This document shows positions 1-64,000 of a DNA stretch of 64,000 nt, one piece after another. The notes under the pieces are model-generated. The model did not search any database. It was given only the letters and a program-made list of their open reading frames with translations, and was not told where the DNA came from. Origin of the DNA: Clostridia bacterium (lineage in GTDB: Bacteria; Bacillota; Clostridia; Acetivibrionales; STF1-152); NCBI GenBank assembly GCA_028280575.1, contig JANQLN010000057.1, forward strand, positions 1 through 64,000, written 5' to 3'. Position 1 is the stretch's first letter. Each line of letters begins with the position of its first letter. The translations under genes and the position numbers were made by a program.

Positions 1-7
1 TGATCCT

Positions 8-532
8 GTGGAAATGTGTAGTATGTATTTTGTTTGTAGTTTGATGGTAGATGCATTAACACCACTTTCAGTCGTATGTATTCCAAAGCAGATTGAGAAA
101 GATAACAGCATTATTTGTTATCGTAGTACAGGAGAAGTATCTGCGGAAGACCTTGGAGTATTTATAGATTATGAAGAGTCTATAAGTAAAGTAAAACGCA
201 GAATTTATGCACATATTTGGAGTAATTTGTCAGGTGAAAATGCTGCTCTGCGTGCCATAATTAACGGAATCGTCGTAAGTGTACCAGAGAATTTCTATGA
301 TTTTGCGATTCGAGCAAATATACCTGACGGAGAATTTAAGATTGCACAGTTAATTGGCAAAACATTAAATCAAATACCGGGGGTAGGTGACCGATGGTTA
401 TTTTTGAGGATACAAAACATGATACAATCAGGAGAATTGATTGAGGTTTCAACTGCAAAAGGTGATCATCTTTATCCAGGGGTTTTAAAGCGAAACAGTG
501 AAGTAAAATATAAATTGCAAGGGAATGAATAA
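8..532 (+). CDS. DUF1835/DUF3658-like protein, probably C-terminal part
   Basis: C-terminal half (FYDFAIRANIPDGEFKIAQLIGKTLNQ...VGDRWLFLRIQNMIQSGELIEV) resembles DUF3658; N-terminus probably outside the window or degraded. Confidence 0.5.
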   Translation: MEMCSMYFVCSLMVDALTPLSVVCIPKQIEKDNSIICYRSTGEVSAEDLGVFIDYEESISKVKRRIYAHIWSNLSGENAALRAIINGIVVSVPENFYDFAIRANIPDGEFKIAQLIGKTLNQIPGVGDRWLFLRIQNMIQSGELIEVSTAKGDHLYPGVLKRNSEVKYKLQGNE

Positions 533-778
533 TCTTTGGTGTAAATGGGATAATCCACCATTCAAAAGTCAATACTCATATTGCAGCATATTTTTCCGCA
601 TTGCTTAATGAGAGTCGCTGCACTCCACAAAAATTAAGGTACATGATTTTTGAAATAATGAATTATTTCAAAACATGCTGGTCGTCGGATTATTATACAA
701 ATAACAATATACGTACTCTACCACACTGGGCACGAACTTATATGATGCTGAACTTATTTTATCTGTTTTTATGCCCTA

Positions 779-972
779 TTACTTTTTATTTGTTGCTCTT
801 GTTGCTCCTGTTGATATTTCTCCATCAACAAGTATAGTCTGGCCTGTAATATACTTGCTTTCATCAGAAGCAAGAAACACTACTGAACCATAATGGCGCA
901 AGACAATTTACAGTAATTCCATATACTCCCCAATAATCTGCAAGGCTCATCGTAAGCTGTTTTGTACCCCCT
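779..972 (-). pseudogene. C-terminal remnant of a short-chain dehydrogenase
   Basis: minus strand reads QLTMSLADYWGVYGITVNCLAP then, after a frame shift/deletion, SSVVFLASDESKYITGQTILVDGEIS, typical SDR C-terminal motifs. Confidence 0.65.
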
Positions 973-1122
973 CCCTGTGCTTCCATCCATTCCATGCACA
1001 TCGCTTCCGAAAATAGCACAGGCTCTCACCTTTACGAGTACATTATCAGGTCCTGCCTCAGGTTTCGGCAAGTCCTCATATGTAAACCTTCCGTATTCTT
1101 TTAATAGCAAAGCTTTCATCAT
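960..1122 (-). pseudogene. N-terminal remnant of a zinc-type alcohol dehydrogenase
   Basis: MKALLLKEYGRFTYEDLPKPEAGPDNVLVKVRACAIFGSDVHG is an MDR GroES-like N-terminus, truncated and joined to the SDR remnant. Confidence 0.65.
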
Positions 1123-1145
1123 ATACCAACCTCTATAAATATAAA

Positions 1146-2141
1146 TTATGCATAATATTCAGGTATTCTTTGTCTAATACAATCTGCAACCTCAACCGAC
1201 TGCAAACTGGATTTTATATCGTTTACAGGCTTTCTGCCGGCTCTTACATCATTAAAAAAGCATTCATTTTCCGCATAGAAACCACTTTCTTCAAACATCC
1301 GATCCCCATCTGTTATAGTCCTGCCTGTTACGTCGAGCTTCAAGTTGTTTGATTCCAGGTGTATAAGTCTTCCAGGAGAGTCCATAGCACCCCATATGGG
1401 TATGTTCAAAAAGAATGAATGATTGTAACAGTTAACTACCGCCCTTTCAATAATTACACCCGCAACAGGACGAAAATTCAACTGTGCGGCTGCACCTGAC
1501 TTAAAAACACAGTACATATGAATGTTTACAACATTCTCTCCAATATGAGGCAGCTGCTGGTAATAAAATCTTACATATTCATAATCCGAATCTGCCAAAA
1601 ACCTGACAGTATCTATACCATGAATAGCAGTAGCGGAAAAATCCGAATCTTTGCGCCCTACCCTGAAAAAATCATACCTTATGTTATGTATTTGCTTACA
1701 AGTAAAATTTGTTTCAAGTATCTTTTTCAGTTCCCTCACCAGCGGTACAAACCTCCTGTTAAAAGCCACCTGGTTTGCAAGCCCTGAATTGTGAGCCACT
1801 TCAACCATTCGCAGTGTTTCCTCCCTGTTCCTTCCCGGAGGCTTTTCTAAAATCAAAGGAAAACCCAGATTTAAAACTTTTATGGTTATTTCCGAAGTTA
1901 AAATATCAGGGGAAATGACACATACTGCATCAGGCTTTTCTATTTCAAGCATTTCTACATAATCAGTGTAACATCTCTCAAAGCCGAATTTCTTCTGAAA
2001 TATCTTTGACCTTGCTTCATCAATATCACAGCAAGCTCTCAGAATGGTGTCAGGATAATTGCTTTTGTATTTTACATAAGATGGACCGTGAACGCTGTCT
2101 GCTATGGCAGCACATCCGATAGTACATATTTTAAAGCTCAT
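1146..2141 (-). CDS. Gfo/Idh/MocA family oxidoreductase
   Basis: Rossmann N-terminus and LEKPPGRNREETLRM; full-length 331 aa. Confidence 0.85.
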   Translation of the reverse strand: MSFKICTIGCAAIADSVHGPSYVKYKSNYPDTILRACCDIDEARSKIFQKKFGFERCYTDYVEMLEIEKPDAVCVISPDILTSEITIKVLNLGFPLILEKPPGRNREETLRMVEVAHNSGLANQVAFNRRFVPLVRELKKILETNFTCKQIHNIRYDFFRVGRKDSDFSATAIHGIDTVRFLADSDYEYVRFYYQQLPHIGENVVNIHMYCVFKSGAAAQLNFRPVAGVIIERAVVNCYNHSFFLNIPIWGAMDSPGRLIHLESNNLKLDVTGRTITDGDRMFEESGFYAENECFFNDVRAGRKPVNDIKSSLQSVEVADCIRQRIPEYYA

Positions 2142-2241
2142 ATTTCTCCCTCCGTTGAGTCAACTAATTTTAAGACTACAGCCTGATACTCTTTTAGATT
2201 GTATAGGCCTATCATATAATTGCCACCTGCTTCATTTTTAT

Positions 2242-3222
2242 CTATTCCTCTATGTCTTTTGCTACTCTTTGATTGTCTGTTCCGTCAAGTTTAGCTTTAT
2301 ATGTATATCCATAGCCATATTCATTGTGATCTGCTCCATTAATGTAATACAGCCATCCATTAACAATATTAAGTTCATAACTTTCTACTTTATCAAGCTT
2401 AATTATATTTGACCAGTTATCCAAACTAAATTTATATGCTTTCATATCATTAAAATGTGTAAAGTATACCCATCCGTCATAAACATTAAGGTCCCAGGCA
2501 CTGACATTATTCAATTTGGTTTTACTACTTCCGTCAAACCTTATCCTATATATCCTTTTTTCATCATCATAATTTACAAAATAAATCCATCCGTCATATA
2601 TATTAATTGACTTGCTCTGATTATCTGACAAAAGCATATTGTTACTTCCATCAATATCCATTTTATAAATTCTCCGGCCTGTTCCAAATGGCTCCATAGG
2701 ATCATCATAGTCTATGATATAATATATCTGACCATTATATATTGTAAATTCATTAATTACACTTGCATCACAAAGCTTCTTGCTGTCACTGCCATCAATT
2801 TTACTTCTATATAATTGACGTAAATACATAACTTCTTTATCTGATCTTATGTAGTAAATATAGTCTCCTTCTATTACGTAGGAATAACAGTAATCTAATA
2901 CTTTTTGCTTCTCACTTCCATCTAAGTCCATTTTATACAAAGTAGGACTTGCAAGGTCAATAAAGTACAATTCATCATTGTACACACTTAGATAATTAAC
3001 TCTTTGAATATCAGTATATAGCTTCTTAACTTCATTTGAGGCATTTGTCCGGTATATTCCGTCTACATCAGTAAAATAAATATTCTTTCCAATAGATGTT
3101 GCAAGTCCTTCGTTTACTATATTCCCTAAAGAACTGCTATCCAAATTCTGATTTTCACAGGCAGAAATAAAAACTAAGAGAATAAATAGTAAAAGAAGTG
3201 TCTTTAACACAGCTTTATACAA
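2242..3222 (-). CDS. DUF5050-type beta-propeller lipoprotein
   Basis: lipobox-like ISAC after signal peptide; repeated YxxDxDGS/IYFxDxD motifs. Confidence 0.7.
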   Translation of the reverse strand: MYKAVLKTLLLLFILLVFISACENQNLDSSSLGNIVNEGLATSIGKNIYFTDVDGIYRTNASNEVKKLYTDIQRVNYLSVYNDELYFIDLASPTLYKMDLDGSEKQKVLDYCYSYVIEGDYIYYIRSDKEVMYLRQLYRSKIDGSDSKKLCDASVINEFTIYNGQIYYIIDYDDPMEPFGTGRRIYKMDIDGSNNMLLSDNQSKSINIYDGWIYFVNYDDEKRIYRIRFDGSSKTKLNNVSAWDLNVYDGWVYFTHFNDMKAYKFSLDNWSNIIKLDKVESYELNIVNGWLYYINGADHNEYGYGYTYKAKLDGTDNQRVAKDIEE

Positions 3223-3846
3223 CAGCCTTCCTTGATATTGTATTATAATATCACCATCCTTGTATTCTTTTGCTCAAATTATTGCCGTTAATTTTACCAT
3301 AAAATTATAACATATATATTTTATCATTTATAGCTCCAATATCTTATTTTTTCTTAATATTACAAATATACCAATTAAGCTAAGAAAACTTATCAAAATA
3401 TGAGGTAATGAATAAAACCAAGCTTTATCTCATTGTATGTTCTTCCCATAAAATAGTCAAGTACGTAATTGCGCGGGGAGAGAATAAGAATTATTGGAAT
3501 CTCAGCTATAAGTTGAGTTAATGAACTATACGAAGTAAAAAATAGAGTGCTTAAACAAATTATAACAAAATAAATAATAAATTTTAATTTTTTCTAGTGA
3601 TAAACATCTTTTTTTTATCATTTCACCTCCATATATTATTTTATCTTAAATAATACAGGAATTCATGTTTTTTTAGGTAGAGAAACAAATAATTATTTCT
3701 AATATTTCAAATTAATCGTTATGGGATTATTGAAATTGTAATATATAAACAATGCATCTTAATATACCGATTAAAAATCACTCTATCATCTTAACAACAT
3801 AGTGGGTTATCTGAGGTTTGGCACAAAAAAGAAAACAGGAATATAT

Positions 3847-4851
3847 CTAGATTTTTATGCATTTCCCCTCCTGCCATGACTTTTTGGCAGCAAGACCTAT
3901 AATTAAAGAATTAAGGCCATCTTTTATTGTAACTTCAGGTTTTTTATCATTGACAATACAGTTTACAAATGATTTTATCTCATCAATATAAGACTGCCTG
4001 TACCTTTCAAGAAAAAAATACTTTGGTTTATCCCTGTATACAGCTTCATTGTTTGAAAGTACTGCAGTATTGGGAAAATCATTTGCTACTTCAATACACC
4101 CATCAGATCCAAAGGCTTCAATTCTTTGGTCATATCCGTAAACTGCCTTCCTGCTGTTATCAATAATACCAATAGCACCATTTTCAAATGCAAGTAAAAC
4201 AGCAGCCGTATCAACATCTCCCGCCTTACCGATTTTTTCATCTATTAAAACAGTACCTTTTGCGTATACTTCCTTAACTTCACTTCCACAAATGAATCTT
4301 GCCATATCAAAATCATGGATTGACATATCCAGGAAAATACCTCCGGACACCTTCACATATTCAGCATGAGGAGGTTCAGGATCTCTTGATGTAATTTTGA
4401 TAACATGGGGCCGGCCTATTTTCCCTTCTTCTATAAGCTTCCTGGCCCTGCAAAAATTGTGGTCATACCTCCTGTTAAAACCCACCTGCAGCTTTACTCC
4501 TGCTTTTTCAACAGCATTTTCAACCAGCTTTATTCTTTCTATATCAAGGTCTACGGGTTTTTCGCAGAATATGTGCTTGCCTTTTTGTGCAGCCTCTATA
4601 CAAAACCGGGCATGGGTATTTGTGGATGAACATATAAGCACTGCTTCCACATCAGGGTCATTTATTACATCCCTGTAATCCTTTGAATGGTTTTTTACAC
4701 CAATACTGCTGCACCAATCCCCCAGGTTCTCTGCATATCTGTCACATACCCACCTGATATCAGAATTCGGTACGTTGTTTATAATATTTTCCCCATGCAA
4801 TCTTCCAATCCTTCCGGCCCCAATAATACCTATGCAAATGCCCTTTTCCAT
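3847..4851 (-). CDS. iolG: inositol 2-dehydrogenase-like Gfo/Idh/MocA oxidoreductase
   Basis: GIIGAGRIGRLHGENI, EKPVDLD, GFNRRYDHNF, DMSIHDFDMARF; clustered with iolO/iolN/iolM-like genes. Confidence 0.8.
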   Translation of the reverse strand: MEKGICIGIIGAGRIGRLHGENIINNVPNSDIRWVCDRYAENLGDWCSSIGVKNHSKDYRDVINDPDVEAVLICSSTNTHARFCIEAAQKGKHIFCEKPVDLDIERIKLVENAVEKAGVKLQVGFNRRYDHNFCRARKLIEEGKIGRPHVIKITSRDPEPPHAEYVKVSGGIFLDMSIHDFDMARFICGSEVKEVYAKGTVLIDEKIGKAGDVDTAAVLLAFENGAIGIIDNSRKAVYGYDQRIEAFGSDGCIEVANDFPNTAVLSNNEAVYRDKPKYFFLERYRQSYIDEIKSFVNCIVNDKKPEVTIKDGLNSLIIGLAAKKSWQEGKCIKI

Positions 4852-4884
4852 TTTGACACCCTTTCTATCAATTGCACATATTAT

Positions 4885-5697
4885 CTATGACTTCTTGTAA
4901 TTTTTAAAAAACTGTATGGAATGCTCTGCACAAATTTCAGGACTGGGAAGTGCCAGGCATTCTACTGCTAAATATCCTTTGTAACCAATTAAATCAAGAC
5001 TTTCAAAAAGTTTATCAAAAGATATATGTCCATGTCCTGGGTACATCCTGTCATTATCTGCAATATGAACATGCCCCAGCATATCCTTGCATTTCATTAT
5101 ACTTTCACACATATCGGCCTCTTCAATGTTCATATGGTATGTATCAATATGAACATTTAAAGCCCTGCTTTTAAATCCTTTTAAAAAGTGAATCATTTCA
5201 TCTATTTTTGTCAGGAAATTGGATTCATACCTGTTTATTGCTTCAAATGCAAGTATCACATCTCTTTTTTCAGCTTCATCAATACATTTATACAAACTTT
5301 GCTTTAGTAATTCTATACACTTATCATATCTTTCTTTTTCAGGAATCAGACCCTTTATAAGTCCGACTATGACAACAGCATCCAACTCTTTTGCAAGGGT
5401 GATATATTCTTTCATTCTTTCAACCGCCTTCAGCCTGTTACCATAATCGCTGCTCATAAGGCTCAATCCGTCAAGCCCATATGAAAGTCCTGTTCCTATG
5501 GACGAAACCCTGATTTTTGATTTTCTGCAGTAATCATTGATTTTAAAAGGATCGATTATGCCGGGCTTCCTTATATGCATCTCTACTGCATCAAAACCAA
5601 GATCGGCAGCTTTTTTAATACTATTTTCATATTCTCCCCTCAAAACAAAGGGCATTTTGTCCGTCCCTTCATCAATTATGCTTATGCTTGTCTTCAT
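4885..5697 (-). CDS. iolO: sugar phosphate isomerase/epimerase, candidate 5-keto-L-gluconate epimerase
   Basis: xylose isomerase-like TIM barrel; HVHIADNDRMYPGHGHI; position in cluster. Confidence 0.65.
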   Translation of the reverse strand: MKTSISIIDEGTDKMPFVLRGEYENSIKKAADLGFDAVEMHIRKPGIIDPFKINDYCRKSKIRVSSIGTGLSYGLDGLSLMSSDYGNRLKAVERMKEYITLAKELDAVVIVGLIKGLIPEKERYDKCIELLKQSLYKCIDEAEKRDVILAFEAINRYESNFLTKIDEMIHFLKGFKSRALNVHIDTYHMNIEEADMCESIMKCKDMLGHVHIADNDRMYPGHGHISFDKLFESLDLIGYKGYLAVECLALPSPEICAEHSIQFFKNYKKS

Positions 5698-5751
5698 AGC
5701 ATTACCCTCCCGTCATAAAGAGGCGCCAAAAGGCACCTCTTGAATAATGTA

Positions 5752-6867
5752 TTAAAGCTTACTAAATACTCCTATTGGATTCAATTCATATACGGACTTC
5801 CAGCCTTCACTGAATGGTTCCATTAAGAAAGGTTTCATTTCTTCCTCTGTCCTGAGTGTGACCTTCTCTACCGGGGGAACTTCTCCAGCAGGAAAAGCTT
5901 CCAGAATCTGATCATGAACAAGTGTAAGGTATTCAAGTATTGCAGCTATGGGTCTTTTAGCCTTTTGAGCCGTAGCAATGCTTGGTTTTCCGACAACGCC
6001 CTCAGGAGTGGCTGCCCTCTCTATCGCCATGTGTCCTTCACCTTCGGACCATCTGTGAGGTCTTCTGAATGGTTCAACGGATTTATCAAAGTGACCGTCA
6101 GGCAGAAATCCTTCTCCCTCTGCGTCCTGCACAACACTCATATCAATCATGTCCTTGAACATCAAAAGCCCTACTGCTGTTTCACTTTCATCTGCATGCA
6201 CAAAATTGGTCTCAAGACTGTCTTCTTTATCAGTTGGATGGAAAAATTCCCTTACAGCCCTGTGCCAGTCAAGCACCTGGAATATCCCAGGAAGCTGGAA
6301 TCTTTTCATGAATTCCTGTATGGCTGACTCAAGCATCCACAAATGTCCATGGTTGTTTACAAGTATTATCTTTCTGAATCCATCGTTCCAGAGTCCCAGC
6401 ATTGCATATATAAGTGTTTCTACAACAACTTCATGTGGCATTATTATTGTACCGGGCATTCCCAAGTGGTGATACGGGTGACCTCCGTAATTAAGGGGAG
6501 GAAATGCCAGGCTGCATTCTCTTCCCTGCTTTTTGGTATACCTTCTTACCCCTTCGAGTATCTGGGTCACCATAAATGTATCAAGTCCGCTGTTGGCATG
6601 AATTCCATGATTCTCAGTACAGCCAACCGGTACAAACACTATGTCATTTTTTCTTCTTTTCTCAATTACCTTGTTCCTGGATGTATTCTGGATATAGCAG
6701 CCTGCCTTTCCAAGCTCTGATTCTGACGGAATACCATATTCTTCAAGAATCTTGTCAATACCTTCCTTATCCATATCCCATATTTCCTTTTTCAATCTTC
6801 CTACAGTATTATCTTCAAACATTATGGTAGGATCTTCGGTAAAAATCCATTTTTTCTTATCCTTCAT
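5752..6867 (-). CDS. iolN: creatininase-family protein, candidate 3-dehydro-scyllo-inosose hydrolase
   Basis: VPVGCTENHGIHANSGLDT, NNHGH motifs; adjacent to iolM-like gene. Confidence 0.7.
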   Translation of the reverse strand: MKDKKKWIFTEDPTIMFEDNTVGRLKKEIWDMDKEGIDKILEEYGIPSESELGKAGCYIQNTSRNKVIEKRRKNDIVFVPVGCTENHGIHANSGLDTFMVTQILEGVRRYTKKQGRECSLAFPPLNYGGHPYHHLGMPGTIIMPHEVVVETLIYAMLGLWNDGFRKIILVNNHGHLWMLESAIQEFMKRFQLPGIFQVLDWHRAVREFFHPTDKEDSLETNFVHADESETAVGLLMFKDMIDMSVVQDAEGEGFLPDGHFDKSVEPFRRPHRWSEGEGHMAIERAATPEGVVGKPSIATAQKAKRPIAAILEYLTLVHDQILEAFPAGEVPPVEKVTLRTEEEMKPFLMEPFSEGWKSVYELNPIGVFSKL

Positions 6868-6881
6868 ATCAATTCTCCCCT

Positions 6882-6896
6882 CTTAAACGTTTACAG
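6882..6896. promoter_or_regulatory. LacI-type operator-like palindrome
   Basis: cttAAACGTTTacag; core TAAACGTTTA is a perfect palindrome overlapping the iolM stop codon. Confidence 0.45.
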
Positions 6897-8087
6897 AATG
6901 CATGTAATTTTGCATTCTTTTCTGTCTGCCCTCAGCATTACAATGTTTTCTGGTACTTCATCAAGGGCAATTGTCTTTGTTATCAATGGAAGCATATCCA
7001 TTCCACTTGCCATGCTTTCAATGACCCTGGGGAATGTTCCATGCCCTGAATGCCCCTGGGAGCCAACTATCGTGGCTCTTCTTACCTGCAACACTTCACC
7101 TGTAACAGGTATTTTTGCTTCTGCCCTTGCAACAACAACTACCGTGCTGTTAAGTCTTTTTCCTTCCCAGACAGCCTTTTCAATCCCGGGATAAACTACC
7201 GTTGGCAGGCCTGTAGCCTCAAGATAAAGAGCTGCTCCCATTCCATGGGTATATTCAAGTACCTTTTCTGCAAAATCTTCCTTCAATGGATTGATTACAA
7301 AATCTGCACCCATTTTTCTGCCAAGATCTGCTCTTCCTATTTCAGGTTCAGAAAGAATAACACGTGCTGCTCCCTGCCTCTTCATTATTGCACATGCTGC
7401 CACACCAACAGGACCTCCGCCACATATCACAACATTATCCCCGGGCCTTATACCCCCTCCCCTTTCTACAACCGCATTATAAGCAACACTTGTAGGCTCA
7501 ACAAGACTTCCCGCCATAAAGACTTCCTTTTCAGTCTTATAAACTTTCCTTAAGGGCTCAAGGCTCCACAGCACCTTTGCAGGAAGCACAATGTATTTTG
7601 CAAATGCACCATTTACGTTAAAGCCAATCTCATCAAGTCTTTCACAGTGATTGGGATATCCATCGGCACATGGCTTGCAGCTTCCGCACCAAAGCATCTC
7701 CTCTGCACACACCAATTCTCCACCCCTGTAAGGTTTGTTCGTCTGTTTGTCGTAAGCTTTTTTTCCTGCTTCGACAACAATTCCTCCAAGCTCATGCCCG
7801 AGGATTGACGGAAATCCGGTAAGACCAGGATAATATATATATCCGTCATCATCAGGCTGAGCCATATGAACGTCACTTCCACATATACCGCATGCCTTTA
7901 CCTGGATAAGCACTTCATCAGGTCCTGGCTTTGGAATATCATGCTCTGCAATTTCAATCCTGGGATTTTTCCATACTAAACTGCCAAGATATGTCTGCCT
8001 TTTTTCAATATCCTTTGAACCCAGCTTGAATTCAGGCTTTGGATCCCAGTCGGCATAAAGTGTTACACCTCTCATTTTCCCATCCAT
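6891..8087 (-). CDS. iolM: zinc-dependent dehydrogenase, candidate scyllo-inosose 3-dehydrogenase
   Basis: MDR motifs CGICGSDVHMAQPDDDGYIYYPGLTGFP, GHELGG, GGGIRPGDNVVICGGGPVG; start moved to MDGKMRG with GGAGG RBS (ORF track starts at 8108). Confidence 0.75.
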   Translation of the reverse strand: MDGKMRGVTLYADWDPKPEFKLGSKDIEKRQTYLGSLVWKNPRIEIAEHDIPKPGPDEVLIQVKACGICGSDVHMAQPDDDGYIYYPGLTGFPSILGHELGGIVVEAGKKAYDKQTNKPYRGGELVCAEEMLWCGSCKPCADGYPNHCERLDEIGFNVNGAFAKYIVLPAKVLWSLEPLRKVYKTEKEVFMAGSLVEPTSVAYNAVVERGGGIRPGDNVVICGGGPVGVAACAIMKRQGAARVILSEPEIGRADLGRKMGADFVINPLKEDFAEKVLEYTHGMGAALYLEATGLPTVVYPGIEKAVWEGKRLNSTVVVVARAEAKIPVTGEVLQVRRATIVGSQGHSGHGTFPRVIESMASGMDMLPLITKTIALDEVPENIVMLRADRKECKITCIL

Positions 8088-8124
8088 CAGTTTCAACCTC
8101 CAAATCAATATATTCTTGCAGCTA

Positions 8125-8144
8125 ATTCGTAAACGTTTACGAAT
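8125..8144. promoter_or_regulatory. LacI-type operator upstream of iolM-like gene
   Basis: ATTCGTAAACGTTTACGAAT, perfect 20-bp palindrome. Confidence 0.75.
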
Positions 8145-8229
8145 GGCTGAAAAAAAACTTCACTTTATATTCAACAAAGTTTAATATACCTGCTATGTCT
8201 CATTAAAAAAACTTATGTGTCCTTTCCAA

Positions 8230-9234
8230 TTATCTTTTCCTGCATGTTCCCCTTTTGATAAGGGCAGGCTGTAAAACAATATGATTTCCCGCACCGCTTT
8301 GCCGTGCACCTATTTTCCTGAATACTATGTCGGCTGCCATTGAGCCCATATCATACTTAGGCTGTGCAACAGTTGTAAGGTTTATCTTTGGCAGCGATGC
8401 ATAGGCAATATCATCAAATCCCACAACAGAAACATCTCCGGGCACATTATAAAAATTGCTTTCAAGTGCTTCTATTACACCAAGGGCAATAATATCATTT
8501 GCACAAACAACTGCATGGGGTATTCTGCCTTCTTTTATGGAAGCAGACATCAAATTAAATCCACTTTCCCTGTTAAAACTGCTTCCCTTTACAATATGCA
8601 CTTCTCTTTCAAGCCCATGAATCTTAAGCGCATTTCTATATCCGTTGAATCTTTCCTCATTTGCAACTGAGTTCTCATTTCCTCCAATAAAGGCTATATC
8701 GGTATGACCAAGCTCAATAAGATATTCTGTTGCCATTGATGACGCTTTTTCATTATCTATTATAACAAAACTCATGGACCGGTCATCCGATCTGCTTCCT
8801 ATGTACACAACGGGATTATCCAATTCCAATGACTTCACTTTTTTATATGTATCCGAAGCAGCAGGTGCAATAATTATACCCGCAACTCTTTTATCCCTTA
8901 ATGTTTTTATGTACTGTATTTCCTTTTCTGTATTCCATCCCGTATTGCATAAAAAAATATTATATCCTTCCCTGTTTGCCCTGTCTTCCACTCCCTTTGC
9001 AACCTCTGGAAAATATGGGTTTGAAATATCCGGAACCAAAAGCCCCAGGGTATTTGTATTCTTTTTTACAAGTCCCCTTGCTATTTCATTTGGCGAGTAC
9101 CCGTTTTCTCTTGCAATTTTCTTAATCTGCTCCTTTGTTTCAATACTCACCTCAGGATGGTCATTTAATGCTCTGGATACCGTAGCATAAGATACTCCCG
9201 CTATTTTTGCCAAGTCTTTTATTGTAACTGCCAT
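8230..9234 (-). CDS. LacI family transcriptional regulator
   Basis: MAVTIKDLAKIAGVSYATVSRALNDHPEVS HTH; periplasmic-binding-like C-terminus; likely start at internal Met (ORF track 9279). Confidence 0.92.
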   Translation of the reverse strand: MAVTIKDLAKIAGVSYATVSRALNDHPEVSIETKEQIKKIARENGYSPNEIARGLVKKNTNTLGLLVPDISNPYFPEVAKGVEDRANREGYNIFLCNTGWNTEKEIQYIKTLRDKRVAGIIIAPAASDTYKKVKSLELDNPVVYIGSRSDDRSMSFVIIDNEKASSMATEYLIELGHTDIAFIGGNENSVANEERFNGYRNALKIHGLEREVHIVKGSSFNRESGFNLMSASIKEGRIPHAVVCANDIIALGVIEALESNFYNVPGDVSVVGFDDIAYASLPKINLTTVAQPKYDMGSMAADIVFRKIGARQSGAGNHIVLQPALIKRGTCRKR

Positions 9235-9244
9235 ATAATTGCTC

Positions 9245-9258
9245 CGTAAACGTTTGTA
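9245..9258. promoter_or_regulatory. LacI-type operator upstream of its own gene
   Basis: CGTAAACGTTTGTA, close match to the 8125-8144 palindrome. Confidence 0.6.
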
Positions 9259-9430
9259 TTTATAAATATAAAATACCACGTATTTGTGACAATGTCAATA
9301 TTATTTGTTTTGAGTTCCCCCATTTTTTATAATTTAAAATGCTACAATCTTTGAAATAAGAAGAATAGAACAAACCCTCTGTTGTAATTGAGAATTTTTT
9401 TGAGGTAATTAAATCTTTAAAGGAATACCC

Positions 9431-9528
9431 GTGTCATTGCGAACGAAGTGTGGCAATCTCATGCTTCGCAGGACTTACTATAAAAGGATATTTCATTACG
9501 GTCTGAGTCGCTTTGCTCCTTCGCAAGC
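9431..9528. repeat. dispersed palindromic repeat (GTCATTGCGAACGAAGTG...GTCGCTTTGCTCCTTCGCAA type)
   Basis: recognisable arms CATTGCGAACGAAGTGTGGCAATCTCA and GAGTCGCTTTGCTCCTTCGCAA. Confidence 0.6.
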
Positions 9529-9660
9529 AAAAATCATACCTTCGTAAAAAAAGGGGAACCTCAAAAAATTGGACACTTGATAAAAAATTTCACTCGATGT
9601 ATAATTCAGTTACGATAGAGTACTGATCGATATCGTAAGTCTGTTCAATAGAATCCGATA

Positions 9661-9818
9661 CCCACAACTACTTATTTTTATATGTAGATGGCAAAGCTGC
9701 CGGAACAGGAAGAATTAGACGTAGTTCAAGTGAAATCTTAAAAGCTAAAGGGGTTGGCAATTTGGGATATGGTATAGCTAAATCAGAAAGAGGAAAAGGT
9801 TATGGATATACCAATTAA
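9661..9818 (+). pseudogene. GNAT acetyltransferase fragment
   Basis: reading ...YLFLYVDGKAAGTGRIRRSSSEILKAKGVGNLGYGIAKSERGKGYGYTN*; GNLGYGIxxSERGKGYG is the GNAT acetyl-CoA motif; no upstream remainder seen. Confidence 0.6.
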
Positions 9819-10440
9819 TAGTCAGAAGTTCAATGAATTGATAGCTTTGAAGGAAAAGGTTACGAAGGAAGTAGAGCAAAGTTTAGTGATCCCTGAAAAC
9901 AAAAGGAGAAATAATAATCTGTTCTTATTTTTTGGCATACCAGGAAGTGGTAAGAGTACTCTTGCAAAAGTTATTGCTGAAGTAATTCCATGTGTTTATC
10001 TTTCCAGCGACATGATAGCATTAAATCATAATTTGGATCAAACAAGAAACTATTACTGGACATTTGAGATTATGAATGACTTGGCCAATAAGTACTTACA
10101 TGCAGGATATAATGTAATTGTTGATAGTAACTCTGATAGGTATTCAATAAGAAAAGAATTATATGAAATGGCATTTCGGCATAATGCAAAACCTTTTTGT
10201 TTTTGGGTAAAGACAGATATTAGTACCGTAAAAAGAAGGCAAAATATTAGAAAAATCTATAAATCTACATTAAGAAGCAAGTTTCTTTTTTATGTTAATT
10301 CAAATGAAATAGAAAAGTACCATAAAGACCTTGAAACTCCAAGAGAAGATGAGAATATTTTTACTATAGATGGTACAAAAGGCTTATTGAATCAACTATA
10401 CCCAATTGAGGAGATAAGAGGTTTAATTGATTCTAAATAA
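9802..10440 (+). CDS. P-loop kinase / AAA-type ATPase (zeta-toxin/PNK-like fold)
   Basis: Walker A GIPGSGKST; VDSNSDRYSIRKELYEMAF; 212 aa. Confidence 0.75.
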   Translation: MDIPINSQKFNELIALKEKVTKEVEQSLVIPENKRRNNNLFLFFGIPGSGKSTLAKVIAEVIPCVYLSSDMIALNHNLDQTRNYYWTFEIMNDLANKYLHAGYNVIVDSNSDRYSIRKELYEMAFRHNAKPFCFWVKTDISTVKRRQNIRKIYKSTLRSKFLFYVNSNEIEKYHKDLETPREDENIFTIDGTKGLLNQLYPIEEIRGLIDSK

Positions 10441-10565
10441 TTTTATTTTGGCTTTTTTGATTTGTTCTGGCGTCACCTGCCGTTTTATATCAACTATTAT
10501 TTGCACGGTCACGCCAGAAGATAGTTAATTCCACAGAAGAACATGTATTCCAATTATTAAAATTC

Positions 10566-10712
10566 TTATCGGCTCCAGCCTGATAACTTATCAAATGCCG
10601 GCCATGTTATTTCCAGATAAAAACAGTGCCCTTCATTACCGACAATAAGTGTGCAGTTTTCTGATGCCCCTGCCTTCTGGTAAATACTATTTATTATCTT
10701 AGAGTCTTCCAT
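10566..10712 (-). pseudogene. C-terminal remnant of an alpha/beta hydrolase
   Basis: MEDSKIINSIYQKAGASENCTLIVGNEGHCFYLEITWPAFDKLSGWSR*; GHxFY...WPAF resembles dienelactone-hydrolase/esterase C-termini. Confidence 0.45.
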
Positions 10713-10734
10713 CACATACTCTATATTAGAGTAT

Positions 10735-13344
10735 TTATAACCTTGGGTCTACTGGCTCGCTTTCCAATGCGAGGACACCAAATACACACTCATGCACCCT
10801 ATATAACGGTTCATTCCTTGTAAACCTTTCAAGGGCTTCCACTCCAAGGGCATATTCTCTTAATGCAAGTGAACGCTTTTTACCCAAAGATCGTTTTTTT
10901 AGCTTCTTCATGTTTTTATCTAGCATATATTCCGGTCCGTATATAATTCTGAGGTATTCTCTTCCCCTGCATTTTACAGCAGGCTGAATTAACCCATTTT
11001 CATTTTTTACTGTAAAATCCAATGGCTTTACAACCATTCCTTCTCCACCATTTTGGGTTAATCCGTACCACCAGTCTACCCCACCTTTTATACTGTCATC
11101 ATTAGTTACATCCACCTCCATAAAATTTGTAGCCATTAACAGGTTACTACCTGCTTTACATATCTCATTTATTTCATTCATATGCCACAGATGTTCTTTG
11201 TTTATAAATGTCCTTCCTTCAACTGCCATTATATGAAATGGTGCAAGCTTGTAGCCATGCAATGAATTCACAGGCCAGCAATACTTTCTGTATGCTTCAA
11301 CGTACTTATTAAGCATTTCCATCTTTTCCTGATACCTGGCTGCAAGCTCTTTTATGTCCATATTTTTACCTGAGGTTTCATTTGAAACTTCAAAGCATAT
11401 TAATTCTCTTCCTGCTGCTTCATTCAACAGAGGAACTACCTGCCTTAATGACTGCACCCCTGCTGTACCCACAGCTGAATACTGTTCTTTTAGCAAAAGT
11501 TGTGCCTTGGCAGACCATGGCATCAATTCACAATCAAGACATACCCAATCTGTTTCAAACTTTTCCCAGAATTCTGACTGGGTTAAGGTATCTACTACTT
11601 CATCAATAAAAGCATTTTTCAGGTCTTCTTCTGAAAAAAATTCTCTCCCTGTCCTTGTATAGCAAATCCCCTTTTGTCCATCTGCAGCTTTAAATGTTTT
11701 ACTGGCTGCCTCTTCATCTCTACATGCTATTACAACAGCCCTAGAACCCATATGCTTTTCCTCACACACTACTCTGTCAATTCCTCTTTGCCTGTAATAT
11801 GAAAAAGCTTCTTCAGGATGTTCAAGGTATTCCTGTATACCAGATGTCTCACAGGGAGACATTGTCGGTGGAAGATATATAAGCCAATGAGGGTCTGCAA
11901 CAAACCTGCTCATAACCTCTATAGCCGCAGCAGAATTTTGCTCGGGTATAGTGATATTCCTCCTTAATCTGGTCGATAATATTTTCTTGCCGGATACATC
12001 TGTAATATCAAGCATGTCATTATCCCTGTCAGGTTGTTCATATGCTTTTTCGGTAACAGATTCAAAAGGCTTTACAGGCTCATAATATTTATATAGTGCC
12101 TCTACACTCACGAGTTCCTTTTCTGGATACCTTAATGCTGTCAGTTTCCCTCCAAATACACATCCTGTATCAATATCAATTGTATTATTAATCCACTCTA
12201 TTTCTGTAACAGGCGTATGCCCGTAAACAACGATAGCACTTCCCCTATATTCGTCAGCCCAATTATACCTTACAGGCAGTCCAAACTCATCGGTTTCCCC
12301 GGTAGTCTCACCAAATAAGGCAAATTCCCGAACCTTTCCAGAACCTCTTCCCTGCAAACTCTCTTTCATACCCCCATGTGCAACTACCAGATTACCATCA
12401 TCAAAAATATAATGACTGATAAGAGAGTTAATAAATTCCTTTACATGCCCCAGGAATTTATCAGGCTGCCCTTCAAGCTGTTCTATTGTTCTATCAAGAC
12501 CATGCTTTAGCTCTACATTTTTGCCATTAAGCTTTTTAAGCAGTTTAATATCATGATTTCCAGGAACACAAAATGCTGATTCACTATTTACCATGGACAT
12601 AACAATTTTTAATACCTTTAACGAATCGGGGCCCCTATCAGTAAGGTCTCCAAGAAATACAGCCTTTCTACCTTCTGGATGGGCTATATTATACCCAAAC
12701 CCTTCATAATCAAATTCCTTTTCTTCTATAATATATCCCATTTTTGTAAGAAGCATTTCAAGTTCACCAGCGCACCCATGTATATCTCCAATTATGTCAA
12801 ATGGTCCTTTTATATGCCTTAGGTTATTCCATAATGGCTGCCTCTCAATTTCCAGGTTGCTAACATCTTCTTCATTCGTGAAGGTATAAATATACCTAAA
12901 ACCTTCTTTTTTCAGACCTCTAATTGATTTTCTCAAATATTGCTTATGCTGCTTTATTACATGCTTGCTAAAACTTCTATCTTCTCTTTTTTCATTTCTG
13001 TCCTGGCACAGCCTTTCTGACATATCCAACACTATGGCAACCGGCAGGCAGTGGTACTGTCTTGCCAATTGTATTAGCGGCTTTCTTGCCGATGGCTGTA
13101 CATTGGTTGCATCTATAACAGTAAGTTTACCCGCCTCAAGCCTTTTTGCCGCAATAAAGTGCAATACCTCGAATGCCGCCTTTGTAGCAGTCTGGTCATT
13201 TTCATTATCAGAAACCAATCCTCTGCAAAAATCTGAAGACAATACCTCGGTAGGTCTAAAATATTTCTTTGCAAATGTTGACTTACCTGACCCTGACGGT
13301 CCTATTAAAACAACAAGTGATAATTCAGGTATTTTCAAATTCAT
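10735..13344 (-). CDS. pnkp: polynucleotide kinase-phosphatase-ligase (bacterial Pnkp)
   Basis: GPSGSGKST kinase; GDIHGCAGE, GDLTDRGPDS, PGNHD phosphatase; EEKHMGSRAVV ligase-type motif; 869 aa. Confidence 0.95.
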   Translation of the reverse strand: MNLKIPELSLVVLIGPSGSGKSTFAKKYFRPTEVLSSDFCRGLVSDNENDQTATKAAFEVLHFIAAKRLEAGKLTVIDATNVQPSARKPLIQLARQYHCLPVAIVLDMSERLCQDRNEKREDRSFSKHVIKQHKQYLRKSIRGLKKEGFRYIYTFTNEEDVSNLEIERQPLWNNLRHIKGPFDIIGDIHGCAGELEMLLTKMGYIIEEKEFDYEGFGYNIAHPEGRKAVFLGDLTDRGPDSLKVLKIVMSMVNSESAFCVPGNHDIKLLKKLNGKNVELKHGLDRTIEQLEGQPDKFLGHVKEFINSLISHYIFDDGNLVVAHGGMKESLQGRGSGKVREFALFGETTGETDEFGLPVRYNWADEYRGSAIVVYGHTPVTEIEWINNTIDIDTGCVFGGKLTALRYPEKELVSVEALYKYYEPVKPFESVTEKAYEQPDRDNDMLDITDVSGKKILSTRLRRNITIPEQNSAAAIEVMSRFVADPHWLIYLPPTMSPCETSGIQEYLEHPEEAFSYYRQRGIDRVVCEEKHMGSRAVVIACRDEEAASKTFKAADGQKGICYTRTGREFFSEEDLKNAFIDEVVDTLTQSEFWEKFETDWVCLDCELMPWSAKAQLLLKEQYSAVGTAGVQSLRQVVPLLNEAAGRELICFEVSNETSGKNMDIKELAARYQEKMEMLNKYVEAYRKYCWPVNSLHGYKLAPFHIMAVEGRTFINKEHLWHMNEINEICKAGSNLLMATNFMEVDVTNDDSIKGGVDWWYGLTQNGGEGMVVKPLDFTVKNENGLIQPAVKCRGREYLRIIYGPEYMLDKNMKKLKKRSLGKKRSLALREYALGVEALERFTRNEPLYRVHECVFGVLALESEPVDPRL

Positions 13345-14711
13345 CTCTTAAACACCCCCATTTGTGTTGGAGTTATCTGCCTGCTATCCTTATCCCCAAT
13401 ATCAATAAATCTCACACTATACCTATATTTAATACAAATATCTAAACACCAGTTTTGAAACTGGTCTCCTGTCCATTCAAATCGATGGTCACGGTGCCTC
13501 ATATTACCTTCCATAAGGTTTTCATAGTTCTTGTTATAGTCAAAATTTGGTGTAGTAATAACCACAACCCTTGGTCTCGCATATCCAAAAACAATTTTCT
13601 CAAATGCAGCCAATCTACTAATATCAAAATGTTCTATAACCTCAATAACCGTAGCTGCATCATACCCTGAAAACCTCTTATCCCTGTACATAAGAGAGCC
13701 TTGAAACAGATTTATCCTCTCTCTCTTAAATTCAGGCACATCATCAAGTCTTAGCCTGTCCCTTGCCCTTTCAAGCGCTGTTACCGATACATCCATACCG
13801 GCTATATTGTTAAATTGTCTATCGCTTTGCAGCATTTTTAAAAGCTTGCCTTCACCACAACCCAAATCTATAACTGAGTTTATGCCTTCGCTTTTTAAGA
13901 CTGCCATAACAGTCCCCAGCCTCTGCTGATTCAGATTCAAAGCTTCCTCTGACACAGGCCTTTCTTCCCGCTCTTCTGTTTCTTCCTCTGAAGTCAATAC
14001 ATCAAAGGCTATATTTGCAAAGCTTTTCTTATAGTTTAAATATCTATTTATAATCATACTCTTGTCTGGATGCTCTGCAAGCCACTCCTGACCATGGTTC
14101 AGTAGCTTTTCCACTTCATCTTTGCCTATCCAGTAATGCTTTTTATTGTCCAGTACAGGAAGCAGAATATATACATGGTTGAGTAGCTGTTTCAAAGTAC
14201 AATTATTTTCAAGGTTTATGGTGTAGTATGGGCTTTTGCCCCACTCTTCAAATTTATCATCAAGCATATAGCTTGTAATGGCTATACTATAACCAAGAGG
14301 CTCAAAGAGCTTTCTAATGAACTCTTCCCCTCCTTTACACTTAACCATTGATATAACAGCTTTTAACCTCATTTTTTTATCAACAAGCTCAGGCTTTTTT
14401 TTGCATCTTCCAGCCATAGCAGAACTATAAACCTGTGACAATGCAACACTTAAAAATGAAGATGACACATAGGGTCTATCGTTTACATAATCAAACAATC
14501 CCATGTATGCCTTTTTTCTAGTTCTAGCCAAGTCCAGGGAATTAATATCCAACATAAGCACTGCTGTACATTTTTTATCATTTGCAACAGGATAAAACAC
14601 ATGTGCTTTACCAAATGTCAGTTCATGTGTCTGGGGCCTTTGTGGATTTTTATGGAGCAGATATCCCAAATTTGTAGCCGGTTTCTCTGTAGATGTTACT
14701 GTTAAAAACAT
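13341..14711 (-). CDS. hen1: 3'-terminal RNA ribose 2'-O-methyltransferase Hen1
   Basis: SAM motif VIDLGCGEGKLLKML; EVIEHFD; TTPNFDYN...RHRDHRFEWT; 4-bp overlap with pnkp. Confidence 0.95.
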   Translation of the reverse strand: MFLTVTSTEKPATNLGYLLHKNPQRPQTHELTFGKAHVFYPVANDKKCTAVLMLDINSLDLARTRKKAYMGLFDYVNDRPYVSSSFLSVALSQVYSSAMAGRCKKKPELVDKKMRLKAVISMVKCKGGEEFIRKLFEPLGYSIAITSYMLDDKFEEWGKSPYYTINLENNCTLKQLLNHVYILLPVLDNKKHYWIGKDEVEKLLNHGQEWLAEHPDKSMIINRYLNYKKSFANIAFDVLTSEEETEEREERPVSEEALNLNQQRLGTVMAVLKSEGINSVIDLGCGEGKLLKMLQSDRQFNNIAGMDVSVTALERARDRLRLDDVPEFKRERINLFQGSLMYRDKRFSGYDAATVIEVIEHFDISRLAAFEKIVFGYARPRVVVITTPNFDYNKNYENLMEGNMRHRDHRFEWTGDQFQNWCLDICIKYRYSVRFIDIGDKDSRQITPTQMGVFKR

Positions 14712-14745
14712 CTTAGTATCCTCCCCTCAAAATAATGATAAAACA

Positions 14746-14779
14746 AAAGCGGTTGAGCTTTTTTCGGCCCAACCGCTTT
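14746..14779 (-). terminator. hairpin between small leader ORF and hen1; candidate terminator/attenuator
   Basis: AAAGCGGTTG ... CAACCGCTTT 10-bp perfect stem; minus strand followed by TTTTGTTTTATC. Confidence 0.5.
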
Positions 14780-14797
14780 GTTATCTTATCATCTCTT

Positions 14798-14920
14798 TTA
14801 ATCGTAAGACGAATTTTGACAACAAATAGTTAAACCAATGCGATTGAAATTTCTCTCCGTATCGGCAAGGTATTCACATTCCAGAATACGATGTTGTATA
14901 TCTATACCTTTTATAAGCAT
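14798..14920 (-). CDS. candidate 40-aa leader ORF upstream of hen1
   Basis: MLIKGIDIQHRILECEYLADTERNFNRIGLTICCQNSSYD*; preceded by AAGGAG 7 nt before ATG. Confidence 0.35.
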   Translation of the reverse strand: MLIKGIDIQHRILECEYLADTERNFNRIGLTICCQNSSYD

Positions 14921-15283
14921 CGTCAAACTCCTTAAACTTCTTAACATATTTGCTGATTACATTATCAAACTAAGTATTTGCTGTCAATGATTTTAATAAA
15001 ACTGTAATAATACTCATATGCTTTTGTTAAAATAGCCTGTGAACAGACTCCATCAAAAGTTTTTCTGCACTTTTACTATCCGGGTCATCTAGTTATAATT
15101 TACTTTTTTTGCAAATCAAGCTTTATGCAGCCCCATAAATAAATGTGAGTTCTCATAAGGAAACATAAAAATAATAGTACTAACGAAAATATTTCTTATC
15201 TTCAGCGCTTGAAAAAGCGGATATTCTATATTATCTTCATACATAGTATTTTACTTAATTGACAGTGTACCTTCCAGAACAAT

Positions 15284-15556
15284 TTAATTTTCGTCAATAA
15301 TACCTGACTCGAATATGAATGGTTTGTTAGATCTATTATTATTCCCACTAATATTTTGCCTTCTTTTTACAGTACTAATATCTGTCTTTATCCAAAAACA
15401 AAAAGAGGTTGCATTATGCTGAAATGCCATTTCATATAACTCTTTTCTTGTTGAATATCTATCAGAGTTACTATCAACAATTACATTATATCCTTCATAT
15501 AAATACTTATTGGCCAAGTCATTCATAATCTCAAATGTCCATTTCAAACTACACAA
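15284..15556 (-). pseudogene. truncated inverted copy of the P-loop kinase at 9802-10440
   Basis: WTFEIMNDLANKYLYEGYNVIVDSNSDRYSTRKELYEMAFQHNA...DISTVKRRQNI nearly identical to residues 86-149 of the 212-aa protein; Walker A missing. Confidence 0.85.
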
Positions 15557-15705
15557 TGGTTAAGTACTTATAATAATAACACAATGCAGTTTATGATTGC
15601 ATTGAGGATTATTTCACTCACCATATAAATTTATTTTACGTTTAGTGTTGAAATATTCTGCATTTTTGTCATAATTATAAGTAGAACAATTAAGGAGGTT
15701 ATTTT

Positions 15706-17508
15706 ATGAAGGAAAGGTTAAATAGAAATGAAGTCAATGAGCAGATGACTTGGAATCTAAAATCACTGTTTGAGACTAAAGAAGACTTTGATAGGTCTTT
15801 AGAAGAAGCAAAAAAAGAAGTAAAGAACCTAAAAGCCTATAAAGGAAAGCTTGGAGAAAGTGCAACTACTCTTTATTATGCACTTAAAGCCTATGAAGAC
15901 TTAAATGTGAAAGTATATGCACTCTACACCTACTCAGGACTGCAAAAAGCTGCTGATGGTACTGACACAAAAATCCAAGAACTTTCTATGGCAGCTGAAG
16001 CTGCAGTTATTGGCATCAATGCTGATCTTACATTTATAAGCAATGAAGTAAAATCTTTATCAGAAGATTTAGTTGCAAAATACTTAAAAGAAGAGCCCAA
16101 ACTGGATGAGTTCAAGGTTTATTTAGAAGATCAACTGGATGAAAAGAAATACAAGCTATCAGATGATACAGAAGAAGCACTTGCTATGCTTGGAGAGATA
16201 ACAAAAGCACCATACAGAACTTACTCAGTTAGTAAAGCAGCTGATATGATCTTCGATTCTTTTGAAGATAGCGAAGGCAACACCCTTCCGAATTCATTTG
16301 CACTATTCGAAGGTAAATATGAATACAGCAAAGACCCTGTACTAAGAGCAAATGCTTATAAGTCATTCAACAAAACACTGAATCAATACAAAAATACTTA
16401 TGCTGCAGTTTATCATACAGAAGTTTACAAACAAGTGAAAATGAGTAAACTAAGAGGTTATGAATCAGTAACCAAGATGCTTTTACAACCTCAAAAAGTT
16501 ACTGAAGAAATGTACCATCGTCAAATCGATGTAATTTACAAAGAGCTAGCGCCACATATGAGAAAATATGCAAAGCTTTTAAAAGAACAGCTTGGACTTG
16601 ATAAACTTCACTTCTATGATTTAAAAGCACCTCTTGATACAACGTTCAATCCTCCTGCTACATATGATGAAGCAAGGGAAACAATCCTTAAATCCCTTGA
16701 AATCATGGGTGAAGATTATCTTCAAATCATGAACAAAGCATTTGATGAAAGATGGATTGATTATGCAGATAACGTTGGTAAGTCTACTGGAGCATTTTGT
16801 GCATCACCTTATGCAGTTCATCCATATATACTTGTTACATTCCAAGACAATATGAGAGATGCATTCACTCTGGCACATGAGCTTGGTCATGCAGGTCACT
16901 TCCACTTGGCAAACAATGCGCAAAACTACTTCAACACTGATGTATCAGTATATAATGTTGAAGCACCATCTACAATGAATGAAATGTTGCTAGGAAGATA
17001 CCTGCTATCAAAAAGTGACGATCCAAAAATGAAAAAATGGGTTATCCTTAAGTTCATGGGAACATACTACCATAACTTTGTGACACATCTTCTTGAAGCT
17101 GCATACCAAAGAAAAGTATACGACTACGCTGAAAAAGGACAACCACTAACAGCTGATCTTCTTACTAATACCAAGCTGGAAGTACTAAGAGGATTCTGGG
17201 GAGACACAGTGGAAATAGATGAAGATGCTGGACTTACATGGATGCGACAGCCACACTACTACATGGGACTTTATCCTTACACTTATTCCGCTGGACTTAC
17301 AGTTTCTACAGCTTGTTCAGAAATGATTTTCGAAGAAGGTCAACCAGCAGTAGACAGATGGATTGAAATGCTTAAAACAGGTGGCAAACTAAGACCACTT
17401 GATTTACTAAAAGTTGCAGGCATGGACTTCACATCAGATGAGCCTGTTCAAAAAGCTGTAGCTTATGTAGGCAACTTAATCGATCAATTAGTTGAACTTT
17501 GTAAATAA
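15706..17508 (+). CDS. pepF: oligoendopeptidase F (M3 family)
   Basis: HELGHAGH zinc motif; 600 aa; GGAGG RBS. Confidence 0.93.
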   Translation: MKERLNRNEVNEQMTWNLKSLFETKEDFDRSLEEAKKEVKNLKAYKGKLGESATTLYYALKAYEDLNVKVYALYTYSGLQKAADGTDTKIQELSMAAEAAVIGINADLTFISNEVKSLSEDLVAKYLKEEPKLDEFKVYLEDQLDEKKYKLSDDTEEALAMLGEITKAPYRTYSVSKAADMIFDSFEDSEGNTLPNSFALFEGKYEYSKDPVLRANAYKSFNKTLNQYKNTYAAVYHTEVYKQVKMSKLRGYESVTKMLLQPQKVTEEMYHRQIDVIYKELAPHMRKYAKLLKEQLGLDKLHFYDLKAPLDTTFNPPATYDEARETILKSLEIMGEDYLQIMNKAFDERWIDYADNVGKSTGAFCASPYAVHPYILVTFQDNMRDAFTLAHELGHAGHFHLANNAQNYFNTDVSVYNVEAPSTMNEMLLGRYLLSKSDDPKMKKWVILKFMGTYYHNFVTHLLEAAYQRKVYDYAEKGQPLTADLLTNTKLEVLRGFWGDTVEIDEDAGLTWMRQPHYYMGLYPYTYSAGLTVSTACSEMIFEEGQPAVDRWIEMLKTGGKLRPLDLLKVAGMDFTSDEPVQKAVAYVGNLIDQLVELCK

Positions 17509-17584
17509 GAACATTACTAAAGCTGAGGTTGTTACTAGTAGTCTGTTAAGTTAATAACTATGGGTGATTGTCGTAGATTTTTTC

Positions 17585-17665
17585 ACAAGACAAGGCGGAG
17601 GAGGTGCGTCCGGCACTTATATGTAAGTGCCGGATAATCCGATGACAACGCAGAATTGCGGAAAA
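17585..17665. repeat. palindromic repeat with 11-bp perfect stem
   Basis: TCCGGCACTTA-TATG-TAAGTGCCGGA (17609-17634) inside ACAAGGCGGAGGAGGTGCG...GACAACGCAGAATTGCGGAA. Confidence 0.5.
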
Positions 17666-17703
17666 ATATGCAACAAGATAACCATAAAGTTTATGTGTCA
17701 CAA

Positions 17704-17812
17704 TGTGAGTTCTCATATAGTTTGAAATTTTCTGAACGTAAAATCAACGTTTGAGCCTAAATATTCTCAGCAAGTTTGAAAATTTTTCTCAAATAGTTTG
17801 AAAAAAACTTCT
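17704..17812 (+). mobile_element. solitary Tn7/Tn5053-like left end (copy 1)
   Basis: first 52 nt identical to 20832-20883 (TGTGAGTTCTCATATAGTTTGAAATTTTCTGAACGTAAAATCAACGTTTGAG); further shared AAGTTTGAAAA and CTCAAATAGTTTGAAAAAAACTT. Confidence 0.85.
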
Positions 17813-18127
17813 TGAATTTCTATTGTTTTTTACATGGTACTATTAACAATAATCCTTAAAATAATTATTTTCAATATTATACCATGGTATAATTTACCTG
17901 CCAATAAATTAAATTTTTTTCAGAAAATACAATTTCAAATCACTATTTACATGTAATTCATCTCTTATATATTTATACATACCACAACTTTATAAGATTT
18001 ATTATATCACATGCCTTGTGTAGAGGATAAATGTGTACAGCTGGCACACTAGCCCCTTGGTCTGCAGTTTAATTAGATTTTTGGTTTTTATATATACTGA
18101 GATTTATAGAATCGTATAGGTTACCAT

Positions 18128-19267
18128 TCAAACCTTAGTACAATCAGGTATTTTCTGACCATTCTTCTTTTTTTGCATACTTGCCAGCTCGCTATCCTGC
18201 CATATTTTTATTTCCTGACTTATATCAAGTAATGACTCATTCAAAGAAAAACGAAACCCTTCACAACCTTTTTGACAGTTGCCGTGACCGCTGCCCTTTT
18301 TTCTATCACACCCATATCCTTTAGAGATCTTTTCTTGTAAAAAATCAGGGAATTTCGCGATCACATCAGCATATTTTGAGGTATTCTCTGTTTTAAGTAT
18401 GATACGGTAACCGTTATGCAAAGATGTCGAAAACCTCCATAATGCTTTACGTTTATACGAGTAGATAAAATGAACACATAAAAACCCTAATTCTACATTA
18501 CATTCCATTCCCGAGTCCAGATAATGTTGATGCAATTTTAAGACGAGTTCTTGCAAGGGAGCAGACAAGGGATAGACAAAATCTTGCAAAATAGAGGCAA
18601 CCTCCGTATCCTCGTTTTTCAGCGACCTGTAATCACATCGGAGTAAGATATCGTCATTTTTACGGGTTGATAGTTCATTCTGGGCAATCCCCAAAACCTT
18701 CCAACCTGTTAGCATAATCGGATAATCAGGATATGAAATTTCTACTGCTTCAATTTTTGATATATCAGGTTTTTTTATACTCAAGTCAATACCATGAAAA
18801 TTAATACCGCATTCAGTCAGAAATCTCATACTTTTAATCATTTGCGGAACAGGAATTTTCGCCGTTGAATTTTTATTAAGAGATCTTTTGAGGCTAAGAA
18901 TTTCCCAGTCATTAACCAACAGTGAATCACCTTTCTCCGATAATATACCATGCTGACCTATGTTTATTAATATGCTCCTAATGTTGTTTAAGAATGGAAA
19001 CTCTACCGTTAAAGTTGTTTCGTCTGAAAACTTTTTTTTGCCTTTTTTAGGTACATTACATAAACTGTTATCAGCCATTAAATAATCGCAAAATCGATAT
19101 AGAAAATCTCTAAAAGCGAGGACGCCATCTCGTATGTACTCTTCCTCCGAAATATTTCTAAACATAGAATTGATTGTATATGTTTCAGGAATATTCACTG
19201 GTATTAGTTGCTTCAATAACTTCGCCATATCTCCCATTGTTTTTTCCATAAAAAAATCTCCTTTCAT
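18128..19267 (-). CDS. hypothetical protein
   Basis: 379-aa ORF; C-terminal Cys cluster CDRKKGSGHGNCQKGC; likely start at MEKTMGDM; no family recognised. Confidence 0.7.
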   Translation of the reverse strand: MKGDFFMEKTMGDMAKLLKQLIPVNIPETYTINSMFRNISEEEYIRDGVLAFRDFLYRFCDYLMADNSLCNVPKKGKKKFSDETTLTVEFPFLNNIRSILINIGQHGILSEKGDSLLVNDWEILSLKRSLNKNSTAKIPVPQMIKSMRFLTECGINFHGIDLSIKKPDISKIEAVEISYPDYPIMLTGWKVLGIAQNELSTRKNDDILLRCDYRSLKNEDTEVASILQDFVYPLSAPLQELVLKLHQHYLDSGMECNVELGFLCVHFIYSYKRKALWRFSTSLHNGYRIILKTENTSKYADVIAKFPDFLQEKISKGYGCDRKKGSGHGNCQKGCEGFRFSLNESLLDISQEIKIWQDSELASMQKKKNGQKIPDCTKV

Positions 19268-19478
19268 CTAGTTTTTGACTTTACTTTTGGGATCTAGCTT
19301 AGCAATTGATTTCATATTAATTATCCCTACTTTTTTCAAAAAATCCCTAGATCTATTTATAGCATTTGGTGGTAAAATAATAAGTCAATATCGTAATCAT
19401 ATCAATTAATATTCATATTATATGATTTCCAATAAAAGCAAAACCTGTCCCAGGTTCTAGTAAAAGAGGTCAAAGTGC

Positions 19479-20459
19479 TTAAATATCATCTTTCAGCTTT
19501 ATAGGAAAATATCTTTGCATTTGTTTATAGCCAAGTCCCTTTTCTATATCTTTATAGGCAATATCTCTTCCGTCTTCATATAAGTAAGGCATATTGAACA
19601 TAACATTGCGGTCTTTGTCAAACTCAAAATTTGTGTTTTCAATCCATCGACCAACTTTATCTTCCACTTTATTTATACTCTCATTATCTTCGTCTATACT
19701 GACTGCCATAGCGTACAAGCCTCCTGGAAAATCGTATAATTTAAAAGGACTTAAATCCACATTGGCAACACCATCTTTAACGGCGCATATCCATTCAGCT
19801 TTGTCATTTTTAGAAATCAAAAAATCAAAACAATCGAAAATCACATTCTTATACAAATGACAATACTGCCATAGTTGGTACATATATCCGCCTTCTTTAA
19901 ACATTTCCCCCCACGGTTGGTCTCCACACGTTACCGCCTTGAATTCTGGTATCCTAACGACCATTATATCAGGAATTTTTTTATCTAATTTTTCCGTTAT
20001 TTCAATCAAGCGGTTTATATTGGAGGGTTTACCAATATATTCGATGTTTATTAAATGTGTTTCAATCTCTTTAGCCTTATTATACAGCAGTTTTATATCT
20101 GAGTTTTCTGCAAAGTTCACTTGTTCTATTTCGCGTATAAAATCCAGCACGATTTCTTTCAACTCATGCAAAAGCGAAACCTCATCGTCTATACTCTGCA
20201 CTTTTTTCCCCAACACTTCTAATACTACATCGGAACCAGAAGTGTTGAAAACACGTTGAATGTCTTTTATGCTGATATTCAGCTTACGTAAAATTAGTAT
20301 TTGTTCAAGTCGCCTAATAGCATTTTCGTCGTACATTCTATATGCGTAGTCATCACTTCGAGTGCTAGACAGCAATCCCATGTCCTCATAATAACGCAGT
20401 GTACGGGCTGTAATGTCATATTTGCTTGACACATCTTTGATTTTGATTAGGTTGTTCAC
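19479..20459 (-). CDS. MerR family regulator with GyrI-like effector domain
   Basis: IKDVSSKYDITARTLRYYEDMGLLSSTRSDDYAYRMYDENAIRRLEQI. Confidence 0.88.
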   Translation of the reverse strand: MNNLIKIKDVSSKYDITARTLRYYEDMGLLSSTRSDDYAYRMYDENAIRRLEQILILRKLNISIKDIQRVFNTSGSDVVLEVLGKKVQSIDDEVSLLHELKEIVLDFIREIEQVNFAENSDIKLLYNKAKEIETHLINIEYIGKPSNINRLIEITEKLDKKIPDIMVVRIPEFKAVTCGDQPWGEMFKEGGYMYQLWQYCHLYKNVIFDCFDFLISKNDKAEWICAVKDGVANVDLSPFKLYDFPGGLYAMAVSIDEDNESINKVEDKVGRWIENTNFEFDKDRNVMFNMPYLYEDGRDIAYKDIEKGLGYKQMQRYFPIKLKDDI

Positions 20460-20951
20460 TTGTTTCGACCTCTTTTCTTAATTACAATGATAAACTTATT
20501 ATAAAGTCTTCCCCAAAGGAAGAGTCAAGAGGGTAATACTGCTTTCTATGGAAAATATAAATACTCTTTGTAAGTCATCATTGACAAGTAGCTCCTATTA
20601 TAACATAACTCTCCTCCAAAAAAATATAGTCTATGTCTCTTGGCTTATTTTCCTTTGCAATAACACTATACTTTCACAATAACTCGAGTTGATGCCATTG
20701 ACGTCTTTGGCTGATTTTTTAACCCTTGCATTTGAGGGAACATATCCAATATGATTTTAACAACTTCTTCAGAAATGACGTGCGTGGGAACATGTCAATA
20801 AAAAACCACATTATGTTTTATACTGCAAAAGTGTGAGTTCTCATATAGTTTGAAATTTTCTGAACGTAAAATCAACGTTTGAGACCATGTTTTATGACTA
20901 AGTTTGAAAAGTTTTCTCAAATAGTTTGAAAAAAACTTTTAAGGAATTGAA

Positions 20952-21629
20952 CTTTATGGTCTATATTATAACTCTGCAAAGCTTAACAGCGTATGTATAC
21001 AATTCAATGAAGAAAATAATGGAAGCAGAGAAAAATTTAAAGTAAAATATGATCCTCATAATCTCTCAAAAATATATGTTTATGATCATTTAATAAATCA
21101 ACAGTGGATTGAAGTTCCTGCTAAATGCCAGGAATATGCAGATGGCTTAACTGAATGGGAACACAATGAAATAAGAAAGCATGCTAGGATAAAATTTGGT
21201 GAGGTTGATATAATAGGTCTTGCCAAATCAAAATCACTTATAAGAAAAAAAATAGATGCATTTTCCGGATATTCAAAAAAACAAATTGCCAAAGCTAAGA
21301 GGATTGACTCATCAAATGAAATAGCAGATTGTAACTTAACTAATAAGATTGAGTTGAAACTTGTTGATGAAAAAAAAGAACCCTTTAAAAATACAGGTTA
21401 TGTAATATGTGAAAAATCTCAAAACAAAGTTTCAAGTGAGATTTTTAACAAAGAGGATAAGATAATAACTCTTGACTATGTTAATATACCTAAAGACTCT
21501 AAAAAAAGTAAAAAAGGCACCAATAAAAATAAAACTTTAATCGCTGAAAGTTTTATACTGGAAGCTGATCAAGACTTGACTGAAAGTGATTTAAATGGAT
21601 TTAACTTTATCAGCGAGGAGAGAGAATAA
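20952..21629 (+). pseudogene. TnsB/TniA transposase, C-terminal remnant
   Basis: frame upstream of ORF 21354 stays open: GLYYNSAKLNSVCIQFNEENNGSREKFKVKYDPHNLSKIYVYDHLINQQWIEVPAKCQEYADGLTEWEHNEIRKHAR..., Mu-type transposase C-terminal barrel; catalytic DDE domain absent. Confidence 0.82.
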
Positions 21630-22613
21630 GTGTTTATTGAAGATAATTTTAACATAGAAGCTACATATAAAAAGATGCATTTTTTAAAACACTTGACAAT
21701 AAAATATCCTCTTATGCAATCCATCCATAATTGTCTATACAAATGTCAACTGAGCACCCTTTATTCTGATACTCCTGAATGCATGAGTATTCTAGGCCCT
21801 TCCCGTTCAGGCAAAAGCAAGTTAGTAAAATCCTATTTTAAAAAATTTCCTGATAAGAGAACACCAGAAGGAATAATAAAAAAGATTTTGTATTGCACTG
21901 TTCCAATCCCTGGTGTTAGAGGAGCTTTAGGTCCTGCAATGCTTGAATCTTTAAAAGATCCTTTTTACAAGAAAAAACAATTAAGTGCAGATAGAAATTT
22001 TAGAATAATTGAATTGATAAAAAAATGTAAAGTTGAATTAATTATAATAGATGAAATTCAACACATTGTAGATAGAAATAATAACCGTTTACTTAGAGAA
22101 TCTGCTGATTGGTTTAAATATATACTAGAACAGACCAATGTATCTTTTGTTTTTGTAGGGCTAAAAGAATCTAAAAAAATATTCTGGGGAAATGAACAAT
22201 TGAGAGCAAGAGTACGTAATAACTTTAATACATCAGCCTTTACATATTCTAAAGAATACCGGGCTTTTCTTTATAGCCTTGATTTGTCTTTATCAAAAAT
22301 GGGTCTCAAAATATCCAACTTAGCAGATCCAGATACTGCAAAAAGAATATACTTAGCTTCTCAAGGGCTCATTGGTAACATAATGACTCTAATTAAAGAA
22401 GCTGTATTCATCACTTTACAAAAAAATCAATCTGTATTGACATTTGATAACTTATTTGAGAGCTATGAGAATAAATTAACTGATATCTATTCAAAAAATC
22501 CTTTTGATATCCAGTTTAGTGTTTCCAAAGCAATGCAGGAGTTTACGCCATTGCCAAAAATTGATTCAGAACTATCTGGGCCAATGACAAATAATCGAAT
22601 AAATACAAGATGA
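21630..22613 (+). CDS. tniB: TniB/TnsC-like AAA ATPase
   Basis: Walker A GPSRSGKSK; IIDEIQHI Walker B; immediately follows transposase remnant. Confidence 0.9.
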   Translation: MFIEDNFNIEATYKKMHFLKHLTIKYPLMQSIHNCLYKCQLSTLYSDTPECMSILGPSRSGKSKLVKSYFKKFPDKRTPEGIIKKILYCTVPIPGVRGALGPAMLESLKDPFYKKKQLSADRNFRIIELIKKCKVELIIIDEIQHIVDRNNNRLLRESADWFKYILEQTNVSFVFVGLKESKKIFWGNEQLRARVRNNFNTSAFTYSKEYRAFLYSLDLSLSKMGLKISNLADPDTAKRIYLASQGLIGNIMTLIKEAVFITLQKNQSVLTFDNLFESYENKLTDIYSKNPFDIQFSVSKAMQEFTPLPKIDSELSGPMTNNRINTR

Positions 22614-22781
22614 AAATAATTATAAAACTGATTTATAATTATTTGATAAAATATTGATTGGTAATTATTAATCTATTGACTTAAAATTAACAATGATATA
22701 CCATTAATTCACAATGGTAGTATATTACTGACTAAACAATTTATAAATTAATTATGTAATAATAAATCTAAGGAAGTGTAA

Positions 22782-23237
22782 TTGATGAGTAATTGGTATA
22801 ATGTAAATAACCAATCTGATATAGATTATTTAATAAAGATTTATGGTGGGTTTCATGATGCTTGTATAACAGAACTTCGTTATATGAGTGGAGCTGATGT
22901 AAATGAGAATTTATCAATGGGGTTTGGAGAATCTATAGATAGAAAACTATTTGTGATATTTAAAAGGCAATGGAAACCGATAAAAATTGAATTATTGTTT
23001 CAAGGAATGCGTCAAATGAATGTTGCTGGTTGGCAAAATTGCTATTTTTGTGATATATTTGATTGCTATCTTGCGCTACATAATGACTTGATAAAAGGAA
23101 GAGATGATAGATTAATTGTATGGGCAGATAATGCTGGATTTAATCCGAAGGAGCTTTACGAAAGGGATAGTCTTTGTGAGCCAATAACAACATATGTAAT
23201 TTCAGAAAAATTAAAATGGAGGTTACTTGAAAATTAA
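22782..23237 (+). CDS. hypothetical cargo protein
   Basis: 151 aa; GGFHDACITELRYMSGADVNENLSM; inside the transposon; preceded by AAGGAAG. Confidence 0.65.
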   Translation: MMSNWYNVNNQSDIDYLIKIYGGFHDACITELRYMSGADVNENLSMGFGESIDRKLFVIFKRQWKPIKIELLFQGMRQMNVAGWQNCYFCDIFDCYLALHNDLIKGRDDRLIVWADNAGFNPKELYERDSLCEPITTYVISEKLKWRLLEN

Positions 23238-23407
23238 CTTGAGTCATAGAGTATAATGTAAAGTAAGTTTGACATACAATCTTTATAAAAAGAAAACTAT
23301 TAATTACAATTATTTCATTTAAATGTAATGTTGATAATATCAATAATTTGGTATATATTGGTTCTTCAGTGAAACTTTTTTTAACAAATAACATTCGTTA
23401 TATATTA

Positions 23408-24718
23408 TTATGTATAACCTATTGCTTTATAGAAATTATTCACCTCAATTTTCCTAATATATATTGACTTGAGTCCAAAATGAGAAATATCAATTTTAAT
23501 ATCTATGCTAAATAAAGATAACCAATGGAGAAAAATGTAAAATGTATTTATATCATAATTTTTAAAATATTCTTTTTTAACTTCAAATAAGTTTACATAA
23601 TTAGAAATATCTTTATCAATTAATAAATCACCTTTATCTATGAACTTCTTAAAAAAAGCAGTTAAATACTCTATTTGAGAATATGCTTTTTCGGTTTTTT
23701 TTATTTTATAATTTATTTTAAGTAATTTGGCCAAATCTATATCAAAGACAAGCCTAGCCCATTTATGTATACTATACCTTCCTCTGTAACTATTATTATA
23801 TTCAAAATTTTTGATGAAATAATATGATGTGAATCGTGCTTTATAAGAAAGCCAGCATTCTTTACTGATGAATTTTAAATCCATAAATTGATTTATTATT
23901 TTAAATTTATACTTTCCAATATAGTTATCTAGAAACATACCAAATTTTGTAGACCAATCATTTATAATTTCATATATATATCTATATGTGTGAAATCTGC
24001 CTTTAATTGTATTATCGTCAATAAGATTATTAAATTTTATAGAACCGTAATTATCATTAATAAGTTTGTCCAAAACTAATACTAATTTTAGAAATTCAAT
24101 ATCATTGCATTTAAAAGGCAGTACAGGTCTCTTTATTTTTTCAGAAATGTTATATGCACTATTAATATATTGCTGTAATTTTATAATGGAAGATATCCTA
24201 CAATATTCTGGTTTGCTAGCTGCTAAATACTTTCTACAATAACAAATCCCACTTGTTAAATTTTTAGAAAAAACCTTATAACCGCAATGTGTACATTTTT
24301 CAATTAAAGTAGTATTATGCTTAACACAGAACTTATTTAAAGCAAGCATCCACGAAAGTCTTTGATAGTTGTTTTCTTTCAAACATAATGGACAAAATTT
24401 TACAGAACAAGAATCAAATCCATTAAATGGATATTGGGATTTTATTTCTTTATTTTTATACCAAGACCCAAAAATGTATTTGTGAATTGTCATGTTATAG
24501 ACTTGCTCCACTTTTAAGTTTGCTATATGTGCTATTCTTTTTATTGTTTCAATGTCCTTAATACGATTAATAGTATGATTATCTGTATTTATACGAATAT
24601 TAACATGACTTTTTATCCAAAAATAAGGTACACTATTCTCAATAGCTAATCTATTTAAATAGCTTGCCAAACTTTCATCTTCATATGGTTTAGGATGAAA
24701 AAGAAGTTTATCACTCAT
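23408..24718 (-). CDS. tniQ: TniQ/TnsD-like target-selection protein
   Basis: FHPKPYEDESLASYLNRLA TniQ N-terminus; CPLC...CVKH...CTHCGY zinc motif. Confidence 0.9.
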   Translation of the reverse strand: MSDKLLFHPKPYEDESLASYLNRLAIENSVPYFWIKSHVNIRINTDNHTINRIKDIETIKRIAHIANLKVEQVYNMTIHKYIFGSWYKNKEIKSQYPFNGFDSCSVKFCPLCLKENNYQRLSWMLALNKFCVKHNTTLIEKCTHCGYKVFSKNLTSGICYCRKYLAASKPEYCRISSIIKLQQYINSAYNISEKIKRPVLPFKCNDIEFLKLVLVLDKLINDNYGSIKFNNLIDDNTIKGRFHTYRYIYEIINDWSTKFGMFLDNYIGKYKFKIINQFMDLKFISKECWLSYKARFTSYYFIKNFEYNNSYRGRYSIHKWARLVFDIDLAKLLKINYKIKKTEKAYSQIEYLTAFFKKFIDKGDLLIDKDISNYVNLFEVKKEYFKNYDINTFYIFLHWLSLFSIDIKIDISHFGLKSIYIRKIEVNNFYKAIGYT

Positions 24719-24774
24719 ATTATTCCTCTAGTAAAATTTTATAAGATTATAGAATCTAATCTTATAAAAAAACC

Positions 24775-24865
24775 GAGGCTGGAAATCAGCCCCAATTATT
24801 TCAAACTTTCTGCAAATTTTTTTCACACTTTTTGCAAATAATTTCAAACTTTTTGCAAACTCACA
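24775..24865 (-). mobile_element. right end of the Tn7-like element
   Basis: reverse complement TGTGAGTTTGCAAAAAGTTTGAAATTATTTGCAAAAAGTGTGAAAAAAATTTGCAGAAAGTTTGAAAT: three iterated motifs. Confidence 0.85.
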
Positions 24866-24893
24866 GCAAAAGATAACACCATTATTATATTGC

Positions 24894-26021
24894 TTAAACA
24901 AAACCATTTTTACCTATTATAATGGGCCAGTTGCTATCGCCTTTAAGGTTTTTGCCTCCTGTTATCCTTACATTTTTGTCAAGTATGGCATATTCAAGGT
25001 AGGTTCCTTCCTCAATTACGGAGTCCTGCATTATGATGCTGTCCTTAATTACCACATCCTTGTTTACAGTAACGCCCCTGAAAAGGACACTGTTAATGAC
25101 CTTGCCTTCTATGATGCAGCCATCCGCTACTATGGAATTGGAAACTTCTGCTTCTTGATTATATTTTGCCGGGGTCTCGTCCTTGACTTTTGTGTAAACC
25201 TTTCCTTCCCTTAGAAAAAGTTCATAAATCAAATCAGGCTTGAGAAGCTCCATGTTGCATTTATAATATCCCCTTACTGTGCTTATATTTCTCCAGTAGC
25301 CCTCAAACTTGTATCCGTACACCTTCATGGTTTCCAGTTTCCTTATCAGTATATCCTTGACAAAATCATAGTTCCCGTGAGCTACACATTTTTCAATAAG
25401 TGATATCAAAAGCTCTCTTTCAAGGAAATATATGCCCATGGAACCAAGGTTTGTTTCAGGATTCAAGGGCTTTTCCTGCAGGTCTGTAACTCTTTGATTC
25501 TCGTCAGTTTTAATAATGCCAAGCTGGCTCAGTTCATCCTTAGTGAAATCATCCATTTTTCTGTATGCAATGGTCACATCAGCCTTGTTTTCCATATGAA
25601 ATTCCAGCATTTTTTCAAAATCCATTTTATATACCGAATTCCCCTGTACTATAACGACATATTTTTCATCACTTCTTTTAAGGAAAGTAAGATTATTATA
25701 AAGAGCATCCGCACTTCCTTTATACCAGCCGGAGTCGTCATTTCCCATTGAAGGCGGAAAAATAAATAAGCCGTCCCTTTTTCTGTCTAAATCCCATTCC
25801 TTGCCTGAACCCAGATGATCCATTAATGATCTGAAGCTGAATTGGGTAATCACTCCAACATTTGTTATGCCTGAGTTAACCATATTGGAAAGAGCAAAAT
25901 CTATAGCTCTGTATTTTCCAGCAACCGGTATGGCCGAACTCGATCTTATAGCAGAAAGGTCTTTAAGCTGAGGTTTTTTCCATCCGGTTAATATAATACC
26001 CATCACTGAAATCATTCGCAT
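24894..26021 (-). CDS. glgD: glucose-1-phosphate adenylyltransferase subunit GlgD
   Basis: ADP-glucose pyrophosphorylase fold, GlgD-type; likely start MRMISVMG (ORF track 26069). Confidence 0.92.
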
Positions 26022-27292
26022 TCTTCCCCCTTCAAAACGCTTTGTCCCGATTCTACAACAAAAGAACAATAGTTATTCTGATTTATTCCGACTTCAATAA
26101 CAACATTTTTCCCAACCTGTAAATTATCAGGCAATGATGCTTTTTCTCCAATAACCGTTATGCCGCAATTATAAAGGTCCGGTCTTTTCTCATTGGCAAT
26201 ATTTTCTCCTATTCCTATTTTAACATTGTCTCCACAAACAACACTCTCGCTGATTATTGCTTTATCAATTATTGAATTCCTACCAATAAAGCTGTTGGAC
26301 ATTACAATTGAGTCCTTAATTACTGCTCCTGAGGAAACATAAACTCCAGGAAACAAAACAGAATTATTAACTTCCCCATAAATCATACATCCCTCAGCAA
26401 CAATTGAAGTTTTTATTCTGCCTTCCGGAGCAACATAATGGGCTGGTTTCACAGGATTGGGAGTATATATTTTCCAATCAGGGTCATAAAGATTAAATTC
26501 AGGCACCCTTTTAACCAGGTCCATATTTGATTCCCAATATGATTGAATTGTGCCGACATCTCTCCAATATCCGTCAAATCTATATGCCCACATGCTTTTA
26601 CCATCGTTAAGCATTTTGGGTATGATATTCTTACCAAAGTCGTGGACGGACGCCTTATCCTGGTCATCATTTATCAGATATTCCCTGAGGATTTTCCAAC
26701 TGAATACATATACCCCCATCGAAGCCAGAGTATTTTTTGGCTGGGCAGGCTTTTCTTCAAATTCAAATATCCTATCCTCATTATCAGTATTCATAATCCC
26801 ATATCTGCAAGCTTCATGCAAAGGCACTCCAATCACGGAAATCGTCGCATCCGCCTGTTTTCCCTTATGGAAACCAATCATCTTTGAATAGTCCATTTTA
26901 TATATGTGGTCTCCTGAAAGAATAATAACATACTTTGGAGATACTTTATCTATGTAGTCAATATTATGAAATATGGCATTTGCAGTTCCAAGATACCATT
27001 GACCTGCGTCCTCAGTCATATAGGGAGAGAGCACCGTAACACCTCCTGTAATTCTGTCCATATCCCAAGGCTTGCCAATACCTATATGTGAATTGAGTTT
27101 TTGAGGACGGTACTGGGTGAGCACACCTACATTATCAATACCGGAATTAATACAATTACTCAAAGAAAAATCAATTATCCTGTACTTGCCTCCATACAAA
27201 ACCGCAGGTTTGGCTATTTTTTTTGTCAATACTCCAAGCCTGCTGCCTTGTCCTCCCGCAAGCAAAAGCGCCATAATTTCCTTTTTCATCAA
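26012..27292 (-). CDS. glgC: glucose-1-phosphate adenylyltransferase
   Basis: [37 protein letters not shown]. Confidence 0.96.
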
Positions 27293-27539
27293 TATTTACC
27301 TCCTCTTAAAAGGATATATCGTCACGCATATTCCACATACAGCCCCCTTATGTGCCTAAAGTGATAAATTGCGTTGTTCCCAGCAAACACTGCTATGCTT
27401 TATTAATACCACATATGAAATATATTATATCATAAATAACTAAAAAGATTGATTTTTCATTGATGACTTTTAATGCCGTATGCTATAATAAAATAACATT
27501 AAAACTATAAAGAAAAAGCTTTAGGGAGCATAAAATAAA

Positions 27540-28079
27540 ATGAGTCTTATGGGAACCAACAATGAACTTGCAGAAAGCAAGCTTGTTCTGCTTTACTTGC
27601 TTGAAAAACTGAATATGAAATTAAACAACCTCCAGCTAGTAAAAATAGTTCTTGAAAACAATTTTATGAACTATTTTTTCCTGCAGCAATTTCTAAATGA
27701 GCTTGCAGCTAAAGAAATGATTAAAAGAGTTTCCTCAGAAGGTAAGGCATATTATATGATAACCCAAACAGGCAGGGAAACATTGGGATATTTCATAAAA
27801 ATGATTCCATTAACAATACGCTCAAATATTGACAACTCAATAGCCAAAATTAAAAAAAATCTAAAAAACGAAACCCTGATAAAAGCTGATTACATACCTG
27901 AAAGTGAAAGGGAATTCATTGTAGTGTTATCAATACATGAAGACAGTTTTCCCCTTGTTGAACTGAAATTAACGGTTGGAACAAAAAATGATGCAATCAG
28001 GATATGTGATAATTGGGAAAAAAATTCACAGCTCATTTACTCTGAAATAATCGACAGCCTAATGAAGAGCAGGAATTAG
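27540..28079 (+). CDS. DUF4364 family protein
   Basis: wHTH-type 179-aa protein, ELAESKLVLLYLLEKLN. Confidence 0.75.
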   Translation: MSLMGTNNELAESKLVLLYLLEKLNMKLNNLQLVKIVLENNFMNYFFLQQFLNELAAKEMIKRVSSEGKAYYMITQTGRETLGYFIKMIPLTIRSNIDNSIAKIKKNLKNETLIKADYIPESEREFIVVLSIHEDSFPLVELKLTVGTKNDAIRICDNWEKNSQLIYSEIIDSLMKSRN

Positions 28080-28230
28080 CCTTTAATAATTCCTCAAGCT
28101 TTTTTTTAGATTCATCATATTTTATTTGAGCCTGGTTCTTTTTTTCAGCATCGTCTGAGACATTTTTCAGCATTATCTGATTAATCTTATAAAGTTTTAT
28201 TGCTTCTTCCACTTTTTTTATTTCGTCCAT
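28033..28230 (-). CDS. small hypothetical coiled-coil protein
   Basis: MDEIKKVEEAIKLYKINQIMLKNVSDDAEKKNQ; AAGGAGGAG RBS; 3' overlaps convergent neighbour. Confidence 0.55.
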   Translation of the reverse strand: MDEIKKVEEAIKLYKINQIMLKNVSDDAEKKNQAQIKYDESKKKLEELLKANSCSSLGCRLFQSK

Positions 28231-28339
28231 CAAAAAAACTCCTCCTTTTTAAAAAATTGCCTTAAATATTGTGCACCTGCTTTTTTTATTTTATGCTGAA
28301 CACATAAATAAAATGTTATATTTATGTTAATTATATCTG

Positions 28340-29611
28340 TTACCTTATATAATCGAATTCCAAATCGTATATTTTTACAGTTTCCCCTTCATTAATTCCT
28401 AAATTTTCCAGAGCATCAATAACCCCTCTGCTTTTTAAAGCCCTTTGGAAATACTGCAGGGAATCATGGTTATCCAAATTGGTAGACTCTAAAAGTCTCT
28501 CAATCCAAGCCCCTGTAACAATATAAACGCTGTTTTCCTTATATATGTCAAAAGGCTTTTGTTCTTTAGGCCTGTATACCACTTCTTCCTCAATATCCTC
28601 AGCCAAAGGTACCTCGGGAAGGTCTTTAAGCATTCGGGCAATACTTGACAGCAAAGGCTTTAAACCTTGTTTCGTAACAGATGATATTGGAAAAATTTCG
28701 AATCCTGTATCCGATATTTCCTGCTTAAAAAGCTCTACGGTATCCCCGTCACAGGCATCTGTTTTATTCGCAGCAATAATCTGGGGCTTTTCAGAAAGCC
28801 TTAGGCTGTAATTTTTAAGCTCCCGGTTTATAATATGAAAATCACTTGCAGGATCTCTGCCTTCAGTTCCTGCAACATCTACAACATGAACTATAAGCCT
28901 GGTTCTTTCAATATGTCTTAAAAAATCATGTCCAAGGCCTGTACCTTCACCGGCACCTTCAATGAGACCTGGTATGTCAGCCATCACAAAACTGTCTCCA
29001 TATTGTGTCCTGACAACTCCCAGGTTAGGTGAAAGAGTTGTGAAATGATAATTTGCTATTTTTGGCCTTGCTTCCGTAACAACCGAAAGCAATGTCGACT
29101 TACCCGCATTAGGAAATCCGACCAACCCTACGTCAGCAATAAGCTTAAGCTCTAGGGTCACCCACATTTCCTCCCCATTATACCCGCTTTTGGCAAAAGT
29201 GGGAGCCTGGCGGGTGGGTATAGCAAAATTACTGTTGCCCTTTCCTCCTTTTCCTCCCCTGGCAACTATTCTTCTGTCTCCTCCAGTTGTAAGGTCAGCA
29301 ATTACCCTTTGCGTTTCACTTTCTCTTATAATTGTTCCAGGCGGTACTTTTATAATAATATCTTTACCGTCACTGCCTGTCTTGTTGGCACTGCTTCCAT
29401 CATAACCAAACTCGGCTTTATAGTGGCGCTTGTATCTGAAATCCGAAAGGGTTCTCATACTTGCATCAACCTCAAACACTATATCTCCGCCCTTCCCTCC
29501 GTTTCCTCCGTCGGGTCCGCCTGCCGGGACATACTTTTCTCTCCTGAAAGAAACTGCACCATTTCCTCCCTTACCTGCCTTAATAAAAATTTTCGCAACA
29601 TCAATAAACAT
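28340..29611 (-). CDS. obgE: Obg family GTPase
   Basis: glycine-rich Obg domain, GFPNAGKSTLLS, DIPGLIEGA, C-terminal OCT domain. Confidence 0.97.
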   Translation of the reverse strand: MFIDVAKIFIKAGKGGNGAVSFRREKYVPAGGPDGGNGGKGGDIVFEVDASMRTLSDFRYKRHYKAEFGYDGSSANKTGSDGKDIIIKVPPGTIIRESETQRVIADLTTGGDRRIVARGGKGGKGNSNFAIPTRQAPTFAKSGYNGEEMWVTLELKLIADVGLVGFPNAGKSTLLSVVTEARPKIANYHFTTLSPNLGVVRTQYGDSFVMADIPGLIEGAGEGTGLGHDFLRHIERTRLIVHVVDVAGTEGRDPASDFHIINRELKNYSLRLSEKPQIIAANKTDACDGDTVELFKQEISDTGFEIFPISSVTKQGLKPLLSSIARMLKDLPEVPLAEDIEEEVVYRPKEQKPFDIYKENSVYIVTGAWIERLLESTNLDNHDSLQYFQRALKSRGVIDALENLGINEGETVKIYDLEFDYIR

Positions 29612-29671
29612 AACGGTCCTCCAAAAACTACCGTATAAATACTAACCTTTTTTTGACTGCAGCAATGCAAA

Positions 29672-29693
29672 AAAATCCCGGCTGGCCGGGATT
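29672..29693 (-). terminator. intrinsic terminator/attenuator upstream of obgE
   Basis: AATCCCGG-CTGG-CCGGGATT followed by T-run on minus strand. Confidence 0.6.
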
Positions 29694-29719
29694 CTTAATG
29701 CACTAATCAATTATGCAAA

Positions 29720-29998
29720 TTACGCCTGCAGAATACTCACCTGCTTTTTATTTTTACCTTTTCTTTGAAATTTTACTCTTCCGTCAGTCAGTGCAAATAA
29801 GGTATCGTCCTTACCTCTTCCCACATTTTCTCCAGGGTGTATTTTTGTTCCTCTCTGCCTTACAAGAATATTACCCGCAAGGACAAACTGCCCGTCACCC
29901 TTTTTAACTCCGAGTCTTTTTGATTCGCTGTCACGTCCGTTCTTGGAACTTCCCACACCTTTTTTATGTGCAAATAGCTGGATATTAATTCTAAACAT
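29720..29998 (-). CDS. rpmA: 50S ribosomal protein L27
   Basis: [31 protein letters not shown] with Prp-cleavable N-terminus [13 protein letters not shown]. Confidence 0.97.
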
Positions 29999-30001
29999 AA
30001 A

Positions 30002-30388
30002 CTACACCTCCATTTCTTTCACTTTCACATAATCACAATACTGCTCTTCAATATTTTTTAACGATAAATACATAGTTTCAAGCAGTACACCTGTTTTTTC
30101 AAGCATCTTCGAATCCAGTCCGCCGGGAATAATACATTCCAGATAGCCATCCTCAACTTCCAGTCCCGGATTCAGGCCCAAAACCCCTTTCAGCCCTACA
30201 ATTGCATTTTGGGTTATGCTGGACACCGACGCACATACCGTATCAAAACCGGCGTTTTTATCTTTTCCTGAAAACAGTTTTAAAACTGCCCTGGCAGGCC
30301 CCGGCATCCTGACATAGTTTGCATGCCCGCTAACTATGTATTTGCAAATACTCCCATTCTCATCCCTGTATATACATATTTCAACCAT
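30002..30388 (-). CDS. prp: ribosomal-processing cysteine protease Prp
   Basis: between rplU and rpmA; GHA and DTVCASVSS motifs. Confidence 0.92.
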   Translation of the reverse strand: MVEICIYRDENGSICKYIVSGHANYVRMPGPARAVLKLFSGKDKNAGFDTVCASVSSITQNAIVGLKGVLGLNPGLEVEDGYLECIIPGGLDSKMLEKTGVLLETMYLSLKNIEEQYCDYVKVKEMEV

Positions 30389-30699
30389 TATGCCTCAATC
30401 TTTTCAATCTGTACCTTGGTATATGGCTGCCTGTGTCCCTGCTTTCTCCTATAACCCTTTTTGGCTTTGAACTTGAACACAACAATCTTTTTATCCTTGC
30501 CATGTCCGATTACCTTTGCACCCACGCTTGCCCCATCAACATAAGGGGCTCCAAAGTCCACTTTTCCTTCATTGGAAACGGCAAGCACTTTATCAAAGGT
30601 ATAATCCGCACCTGCTTCGGCTTCAACCTTCTCAATGAAGACCACATCACCTTCCTGAACCTTGTACTGCTTGCCACCTGTCTCAATTACAGCATACAT
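30388..30699 (-). CDS. rplU: 50S ribosomal protein L21
   Basis: [35 protein letters not shown]. Confidence 0.97.
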
Positions 30700-30986
30700 T
30701 CACCAACACCTCCTCATCCCAGTCTCGCCAGCAATATGCCCGGAAATAGCTGCTTACACATTACTAAACCAGACATATATTAATCCATAAGCCGTCGTTT
30801 GTCACACTTATGTCATTCGGGGGGAATTATTGAATTCCTCTTATAGAAATAAACAAACAATGCTAATCATTTGCCCTTTTCTAAAAACCCTGGCTGAGCG
30901 GCTACCGATACATATTACCACAAGGCGGCTTCCTTTGTCAATTGATCGGAATTTTTGAGCAAATTGTTTATATTTTGACGTTACTG

Positions 30987-32462
30987 CTATATAGCCTTTG
31001 TTTTACCCTGTCCATTTATTATAATTTCATCTCTGAGCAGCTCATCGTTTGGTATAATCGACATTTTTTTTCTGTATGTTTTTTGAAGCAATTTCAGGTT
31101 TTTCCCTTTTTCACCCTTTAGTATTGCTGCAACCGTGGGATGCACCTCAATTATAATATTACCGCTTCCCTTTATCTTCGCAAATTCTCCTATCTGTTTC
31201 TCAACCTTAAGAGCAATAGATTCAGGCGCAGCTATTTGCCCGGCACCTTCACAGTGGGGACATTCTGTCGTCATAAATGAATTTAAGCCCTGTCTTACCT
31301 TTTTTCTTGTCATTTCGGTAAGTCCCAGACCCGTCATACCAACTACTATAGTTTTGGTTCTATCCTTCTTAAGTGATTGCCTCAATGAGTTAAGCACATG
31401 TTTTCTATTTTTTACATCGGTCATATCAATAAAATCAATAATTATAATCCCGCCAATGTCCCTCAGCCTGATCTGCTTTGCAATTTCAGCGGCAGCCTGT
31501 ATATTTGTTTTGAGAACAGTATTTTCAAGATTCTCCTTACCTACATATTTCCCGGTATTCACATCTATAACCGTAAGGGCTTCTGTCCTGTCAATTACTA
31601 TATATCCACCACATTTTAGCCAAACCTTCCTGTTTAACGCCTGTGTTATTTTTCTGTCTATATTGTAATACTCGAACATATCATACTCTTTATTATACAT
31701 TTGAACCTTATTTTTTAATTTTGGTGAAATCATATCAACCAGTTCAAGAACATTTTTATATTCCTTTTTATCATTGATAATAAATCTGTTGATTTCAGGT
31801 GTAAACGTATCTCTGACTGTTTTGTACACCAAACTCAAGTCCTTGTAAATGCATTTTGGAATACCACCGAACCTCTCTTTTCTTTTTATTTTTTTCCATT
31901 GCTTCATCAAAAAAGAGATATCACTTTCAAACTCTTCCAATGTCCTGCCTTCAGAAGCAGTACGGACAATTAAACCCATTCCTTCCGGCTTGATTGTCTG
32001 GGCAAACTTTTTTAATCTGGTTCTTTCCTTGGCATTATCAATCCTGCGTGATATACCAATATAATCTGCATTGGGAAGCAGGACCAAATGCCTGCCCGGC
32101 AAGGTTATTTGTGCAGTTACTCTAGGTCCTTTCGTACCGATAGGCTCTTTTATAACCTGAACTGTTATTTCCTGCCCCGGCTTCAACAACCTTTCTATAC
32201 TGTATCTTTTCACTTTTTGATTTAATTCTTCATCTTCATATAGAGCATCTCCCACATATAAAAAGGCATTTTTTTCGTATCCTATATCAACAAATGCCGC
32301 TTGCATCCCCGGAAGCACACTGTTTACACTGCCCCTGTAAATATTTCCTACCAATCTTTCCGTATCAGGCCTCTCTATATAAAATTCTACAAGCTCATTG
32401 TTTTCCAAAACAGCAAGTCTCGTTCCTTCCAAAGCAACATCAACAATTATTTCCTTTTTCAT
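30987..32462 (-). CDS. rng: ribonuclease G/E family protein
   Basis: NIYRGSVNSVLPGMQAAFVDIGYEKNAFL S1-like domain; IIIIDFIDM; TECPHCEGAG. Confidence 0.93.
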   Translation of the reverse strand: MKKEIIVDVALEGTRLAVLENNELVEFYIERPDTERLVGNIYRGSVNSVLPGMQAAFVDIGYEKNAFLYVGDALYEDEELNQKVKRYSIERLLKPGQEITVQVIKEPIGTKGPRVTAQITLPGRHLVLLPNADYIGISRRIDNAKERTRLKKFAQTIKPEGMGLIVRTASEGRTLEEFESDISFLMKQWKKIKRKERFGGIPKCIYKDLSLVYKTVRDTFTPEINRFIINDKKEYKNVLELVDMISPKLKNKVQMYNKEYDMFEYYNIDRKITQALNRKVWLKCGGYIVIDRTEALTVIDVNTGKYVGKENLENTVLKTNIQAAAEIAKQIRLRDIGGIIIIDFIDMTDVKNRKHVLNSLRQSLKKDRTKTIVVGMTGLGLTEMTRKKVRQGLNSFMTTECPHCEGAGQIAAPESIALKVEKQIGEFAKIKGSGNIIIEVHPTVAAILKGEKGKNLKLLQKTYRKKMSIIPNDELLRDEIIINGQGKTKAI

Positions 32463-32549
32463 AAATTCACCTCCTTATAAACTGTTATTTAATAATATAC
32501 CATAATATTACATCATTATAAACCAATCATTAATTTGCCTTTAAATATT

Positions 32550-33311
32550 TTAATCTGCAAAGAGCTTCCTCCGATGTATTTCACATATATTTATGTCCTG
32601 TCCCAATACTGATTTCAAAGCCTCTGCAAAGAGCTCAGGCTTTAAATTCCCTCTGCTGCCCGCACGTACCAGCAAAGAAAATATCAAAACGGTGCCCTCA
32701 CAACTTTCAAAAAGATCACTATATTTCTCTTTTGCCAACTTATCCGGGAAATAACTCATATTAGAATTATATCCAAATTCCAGCTCTTTGAATCCTGATT
32801 CACTTAATATTTTTACGCCTATGTCCAATATCATAGGTTTTATATCAATAATACCAACCTTTTTGCGGGTTCTTTTTTCAACGGTTATTTCATCCTGGGA
32901 AATAAGTTTTTTTATTGATTGTTTAATATATTCCTCGGTTTTTCCAAATTGGATTGATACTATCAAATCATACAGGGCCCCTTGTATCGAAGACATTATA
33001 TTGCCTTTGCCCTCAACAGGCGATACCTTTAAAATTTTCAAACCTGCCGGAAGGCTTCCATTCATTTTTTCCATGAAAACATCATTCTTCATTTCCTCAT
33101 CAAGAACTATATCAACATACTCTCCTTCACTTGTTACACCTACGGCAAGTGGCAGCCCAAACACAAGCTTGGGCCTGGGATTGAATCCACACGAGTATGA
33201 AACAGGTATGTGTGAACGTCTCAATGCCCTTTCAAAAACCCTCATCATATCAAGATGGGAAATAAATTTCACCTCTTTACCCCTGGCAAATACAGCTCTT
33301 AAATTGTACAA
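32550..33311 (-). CDS. TIGR03936 radical-SAM-associated protein (DUF2344)
   Basis: FARGKEVKFISHLDMMRVFERALRRSHIPVSYSCGFNPRP. Confidence 0.85.
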   Translation of the reverse strand: MYNLRAVFARGKEVKFISHLDMMRVFERALRRSHIPVSYSCGFNPRPKLVFGLPLAVGVTSEGEYVDIVLDEEMKNDVFMEKMNGSLPAGLKILKVSPVEGKGNIMSSIQGALYDLIVSIQFGKTEEYIKQSIKKLISQDEITVEKRTRKKVGIIDIKPMILDIGVKILSESGFKELEFGYNSNMSYFPDKLAKEKYSDLFESCEGTVLIFSLLVRAGSRGNLKPELFAEALKSVLGQDINICEIHRRKLFAD

Positions 33312-33331
33312 GATTTACCTCCGTTCTTCTT

Positions 33332-35176
33332 TTATCTGCATATTTCCGAATCAAAAACTGCTGCTCCGCACCCGGAACAGATATCTTTACAGTTGCCGGT
33401 CAATTCACCTTTATAAGCTTTCTCCCGTTCTTTTACCAGAAATTTTTTTGATACTCCTATGTCAATGTGGTCCCATGGCAATAATTCTTCACTGCTTCTC
33501 TTTCTGGACGTATAAAACGCCGGGTCTACACCTGACTCGTCAAAAGCTTCCAGCCATAGGCCGTATCTAAAATGCTCATGCCAGGCGTCAAATTTACATC
33601 CTTTTTTCCATGCCTTCAGCAAAACCTTGCCTGTCCGCCTGTCACCTCTTGCAAATACGGCTTCAAGCATGCTAAGCTCCGGATCATGCCAGTTATAACT
33701 AATATATTTGCTTCTCAATCTGTCTTTTAAATATTCCTGTTTGTCTCTTATTAATAATATATTATCCTGTACTTCCCATTGGAACGGTGTAAAAACCTTT
33801 GGTATGAAACAGGAAGTACTCACCGTTATATTTAATCTGCGATTTGGTTTTCCCTTAACCTCACGATATGCATCCAATACTTTAAATACAAGGTCCACAA
33901 TCCCATCAACATCATCCATGGTTTCACCGGGCAATCCCAGCATGAAATATAATTTTATATTATTCCAACCGCCTTGGAATGCCATTTTAACCGACTTTAT
34001 CAGGTCTTCTTCCGTCACTCCCTTATTAATTACATTCCTCAATCTTTGAGTTCCTGCTTCAGGAGCAAAAGTAAGTCCGCTTTTCCTTACCTTGCTTGCT
34101 TTTTCCATTAGATCAAGTGAAAATGAATCTATTCTTAAAGAGGGAAGTGAAAGGTTCACTCTATTTTTCTCTGTTTCTCCGACAAGCCCGCCGGTCAGCT
34201 TCTCTATTTCAGAATAATCACTTGTACTTAAGGATACAAGTGATATTTCTTCATAACCCGTACTTTCAATTGTTTTGCCTGCAATATCCATAAGCCTGCC
34301 GCTGCTTCTTTCCCTTACAGGCCGGTATACAAATCCTGCCTGGCAAAACCTGCATCCCCTGATGCATCCCCTGTATAGCTCCAGCATAGCCCTGTTGTGT
34401 ACAATATCAATATAAGGTACAATAACATCTTCAGGAAAAAAAGATGTATCCAGATCGTGTACAATTCTTTTCCTTATCTTTTCAGGAAAGGCACTGTCAA
34501 CAGGCATGAATGATTTCAATGTCATGTCACCATTATACCGGGGCAAATACAACGAGGGCACATAAATACCTTCAATTCCTGCAATGCTCTTTAAAAATCC
34601 CTGTTTAGACTCATTACTTCCTCTCCAAACCATATACCTGTCCAGCAGTTCATTTATAACATTTTCTCCCTCTCCAATAATAAAAAAGTCCACAAAATCG
34701 GCCAAAGGCTCCGGATTATAAGCACATGGCCCGCCTGCACATACAAATGGATGCTCTTCTCCCCTATCAGCTGCTAAAACGGGAACCCTGCCCAAATCCA
34801 ACATATTTAAAATATTAGTATAACTCATTTCATATTGAAGGGTAAATCCTATAATATCGAAAATATTTAAAGGGTCTTTCGTTTCAAGAGAAAACAGGGG
34901 TAAATCATTTTCCCTCATTTTATCCTCCATGTCTGTCCATGGAGAAAAAAAACGTTCACAGTAAGTGTCATCTCTTTTATTTATTAAATGATATAATATT
35001 TTCATACCAAGATGGGACATACCTATTTCATACACATCTGGAAAGCAAAATGCAAACCTGGCGGGAATATTCTTTGGGTCTTTTTTCACCATATTCCATT
35101 CATTCCCAGCATACCTTGCAGGCTTCTCAACAGACATTAAAATTTTATTACTTAAGCCAACTGCCAAGCTTTTCAT
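33332..35176 (-). CDS. TIGR03960 family B12-binding-domain radical SAM protein
   Basis: GCIRGCRFCQAG 4Fe-4S motif, FCFPDVYEIGMSHLGMKILYHLIN. Confidence 0.92.
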   Translation of the reverse strand: MKSLAVGLSNKILMSVEKPARYAGNEWNMVKKDPKNIPARFAFCFPDVYEIGMSHLGMKILYHLINKRDDTYCERFFSPWTDMEDKMRENDLPLFSLETKDPLNIFDIIGFTLQYEMSYTNILNMLDLGRVPVLAADRGEEHPFVCAGGPCAYNPEPLADFVDFFIIGEGENVINELLDRYMVWRGSNESKQGFLKSIAGIEGIYVPSLYLPRYNGDMTLKSFMPVDSAFPEKIRKRIVHDLDTSFFPEDVIVPYIDIVHNRAMLELYRGCIRGCRFCQAGFVYRPVRERSSGRLMDIAGKTIESTGYEEISLVSLSTSDYSEIEKLTGGLVGETEKNRVNLSLPSLRIDSFSLDLMEKASKVRKSGLTFAPEAGTQRLRNVINKGVTEEDLIKSVKMAFQGGWNNIKLYFMLGLPGETMDDVDGIVDLVFKVLDAYREVKGKPNRRLNITVSTSCFIPKVFTPFQWEVQDNILLIRDKQEYLKDRLRSKYISYNWHDPELSMLEAVFARGDRRTGKVLLKAWKKGCKFDAWHEHFRYGLWLEAFDESGVDPAFYTSRKRSSEELLPWDHIDIGVSKKFLVKEREKAYKGELTGNCKDICSGCGAAVFDSEICR

Positions 35177-35287
35177 CCTTTCAAAATCATCCTTAATAAT
35201 GGGAAGGCCATCCTCCCATTACTGTATATACACCAGCAATTAATAATTGCCTATTCTCCATTCTTTATATTTTACCACAAAAAGAAT

Positions 35288-35324
35288 ATCCCGTTCAACA
35301 TGCTTTTGGCATATTAAACGGGAT
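35288..35324 (-). terminator. hairpin downstream of GH95 gene
   Basis: ATCCCGTT...AACGGGAT followed on minus strand by ATTCTTTTTG. Confidence 0.5.
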
Positions 35325-35477
35325 ACTCCCCCTGTCTCCCCCTATAACCGAACAAACAATCCATTTTGTCTAATAATATTATACTATCCATTTTGTCGCA
35401 TGTCAAGCGTTTTAAAAAAACTGAAAAGTTGTTCTAAGTATAAGCATAAAGATTTTTATTCCTTATGCTTTATACTA

Positions 35478-37760
35478 TTATGCCTCATATATAATACACT
35501 TTTCATCTCTATTAATACCTATTTTCAAATTCTCTCCAATTTCACAATCAATAATCGTCTTTTGTCCGCTTTTCCCAATAGTTAAAACCCTTTTATCAAA
35601 ACAATTTTCAATTATGTATTCAGCACTCTTCGAAGTCTCTAAACTTATTGAAATAAGCTTGCCTGACTTCATTTTTGCAGAAACCTTTATACCATTCCAT
35701 CCTCTGAAATTTTTAAAACTTACATCCCCCTTTTTCCATTCCTCAGGTATGGCTGGGAAAACCTTTATTACTCCTTGGTCAGTCTTTAAAAGCATTTCCT
35801 GCAATGCATCTGCTGCACACATATTAGCCTCAAGTGTAAATGGTCTATAATGCAAACTGGATACTCCTCTTTTTTTATAATCACCATTAATATGGAAACC
35901 GTTAGGGGAACAAAAATTCTCCCAAAAGAGCTTCAGCTGATAGGCAGCGCCTTCTCCATTACCCTGTACCCCATAGAATTGTGCCATCCATGGAAATGAA
36001 AAACCTACCCACAATCCTGATCCTAATAATTCTAGATTGCTCACTGTTGCATCTATAATTTCCTTATCCTTTTTATTGTTATCATATGAAAGCAGTCTTA
36101 AAGGATAAATCCCCATAGCATGAGAATGATGTCTGTGACTCTCCTTTAGTTCTTCATTTTCATTTAACATCAATACCTTGTGTTCATTTACTGCCATTTC
36201 GTCTAATTTATTAAGGACTTTATCCCATTTAGAATATTCATCATATCCTAAAGTTTTTGCCATTTCTCCAAGGGTCTTAAAAAGGTAAATTAGAAGTGCC
36301 TGGTCATAATTACTGTTTGGTGTAAGCCATGCCTCAAGTTCATCATCATGTATTTCTGGTGAAGAAGATAATGGCAGCTTCAATTTCCCATTTTCGTCTT
36401 TTTCTAACCACCTTGTAATACAAATAGCAGTTTTCTTAAAGTATGGATATGCTTTTTGTTCTAAAAATTTATCATCCCCAGTATAACGCCAATATAGTTC
36501 AAAGTTCTGGCATAGCCATATTTGATTAGTAAGTGTCAAGGAATACATAGGCCATCCCCCAAGAGGTTTGCCCTTAATTGTCATAACTGATGGTAAACAT
36601 AGTCCTTTTGAATCAAAAAAAGTATTTGCGAATTCTCTTGCCTCCGGCACCAGATTCCATAAAAAATCTATAAAGCTTTCTCCTTCTTCCAAGTGATTAG
36701 CCTTAAAATAATGACAATAACTCATTTGTGTATTTAAGTCATTGTGGTAATCTCCCTTCCATGGCGGCAAATTACCTTCATCCGCTGTCCACACACCCTG
36801 AAGCGGCATAGGTGGAGCACCCTTTCTAGAGCATGATCCAAAAAGATAGTTTGTTAGATACCACTGTTTTTCAAACATTTTGTCCGGAAGGCTTATAGAG
36901 CTTTTCTCCCAAAAGTTTTTCCACCATTCACAATGGGTTGCCATCATATTTTCATACCCTTTGCTCATTGCTTCCTTTATTATTTTCTTACTCTGTTTTA
37001 CCCAATCTTCTTCTTCATTACCGCACCCTATATAAAATAGTATATCTTTTCCAGATTTAAACTCATTTTCTAATGTAAATACTCCATATTCAAAATCCTC
37101 TGCTGTTTTCTGAACAAACCATTTTAGATTATTTTCTTCAAACCATTCTTTATGTGGATAGCATAATTTATCTAGAGAACCTACGGAAATATTTCTTTCA
37201 ACAGATCCTTCATCTTGTCTTTCTTCACCTATAACACCAAATGCAGGCATAACTATAGTTATTTCAGGGATAACAATATTCCCTTCAATTCTTATCCATC
37301 CAATTTTCTTTTCAGAATGGAGGTAAGTTTTTACATTAATACACCCATTACTAAAATATAAATCGACCTGTGCCATAGCCTTATCTAATTTTAAGCTACT
37401 TTTTATTTGTTCTGGTTTTTCAGCAAAGTTTAACTCTAACCGTCCTGCAGGAATTTTCGTAGGAGTAGGATTGCTATAACAATTATCAAAGTTTTTTCTA
37501 ATTTTATCCTGGTTTTGTTCCCTTACAAGTTCTATAAGCTTTTTATAATTAAAATCCTTACTTAAAGTTTCTTTTGCAGAACGGTTGTCCCATAGATCTG
37601 CCCTGTCCAAACTAAATTTTAATGGATGTCCATCTCCCCATACAAGGCATCCCAAAAGGCCGTTCCCCAATGGAAGCCCTTCATCCCACTTAGAAATTGA
37701 TTCTTCAAAGTATAAATCACAATATGGTTTTGGTAAACAATTTATTTCATCAATATTCAC
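35478..37760 (-). CDS. glycoside hydrolase family 95-like protein
   Basis: EGLPLGNGLLGCLVWG; PLQGVWTADEGNLPPWKGDYHNDLNTQMSYCHYF; HHSHAMGIYPLRL. Confidence 0.8.
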   Translation of the reverse strand: MNIDEINCLPKPYCDLYFEESISKWDEGLPLGNGLLGCLVWGDGHPLKFSLDRADLWDNRSAKETLSKDFNYKKLIELVREQNQDKIRKNFDNCYSNPTPTKIPAGRLELNFAEKPEQIKSSLKLDKAMAQVDLYFSNGCINVKTYLHSEKKIGWIRIEGNIVIPEITIVMPAFGVIGEERQDEGSVERNISVGSLDKLCYPHKEWFEENNLKWFVQKTAEDFEYGVFTLENEFKSGKDILFYIGCGNEEEDWVKQSKKIIKEAMSKGYENMMATHCEWWKNFWEKSSISLPDKMFEKQWYLTNYLFGSCSRKGAPPMPLQGVWTADEGNLPPWKGDYHNDLNTQMSYCHYFKANHLEEGESFIDFLWNLVPEAREFANTFFDSKGLCLPSVMTIKGKPLGGWPMYSLTLTNQIWLCQNFELYWRYTGDDKFLEQKAYPYFKKTAICITRWLEKDENGKLKLPLSSSPEIHDDELEAWLTPNSNYDQALLIYLFKTLGEMAKTLGYDEYSKWDKVLNKLDEMAVNEHKVLMLNENEELKESHRHHSHAMGIYPLRLLSYDNNKKDKEIIDATVSNLELLGSGLWVGFSFPWMAQFYGVQGNGEGAAYQLKLFWENFCSPNGFHINGDYKKRGVSSLHYRPFTLEANMCAADALQEMLLKTDQGVIKVFPAIPEEWKKGDVSFKNFRGWNGIKVSAKMKSGKLISISLETSKSAEYIIENCFDKRVLTIGKSGQKTIIDCEIGENLKIGINRDEKCIIYEA

Positions 37761-37870
37761 TAATAATCCTCCTTATACTGCTTTGCTATATAACAATTTT
37801 AGATTATATTATTATTTTATAACATAATACTTAAGGGAACAATTATATAAACATATAAACAATAAAATTT

Positions 37871-38005
37871 TTACTCAACAAGTTTATCAATAAATTTTTC
37901 ATATTTGCCATCATTGGCTACCTGATTTTAATAAAACTCTTCAACTACCCTATATAAATTAAAATCAGCATTAAACACCTTGTTTTTTCGAAAAATTAAC
38001 TTCAT
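37871..38005 (-). pseudogene. small gene remnant with one in-frame stop
   Basis: MKLIFRKNKVFNADFNLYRVVEEFY*NQVANDGKYEKFIDKLVE*. Confidence 0.3.
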
Positions 38006-38127
38006 GTGCCTAAATACCATCCTCAATTTTGAATCAAGTTTCTTATTATTATCATACATGATTCATTAAGTTATTTTCAATAGATATTTCTACTTTTCTT
38101 TTAAACAGAAGTTAAGCGCCTCACCAC

Positions 38128-38152
38128 GGCTGATCGGAAAAATCAGCCTTTT
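38128..38152 (+). terminator. hairpin with short T-run
   Basis: GGCTGAT-CGGAAAA-ATCAGCC-TTTT. Confidence 0.45.
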
Positions 38153-38265
38153 GACGTAATTGTATATACATATGCAGTCGGATTGATTATGGGCCGGCCA
38201 ATGATAAGATTAAAATAAGCTTTTTTAAAGCAGGGAAGATGGTCAAGCAGGAGGGGGAGCAATGA

Positions 38266-39180
38266 ATGAAAAGTGTAATTAAGGTCAGTGATTTTCGAAA
38301 AAACTATGGTCAGCTCCAGGCGGTAAAGGGTATTAGTTTTGAAGTAGAACGGGGCGAAATTTTTGGACTTCTCGGTCCGAATGGTGCCGGTAAAACCAGT
38401 ATCCTTGAATGCCTAGAGGGTTTACGAATACCGGATGGTGGTTCAATTCAGGTTTTGGGTTTGAATCCGGCCGGCCAGGCTGAACAGTTATATAATCAGA
38501 TCGGGGTGCAGCTGCAAAGTGCTGGCCTGCCTGATAATTTGCGGGTCGATGAGGCAATGAAGTTCTTTTGCGCCTATCACCGGGTATCCCCTCGTTATGA
38601 CCTGCTTGATCGTTTAGGTCTAACTGCCAAAAGGAATGCCCCGTATTTTCAGCTTTCCTTGGGTCAACAACGTCGGCTGCTCCTGTCTCTGGCCGTTGCC
38701 CATAATCCGGCGGTGCTCTTGCTGGATGAGCCGACAGCGGGGCTTGATGTTGCGGCCCGGGTTGAACTGCATCAAATGGTTAAGGAGATGCAAGCCGTCG
38801 GTACGACGATTATTCTGGCTACCCATGATATGGCCGAAGCTGAAGAACTGGCGGACCGGGTGGCGATCTTACTGGGAGGAGAGATAGCAGCTGCGGGTAC
38901 TCCCCTTGAACTAAGGGCAACCGGGGCCGGCCTGACCAAAGTTTTGGTCCGGACCGAAACGGCTTGCCTGTCTGATACCGGTCTGACTTGGCCGGGGGTA
39001 AAGCAGCATATTACCAAAGGTGAGTATAATATTTTTTATAGCAGTGATATCGCTCCTACCCTTTCGGCAGTAATCGGTTACATTGCCGTCCAACAAGACA
39101 GCTTGATTGATTTGAGGGTTGAATGCCCTTCGCTGGAAGACCGGTTTCTAGAAATCACCAATACAGGAGGTAGTGAGTAA
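38266..39180 (+). CDS. ABC transporter ATP-binding protein
   Basis: GLLGPNGAGKTS; LSLGQQRRL; LLLDEPTAGLD. Confidence 0.96.
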   Translation: MKSVIKVSDFRKNYGQLQAVKGISFEVERGEIFGLLGPNGAGKTSILECLEGLRIPDGGSIQVLGLNPAGQAEQLYNQIGVQLQSAGLPDNLRVDEAMKFFCAYHRVSPRYDLLDRLGLTAKRNAPYFQLSLGQQRRLLLSLAVAHNPAVLLLDEPTAGLDVAARVELHQMVKEMQAVGTTIILATHDMAEAEELADRVAILLGGEIAAAGTPLELRATGAGLTKVLVRTETACLSDTGLTWPGVKQHITKGEYNIFYSSDIAPTLSAVIGYIAVQQDSLIDLRVECPSLEDRFLEITNTGGSE

Positions 39181-39989
39181 TGAATGCATTTCTAAATCAT
39201 TTTTTATTTGAATTTAAGACTGGTATCCGCAATAAGACATTGCTGTTAATGAACTATTTGTTTCCATTCGGTTTTTACTTAATGCTCGGGGTTTTGATGA
39301 CCGAGATTTATCCTTTTTTCCGCGAGGTGATGATTTCGTCAATGGTGACTTTTGCGATTATTGCCGCGGCCTTGCTGGGATTACCGGATCCGCTGGTAAC
39401 AGCCCGGGAAGCCGGAATTTTTCGCAGCTATAAGATTAACGGTATACCAGCCCGTTCGATCTTATTGATCCCGGTTTTGACCACTATTTTTCATCTGTTG
39501 ATAATGGCAGTTGTCATCATAAGTACAGCTCCGCTTTTTTTTGCCGCACCACTACCGGTAAATTGGCCGGTTTTCTTTTTAATCTTCTTGCTGGCCGCTT
39601 TTGCCTGTTCCGGGCTCGGGGTCTTGATCGGGGTGATTTCGTCCAGTTCGCGGATGACAGTGTTATGGTCACAGATTATTTTTATTCCATCAATGATGCT
39701 GAGCGGATTGGTAATGCCGCTGGAAATTTTACCTGAAGTAATGCGTAGAGTCGCCCAATTGTTACCGGCAACTCATGCAATCAATGCCTTCCGTGGATTG
39801 ACCCAGCAGTTGAGCGTTGATTTTAATCCGATTGCCTCAATCCTCATCCTGCTGACCGGGGGGTTATTGGCCTTTTTTCTAGCCCTATACCTCTTTAACT
39901 GGGATCAGCGTAACCCGGTAACTAAGCATCGCTATTTAGCAATACTGGCCCTGCTCCCTTATCTGATTGGAGTATTCCTGTTTTCGTAA
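39180..39989 (+). CDS. ABC-2 type transporter permease
   Basis: hydrophobic 269-aa protein overlapping the ATPase gene stop. Confidence 0.9.
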   Translation: MNAFLNHFLFEFKTGIRNKTLLLMNYLFPFGFYLMLGVLMTEIYPFFREVMISSMVTFAIIAAALLGLPDPLVTAREAGIFRSYKINGIPARSILLIPVLTTIFHLLIMAVVIISTAPLFFAAPLPVNWPVFFLIFLLAAFACSGLGVLIGVISSSSRMTVLWSQIIFIPSMMLSGLVMPLEILPEVMRRVAQLLPATHAINAFRGLTQQLSVDFNPIASILILLTGGLLAFFLALYLFNWDQRNPVTKHRYLAILALLPYLIGVFLFS

Positions 39990-40047
39990 CAATAAGGTCA
40001 CCAGTTGGCAATCAAAGGGGTGCTTTGTGATATAATGGAGAGAGAAA

Positions 40048-40728
40048 TTGAAGGACAGCAATAAAAAAGGGAGCGATAGTATGTCTGAACAACTGGTCCG
40101 ATTGCTGATCGTTGATGATCACCCCTTTTTCCGCCAGGGAGTCAGCTTGTTTCTGGATGGTGTTGAGTGGGTGGAAGTGGTTGGTGACGCCGCTAACGGG
40201 AAGGAAGCCCTCAATATTTTGCATTATCAACCGGTCGATTTGGTTTTAATGGATTTGCAGATGCCGCAGATAAACGGCATTGAAACGACCAGACAGATCC
40301 TGGAACAATGGCCGACGGTAAAAGTGCTGGTCTTAACCAGCTTTAACACCTGGGATCAGGTTTATCAGGCCCTGCAAGCCGGGGCAAGCGGGTATTTGCT
40401 TAAAAATGCCAAACCAGAGCAATTGCTCGCTGCAATCAGGGCAGTTGCCGCTGGCGGAAGTTATTTGGGGACACATCTTGCCCGGGAACTGCTGGAAAGG
40501 GTAACGCGTGATCCGGCAGAAGAGAGTCAAGGATTATCACCCTTGACCGAGCGGGAAGTTGATGTACTGAAATTAATCGGTCGTGGACTGGGGAATAAAG
40601 AGATTGCCGGAGAATTATTCCTGAGTGTGAAGACTGTTAAGACCCATATCGCCAATATATTTACCAAGCTGGAACTAAGCAACAGGACACAAGCAGCGAT
40701 TTATGCTATTCGTCACGGTATGGTTTAG
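40048..40728 (+). CDS. NarL/LuxR family response regulator
   Basis: IVDDHPFFRQGV; DLVLMDLQMP; LTEREVDVLKLIGRGLGNKEIAGELFLSVKTVKTHI; likely start at 40081 (MSEQLV). Confidence 0.95.
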   Translation: MKDSNKKGSDSMSEQLVRLLIVDDHPFFRQGVSLFLDGVEWVEVVGDAANGKEALNILHYQPVDLVLMDLQMPQINGIETTRQILEQWPTVKVLVLTSFNTWDQVYQALQAGASGYLLKNAKPEQLLAAIRAVAAGGSYLGTHLARELLERVTRDPAEESQGLSPLTEREVDVLKLIGRGLGNKEIAGELFLSVKTVKTHIANIFTKLELSNRTQAAIYAIRHGMV

Positions 40729-40737
40729 GGGGGAATA

Positions 40738-41904
40738 ATGAATAAAAATCGATTGAAGGAAACAACCCGGGACAGGATTGATTTAAATTCCGGGGAAGCC
40801 AGCTATTTTAAAAGCTTGGTGATCAGTTCGTTATTAGGCTTTTCTTTTGGGATAATCGTACTGAGCCTGGTCCTCCTGGGTGGGGAAAGACCTGCATTGT
40901 TCCTCTTTACAATTCCTGTTTTTTGCGGAGTTTTATCAGGAGTAGCCGGTATGAGTAGTGATTTCCTCGACCGGCAGTTGTCGAAACGGGGAATGGAAGG
41001 CCCGCTGAAACGCCGATTGCTCAGCTTTGGGAGCAGCTTGTTGCTAGTTCTGGTAATCACAGTTTTTTTAAGCAGCAATTTTATAGGTCTTTTCTATGCC
41101 AGGCAGGAAAGAATGCTCTGGGGTATTTTGGGGGGAGTTATCTTTGGGGCGGTAGTAGTGGTAGTGGAGTATAATTACTGGAAACTAAAGCAAAAGATGT
41201 TGGTTTTGCAATTAGAAAACAAGTACCTGGAAGAGCTGGCCAGCAAGGATATGATCCTGAAAGAAGCCACTAAAAAGCTGGTCTTGACCCGGGAAAGAAA
41301 CCGGATGGCCCGGGAACTCCATGACTCAATTTGCCAGGGGATGCACGGAATAATCTACTGTATCAGTTCATTACGCCAGCAGTTAAAGCGGAGCGAGGGG
41401 CAGGAAGACAAGCTGATTGAAATCATCGACCAGTTGGAAAAAACGGCGGAAGGGAGCATGGGGGAACTTCGCTCCATGATCAAAGAGTTAAAACCTGCTT
41501 TGCTGGAAAAAAACAGTCTGGGAGAAGCCCTGTACAGCCACTGTCAATTATTTTCCCGCCGTCAGCAAATTCAGGTTGAGCTGGAGTTGTCCGAAATCGA
41601 ATTTCTTTCCCCAGAGCAGGAATTTGCTATTTTCCGAATAATCCAGGAAGCCCTGGCCAATGTTCAAAAACATGCTGGGGCCAGCCGGATCGATATAACC
41701 TTGCACCGGGAAGTGACAAGTGAGCAAAAGGCCAGGGCAGTTTTGACGGTTAAAGATAATGGCCGGGGTTTTGACCTGAAGCAGGTACTAAAGGGGAATG
41801 GCCTTGACAATATGGCGCTGCGGAGTCAAGAAAGCGGAGGGATTTTTGATTTATTTGCTGCTCCGGGGAAAGGGACAGTGCTCAGAGTCATTTTTAATCA
41901 ATAG
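40738..41904 (+). CDS. sensor histidine kinase (HisKA_3/DesK type)
   Basis: RNRMARELHDSICQGMHGI; NVQKHAGAS; DNGRGFD. Confidence 0.94.
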   Translation: MNKNRLKETTRDRIDLNSGEASYFKSLVISSLLGFSFGIIVLSLVLLGGERPALFLFTIPVFCGVLSGVAGMSSDFLDRQLSKRGMEGPLKRRLLSFGSSLLLVLVITVFLSSNFIGLFYARQERMLWGILGGVIFGAVVVVVEYNYWKLKQKMLVLQLENKYLEELASKDMILKEATKKLVLTRERNRMARELHDSICQGMHGIIYCISSLRQQLKRSEGQEDKLIEIIDQLEKTAEGSMGELRSMIKELKPALLEKNSLGEALYSHCQLFSRRQQIQVELELSEIEFLSPEQEFAIFRIIQEALANVQKHAGASRIDITLHREVTSEQKARAVLTVKDNGRGFDLKQVLKGNGLDNMALRSQESGGIFDLFAAPGKGTVLRVIFNQ

Positions 41905-42118
41905 GCAGTAAAAGCTGTGGATTTAAAAGTTTTACAAAGTAAATTAAATATGTTAAAATATATATCATATATAGCATTATCAACTGCTATATTTGTTTGT
42001 AGGTTTGCCTTGAAGGATTTTTCCACAGGACAGCCGGAAGGTTTTAGCAATGGATTTTTTTCGTGGGAACATAATTGACAGACGGTTAAAACAGCTGCAT
42101 ATGCAGTATTAAATTAAC

Positions 42119-43585
42119 ATGAAGGGGTTTAAAATGTATAATAATCCAAACATAGTTTTTATTCTTACAGATGATATGGGGTATGGAGACGCGAGCTGCT
42201 ATGGTGCTACAAAAATAAACACCCCCAATATCGACAAGCTTGCCCGGGAAGGAATGCAGTTTATGGACGCACACTCATCCTCCGCAGTCTGCACGCCTTC
42301 ACGCTATAGTGTACTGACAGGACGCTACTGCTGGAGAAGCCGCCTCAAGCGCGGTGTTCTCAGCGGACATGGACCTGCACTCATAGAGCCTGGCAGAATG
42401 ACAGTTGCCGGCATGCTGAAACAAAATGGCTATGTTACTGGAGCATTCGGCAAATGGCATTTGGGTTTGAATTGGGTTAAAAAGGATAGTTCAAAGGAGC
42501 CTGCAAGGATAAATGATTTCAATAAAAATGAAAATCCGGAAGATTATGATTACAGCAAGCCTTTAACCGGAGGGCCTTTAGACCATGGTTTTGATTATTT
42601 TTACGGTATTTCAGGTTCATTGGATATGCCTCCCTACTGTTATATAGAAAACGACCATACTGTAGGAATACCTGACAGGGAAAAAAGCCCTTATATGTTT
42701 CAGCAGAGAAGAGGGTATATGGTCGAAGGCTGGAAAGATGATGAAGTAGATTTGAAATTTACTGAAAAAGCAATAGAATTTATAAAAAGCAATGTTAAGA
42801 GCACTCCCGGCAGGCCGTTCTTTGCTTATATCCCTTTTGCAGCTCCGCACAGGCCCTGTGTACCGCCGGACTTCATAAAGGGTAAAAGCCAGGCAGGACT
42901 GCGTGGCGACATGGTTGCCCTGGTTGACTGGTGTGTGGGTAAAATCACAAATACTCTTGATGAATTGGGCATAACAGAAAATACCTTGATAATATTCACC
43001 TCGGATAATGGGGCCCGGGCATGTGATATAGATGGAAACATGTATGGCCACAGGTCATGCGGAGATTGGAGAGGATACAAGTCTGATATATGGGAAGGCG
43101 GGCACAGGGTTCCATTTGTTGCAAAATGGCCTAAAGCTGTTCGGGCAGGAATTAAGACATATGAAACTGTTTCTCTAATGGATTTTATGGCAACATGTGC
43201 TGAAATCACAGGAGTTGATCTGCCCAGTGATGCCGGTGAAGATTCATTCAGCTTAATGCCGGTATTCAGTCAGGCAGGAGAATCTCTACCGGTACGTGAC
43301 TGTTTGGTGCACCATTCACTCAATGGGATGTTTTCCATTCGCAAAGAAAACTGGAAATTTATTGACGGGATAGGTTCGGGCGGTTTTGCAACGCGTCCTG
43401 ACGGCTGCCTGGTTAAAAATCCCATAGCAGCAAGTGAAGGAATCAAAGGTCAATTATACGACATGGCAAACGACCCCTGGGAAGTAAGCAACCTGTATGC
43501 AAAAGAATCAAAGGTAGCTGATGAGCTTATGGAGACACTCAGCAATATTAAAGAGAAGGGAACAAGCAAGTTCAAAGAACGGTAA
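42119..43585 (+). CDS. type I sulfatase
   Basis: FILTDDMGYGD; CTPSRYSVLTGRY (Cys-type formylglycine motif); likely start MYNNPN at 42134. Confidence 0.95.
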   Translation: MKGFKMYNNPNIVFILTDDMGYGDASCYGATKINTPNIDKLAREGMQFMDAHSSSAVCTPSRYSVLTGRYCWRSRLKRGVLSGHGPALIEPGRMTVAGMLKQNGYVTGAFGKWHLGLNWVKKDSSKEPARINDFNKNENPEDYDYSKPLTGGPLDHGFDYFYGISGSLDMPPYCYIENDHTVGIPDREKSPYMFQQRRGYMVEGWKDDEVDLKFTEKAIEFIKSNVKSTPGRPFFAYIPFAAPHRPCVPPDFIKGKSQAGLRGDMVALVDWCVGKITNTLDELGITENTLIIFTSDNGARACDIDGNMYGHRSCGDWRGYKSDIWEGGHRVPFVAKWPKAVRAGIKTYETVSLMDFMATCAEITGVDLPSDAGEDSFSLMPVFSQAGESLPVRDCLVHHSLNGMFSIRKENWKFIDGIGSGGFATRPDGCLVKNPIAASEGIKGQLYDMANDPWEVSNLYAKESKVADELMETLSNIKEKGTSKFKER

Positions 43586-43934
43586 TTGATTAACCGTTAA
43601 AAAGAATCAGCCTATGTCTCTTTTGTAAAATATATATTAAAAAATTTACGCCCCATTAATATAAAGGCTGGTTGGACTCTTATGACAAGGTGAAGAATCT
43701 GATGAATTTGCGGAAAAAATAAAAACATTACCCACTTTCTAAACACCTGCAAAAGTTTGAAATCCTTATAACTCAAGGAGTTTCAAGCTTTTTCTTTTTA
43801 ACAGGTGCCAAAAACGAATTTATTTCAAATCAAGTATTTTAAAAAAAATTTATAAATTTCATACATAAGTTTACTAATCTTTACATTGCGTGAAACGATA
43901 GATGTAGTTATAATTATACGGGGGTAGGTAAAAA

Positions 43935-44555
43935 ATGTCTATTTTTGGTTTGCGATTAAAGGAACTCAGAGATGAAACAGGAAGAACACAGGGTGATATA
44001 GGCAAGCTGCTTGGCAAATCGGCAGCAGCCATCTCAAAATATGAGATGGGTGACCGCCAGCCCGGTCTTTCCGATATATCAAATCTGGCAAAATATTTCA
44101 ATACAACATCAGACTATATGCTTGGTTTGTCAAATCACAAAATCAGTCTGGCAAACATTGCTGCACAATTGCGCAGTATAATAGGTGAAAAGTCAATTAG
44201 GGCCTTTATAGCTGATGTAAAAAGTAAAACCGGCCACGAGTTAAACAGTACTGATATTGAAGATTGTTTAAATGCTTCAGCCTTTCCGTCAAATGAATTA
44301 TTAAATATCCTGTGCAATTATTCAGGAGTGAATAAGGATTTTTTTCTGGAATATACGGAGTCAATAAAAAAGGGCAGATACTCTTCTCCACAATTCGAAG
44401 AGCTTGAAGCTTATCTATCTCATCCTCAATTTAAAGCCGCTGTTAAATTGATTATAAAATTACTTAAAAACCAATTGGATATAATTATATTTGATAAGCT
44501 TGCAGACAGCATGATAAAGCTTAAAGAAAAAAGTGGTAATGAAGACAGCCGTTAA
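43935..44555 (+). CDS. XRE family transcriptional regulator
   Basis: LKELRDETGRTQGDIGKLLGKSAAAISKYEMGDRQPGLSDISNLAKYFNTTSDYMLG. Confidence 0.93.
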   Translation: MSIFGLRLKELRDETGRTQGDIGKLLGKSAAAISKYEMGDRQPGLSDISNLAKYFNTTSDYMLGLSNHKISLANIAAQLRSIIGEKSIRAFIADVKSKTGHELNSTDIEDCLNASAFPSNELLNILCNYSGVNKDFFLEYTESIKKGRYSSPQFEELEAYLSHPQFKAAVKLIIKLLKNQLDIIIFDKLADSMIKLKEKSGNEDSR

Positions 44556-44627
44556 AAGTAATGCTTTATAACAAAACCAGCAGTAAAAATCAAGGCAGCT
44601 TTCCTTTTGCCCGCGTGTTCCCTTACA

Positions 44628-45452
44628 TTAATCCAGTTTATCCTTCAGTCTTGATATTAATAATTTGGCTTCATCGGTATTGTTGCTTTGCAGCAGGCCG
44701 TCAATTTTAAAAAACAGCCATTTCGCATCACTTTCAAGATCATGGTACTGCTTTGATCCGCTTTCTATTGTCCATTTGGTTATTTCAAATACAAGCTTTA
44801 AAACCATAAAATTAAATAATGTAATAATTATCATGACCACAAAGCACATGATCCGGTGAAAAACCGTCATTAAATTAAAATATTCATGAAAAATGACTAC
44901 TATAATACAATCTGTCAAAGTTATGCTCATCAAAATAGAAGTGAGTATAATATTTATTTTCCGGTTCAGCTTGGTCGAAACAAAAACTATATAATATTTA
45001 AAAAGAAAAACTATCAAAGCAATCTGCAGCAATCTCAACGGCAATATTGCAAAAAATTTAGGCCATTGGCTCAAAAGAAAGTCATCTAACCCTTCAAAAA
45101 CATAGGTTATCAAAAAAAGTGTATACATATTTTCCATTGTAATACTTATTAATAATACAATTGCTATTGAAAACATTGCCCTGTATAATTCAATTTTATA
45201 AACAAACACCAGCATCAATAAATATACAATTGTCAATATAAGCATATTAAAAACAAAGTTAGGAACAAAAGGCCGCTCTATTATCATTACAATAAGTAAA
45301 ACACAAATTGAAAGAACAAATTTGAAAAGGTTGGTTTTTTTCCTCACATCCAGGAATTTTTTTTCTCCTGCAACCAAAAGCATCAGAGTCAGATAAATTG
45401 CCAAATCAGGTAACCATACCAAAAAAACGTTTATAAAAGTCGGTTTATCCAT
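44628..45452 (-). CDS. multi-TM protein resembling an AgrC-type sensor domain without kinase domains
   Basis: about 7 hydrophobic segments followed by short cytosolic tail; likely start MDKPTFIN. Confidence 0.6.
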   Translation of the reverse strand: MDKPTFINVFLVWLPDLAIYLTLMLLVAGEKKFLDVRKKTNLFKFVLSICVLLIVMIIERPFVPNFVFNMLILTIVYLLMLVFVYKIELYRAMFSIAIVLLISITMENMYTLFLITYVFEGLDDFLLSQWPKFFAILPLRLLQIALIVFLFKYYIVFVSTKLNRKINIILTSILMSITLTDCIIVVIFHEYFNLMTVFHRIMCFVVMIIITLFNFMVLKLVFEITKWTIESGSKQYHDLESDAKWLFFKIDGLLQSNNTDEAKLLISRLKDKLD

Positions 45453-45615
45453 AAAAGTAAACCCCCTCACCTCAATTTTAACCCAATAACTATCCAAAGT
45501 AAATAGACTGCAGCGAAAAATTCTACTATATAATGTCATGTAAGCTATCCTAAAATTACATCGGAATTCTTGCATTAAAGCCATATTATATAGAATTGTT
45601 GTGTTGCATATTGAA

Positions 45616-45692
45616 TGGTCGGGGCGACAGGATTTGAACCTGCGACCCCATCGTCCCGAACGATGTGCGCTACCAAACTGCGCTACGCCCCG
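45616..45692 (-). tRNA. tRNA-Pro (CGG)
   Basis: CGGGGCGTAGCGCAGTTTGGTAGCGCACATCGTTCGGGACGATGGGGTCGCAGGTTCAAATCCTGTCGCCCCGACCA; loop TTCGGGA; encoded CCA. Confidence 0.96.
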
Positions 45693-45753
45693 ATACCAAA
45701 TATAATTCTAACAGCATTTAATAAAAATTGCAATAATTAAAAAGATTGAGTTT

Positions 45754-46872
45754 CTAGTGCATAAAGAAACTTTTGAATTTAGAAGCAAAACTTGAAAATA
45801 TATAAGCTTGTGTTGTTTTTTTATTTAAAACCTCATTTTCAGCAATACATTCAACTGTCCTTGCAATATCCGAATTCTGATAAGAGATGATAAATGGGCT
45901 CTGTTTCCTTATTGACTTTGATACTATACGGGTTTCGGGCAGAAATCCAATTGAAGTAAGATTATAATCCAAAAACCTTTTAACAACATTTATTATCTTA
46001 TCCGAAACAAATTTGCCTTCATTACTGCTTTCGCACCTGTTTATAAGAAGCGCCAGCTTTACATTTCTATTGCTGTCAAGTATCACCTTGATTATTGAAT
46101 AGGCATCTGTTATGGCATGGGGCTCGGGAGTCGTCATAATAATTGTCTCATCGGACGAAAAAATAAAATTTGTTATATTGGTAGACAATCCGGCTCCCGT
46201 ATCTATCAAAACATAATCAAAATTCTTCTCAAGGTATTCAAAACCGGAGATTATCCTATTAAACTGCAAGGAGGATAGATTAGATAATCCCTGAATACCA
46301 CTGCCTCCGGGCACAAATTTAATTCCCTCAGGCCCATCGATTAAAATGCTGCTCAGCTTTCTTGATCCGTCAATTACATCAACAAGATTATACCTTGGAC
46401 ATAATTTAAGCAAAACATCCACATTGGCCATACCTAAATCTGCGTCAAGCAGCGCTACCTTTTTGCCTTTTCTTGCAAGGGAAATAGCATAGTTAATAAT
46501 AAATGCAGTTTTGCCGACTCCACCCTTGCCGCTTGTAACTGTTATAAACTTGCATTTATTAAAATTGCTTTGAGTTTTAAGCGCACCTGAATTAAAGATG
46601 TCCACTTTCAACGTATGTTTACTTATATTCCTGTCTACAATTTTGCCTGTTACCTGAATCTGTCCAAAAGCAGATGATACCGTCATATTAAGCTTGCAAT
46701 CAATGTTGAGTGGAATATAAAAACCATTTTTATAAGGTGACCTGATTTCCAGGACACTGTTGTGTACTGAAAGGATTGTTGACTCATATGTGTCTCTGTA
46801 AAATGGAGAACGGGTTGTCATACTTATTGCCTGACCCGTCTGAAATCCATAAGTATCCATAACATACCTCAA
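45754..46872 (-). CDS. MinD/FlhG-like ATPase with N-terminal YcgR/PilZN-like domain
   Basis: N-terminal GQAISMTTRSPFYRDTYESTILSVHNSVLEIRSPYKNGFYIPL; then VTSGKGGVGKTAFIINYAISLARKGKKVALLDADLGMANVDVLL. Confidence 0.8.
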   Translation of the reverse strand: MRYVMDTYGFQTGQAISMTTRSPFYRDTYESTILSVHNSVLEIRSPYKNGFYIPLNIDCKLNMTVSSAFGQIQVTGKIVDRNISKHTLKVDIFNSGALKTQSNFNKCKFITVTSGKGGVGKTAFIINYAISLARKGKKVALLDADLGMANVDVLLKLCPRYNLVDVIDGSRKLSSILIDGPEGIKFVPGGSGIQGLSNLSSLQFNRIISGFEYLEKNFDYVLIDTGAGLSTNITNFIFSSDETIIMTTPEPHAITDAYSIIKVILDSNRNVKLALLINRCESSNEGKFVSDKIINVVKRFLDYNLTSIGFLPETRIVSKSIRKQSPFIISYQNSDIARTVECIAENEVLNKKTTQAYIFSSFASKFKSFFMH

Positions 46873-47074
46873 TTTTTATTTTTACACCGTTCATTTTATA
46901 TTACAACACTTTTCGTGTCAATATGACAATAATTTGAGCACTTTGCTTATGTTACGATTTTTAAAATAGAGCATACCAAATATGAATAATTCAGTATGCT
47001 CCATTCTTGAAGCTCATTAAGGTGCAAAATACTAAGATGTAAGTCTTGCCTGACAATATGGTTTAAAAAAAATA

Positions 47075-47419
47075 TTACCACTTACCCTTTTTCATATGAG
47101 TTTCCAGTTCTGCTTTGCATCTTTGCTTAATAACCCATCCTTCATCCTTTGCCTTTTCAAATGTGGAAACGCATCCGGGATCAAGGTCAATTTCAATTCC
47201 TTCTTTACATAATTCAATCATCTCATCCGCAAGATTTATAATTTTCATATGAATGTCATTAGTCCTGTCTGAATTATATATTTTCTTTGCATCATCCTCA
47301 TAAATTTCTATGAATTTTTCTTTTGGCGCTCCACACTTGGGACATTTGTCAGGAGCCTGGTCTCCCTCATGGACGTAACCACAAACACTGCATCTCCATA
47401 GCTTGTTCAAAATCATCAT
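47075..47419 (-). CDS. rubredoxin-like domain protein
   Basis: WRCSVCGYVHEGDQAPDKCPKCGAPKEKF. Confidence 0.85.
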   Translation of the reverse strand: MMILNKLWRCSVCGYVHEGDQAPDKCPKCGAPKEKFIEIYEDDAKKIYNSDRTNDIHMKIINLADEMIELCKEGIEIDLDPGCVSTFEKAKDEGWVIKQRCKAELETHMKKGKW

Positions 47420-47477
47420 CCTTCCATAATTTTATGCTATAAATATACCCCAACAAATACATTTATAACAAAATAAA

Positions 47478-48587
47478 TCAGCGGATTGTTACCTTGCCGT
47501 TAACAGGTACAATCTGCACCCAGGTCTGGCCGGGATTAAGCAAAATAAAGTTTCCGTCAGAATCGCGGTATTCCGTAGCTGAAAACCTTGACTGTTTTGA
47601 CCATGTTATGTCTATTGCCTTTCCACCCGTAATATAATAACCTTTTCCGCTCCCTACATTCAAAACCTCCTGCCTGCCTGCGGCATCACCTTTAATTGTA
47701 TGACTCTTTACATATTGAATTATTATATTTTTTGCTTTAAGCTGCTCACCGCTCACCCTTTCAATTTGGGGCTTGCCTTTTCTGAACCTTAAGTAAAGCT
47801 CTGTTTTTTCATCATACTCATATCCGCATGTATAATATGAATACTTTATTTGAATATTGCCGGCCTGTTTACCGTCGCCCAGCGGGACATCCCTTTCGTT
47901 GTAGCCGAAAACCAAAGGTTTATCAGTGGTCTTTCCATAGCCGGCCCTATCCACATATTTCAAAATTCTCTCCATTGATGTATAAGAATCCTGCCAATTT
48001 GTCCTATCCTTTGTAATATCCCAGAAAATTTCTCCTCCATTTTGTACTCCATTTGCATTATTAATTTTATATTTTGCTATATCCCTTTTTGCTTGAGGGC
48101 TCCATCCAAAATGTATATATATTGCGTCATGTTCCATTGCGTAATCTATAAAATAATGGCGCGCGCTGCGTACAGGGCCAATCATAGCAGGATTTTTACC
48201 CCAGAATACCGGCATCAAACGCGTCTCTCCGCCTTCTACAATTATTTCATATATAACCTGGGCTTTATCCAGTCCTCCCTGGGGAAGGGACTTTGTACCT
48301 TCATTATCAATCATAACCGCATAGGGCCTCATACCCTTTTGTGGGAATTCAAAATCAATTGCCTCATACGGTTTTTCATTTTTGTCTTTTTCATTATTGT
48401 CATTTGCCCTGGTTTCTTCAGCAACATCTTGCCCGATTTCCTTTACAACCTCCCCCTGGGTAATTTTAATAATTTTATTTATGTCTTCCGTTGTTTCCTC
48501 AACCATTGTTTCCTTACTATCGCCGCATGAAGCAATTACAAAAACTGAAAAAAAAGCCAGCGCAGCTATTAGTAATTTTTTATGCAT
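47478..48587 (-). CDS. DUF3048 (YerB-like) lipoprotein
   Basis: IASCG lipobox; RPYAVMIDN; PVRSARHYFIDYAMEHDAIYIHFGWSPQA. Confidence 0.9.
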   Translation of the reverse strand: MHKKLLIAALAFFSVFVIASCGDSKETMVEETTEDINKIIKITQGEVVKEIGQDVAEETRANDNNEKDKNEKPYEAIDFEFPQKGMRPYAVMIDNEGTKSLPQGGLDKAQVIYEIIVEGGETRLMPVFWGKNPAMIGPVRSARHYFIDYAMEHDAIYIHFGWSPQAKRDIAKYKINNANGVQNGGEIFWDITKDRTNWQDSYTSMERILKYVDRAGYGKTTDKPLVFGYNERDVPLGDGKQAGNIQIKYSYYTCGYEYDEKTELYLRFRKGKPQIERVSGEQLKAKNIIIQYVKSHTIKGDAAGRQEVLNVGSGKGYYITGGKAIDITWSKQSRFSATEYRDSDGNFILLNPGQTWVQIVPVNGKVTIR

Positions 48588-48708
48588 AATATTCCTCCAA
48601 CATTTTTTCCTGTATAATTAAATTCTGCAAAATAAGAAAGAATTCCTTCATTCGCTGCTTACATGAACGTTTTTAATTCTATTTTAGCAGGAAAGCAAAA
48701 TCTTGTAC

Positions 48709-48993
48709 TCATTCTTCTTCCATAAAATCAAATTCATCTTCCATTTGCATTTTAAAAGCTTCATATACCTGGCTTAATTCATCATCATCGTGGACATTAA
48801 CAAGGCATTCGTCACCGCCGTCGTGTTCAATTTTCAATATAACAAATTCCTCTTCAACCGCTTGTCCATTATCATCATATGGCAATAAAACCACATATTC
48901 TCCGCTTTCCATTTCTATAGTCCCGACGTACTCAAACTCTTGTTCCTCTCCTTCTTCATCAATCAAAACTAAAACATCATCTCTATCTTCCAT
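48709..48993 (-). CDS. DUF1292 family protein
   Basis: DDVLVLIDEEGEEQEFEYVGTIE; upstream of/with ruvX. Confidence 0.88.
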   Translation of the reverse strand: MEDRDDVLVLIDEEGEEQEFEYVGTIEMESGEYVVLLPYDDNGQAVEEEFVILKIEHDGGDECLVNVHDDDELSQVYEAFKMQMEDEFDFMEEE

Positions 48994-49069
48994 TTCCAAA
49001 AACCTCCTGCAGATATTAAAATATTCTCCAAAAATGAACCACTTATGCCTCATATGCATTTCTTACAGA

Positions 49070-49501
49070 TTACAAATCCAACGGCCTGTCTTTTTTATAT
49101 CTATCCAAATAACCCTGGAGTATGTAAATCGCGGATAATTTGTCAACCATGCCTTTCTTTTTTGACCTTTTAAGACCTGTTTCAATCATAGTCCGGCCGG
49201 CGGCAGCAGTCGTAAGTCTTTCATCCCACTCTTCAACCATTATATCAAGCTTATTTTCAAGCACTGCCTTGAATAGAATTGTCCTTTCCGCCCTTTCACC
49301 TAATGAGCCATCCATATTTTTAGGTAAACCCAATACTATCTTTTCCACATCATATTGATCAATAATTTTAGCCAATTCGTCAATTACATGATTATTTCCT
49401 TTATTTCTTATTGTTTTCAAACCCTGTGCCGTCCAGCCCATAGGATCGCTGACCGCAACTCCTATTCTGCTGTCCCCATAATCCAAACCAAGTATCCTCA
49501 T
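49070..49501 (-). CDS. ruvX: Holliday junction resolvase RuvX (YqgF)
   Basis: MRILGLDYGDSRIGVAVSDPMGWTAQGL; GLPKNMDGSLGE; DERLTT. Confidence 0.95.
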   Translation of the reverse strand: MRILGLDYGDSRIGVAVSDPMGWTAQGLKTIRNKGNNHVIDELAKIIDQYDVEKIVLGLPKNMDGSLGERAERTILFKAVLENKLDIMVEEWDERLTTAAAGRTMIETGLKRSKKKGMVDKLSAIYILQGYLDRYKKDRPLDL

Positions 49502-49609
49502 CCCATACCTCTTCTGCAAAGTCTTTCCCCATAATAATCTACCATACTGCTTTGCATCCAGCATTGCTCCCATTAGGGCATTCCTTCCCTAAATCATCCC
49601 TTTAGCAGC

Positions 49610-50557
49610 TTAAATCACCTTTATGCAAAATTGGGGACAGCTGGTCCCGCAATATCCACAAAGCAAGCATTTATCCATATCAACTGTTACTATTTTGTCA
49701 TTTATGCTCAATGCCGACTGTGCGCATCTGGCTACACATTTCCCACAGCCTGTACACCATTCATGTATATGGAGTTTCCTCTTTTTTGCCCTGACTTCCT
49801 TAAGTAAACCTCCGGGAACTTTAATTCCGCTAAAAACACGTACGTTCATCTCCACTTCCATAACTGTCTGCATGCCAATTGCAACGGAATGCAGACAGGG
49901 CAGTCCTAATACAAATTCAATACATTCATCGTAATTTGACAGAAGGTTTCCGCCTCCTAAAGGCTTCATGCCATATATACCCTTACCCGAATCATAGCAT
50001 TGCTTTATAGCTTTTAACATATCACCAATGCTGCCGTCTCCAATACCTGTTCCATTAATATTGACAATGGGATGTACAACATCAATTTCAGGCATATCCG
50101 CACAGGCTTCCACTACCTCCACATTGTGGGTTGACACTCCTACGGCACGTAATATACCTTTTTCCCTGTTTTCCAAATATGTTGAAAGAGCGTCTTTATG
50201 GCCTTTTAATGTCAGCCTGCTTTCCTGCTCGTGCATAAGGAAAATATCTATTACATCCCTGTCCAGTTCCTTTCGGGCTTTTTCAATACTGTTAAGTGCA
50301 CCCTGCCTTGAATATGCATAAGATTTAGTAGCAATCACAGGATTGCAGCCCGATATTTCAATAGCTTTCCTTATATATCCATACGTACCATAAAGCTCAG
50401 CCGTATCAATAAAATTAACTCCCAGTTCCAGGGCCCTGGAAATTACTTTTGCCCCTTCATCCGGAGGCATATTTGCCTGCAGCGGGCCTACTGTCAAAGC
50501 TCCAAAACATAATTTTGACACATATATTCCAGTATTCCCTAAAGATTGATAATTCAT
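49610..50557 (-). CDS. aldo/keto reductase with C-terminal 4Fe-4S motifs
   Basis: NYQSLGNTGIYVSKLCFGALTVGPLQ; CTGCGKCVARC, CLLCGYCGTSC. Confidence 0.93.
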   Translation of the reverse strand: MNYQSLGNTGIYVSKLCFGALTVGPLQANMPPDEGAKVISRALELGVNFIDTAELYGTYGYIRKAIEISGCNPVIATKSYAYSRQGALNSIEKARKELDRDVIDIFLMHEQESRLTLKGHKDALSTYLENREKGILRAVGVSTHNVEVVEACADMPEIDVVHPIVNINGTGIGDGSIGDMLKAIKQCYDSGKGIYGMKPLGGGNLLSNYDECIEFVLGLPCLHSVAIGMQTVMEVEMNVRVFSGIKVPGGLLKEVRAKKRKLHIHEWCTGCGKCVARCAQSALSINDKIVTVDMDKCLLCGYCGTSCPQFCIKVI

Positions 50558-50568
50558 ATCAAATAATT

Positions 50569-50841
50569 CTACCTGTCCTTTTCGGGTGAAGCCTGTCTAT
50601 CAAGATAAAACCTGACTATTTCTTCCAAGAGCTCATCCCTTTCAAGCTTTCTTACCATGCTTCTGGCATTATTATAGTTGGTTATGTAAGTAGGATCTCC
50701 AGACATTATGTAACCGACAATCTGATTAATCGGATTATATCCTTTTTCCTTTAAAGCATGATAAATTGATAAAAGTATATCTTTTGCTTCATTCACATTA
50801 TCTTTTTCTACCTTGAACATCATTGTTTCATTATCAGCCAT
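50569..50841 (-). CDS. ireB: IreB family regulatory phosphoprotein (copy 1)
   Basis: [61 protein letters not shown]. Confidence 0.93.
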
Positions 50842-50966
50842 AACTGTCTTTCACCCTTTCCCAATATATTAAGCAAATTGCTCATATTACCTAACATTAT
50901 TATTGCATATACGAATATATTAATACAATACATGTAATTGTGCAACAAATCATCGTTAAAACGAGT

Positions 50967-51239
50967 TTATTTTTCTTTATTTAAATTTTCCTGATTATCA
51001 AGATAAAACCGGATTACCTCTTCCAGAAGCTCATCTCTTTCAAGACGCCTTATTATACTTCTTGCATTATTATAATTGGTAATGTAAGTAGGGTCTCCAG
51101 ACATTATATAGCCGACAATCTGATTAATCGGATTGTAACCTTTTTCTTTCAGGGCCTGGTAAATTGATAAAAGAATATCCCTTGCCTCATTCACATTATC
51201 CTTTTCAACCTTAAACATCATTGTTTCGTTATCAGCCAT
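50967..51239 (-). CDS. ireB: IreB family regulatory phosphoprotein (copy 2)
   Basis: nearly identical paralog of the adjacent ORF; start [11 protein letters not shown]. Confidence 0.92.
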
Positions 51240-51403
51240 AACTATTTCTCCCACCCTGCTTTTAAAACTTGAATACTCTATCTGTTTTTCAACTGTCTGC
51301 CCCGTGTATATTTATATATTAATACAATAAATTCATTTATGCAATAGGCATATAGCATAAATGAATTTAATAATTCTTGTTATGCTTTTTATTTTATTAA
51401 ATC

Positions 51404-52699
51404 TTATAAAACATAGCCCTTTATATAATCAGCGAAGGGTTTTAAAAGCTTTGTTTTTCTGATTTCCCCTTCACCAATATTACCCTTTTCAGCCGTAACC
51501 TTAATATAATTAACGGTTCTTCCCTCCATGTAACCTGTCTCTTCTCTTTCAAAAAGAACATTCATTATCCTGCCGACATATTTTTTTAAATACCCTTCAA
51601 GCTTTTGTTCCGAAAGCTTTATAAGTATTTTACTGCGCCCGTCTTTAATTTCAGGTGCTACCTGATTTGGAAGCTTTGCCGCCGGCGTTCCCATGCGGGG
51701 TGAATACTTAAAAACATGCATTTGCATCAATGGCAAGCTTTCAAGGTATTGGTAAGTTTTTTTAAACTCTTCGTCTGTTTCCCCCGGAAAACCAACCATA
51801 ATATCGGTGGTTACTGAAACATCGTAAAGGTTTAGGAATAATCTATCCAATCCTGTTTTATATTCACTGGAATTATATTTCCGGTTCATCCTTTTTAAGG
51901 TCTCGTCACATCCGCTTTGCAAGGAAACATGAAAATGCGGGCAAACTCTCGGCAGCTTCCCAATAATATCTATAAACTCATTATTTATTGTCGTCGGTTC
52001 TATTGAACCCAATCTTATCCTTTCAATGGAGGTCTTGTTATGAACCATCTCTAAAAGGTCGATAAGCTTGATATTTCCCAAATCCCTGCCATATGAAGCA
52101 ATATGTATTCCGGTAATAACCACTTCTTTAAAACCTGCCTCAGCCAGCCTTTTTATTTCCTTAATCACATTTCCCGGATTTCTGCTTCTTACCGGCCCAC
52201 GGGCATATGGTATGATACAATATGCACAGAAATTTGTGCATCCTTCCTGAACCTTGACATATGCTCGTGTCCGTTCCGTAAAATTACTTATATCCAGCTC
52301 CTCAAAAATCCTATATTCCATTATGTCATCAATAAACACCAGCTTTTCCCTTTTGCTCCGGAGCCTGTTAACGTATTCTACAATTTTTGAGCGCTCTGCC
52401 GTACCAAGTATCAAATCAATTCCTTCAATCCGGCTCACTTCTCCTGGAGATGCTTGAGGATAACACCCTACTGCGACTACAATAGAATCCCTATTCTGAT
52501 TTCTGGCTCTTCTAATCATCTGTCTTGATTTTCTGGCACTTAAGCCTGTTACTGTACATGTATTTATTACATAAACATCTGCTGCATCGTCAAAAGCGGC
52601 CATTCTATACCCATCTTTTTTAAACAATTCTGCCATAGCCTCTGTTTCATACTGGTTGACCTTACAGCCCAATGTTTGAAACGCCACTATTTTGCCCAT
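51404..52699 (-). CDS. mtaB: tRNA t6A37 methylthiotransferase MtaB
   Basis: FQTLGCKVNQYETEAM; CTNFCAYCIIPYARG radical SAM motif. Confidence 0.94.
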   Translation of the reverse strand: MGKIVAFQTLGCKVNQYETEAMAELFKKDGYRMAAFDDAADVYVINTCTVTGLSARKSRQMIRRARNQNRDSIVVAVGCYPQASPGEVSRIEGIDLILGTAERSKIVEYVNRLRSKREKLVFIDDIMEYRIFEELDISNFTERTRAYVKVQEGCTNFCAYCIIPYARGPVRSRNPGNVIKEIKRLAEAGFKEVVITGIHIASYGRDLGNIKLIDLLEMVHNKTSIERIRLGSIEPTTINNEFIDIIGKLPRVCPHFHVSLQSGCDETLKRMNRKYNSSEYKTGLDRLFLNLYDVSVTTDIMVGFPGETDEEFKKTYQYLESLPLMQMHVFKYSPRMGTPAAKLPNQVAPEIKDGRSKILIKLSEQKLEGYLKKYVGRIMNVLFEREETGYMEGRTVNYIKVTAEKGNIGEGEIRKTKLLKPFADYIKGYVL

Positions 52700-53009
52700 C
52701 AAAGCCTCCTCGTAAAAATTCAATCCATGCTATGTATAACGTCATAATTCTATACAATACGACTTTAGAATTAATAGTGTATTTCAAAAACCCTATTGCA
52801 AAAATTAAAGCCGTTTCCTTATAATATTTTCTCAAAATAACTATTATATATCAAGCAATTCTTTGATTTAATTCAAGTGGCTTAATCTGGTAATAAAAAC
52901 TTAACAATTTTAAAATTGACAAGTAACCAATTTTGAATATAATAATAGATGTAACGTCAAATGCAAGAATTAAAGTCGTTTCAAACAGATAAAGAAGGAG
53001 GTGGATGAG

Positions 53010-53237
53010 ATGAAAACATTTAATATAGCTCTTAAGACTATTAATGATGTAAAAGATTTTGTCAATATGGTAAACAAATACGATTTTGATGTTGACCTTT
53101 CTACAGGACGCTATGTAGTTGATGCAAAGTCAATAATGGGGATATTCAGTCTTGATCTGAGCAAATCAATCAAGGTAGAGGTCCATACCGACGATTGCGA
53201 TAAGTTTATCGAAGAGGTAACGCCTTTCATGATTTGA
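53010..53237 (+). CDS. HPr-like protein lacking the phosphocarrier histidine
   Basis: VDAKSIMGIFSLDLSKSIKV HPr Ser46 region retained; LKTIND where LHTRPA is expected; AAGGAGGTG RBS. Confidence 0.75.
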   Translation: MKTFNIALKTINDVKDFVNMVNKYDFDVDLSTGRYVVDAKSIMGIFSLDLSKSIKVEVHTDDCDKFIEEVTPFMI

Positions 53238-53241
53238 GCGT

Positions 53242-53279
53242 GAAAAGCCTTTCGAGTAAAGCTCTAAGGCTTTTTTTTA
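53242..53279 (+). terminator. intrinsic terminator of HPr-like gene
   Basis: AAAAGCCTT...AAGGCTTTTTTTT. Confidence 0.8.
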
Positions 53280-53329
53280 TCCTTGCTGACATATCAAAAA
53301 TATGAGTTAAAGCTATTCCAATATTATTT

Positions 53330-53737
53330 TCAGAAAGCGACAATATCAATTTCATTATCCTTTAAAAGTGCGGCAGTCACGCCTATTGGTTTCCCGTCTT
53401 TCCCGCATCCGCACGATGGGCTTCTGCTTTTCAATATTGCCTTTTCAGCCCTAATCATCCGGGCAATTTTTAGAGTTTCCCTGGCCCCTTTAATAAACCG
53501 GCTTGAAATATCATCGCTGTTACCATCTATAACAGCCGCTTTTCCAGTGAGTACATCATTGCCGCTGCCTCCTTTGATATCAGCCGGCATCCTGGGTGTC
53601 GCAAGTCCGCCAAGCTGTTCGGGACAAACAGGTACAGCCCTGCCTTTTTCAACAAGCTCTCGAACTTCTTCATTCAAGCAGTTTGTTCCGTCATATCTAC
53701 AGTTAATACCGGCAAGACATGCGCTGACAATAATCAT
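53330..53737 (-). CDS. DUF523 family protein
   Basis: IIVSACLAGINCRYDGTNCLNE; CPEQLGGLATPR; SRSPSCG. Confidence 0.92.
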   Translation of the reverse strand: MIIVSACLAGINCRYDGTNCLNEEVRELVEKGRAVPVCPEQLGGLATPRMPADIKGGSGNDVLTGKAAVIDGNSDDISSRFIKGARETLKIARMIRAEKAILKSRSPSCGCGKDGKPIGVTAALLKDNEIDIVAF

Positions 53738-55947
53738 GCTTTCACCTTTCGCTTCCTTTTTTGTTTAGGCCTTGCTTTCCTTACAGGCTTGCTGCTTTTT
53801 GAGCCGTTTATCTTGTCGTTGTCCTTAACAAGTACAAAATCAATCTGCCTTGTATCAAGATCGGCCCTGGCAACCAAAACTTTAACCTGTCCCCCTATAC
53901 GGTAAGCTTTCTTTGTCCTTTCACCAATCAGGCTATACTGCTTCTCGTTATATATGTAATAGTCATCATCCAGGTCCCCTACTCTTACAAGTCCTTCTAT
54001 GGTGTTGTCCAATTCTATGAACATGCCAAAGGAGGTAACACTTGATATTACTCCGTCAAATTCTTCTCCGACTTTATCCCGCATGAACTCAACCTTTTTC
54101 AAGTCAACGGTGGCTCTTTCAGCTTCTTCGGCATCTTTTTCCCTTTCGGAGCAAATGCGTGTAATTTCAGCCAGTCTGGTTTTTAATTCATCTATTCTAT
54201 CCTCATCCATATCACCCTTTAAATATTCTTTCATTATTCGATGTATTACAAGATCGGGATACCTTCTTATGGGTGATGTAAAGTGGCAATAAAACCTGGC
54301 CGCCAGCCCAAAATGCCCGTCATTTAAATGGCTGTACCTTGCCTTTTGCAAGGAACGCAGCATAACCGTACTGACTATCATTTCTTCCTTTGTTCCCTTA
54401 ACCTTTTCCAACAGCTCCTGGAGCATCCCTGGATGGATGCTATTAATACCTTTAAGAGGATAACCAAGGTTATATGTAAACTCACTGAATTTTTCCATTT
54501 TTTCCTGTTCAGGCTCTTCATGGACCCTGTAAACAAAAGGAATACCAATCCAGTAGAACTGTTCTGCAACAGTTTCATTGCAAACAAGCATAAATTCTTC
54601 AATTATTTTATTTGCAATAGTAATTTCATACCTTTTAACTTCCACAGGCTTACCCTCATCATCAAGGATAACTTTTGCTTCATCAAAATCAAAATCTATA
54701 GCGCCTCTTGACATTCTCTTTTTCCTTAGAATAACTGCAAGCTCCTTCATTAAATAAAACTTGTCAATTAATCCGTCATATCTTTTAAAAAGATACTCTT
54801 CATTTTTTTCCAATATTTTATATACATCGGTATAGGTCATTCTTTCATTAATGTTTATAACACTTTCAAATATTTCATTATCAAGTACCCTGCCGCTGTG
54901 GTCTATTTCCATCATAACAGTGAACGCCAACCTGTCAACTCCAGGATTAAGACTGCATATCCCGTTTGAAAGGCTTTTTGGAAGCATAGGAATAACCCTG
55001 TCAACAAGATAAACACTCGTACCTCTTTCCAGGGCCTCTATATCCAATGGTTCATTTTCTTTTACATAATAGCTTACATCAGCAATATGAACACCCAGCC
55101 TGTAATTCCCGTTCTCAAGTTTCTGGATGGAAACAGCATCATCCAGATCCTTTGCATCTTCTCCATCAATTGTTACCATTGTAATATTTCTTAAGTCTTT
55201 CCTGCCCTCAGCCATTTCCCCGGTAACTTCCTGTACAGCTTCACCGGCCTGCTTCAATACTTCCCCGGGAAATACTTCTTTTAGCTTAAATGCCCTTAAA
55301 ATAGATAATATGTCGGCACCCGGCTCGTCCTTATGACCAAGTATTTCAATTATCCTTCCCTCCGCATTACGTCTCTTCTCAGGCCAGAGTGTAATCTCAA
55401 CCACAACCTTTTGGCCTGTCTTTGCTCCTTTTATCTCTTCCTTTGGAATAAAAATATCCCTGACCAGCTTCTTATCATCCGGAATTACAAATCCAAAATG
55501 CCTGCTCAGTTCAAATGTACCCACAATTGTCTTATTGGCTCTTTCCAGTATTCTTATAACTTCGCCTTCAGGCCTTTTTTCCCGGACACCTGCAGTATTG
55601 ATTCTCACCAATACCCTATCGTTATGCATTGCACCGTTTAACATTTCACCAGGTATGAAAATATCCTTGAACCCTTCCTCATCATGTATAAAGAAAGCAT
55701 ATCCCCTTTCATTGGCCTGAATCTTTCCTGAGTACAAGCTCATCCTGCCGGATGCTCCATATCTGCCTTTACGGGTTTTATGAATCTTTCCTTCACGGAC
55801 AAGCTCCAAAAGTAAGCTTTCAAAAATATCAATATCCTCCTGAGGAACATCCAGAACAATTGCAAGCTCTTGAAATTTAAGCGGCCTATAAGAATCCTCC
55901 TTCATAAACCGTAAGATTTTCGCTTTTCTGCGGGCAATAATATCCAT
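53734..55947 (-). CDS. rnr: ribonuclease R
   Basis: DDAVSIQKLENGNYRLGVHIADVSYYV; HFTSPIRRYPDLVIHR; C-terminal S1 domain; likely start MDIIARR. Confidence 0.95.
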   Translation of the reverse strand: MDIIARRKAKILRFMKEDSYRPLKFQELAIVLDVPQEDIDIFESLLLELVREGKIHKTRKGRYGASGRMSLYSGKIQANERGYAFFIHDEEGFKDIFIPGEMLNGAMHNDRVLVRINTAGVREKRPEGEVIRILERANKTIVGTFELSRHFGFVIPDDKKLVRDIFIPKEEIKGAKTGQKVVVEITLWPEKRRNAEGRIIEILGHKDEPGADILSILRAFKLKEVFPGEVLKQAGEAVQEVTGEMAEGRKDLRNITMVTIDGEDAKDLDDAVSIQKLENGNYRLGVHIADVSYYVKENEPLDIEALERGTSVYLVDRVIPMLPKSLSNGICSLNPGVDRLAFTVMMEIDHSGRVLDNEIFESVININERMTYTDVYKILEKNEEYLFKRYDGLIDKFYLMKELAVILRKKRMSRGAIDFDFDEAKVILDDEGKPVEVKRYEITIANKIIEEFMLVCNETVAEQFYWIGIPFVYRVHEEPEQEKMEKFSEFTYNLGYPLKGINSIHPGMLQELLEKVKGTKEEMIVSTVMLRSLQKARYSHLNDGHFGLAARFYCHFTSPIRRYPDLVIHRIMKEYLKGDMDEDRIDELKTRLAEITRICSEREKDAEEAERATVDLKKVEFMRDKVGEEFDGVISSVTSFGMFIELDNTIEGLVRVGDLDDDYYIYNEKQYSLIGERTKKAYRIGGQVKVLVARADLDTRQIDFVLVKDNDKINGSKSSKPVRKARPKQKRKRKVKA

Positions 55948-56049
55948 TTTAAAACCGCCTTTTTTTAATAAATACCTATCCGATAATAGTATTATTACAT
56001 ACATCCTATTAATCTATCCCATAAGTTTGTTGCCGTATTTCCAAGCATA

Positions 56050-56076
56050 TAAAAAAACAGGCCTGCGCCTGTTTTT
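56050..56076. terminator. bidirectional hairpin between secG and rnr
   Basis: AAAAAACAGGC-CTGC-GCCTGTTTTTT. Confidence 0.75.
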
Positions 56077-56091
56077 TATATGCTTTTATCC

Positions 56092-56385
56092 TTACCCTTT
56101 TATTACTAAATACAAAACTATGGAAGTTATCAAAAATGCAACCGCCGCAAATGTAGTATATTTTCCAAGCAGTGCATCAACCGTCCTTCCCTTGTTCTTC
56201 CCGAAAAATGTCTCTGCCCCGCCTGTAATTGAACCGGAAAGACCTGCCGACTTGCCGGATTGCAATAAGACTATAACAATTATAGATACCGCAAAAATTA
56301 TATGGATTAAGTTTAATATTATTCTCCCTGCACCCAAATCATACACCTCCACTATACTAAGTGCTCGCAGTCCATATTTTAACAC
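56092..56385 (-). CDS. secG: preprotein translocase subunit SecG
   Basis: VLLQSGKSAGLSGSITGGAETFFGKNKGRTVDALLGKYT. Confidence 0.94.
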   Translation of the reverse strand: MLKYGLRALSIVEVYDLGAGRIILNLIHIIFAVSIIVIVLLQSGKSAGLSGSITGGAETFFGKNKGRTVDALLGKYTTFAAVAFLITSIVLYLVIKG

Positions 56386-56650
56386 AGTAAAAAATAAAAA
56401 ACAAGTCCGAAATTTGAGAGTTTCCCCATTTTTTTAGAATAAGTATAAATTTATGAGTATAATGAAACATTTATCAGTCCAATCATTAAGAAAATGTAAG
56501 TGTCTAGAACCTTATACACATAAATCTTTTCAATGTTAAAAATGGGGAAACTCAAACGAATTAAAATAAAAAAGCCTGGCCATTATGGTATACATAGATT
56601 TATGGCAGGGGATATAAAACTTGACTTGCCCTATTTAAAACCTGCGGGCA

Positions 56651-57475
56651 CTATCCCTTCACACCTCCGGCGGCAACTCCCTCAAGAATTTTTCTTGAGA
56701 ACAAAAAGAAAGCAAACAGAATGGGAACTGTTGCAATTACTGAGCTTGCCATAGCTATATCAACTGTATACATAAGATTTTGCGTGTATTTCATAATTCC
56801 AAGAGGGATGGTTTTTTTCACTTCACTCTGCAAGAATATAAGCGGCATGAAAAACTTGTTCCATATTTGTACGGACATGATAATGCAGATGCTGAATATA
56901 ACAGGACTTGCCATGGGAAACATGATGCTTTGAAATATTCTCCACTCTGACGCTCCGTCTATCTTTGCCGACTCATATATATCCCTGGAAAGGTTTTGAA
57001 AGAAAACAGTAAGGAGCAGGACGGGCATGGATATTCCGGCAGCATATACCAGTATAACTCCGGTATGGGTATCAAGGAGTCCCCAGCTCCTGATTATCAG
57101 GAATATCGGAACAATACCCAGCTGCACGGGAAACATAAGACCCATTAGGAAATAGAGCAAAAGCCCTTTTCTTAATCTGAAGTTAAACCTGCCGATGCCG
57201 TAAGCCACCATAGACGAGAGCATTACAATCAAGGCCAGTGAAAACACCAATATAATTATACTTCCCAGAATAAAATATGGAAACTTTGAACCAGTAAATA
57301 AATTTATATAGGTTTCAAGGGTCAGTCTCCTTGGTATCCCCAGTGTATTGGAAAGTAAATCCGCCTTGGGACGGAAGGAATTATAAGTCATGTATATAAG
57401 AATAAAGGCAGCAAACATCGAGTATATCCGTAGAATTAGAGAATCTGCCGTAACTTTCCTTTTTATGCGATACAT
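56651..57475 (-). CDS. carbohydrate ABC transporter permease (MalG type)
   Basis: YESAKIDGASEWRIFQSIMFPMASP EAA loop. Confidence 0.94.
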   Translation of the reverse strand: MYRIKRKVTADSLILRIYSMFAAFILIYMTYNSFRPKADLLSNTLGIPRRLTLETYINLFTGSKFPYFILGSIIILVFSLALIVMLSSMVAYGIGRFNFRLRKGLLLYFLMGLMFPVQLGIVPIFLIIRSWGLLDTHTGVILVYAAGISMPVLLLTVFFQNLSRDIYESAKIDGASEWRIFQSIMFPMASPVIFSICIIMSVQIWNKFFMPLIFLQSEVKKTIPLGIMKYTQNLMYTVDIAMASSVIATVPILFAFFLFSRKILEGVAAGGVKG

Positions 57476-57479
57476 CTTT

Positions 57480-58424
57480 TTACTCCACCTCCGACTTTCT
57501 ATAACTGAAATAAAGCTGCAATAATGCCATTATAAGGATAAAACAGAACATGACGCAGGCAATGGTTGTCCCCATACCCATGGCATTCCTGTCTAAGGTG
57601 CCGCCAATCTCTCCATCAGATCCGAAAGCTACCCTGTAGAAAAACAGGGACATCACGTCCAAGCTGTAATTAATTCCTCCGGCTACACCTCCCAGCAGAA
57701 AACTGAAATCAAAGGAAGTCATGGAGAAGATATAAGTAAGAATCAACAAATTAAAAATCGTGGTCCTGATCTGGGGAAGTATGATACTGAATAAACGGCG
57801 CCAGTACCCCGCTCCGTCAATTATTGCCGCTTCCATATTCTCTTCGGGGATCATCTTCATTGCCCCTACCAAAAACATCATTCCTACACCAACTCCTGCC
57901 CAGGCAGCTAAAAGCCATACGATATATATGCCGTATTGGGGAAGTCCTAACCATGGCCTGACCCACCCGGTTAACCCGATCCACTCCAGAATCCTGTTAA
58001 ATATGCCAATATTCATATCCAGTACAAGCGTACCCATAAAAACAATTACAGTGGACGAAATGAACTGGGGAGCAAATATCATTGACTGAAAAAACCGGTA
58101 TCCTCTTATACCATTATAAATTGTATAGGCCATGTATATTTGAACAGGTAAAACCACTCCTGTATTTAAAGCAAATATGATTAAATTATGCTTAAGAGCA
58201 TTTGTCAACTGGGTGAAAAACTGCTTGTTTTTAAACAGCTCAATATAGTTATCGAAACCTACAAAGCTTTTGGGACCTATTCCCGACCATTCGGTCAGAC
58301 TGGTAAAAAACGCCGAAAATATAGGGTATACAACAAATAATGAATATAATAAAAAGCCGGGTAAAATGAAAAAAATGTACGGCCGCTTTTTTAACCGGTC
58401 AATCATCTGCATTTCTCCTCTCAA
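57480..58424 (-). CDS. sugar ABC transporter permease (MalF type)
   Basis: MEAAIIDGAGYWRRLFSIILPQIRTT EAA loop. Confidence 0.94.
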   Translation of the reverse strand: MRGEMQMIDRLKKRPYIFFILPGFLLYSLFVVYPIFSAFFTSLTEWSGIGPKSFVGFDNYIELFKNKQFFTQLTNALKHNLIIFALNTGVVLPVQIYMAYTIYNGIRGYRFFQSMIFAPQFISSTVIVFMGTLVLDMNIGIFNRILEWIGLTGWVRPWLGLPQYGIYIVWLLAAWAGVGVGMMFLVGAMKMIPEENMEAAIIDGAGYWRRLFSIILPQIRTTIFNLLILTYIFSMTSFDFSFLLGGVAGGINYSLDVMSLFFYRVAFGSDGEIGGTLDRNAMGMGTTIACVMFCFILIMALLQLYFSYRKSEVE

Positions 58425-58570
58425 ACCATATAATTCAGGATATTATACCCTTTTTGCCTATAACCGTCCAATTTACCGGCAGCCGGCGCCAAACCCACAC
58501 CGGCCGCTGGCAAGTCAACACTTTTAAAGCTTTTTCTTTCTAAGTTTGCTCTTTTTAAAAATTACTTAAA

Positions 58571-59884
58571 TTAATTGTAGGTTGCCATTTCGTGAAGTAT
58601 CTTTGCAGCTTCTTCCGCAGTAATATCAGATGTCATCAGCTTTGGTATAACTTCCTTCATAAGTTTTTCCGAAACGTTGGAATTGTCGGTTGAAAGAGAA
58701 GACAAAACCGCATACAGGTTCCATCCGGCCACATCAAACCTTGCCATTTCCTTTACGCCTTCATCCTTGGGCACTATATCATTTATTGTCGGAACCAATC
58801 CTATATTGTCCTCCAGAATCTGCTGTGCCTCAAGACCGGAAAGAAAATCAATATACCTGGCGGCTTCTTCCGGGTGCTTTGTATTTGCCGATACGGCATA
58901 GGTCATAAAATTACTGAAGCTGGACTGTACAATTCTGATTCCGTCCTTGTTTGGAATTGAAAAACGTCCCAGATTGAGCCCGGACTCAGAATATGCAGCA
59001 TTATTCCAGGTACCGTCGACAATCATGGCACATTTCCCATTGGTGAAGGACAGCTTCCACCCTGATTTGTCAACAGCCACAAAGTCCTTTCCAAAATAGC
59101 CTTTTTCTGCAAAATCCCTGTAATATTTGAATGCCTGGATTATTTCCGGCTGCATAAGGTCGCCTTTGCCGTCCATTATAGCCTGCAGGGCATCATTTGC
59201 ATGGGCGGGCATAAATGCAAATACGGGCCACGAGCGGTTCCATTCGCTGACTCCGGGAAAACCTATGGGTGTAATCCCTTTTTCCAGCAGGGTTTCGTTC
59301 AGTGCGATAAACTCGTCCCATGTACCGGGTAACGATAAGCCATGCTCATTAAAAATATCCTTGTTGTAATAAACAATATTTGTATCAAAAAAGGATGGCG
59401 GTGAACAATACAATTTTCCGTCTACCGTAGCATAACGGATTTCAGCCTCGGAATACCTGCTCAAATCTATATTGTACTCATCCAGAGGAAGCAGCATGCC
59501 AATCTTTACATACTCTTTCATTTTAGGTGTCTTGTCTCCCTGGACCATGAAACAATCTGGAAGCTCATTAGCCTGTATGGCCACACTCAGGCTCTGTTCG
59601 CTTTGGGCAAAATCAAACTCAAGCTTGATATGAGGATATTTTTCTGTAAATGCTTTGTTAATCATTTCATATGACTTCTCCAGAACGGCCTGGTTTGACA
59701 GATCTCCCCACACCTTGATTAAAGCAGGTTTCTTTCCCTCTTGCCCCTGTCCTTCTTTTGCAGCCTCTTTTGATGTGGGGCCGTCAGCTTGACCGCCGTT
59801 TTTTTCCGAACCGCATCCGGCCAGAAGTACTGCTCCCAGCATTACAAAAACAAGCAGGGTACAGATAATTTTCCTGGTTTTCAT
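58571..59884 (-). CDS. ABC transporter extracellular sugar-binding lipoprotein
   Basis: LLAGCGSEKN lipobox; SBP family 1 features. Confidence 0.94.
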   Translation of the reverse strand: MKTRKIICTLLVFVMLGAVLLAGCGSEKNGGQADGPTSKEAAKEGQGQEGKKPALIKVWGDLSNQAVLEKSYEMINKAFTEKYPHIKLEFDFAQSEQSLSVAIQANELPDCFMVQGDKTPKMKEYVKIGMLLPLDEYNIDLSRYSEAEIRYATVDGKLYCSPPSFFDTNIVYYNKDIFNEHGLSLPGTWDEFIALNETLLEKGITPIGFPGVSEWNRSWPVFAFMPAHANDALQAIMDGKGDLMQPEIIQAFKYYRDFAEKGYFGKDFVAVDKSGWKLSFTNGKCAMIVDGTWNNAAYSESGLNLGRFSIPNKDGIRIVQSSFSNFMTYAVSANTKHPEEAARYIDFLSGLEAQQILEDNIGLVPTINDIVPKDEGVKEMARFDVAGWNLYAVLSSLSTDNSNVSEKLMKEVIPKLMTSDITAEEAAKILHEMATYN

Positions 59885-60056
59885 AGAAATTCCTCCCTAA
59901 AATTAGTGATATGGCACGTACCGTAAATAATTTTATATTCGTTGGCGGATACATTCAATGTACTTTTTTCTTCTCTTGATTCCATATCTTCACATATTAA
60001 AAAAACGATATACAAATACCGGAAAACAATGTTCTTTTTTTTTACACCATATTCCT

Positions 60057-61652
60057 TTATTTATCCCTTTTAAATTCCGATACTGTTTTCCCGGTTATTC
60101 TTTTAAATACCTTAACAAAGTAATTTGGATTGTTATATCCCACCTTTACGGCGATTTCGTCGGTGGACAGGCCGGTTTCAGTATAAAGCTCCATTGCCTT
60201 TTGAACTCTCACGCGGGAAAGGTATTCCGAAAAAGAACAGCCGGTCTCTTCGTGAAAGCGCCGGCTCAAATAACCCTCGCTGAAGTTAGTAAGATTTGAG
60301 ACATCCTCCAGGTGTATATTGCTTGAATAGTTGCCGTGAATATAATCTACAATTTGGTTTATCCATCTCTTGTTAAAGGCGTTTTGGCACAAAATCTCCT
60401 TGAGCCTTACAATAAAATCCCTGGTGGAATTAAAGAGTATATCGCAGCTGTATGATTTTTCAGGAAGCTCGGTCAGAGGCCACATATTTTCAAAATGCCT
60501 TTTTATTTCTTGAGAGTCTAACTTGTACTTTTCAATCATCAAATCCGTTGACCTGTAAATAATTGTACGGCAAAGCTGTATTAAATCTTCAGGCTGTATC
60601 CTCATCCGGGCTTTTTCCTGAACTGTGTCCAGCCAGCATATTAATCCGTCCATATCACTGTTCCAGACAAGCTCTTTTATCTTTCTGTAAAGGTTCATCC
60701 ATTCCATTTCTGAAAAACCCTTTAACCCGGTGCCGGGGCTATGGATATAAATTCCGCTGCCTTTATAAAAAGACAGCTGCACTGCTGTTTCCGCACTGCT
60801 GCGCAGCGCCGGAAAAAGGCTTGAAGTTTCAAAGGTCCTGCTTATGCCGATTACCGGATATATGTTGAGCTTTTCCTTTAAAGCAACATAGAGCTCATTC
60901 GCTATTTCATTTGTTGTTTTATGTGCATTTGACCCATTGCCAAAGCATATTATACCGTGCAGGAATTTCCGGCTGCATCCCAAAAAAACTGTTTCCTTCA
61001 GACGATTAAACAGCTCTTCCATGGTAAATACCAGGGCCTTATCCAGCGAAGCCTGATAGGCCTTTTCCCTTGTCAATGTCCTTAAAACAGCCCAGCAGTA
61101 CACAGACCCTTTGGAATACAGCAGCTGCTTAAGGTTTGGGAATTTCTCCATATTACGGGCAAACTCACTCTTGCTGCCGGAACCGGTTGCTTTCAAAAAC
61201 TGCTCTTTCTCCTGATTAACAGGGTTGAGTAACTCTCCGTACTCCCTGGAAGTACCGTAGTTAAACGAATCCAGAATATTTAAAAGCTCATCTGCTTCAA
61301 CCTGGTATTTAGGTATAAAATCATTTACCCCAAGCTGTATTGCCTTACGTGTGTATTCAAACTCATTATAGCTGCTCAATATTACAATATTCAGCCTGGA
61401 ATACAGTCCCTTTGCCCTCTTTATTAATTCAAAGCCATCCATTACAGGCATTTTTATATCTGTGAGCAGCACATCCGGCGGACAATCCCTTACAGCTACA
61501 AAGGCCTCTTCCCCGTTTTGATATACACCTGCTATCCTATAACCATGATTCTCCCAATCAACAATAGACTGCAGCCCAACTCTTACCAACGATTCATCAT
61601 CAACAATCATTACTGTTCTCATCCGGGGCCTCCTCCTTAAAATACTTTTCAA
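60057..61652 (-). CDS. AraC-type response regulator (YesN-like)
   Basis: IVDDESLVRVGLQSIVDWENHGYRI; C-terminal AraC HTH; likely start MRTVMIVDDE. Confidence 0.95.
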   Translation of the reverse strand: MKSILRRRPRMRTVMIVDDESLVRVGLQSIVDWENHGYRIAGVYQNGEEAFVAVRDCPPDVLLTDIKMPVMDGFELIKRAKGLYSRLNIVILSSYNEFEYTRKAIQLGVNDFIPKYQVEADELLNILDSFNYGTSREYGELLNPVNQEKEQFLKATGSGSKSEFARNMEKFPNLKQLLYSKGSVYCWAVLRTLTREKAYQASLDKALVFTMEELFNRLKETVFLGCSRKFLHGIICFGNGSNAHKTTNEIANELYVALKEKLNIYPVIGISRTFETSSLFPALRSSAETAVQLSFYKGSGIYIHSPGTGLKGFSEMEWMNLYRKIKELVWNSDMDGLICWLDTVQEKARMRIQPEDLIQLCRTIIYRSTDLMIEKYKLDSQEIKRHFENMWPLTELPEKSYSCDILFNSTRDFIVRLKEILCQNAFNKRWINQIVDYIHGNYSSNIHLEDVSNLTNFSEGYLSRRFHEETGCSFSEYLSRVRVQKAMELYTETGLSTDEIAVKVGYNNPNYFVKVFKRITGKTVSEFKRDK

Positions 61653-63345
61653 ACGGAAGTATCATGTGCACACATGTTCCTTCACCGGGCTCGCTTTTTA
61701 TAGAAATACCATAAGCCTTGCCATAGTTTAACTGTATTCTCTCATGCACGCTTCTCAAGCCTATATGATTTTTGTCATCGCACCTTTGCGATAGGATTTC
61801 ATTTACCTTCTTCAAATCCTCCCTGCTCATACCAATTCCATTATCTTTGACGGCAATATGGATATCCTGGTCCTTCAAATTGCCTGTAATAATTATTTCC
61901 CAGGTGCGGTCGGTTTCTGCCAGTCCATGAACAATGGAATTTTCTATCAATGGCTGTAAAAGGAACTTTAATATCCGGGCGCCGTACAATTCCTTCTTTA
62001 TATCAATAAGCATGGAAAAATTGTGGTACCGGACCTTCTGGATTTTCACGTAGTCTTTCAGTATTTCAAGCTCATCCTTTAAAGAGGCAGGTTCTCCCAT
62101 ATCCCGGATGGAATATGTAAATAAGCGCATCAGTGAATCAGTCATGTCTTTGATATTGTCCTGCCTTTGTATCATTGCCATCCAGCGGATGGAATTCAGT
62201 GTATTATATAAAAAGTGGGGGGAAAGCTGGTTTTGGAGAACTCTTATTTCAGCTTCCTGCTTTTTTTTCTGGTTAGCGATTACCTCCTGGGCAAGATGGT
62301 GAATTTGCTTTACCATATTGACAAAGGTATTGTTAATCTCCACAACCTCAATTGTACCGCTTACTTCCTGGAATTGTCCGGAATTGTCCGCTCCCCTTTT
62401 GATGTTTTCCAAGAGCTTTCGCATGGGAATGATGAGATTTATGGCAATAACATATGTTCCTGTTATACCCAACAGTATGAAAACCAGAATGATTATGAGG
62501 GAAAGCCGGGTCATTTTCCCTATAGGTTCATTTAGAAGCTTTAAAGGATAAAATGCAGACAGGTTCCACCCATTGTAGGAGCTTCGCACTATAAAATTCA
62601 GGGAATTTTCCTGGGTGTTCTCTTTGGTTTTACCATAACTGAGTATGGGCAAGTTATCGTCATCATACAGGTACAGCCCCATGTTGTAGTAAAGGCCAAC
62701 CTGTTCAAATATATCGGTGATAGCGCTTTCATCAATGACAATAGTAAGCCTGGCAACTTCGTTAAGCTTCTTATCACGTATAACACGGGCCAGCCTAAAG
62801 GCTGTAAAGCTTTTTTCGCTGTTTTGGAATTTGCGGGGTATAAACCATATGAATGCACCCTCACGTGATTTCACTTTTTCTTTATAATCCGGATCATCAA
62901 CACCAAAATCTTTTTCATCGCCCTCCCCATATACATAACGGTTGCCGGGAGTAGTCAAAACAACACTTTCCACATAATTGTTCTGTTCATCTCCCAATAG
63001 AATCAAACCAACCCTGTCCAGCACATTCTTTTGAGTGTCAAACCTGTCAAACTCTGTTTCGGGGCTGCTGCTTAAAAACTCGCAAAGCTGTTCGTCAGCA
63101 AGGAATTGCTTGCTTAGCTTTTCATATCCTATAACTCGCTCATTGATTTTTTTAACTGTAAGATTAAGCATATTCATAGAATATTGTGTTATCGTCTTGC
63201 GGCTAAAGGTACTAAATGTGTTTGTTATCAGAAACATACCCAGTACAGCGGGCAAAATAATCAAAGGAATATATATGATTAACAGCTTGTAGTGAAGCCT
63301 GAGCCTGCTCCATTTAAATACGACGTGCAGCTTTTTTAGCACCAT
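61600..63345 (-). CDS. sensor histidine kinase (YesM-like)
   Basis: LQNQLSPHFLYNTLNSIRWMA; KDNGIGM; LRSVHERIQLNYG. Confidence 0.95.
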   Translation of the reverse strand: MVLKKLHVVFKWSRLRLHYKLLIIYIPLIILPAVLGMFLITNTFSTFSRKTITQYSMNMLNLTVKKINERVIGYEKLSKQFLADEQLCEFLSSSPETEFDRFDTQKNVLDRVGLILLGDEQNNYVESVVLTTPGNRYVYGEGDEKDFGVDDPDYKEKVKSREGAFIWFIPRKFQNSEKSFTAFRLARVIRDKKLNEVARLTIVIDESAITDIFEQVGLYYNMGLYLYDDDNLPILSYGKTKENTQENSLNFIVRSSYNGWNLSAFYPLKLLNEPIGKMTRLSLIIILVFILLGITGTYVIAINLIIPMRKLLENIKRGADNSGQFQEVSGTIEVVEINNTFVNMVKQIHHLAQEVIANQKKKQEAEIRVLQNQLSPHFLYNTLNSIRWMAMIQRQDNIKDMTDSLMRLFTYSIRDMGEPASLKDELEILKDYVKIQKVRYHNFSMLIDIKKELYGARILKFLLQPLIENSIVHGLAETDRTWEIIITGNLKDQDIHIAVKDNGIGMSREDLKKVNEILSQRCDDKNHIGLRSVHERIQLNYGKAYGISIKSEPGEGTCVHMILPFEKYFKEEAPDENSNDC

Positions 63346-63450
63346 ACTCCTATTTCACCAACCAGTATAAAGGCATTAGTCCGCTACCAACAGTATAACA
63401 TAATCCATAAAGACTTTCTATAAAAAAACTATCCCGGTCAAAAAACAAAT

Positions 63451-63489
63451 ATGCCAAGGGGACGGTTCTGCGACCCGTCCCCTTGGCAT
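63451..63489 (-). terminator. strong hairpin downstream of eno
   Basis: ATGCCAAGGGGACGG-TTCTGCGAC-CCGTCCCCTTGGCAT, 15-bp perfect stem. Confidence 0.6.
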
Positions 63490-63521
63490 TAATTTATCTT
63501 GATTATACGGTGAAAAAATGC

Positions 63522-64000
<479 letters not shown>

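Follow-up and report, generated by a model that had tools for sequence, protein, structure and literature searches.

Tn7 and all related elements are described as generating a target duplication of 5 bp, and in Tn7 the TnsB-binding sites lie close together in the end that precedes the transposition genes and are spread out in the other (PMC11406308). In the ShCAST system, TnsC is bound by the C-terminal hook of TnsB, and C-terminal fragments of TnsB are reported not to stimulate disassembly of the TnsC filament (PMC9371665). We analysed a 64,000-nucleotide stretch of DNA from a Clostridia bacterium (hereafter the window), for which an earlier note had proposed a complete-looking Tn7/Tn5053-like element with a 7-bp flanking duplication. 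Its assignment to a Tn7-like element with a flanking duplication is supported by our analysis. The anatomy of the locus is well supported, and we consider it probable that the locus is a defective, non-autonomous and rearranged Tn7-like transposon that arose via insertion, inversion and deletion.

The element spans positions 20832-24865 (approximately 4 kb), with termini TGTGAGTT (20832-20839) and AACTCACA (24858-24865) and three TnsB-site motifs at each end. At the left end, AGTTTGAAA motifs are present at 20847, 20901 and 20923 on the forward strand. On the reverse strand of the right end they are found at 24842-24850 and 24799-24807, and the middle copy (24821-24829) reads AGTGTGAAA; the three iterated motifs per end that had been described are therefore present, one of them with a mismatch. 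Exact copies of the arrangement TGTGAGTT-N7-AGTTTGAAA are confined, within the whole 4.35-Mb genome, to 17704, 20832 and, on the reverse strand, 24865. As judged by the spacing of TnsB sites, the two ends are of unequal type: an extended forward-strand end, here termed L2 (20832-20938), has loosely spaced sites at offsets 1, 55 and 77, and a compact reverse-strand end, R (24799-24865), consists of the reverse complement of TGTGAGTT and sites at offsets 1, 22 and 44. The locus thus has the TGT...ACA ends of Tn7-like elements, with several TnsB sites lying close together at one end and apart at the other. Copies of GCAAAAG abut both ends exactly (20825-20831 at L2 and 24866-24872 at R), so the inverted ends and their abutting heptamer are confirmed in the sequence as the earlier note had them. 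The probability that a 7-bp repeat would abut two random positions is approximately 1.6e-4 across the window and 1e-4 locally; the heptamer itself is about twofold over-represented in the window (33 occurrences against 15 expected from shuffles). The GC content is 0.24-0.30 within the element and 0.33-0.39 outside.

Domain matches bear out the gene list given previously, namely the C-terminus of TnsB, a TniB/TnsC-type ATPase, a 151-aa ORF and an oppositely oriented tniQ; tnsC, the 151-aa ORF and tniQ are all intact. The tnsB remnant (20943-21629, forward strand; partial PF09299) comprises only the C-terminal barrel domain and the C-terminal tail. It aligns with the 723-aa TnsB of an element in the Bacillota MAG BP5.bin78 (JAJXWJ010000039.1; hereafter L066) from approximately residue 503, beyond the DDE motifs, and the DDE catalytic domain is thus lost. 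Most of the remnant is probably not translated, because its 228 open codons include no ATG, GTG or TTG before codon 137. The tnsC gene (21630-22613, forward strand, 327 aa; PF05621, E 5e-21) begins with a GTG that follows the Shine-Dalgarno-like AGGAGAG, and its product is identified as a TnsC/TniB AAA+ regulator by PF05621, by a profile match to VchTnsC and by its position in a phylogenetic tree. The 151-aa ORF (22785-23237, forward strand), a possible cargo gene without functional assignment, belongs to no family: it gave no match in Pfam, NCBIfam, PADLOC or the PDB, and has a single homologue (45% identity) on a Subdoligranulum plasmid. Finally, tniQ (23408-24718, reverse strand, 436 aa; PF06527, E 1e-19) reads inward from the compact end and encodes a TniQ/TnsD-type target selector. 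A resolvase gene, which in Tn5053/Tn402 (TniABQ-R) elements accompanies a transposase without TnsA, was not found in the element. Likewise, no homologue of the TnsA endonuclease gene was found in the window; because tnsA is present in all of the nearest relatives examined, we read its absence as a probable loss. Elsewhere in the genome there is no further TnsB C-terminal domain (Mu-transpos_C) and no further TnsC. Since tnsA and the DDE part of tnsB are missing, the description as complete-looking is not supported: the element is defective and is predicted to be unable to cut or join DNA by itself.

The element is most closely related to Tn7-like transposons with the gene set tnsA-tnsB-tnsC-tniQ, which occur in Bacillota, cyanobacteria and other groups. 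A scan of genomes with a TnsC profile yielded 79 loci, with a best identity of 34%. A phylogeny of 82 TnsC proteins places the window TnsC as sister to that of L066 (support 98/94), both on long branches, with the pair adjoining a Bacillaceae/Paenibacillaceae group inside the Bacillota Tn7-like group. The pairing rests on these long branches; the ends confirm the kinship with L066 independently of the tree. L066 carries TGTGAGATTTCAAATAGTTTGAG and repeated TTTCTCAAACTATTTGAAA sites, and the ends of the cyanobacterial elements read TGTnGGTTyGCAnAyAAGnTGAAA. Closer relatives were sought more widely. Neither a TnsC peptide scan of GTDB genomes nor a TniQ scan of viral contigs returned any, the TnsC profile found nothing in viral contigs, and phages yielded neither TnsC nor TniQ. 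Only weak matches were obtained from 391 class-level genomes (TnsC) and 58 order-level genomes (TniQ), and the L066 TnsB had no close relative among 227 genomes of its own order. The Tn7 part of the earlier label is thus retained, and the Tn5053 part fits less well, given that tnsA is present in the closest relatives and that the TnsC profile matches Tn6677/Tn7 TnsC.

Ten relatives have asymmetric ends (L030, L031, L060, L062, L066, L073, L078, L097, L110 and L111), and in these we compared end type with gene order. In all ten, the compact end (sites at approximately 1/22/44) lies on the tnsA side with the genes reading away from it, and the extended end (approximately 1/55/77/109) lies on the far side, some sites being under the score threshold in a few relatives. 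A cyanobacterial subgroup of elements of approximately 4929 bp (L064:6822-11750, L069:6821-11750 and L071:922-5850) has symmetric ends, each with sites at 1/57/111, and lacks a flanking repeat. In the window, the extended end adjoins the tnsB remnant and the compact end adjoins tniQ; the tnsB remnant and tnsC read away from the loosely spaced end and are thus reversed relative to the end types, whereas tniQ keeps its usual place. An element on a Niallia circulans plasmid likewise has a tniQ that reads inward beside its compact end, and in L066 the first tniQ lies upstream of tnsA and has the same direction. Because tniQ normally lies beside the compact end in the Bacillota relatives, the convergent tniQ appears best explained as the product of an internal inversion of the tnsB remnant and tnsC together with a deletion. 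One inversion plus deletion of tnsA and the 5' part of tnsB would explain the gene order, the junction at approximately 20940 and the convergence. The convergent tniQ, which had been called unusual, is accordingly a real arrangement, with tniQ itself in its normal place.

These observations suggest the following history. An ancestor with the order compact end, tniQ, tnsA, tnsB, tnsC, cargo and extended end would have entered the interval that separates a merR-type gene from the 3' end of glgD, giving rise to the flanking GCAAAAG. The site before insertion would have read ...TTTTATACTGCAAAAGATAACACC..., with a single GCAAAAG between TTTTATACT and ATAACACC. Either before or after this event, a segment that began within tnsB and reached the inner boundary of the extended end would have been inverted, and tnsA and the 5' two thirds of tnsB would have been deleted; the order of these events is inferred. 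Both ends, intact and of the correct types, would remain together with tnsC and tniQ, and movement would be possible only if TnsA and TnsB that recognize these ends were supplied in trans. The locus thereby points to a route of decay in which the target-selection genes outlasted the transposase.

The TnsB tail, TnsC and TniQ could instead form a selected module that inhibits related transposons or confers immunity to them, or that serves as a helper borrowing TnsA and TnsB. The remnant is stop-free over its whole length, with 4-19% stops in the other frames, its tail keeps a D-L-x-G-[F/W] motif common to the relatives, tnsC has its own Shine-Dalgarno-like sequence, and the ShCAST hook provides a precedent for contact between such a tail and TnsC (PMC9371665). 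However, most of the remnant is without a usual start codon, only one case is at hand, the open frame is equally well explained by recent decay, and the C-terminal fragments inactive in filament disassembly (PMC9371665) also speak against a module. We therefore regard selection for such a function as improbable, and decay of a rearranged transposon as the preferred reading.

The 7-bp repeat, which the earlier note had called atypical, is unusual with respect to both the literature, which gives 5 bp, and the element's own relatives, which have 4 or 5 bp. Abutting repeats of 4-5 bp were found in 6 of 15 end pairs of relatives, against 0.11 pairs of at least 4 bp expected by chance: two pairs have 5-bp repeats (AAGTA and TCCAG) and four have 4-bp repeats (ATGT, GTCA, GTAA and AAAG). 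Near-identical elements can differ in this respect, as in the Niallia plasmid (TTAAT, 5 bp) and Bacillus sp. B1-b2 (AATA, 4 bp). Across L031, L064, L066, L073, L078, L111 and L171-L174, 4-bp abutting repeats are at least as common as 5-bp ones. An abutting 4-bp repeat is not explained by a point mutation in a 5-bp one; it would need the loss of a base. We looked for empty sites in two ways. Order-level relatives allowed no alignment at the junction (glgD is approximately 69% conserved), and a scan of plasmids for the empty site of the Niallia element found none. Tn552 makes duplications of 6-7 bp; confirmation of this length was sought in the literature and not found.

The heptamer could still conceal a conventional duplication, if the true duplicated sequence were the 5-bp CAAAA, with one extra base (G...G) outside TGTGAGTT on each side and the outermost G a chance match. 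The arithmetic fits, as the locus can be written G-CAAAA-G TGTGAGTT ... AACTCACA G-CAAAA-G, but two coincidental matches (approximately 1/16) are required. Moreover, the 5-bp repeats of L031, L111 and the Niallia plasmid touch TGT directly, and a solitary second end in the window, described below, is the same as L2 from the T onward but is preceded by A rather than G. We thus consider a hidden 5-bp duplication unlikely, and read GCAAAAG as a putative 7-bp target duplication. A broader proposal, that TnsB of this lineage breaks the 5-bp rule by joining the ends with a varying stagger (4 or 5 bp in relatives, 7 bp in the window) and that the L2-R element moved non-autonomously with only tnsC and tniQ, is one that we advance tentatively and with considerable doubt. 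A constant 5-bp stagger has been presented as characteristic of Tn7 and all of its relatives; if the repeats do represent target duplications, this stagger has more flexibility than has been supposed, and boundary finding based on 5 bp would overlook elements.

The solitary end, L1 (17704-17810, forward strand), is a second end of the extended type, in the same orientation as L2 and 91% identical to it over 107 bp; the first 52 bp and the binding sites of the two are identical, and the spacer has diverged. L1 is a bona fide extended end in the correct orientation, and the genome has a single compact end, R. It is thus conceivable that a larger element of 7.16 kb extends from L1 (17704) to R (24865), carrying the merR-type gene and ORF379 as its cargo and enclosing L2. 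We consider this very improbable: the flanking repeat is 0 bp for L1-R against 7 bp for L2-R, and the DNA between L1 and L2 (GC 0.32-0.36) is host-like, unlike that of the element. A compact partner for L1 was found nowhere in the genome. Because L1-R has no flanking repeat and the L1-L2 DNA is host-like in composition, L1 is probably the scar left by a separate, related insertion, and the element itself is best taken as L2-R. A resemblance between the L1 and R flanks (GCAACAAGATAAC/GCAAAAGATAAC) was not significant, as 22% of random pairs score equally high. Relatives, too, can have multiple or abutting ends, as in L064 and on a Fredinandcohnia contig with two ends 4 bp apart. At L180:5646-5651, a compact end and an extended end from two related elements are separated by 4 bp (CTAC), which points to either tandem insertion or a joined junction.

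Between the glgD stop codon and the compact end downstream of it are 28 bp (24866-24893), an arrangement that resembles the placement of the Tn7 compact end just downstream of glmS. We place little weight on a possible glgD target because this is a single case, and L066 and the cyanobacterial elements are located at sites other than glgD. Elsewhere in the window, a large ORF resembling a Pnkp kinase/phosphatase/ligase is located beside a Hen1-type RNA repair methyltransferase (10735-14711; Hen1_L, E 5e-103). This pair is flanked by a kinase-like ORF (9802-10440) and a 90-aa ORF (15284-15556) that resembles a truncated copy of it.

Among described systems, the best solved-structure match to the TnsC profile is VchTnsC of Tn6677, a type I-F3 CAST (E 8.5e-66). 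Tn6677 is CRISPR-guided, whereas the window element holds no Cas gene among its ORFs, no Rfam match and no CRISPR-like array in a repeat scan, and so does not have the features of a CRISPR-associated transposon. Compact cyanobacterial Tn7-like elements, such as that of Allocoleopsis pMIC7113.04 (L031), share the TGTCGGTTTGCACATAAGTTGAAA ends and the layout of the window element, with 32-33% identity in TnsC; L031 differs in having a complete tnsA-tnsB-tnsC-tniQ set in one direction and a 5-bp repeat, AAGTA. The Niallia circulans plasmid element (NZ_CP053316.1, 11969-41840) is a member of the TnsC group that is sister to the window's and likewise has a compact end followed by an inward-reading tniQ, but it is approximately 30 kb in length and carries arsenic cargo, intact tnsABC and the 5-bp repeat TTAAT. 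The closest counterpart found is L066, which shares the site core CAAATAGTTTGA, the TGTGAG end and both end types, with compact 22-bp and extended 55-bp site spacing, and whose TnsB and TniQ are the best homologues of the TnsB remnant (37.5%) and the window TniQ (26%), its TnsC having 34% identity. Unlike the window element, L066 is 12 kb in length, has tnsA, a full tnsB and two tniQ genes, with its genes reading away from the compact end, and is flanked by the 4-bp repeat AAAG. The window element is thus a member of a sparse Tn7-like lineage and, apart from its 7-base repeat, is ordinary in kind.
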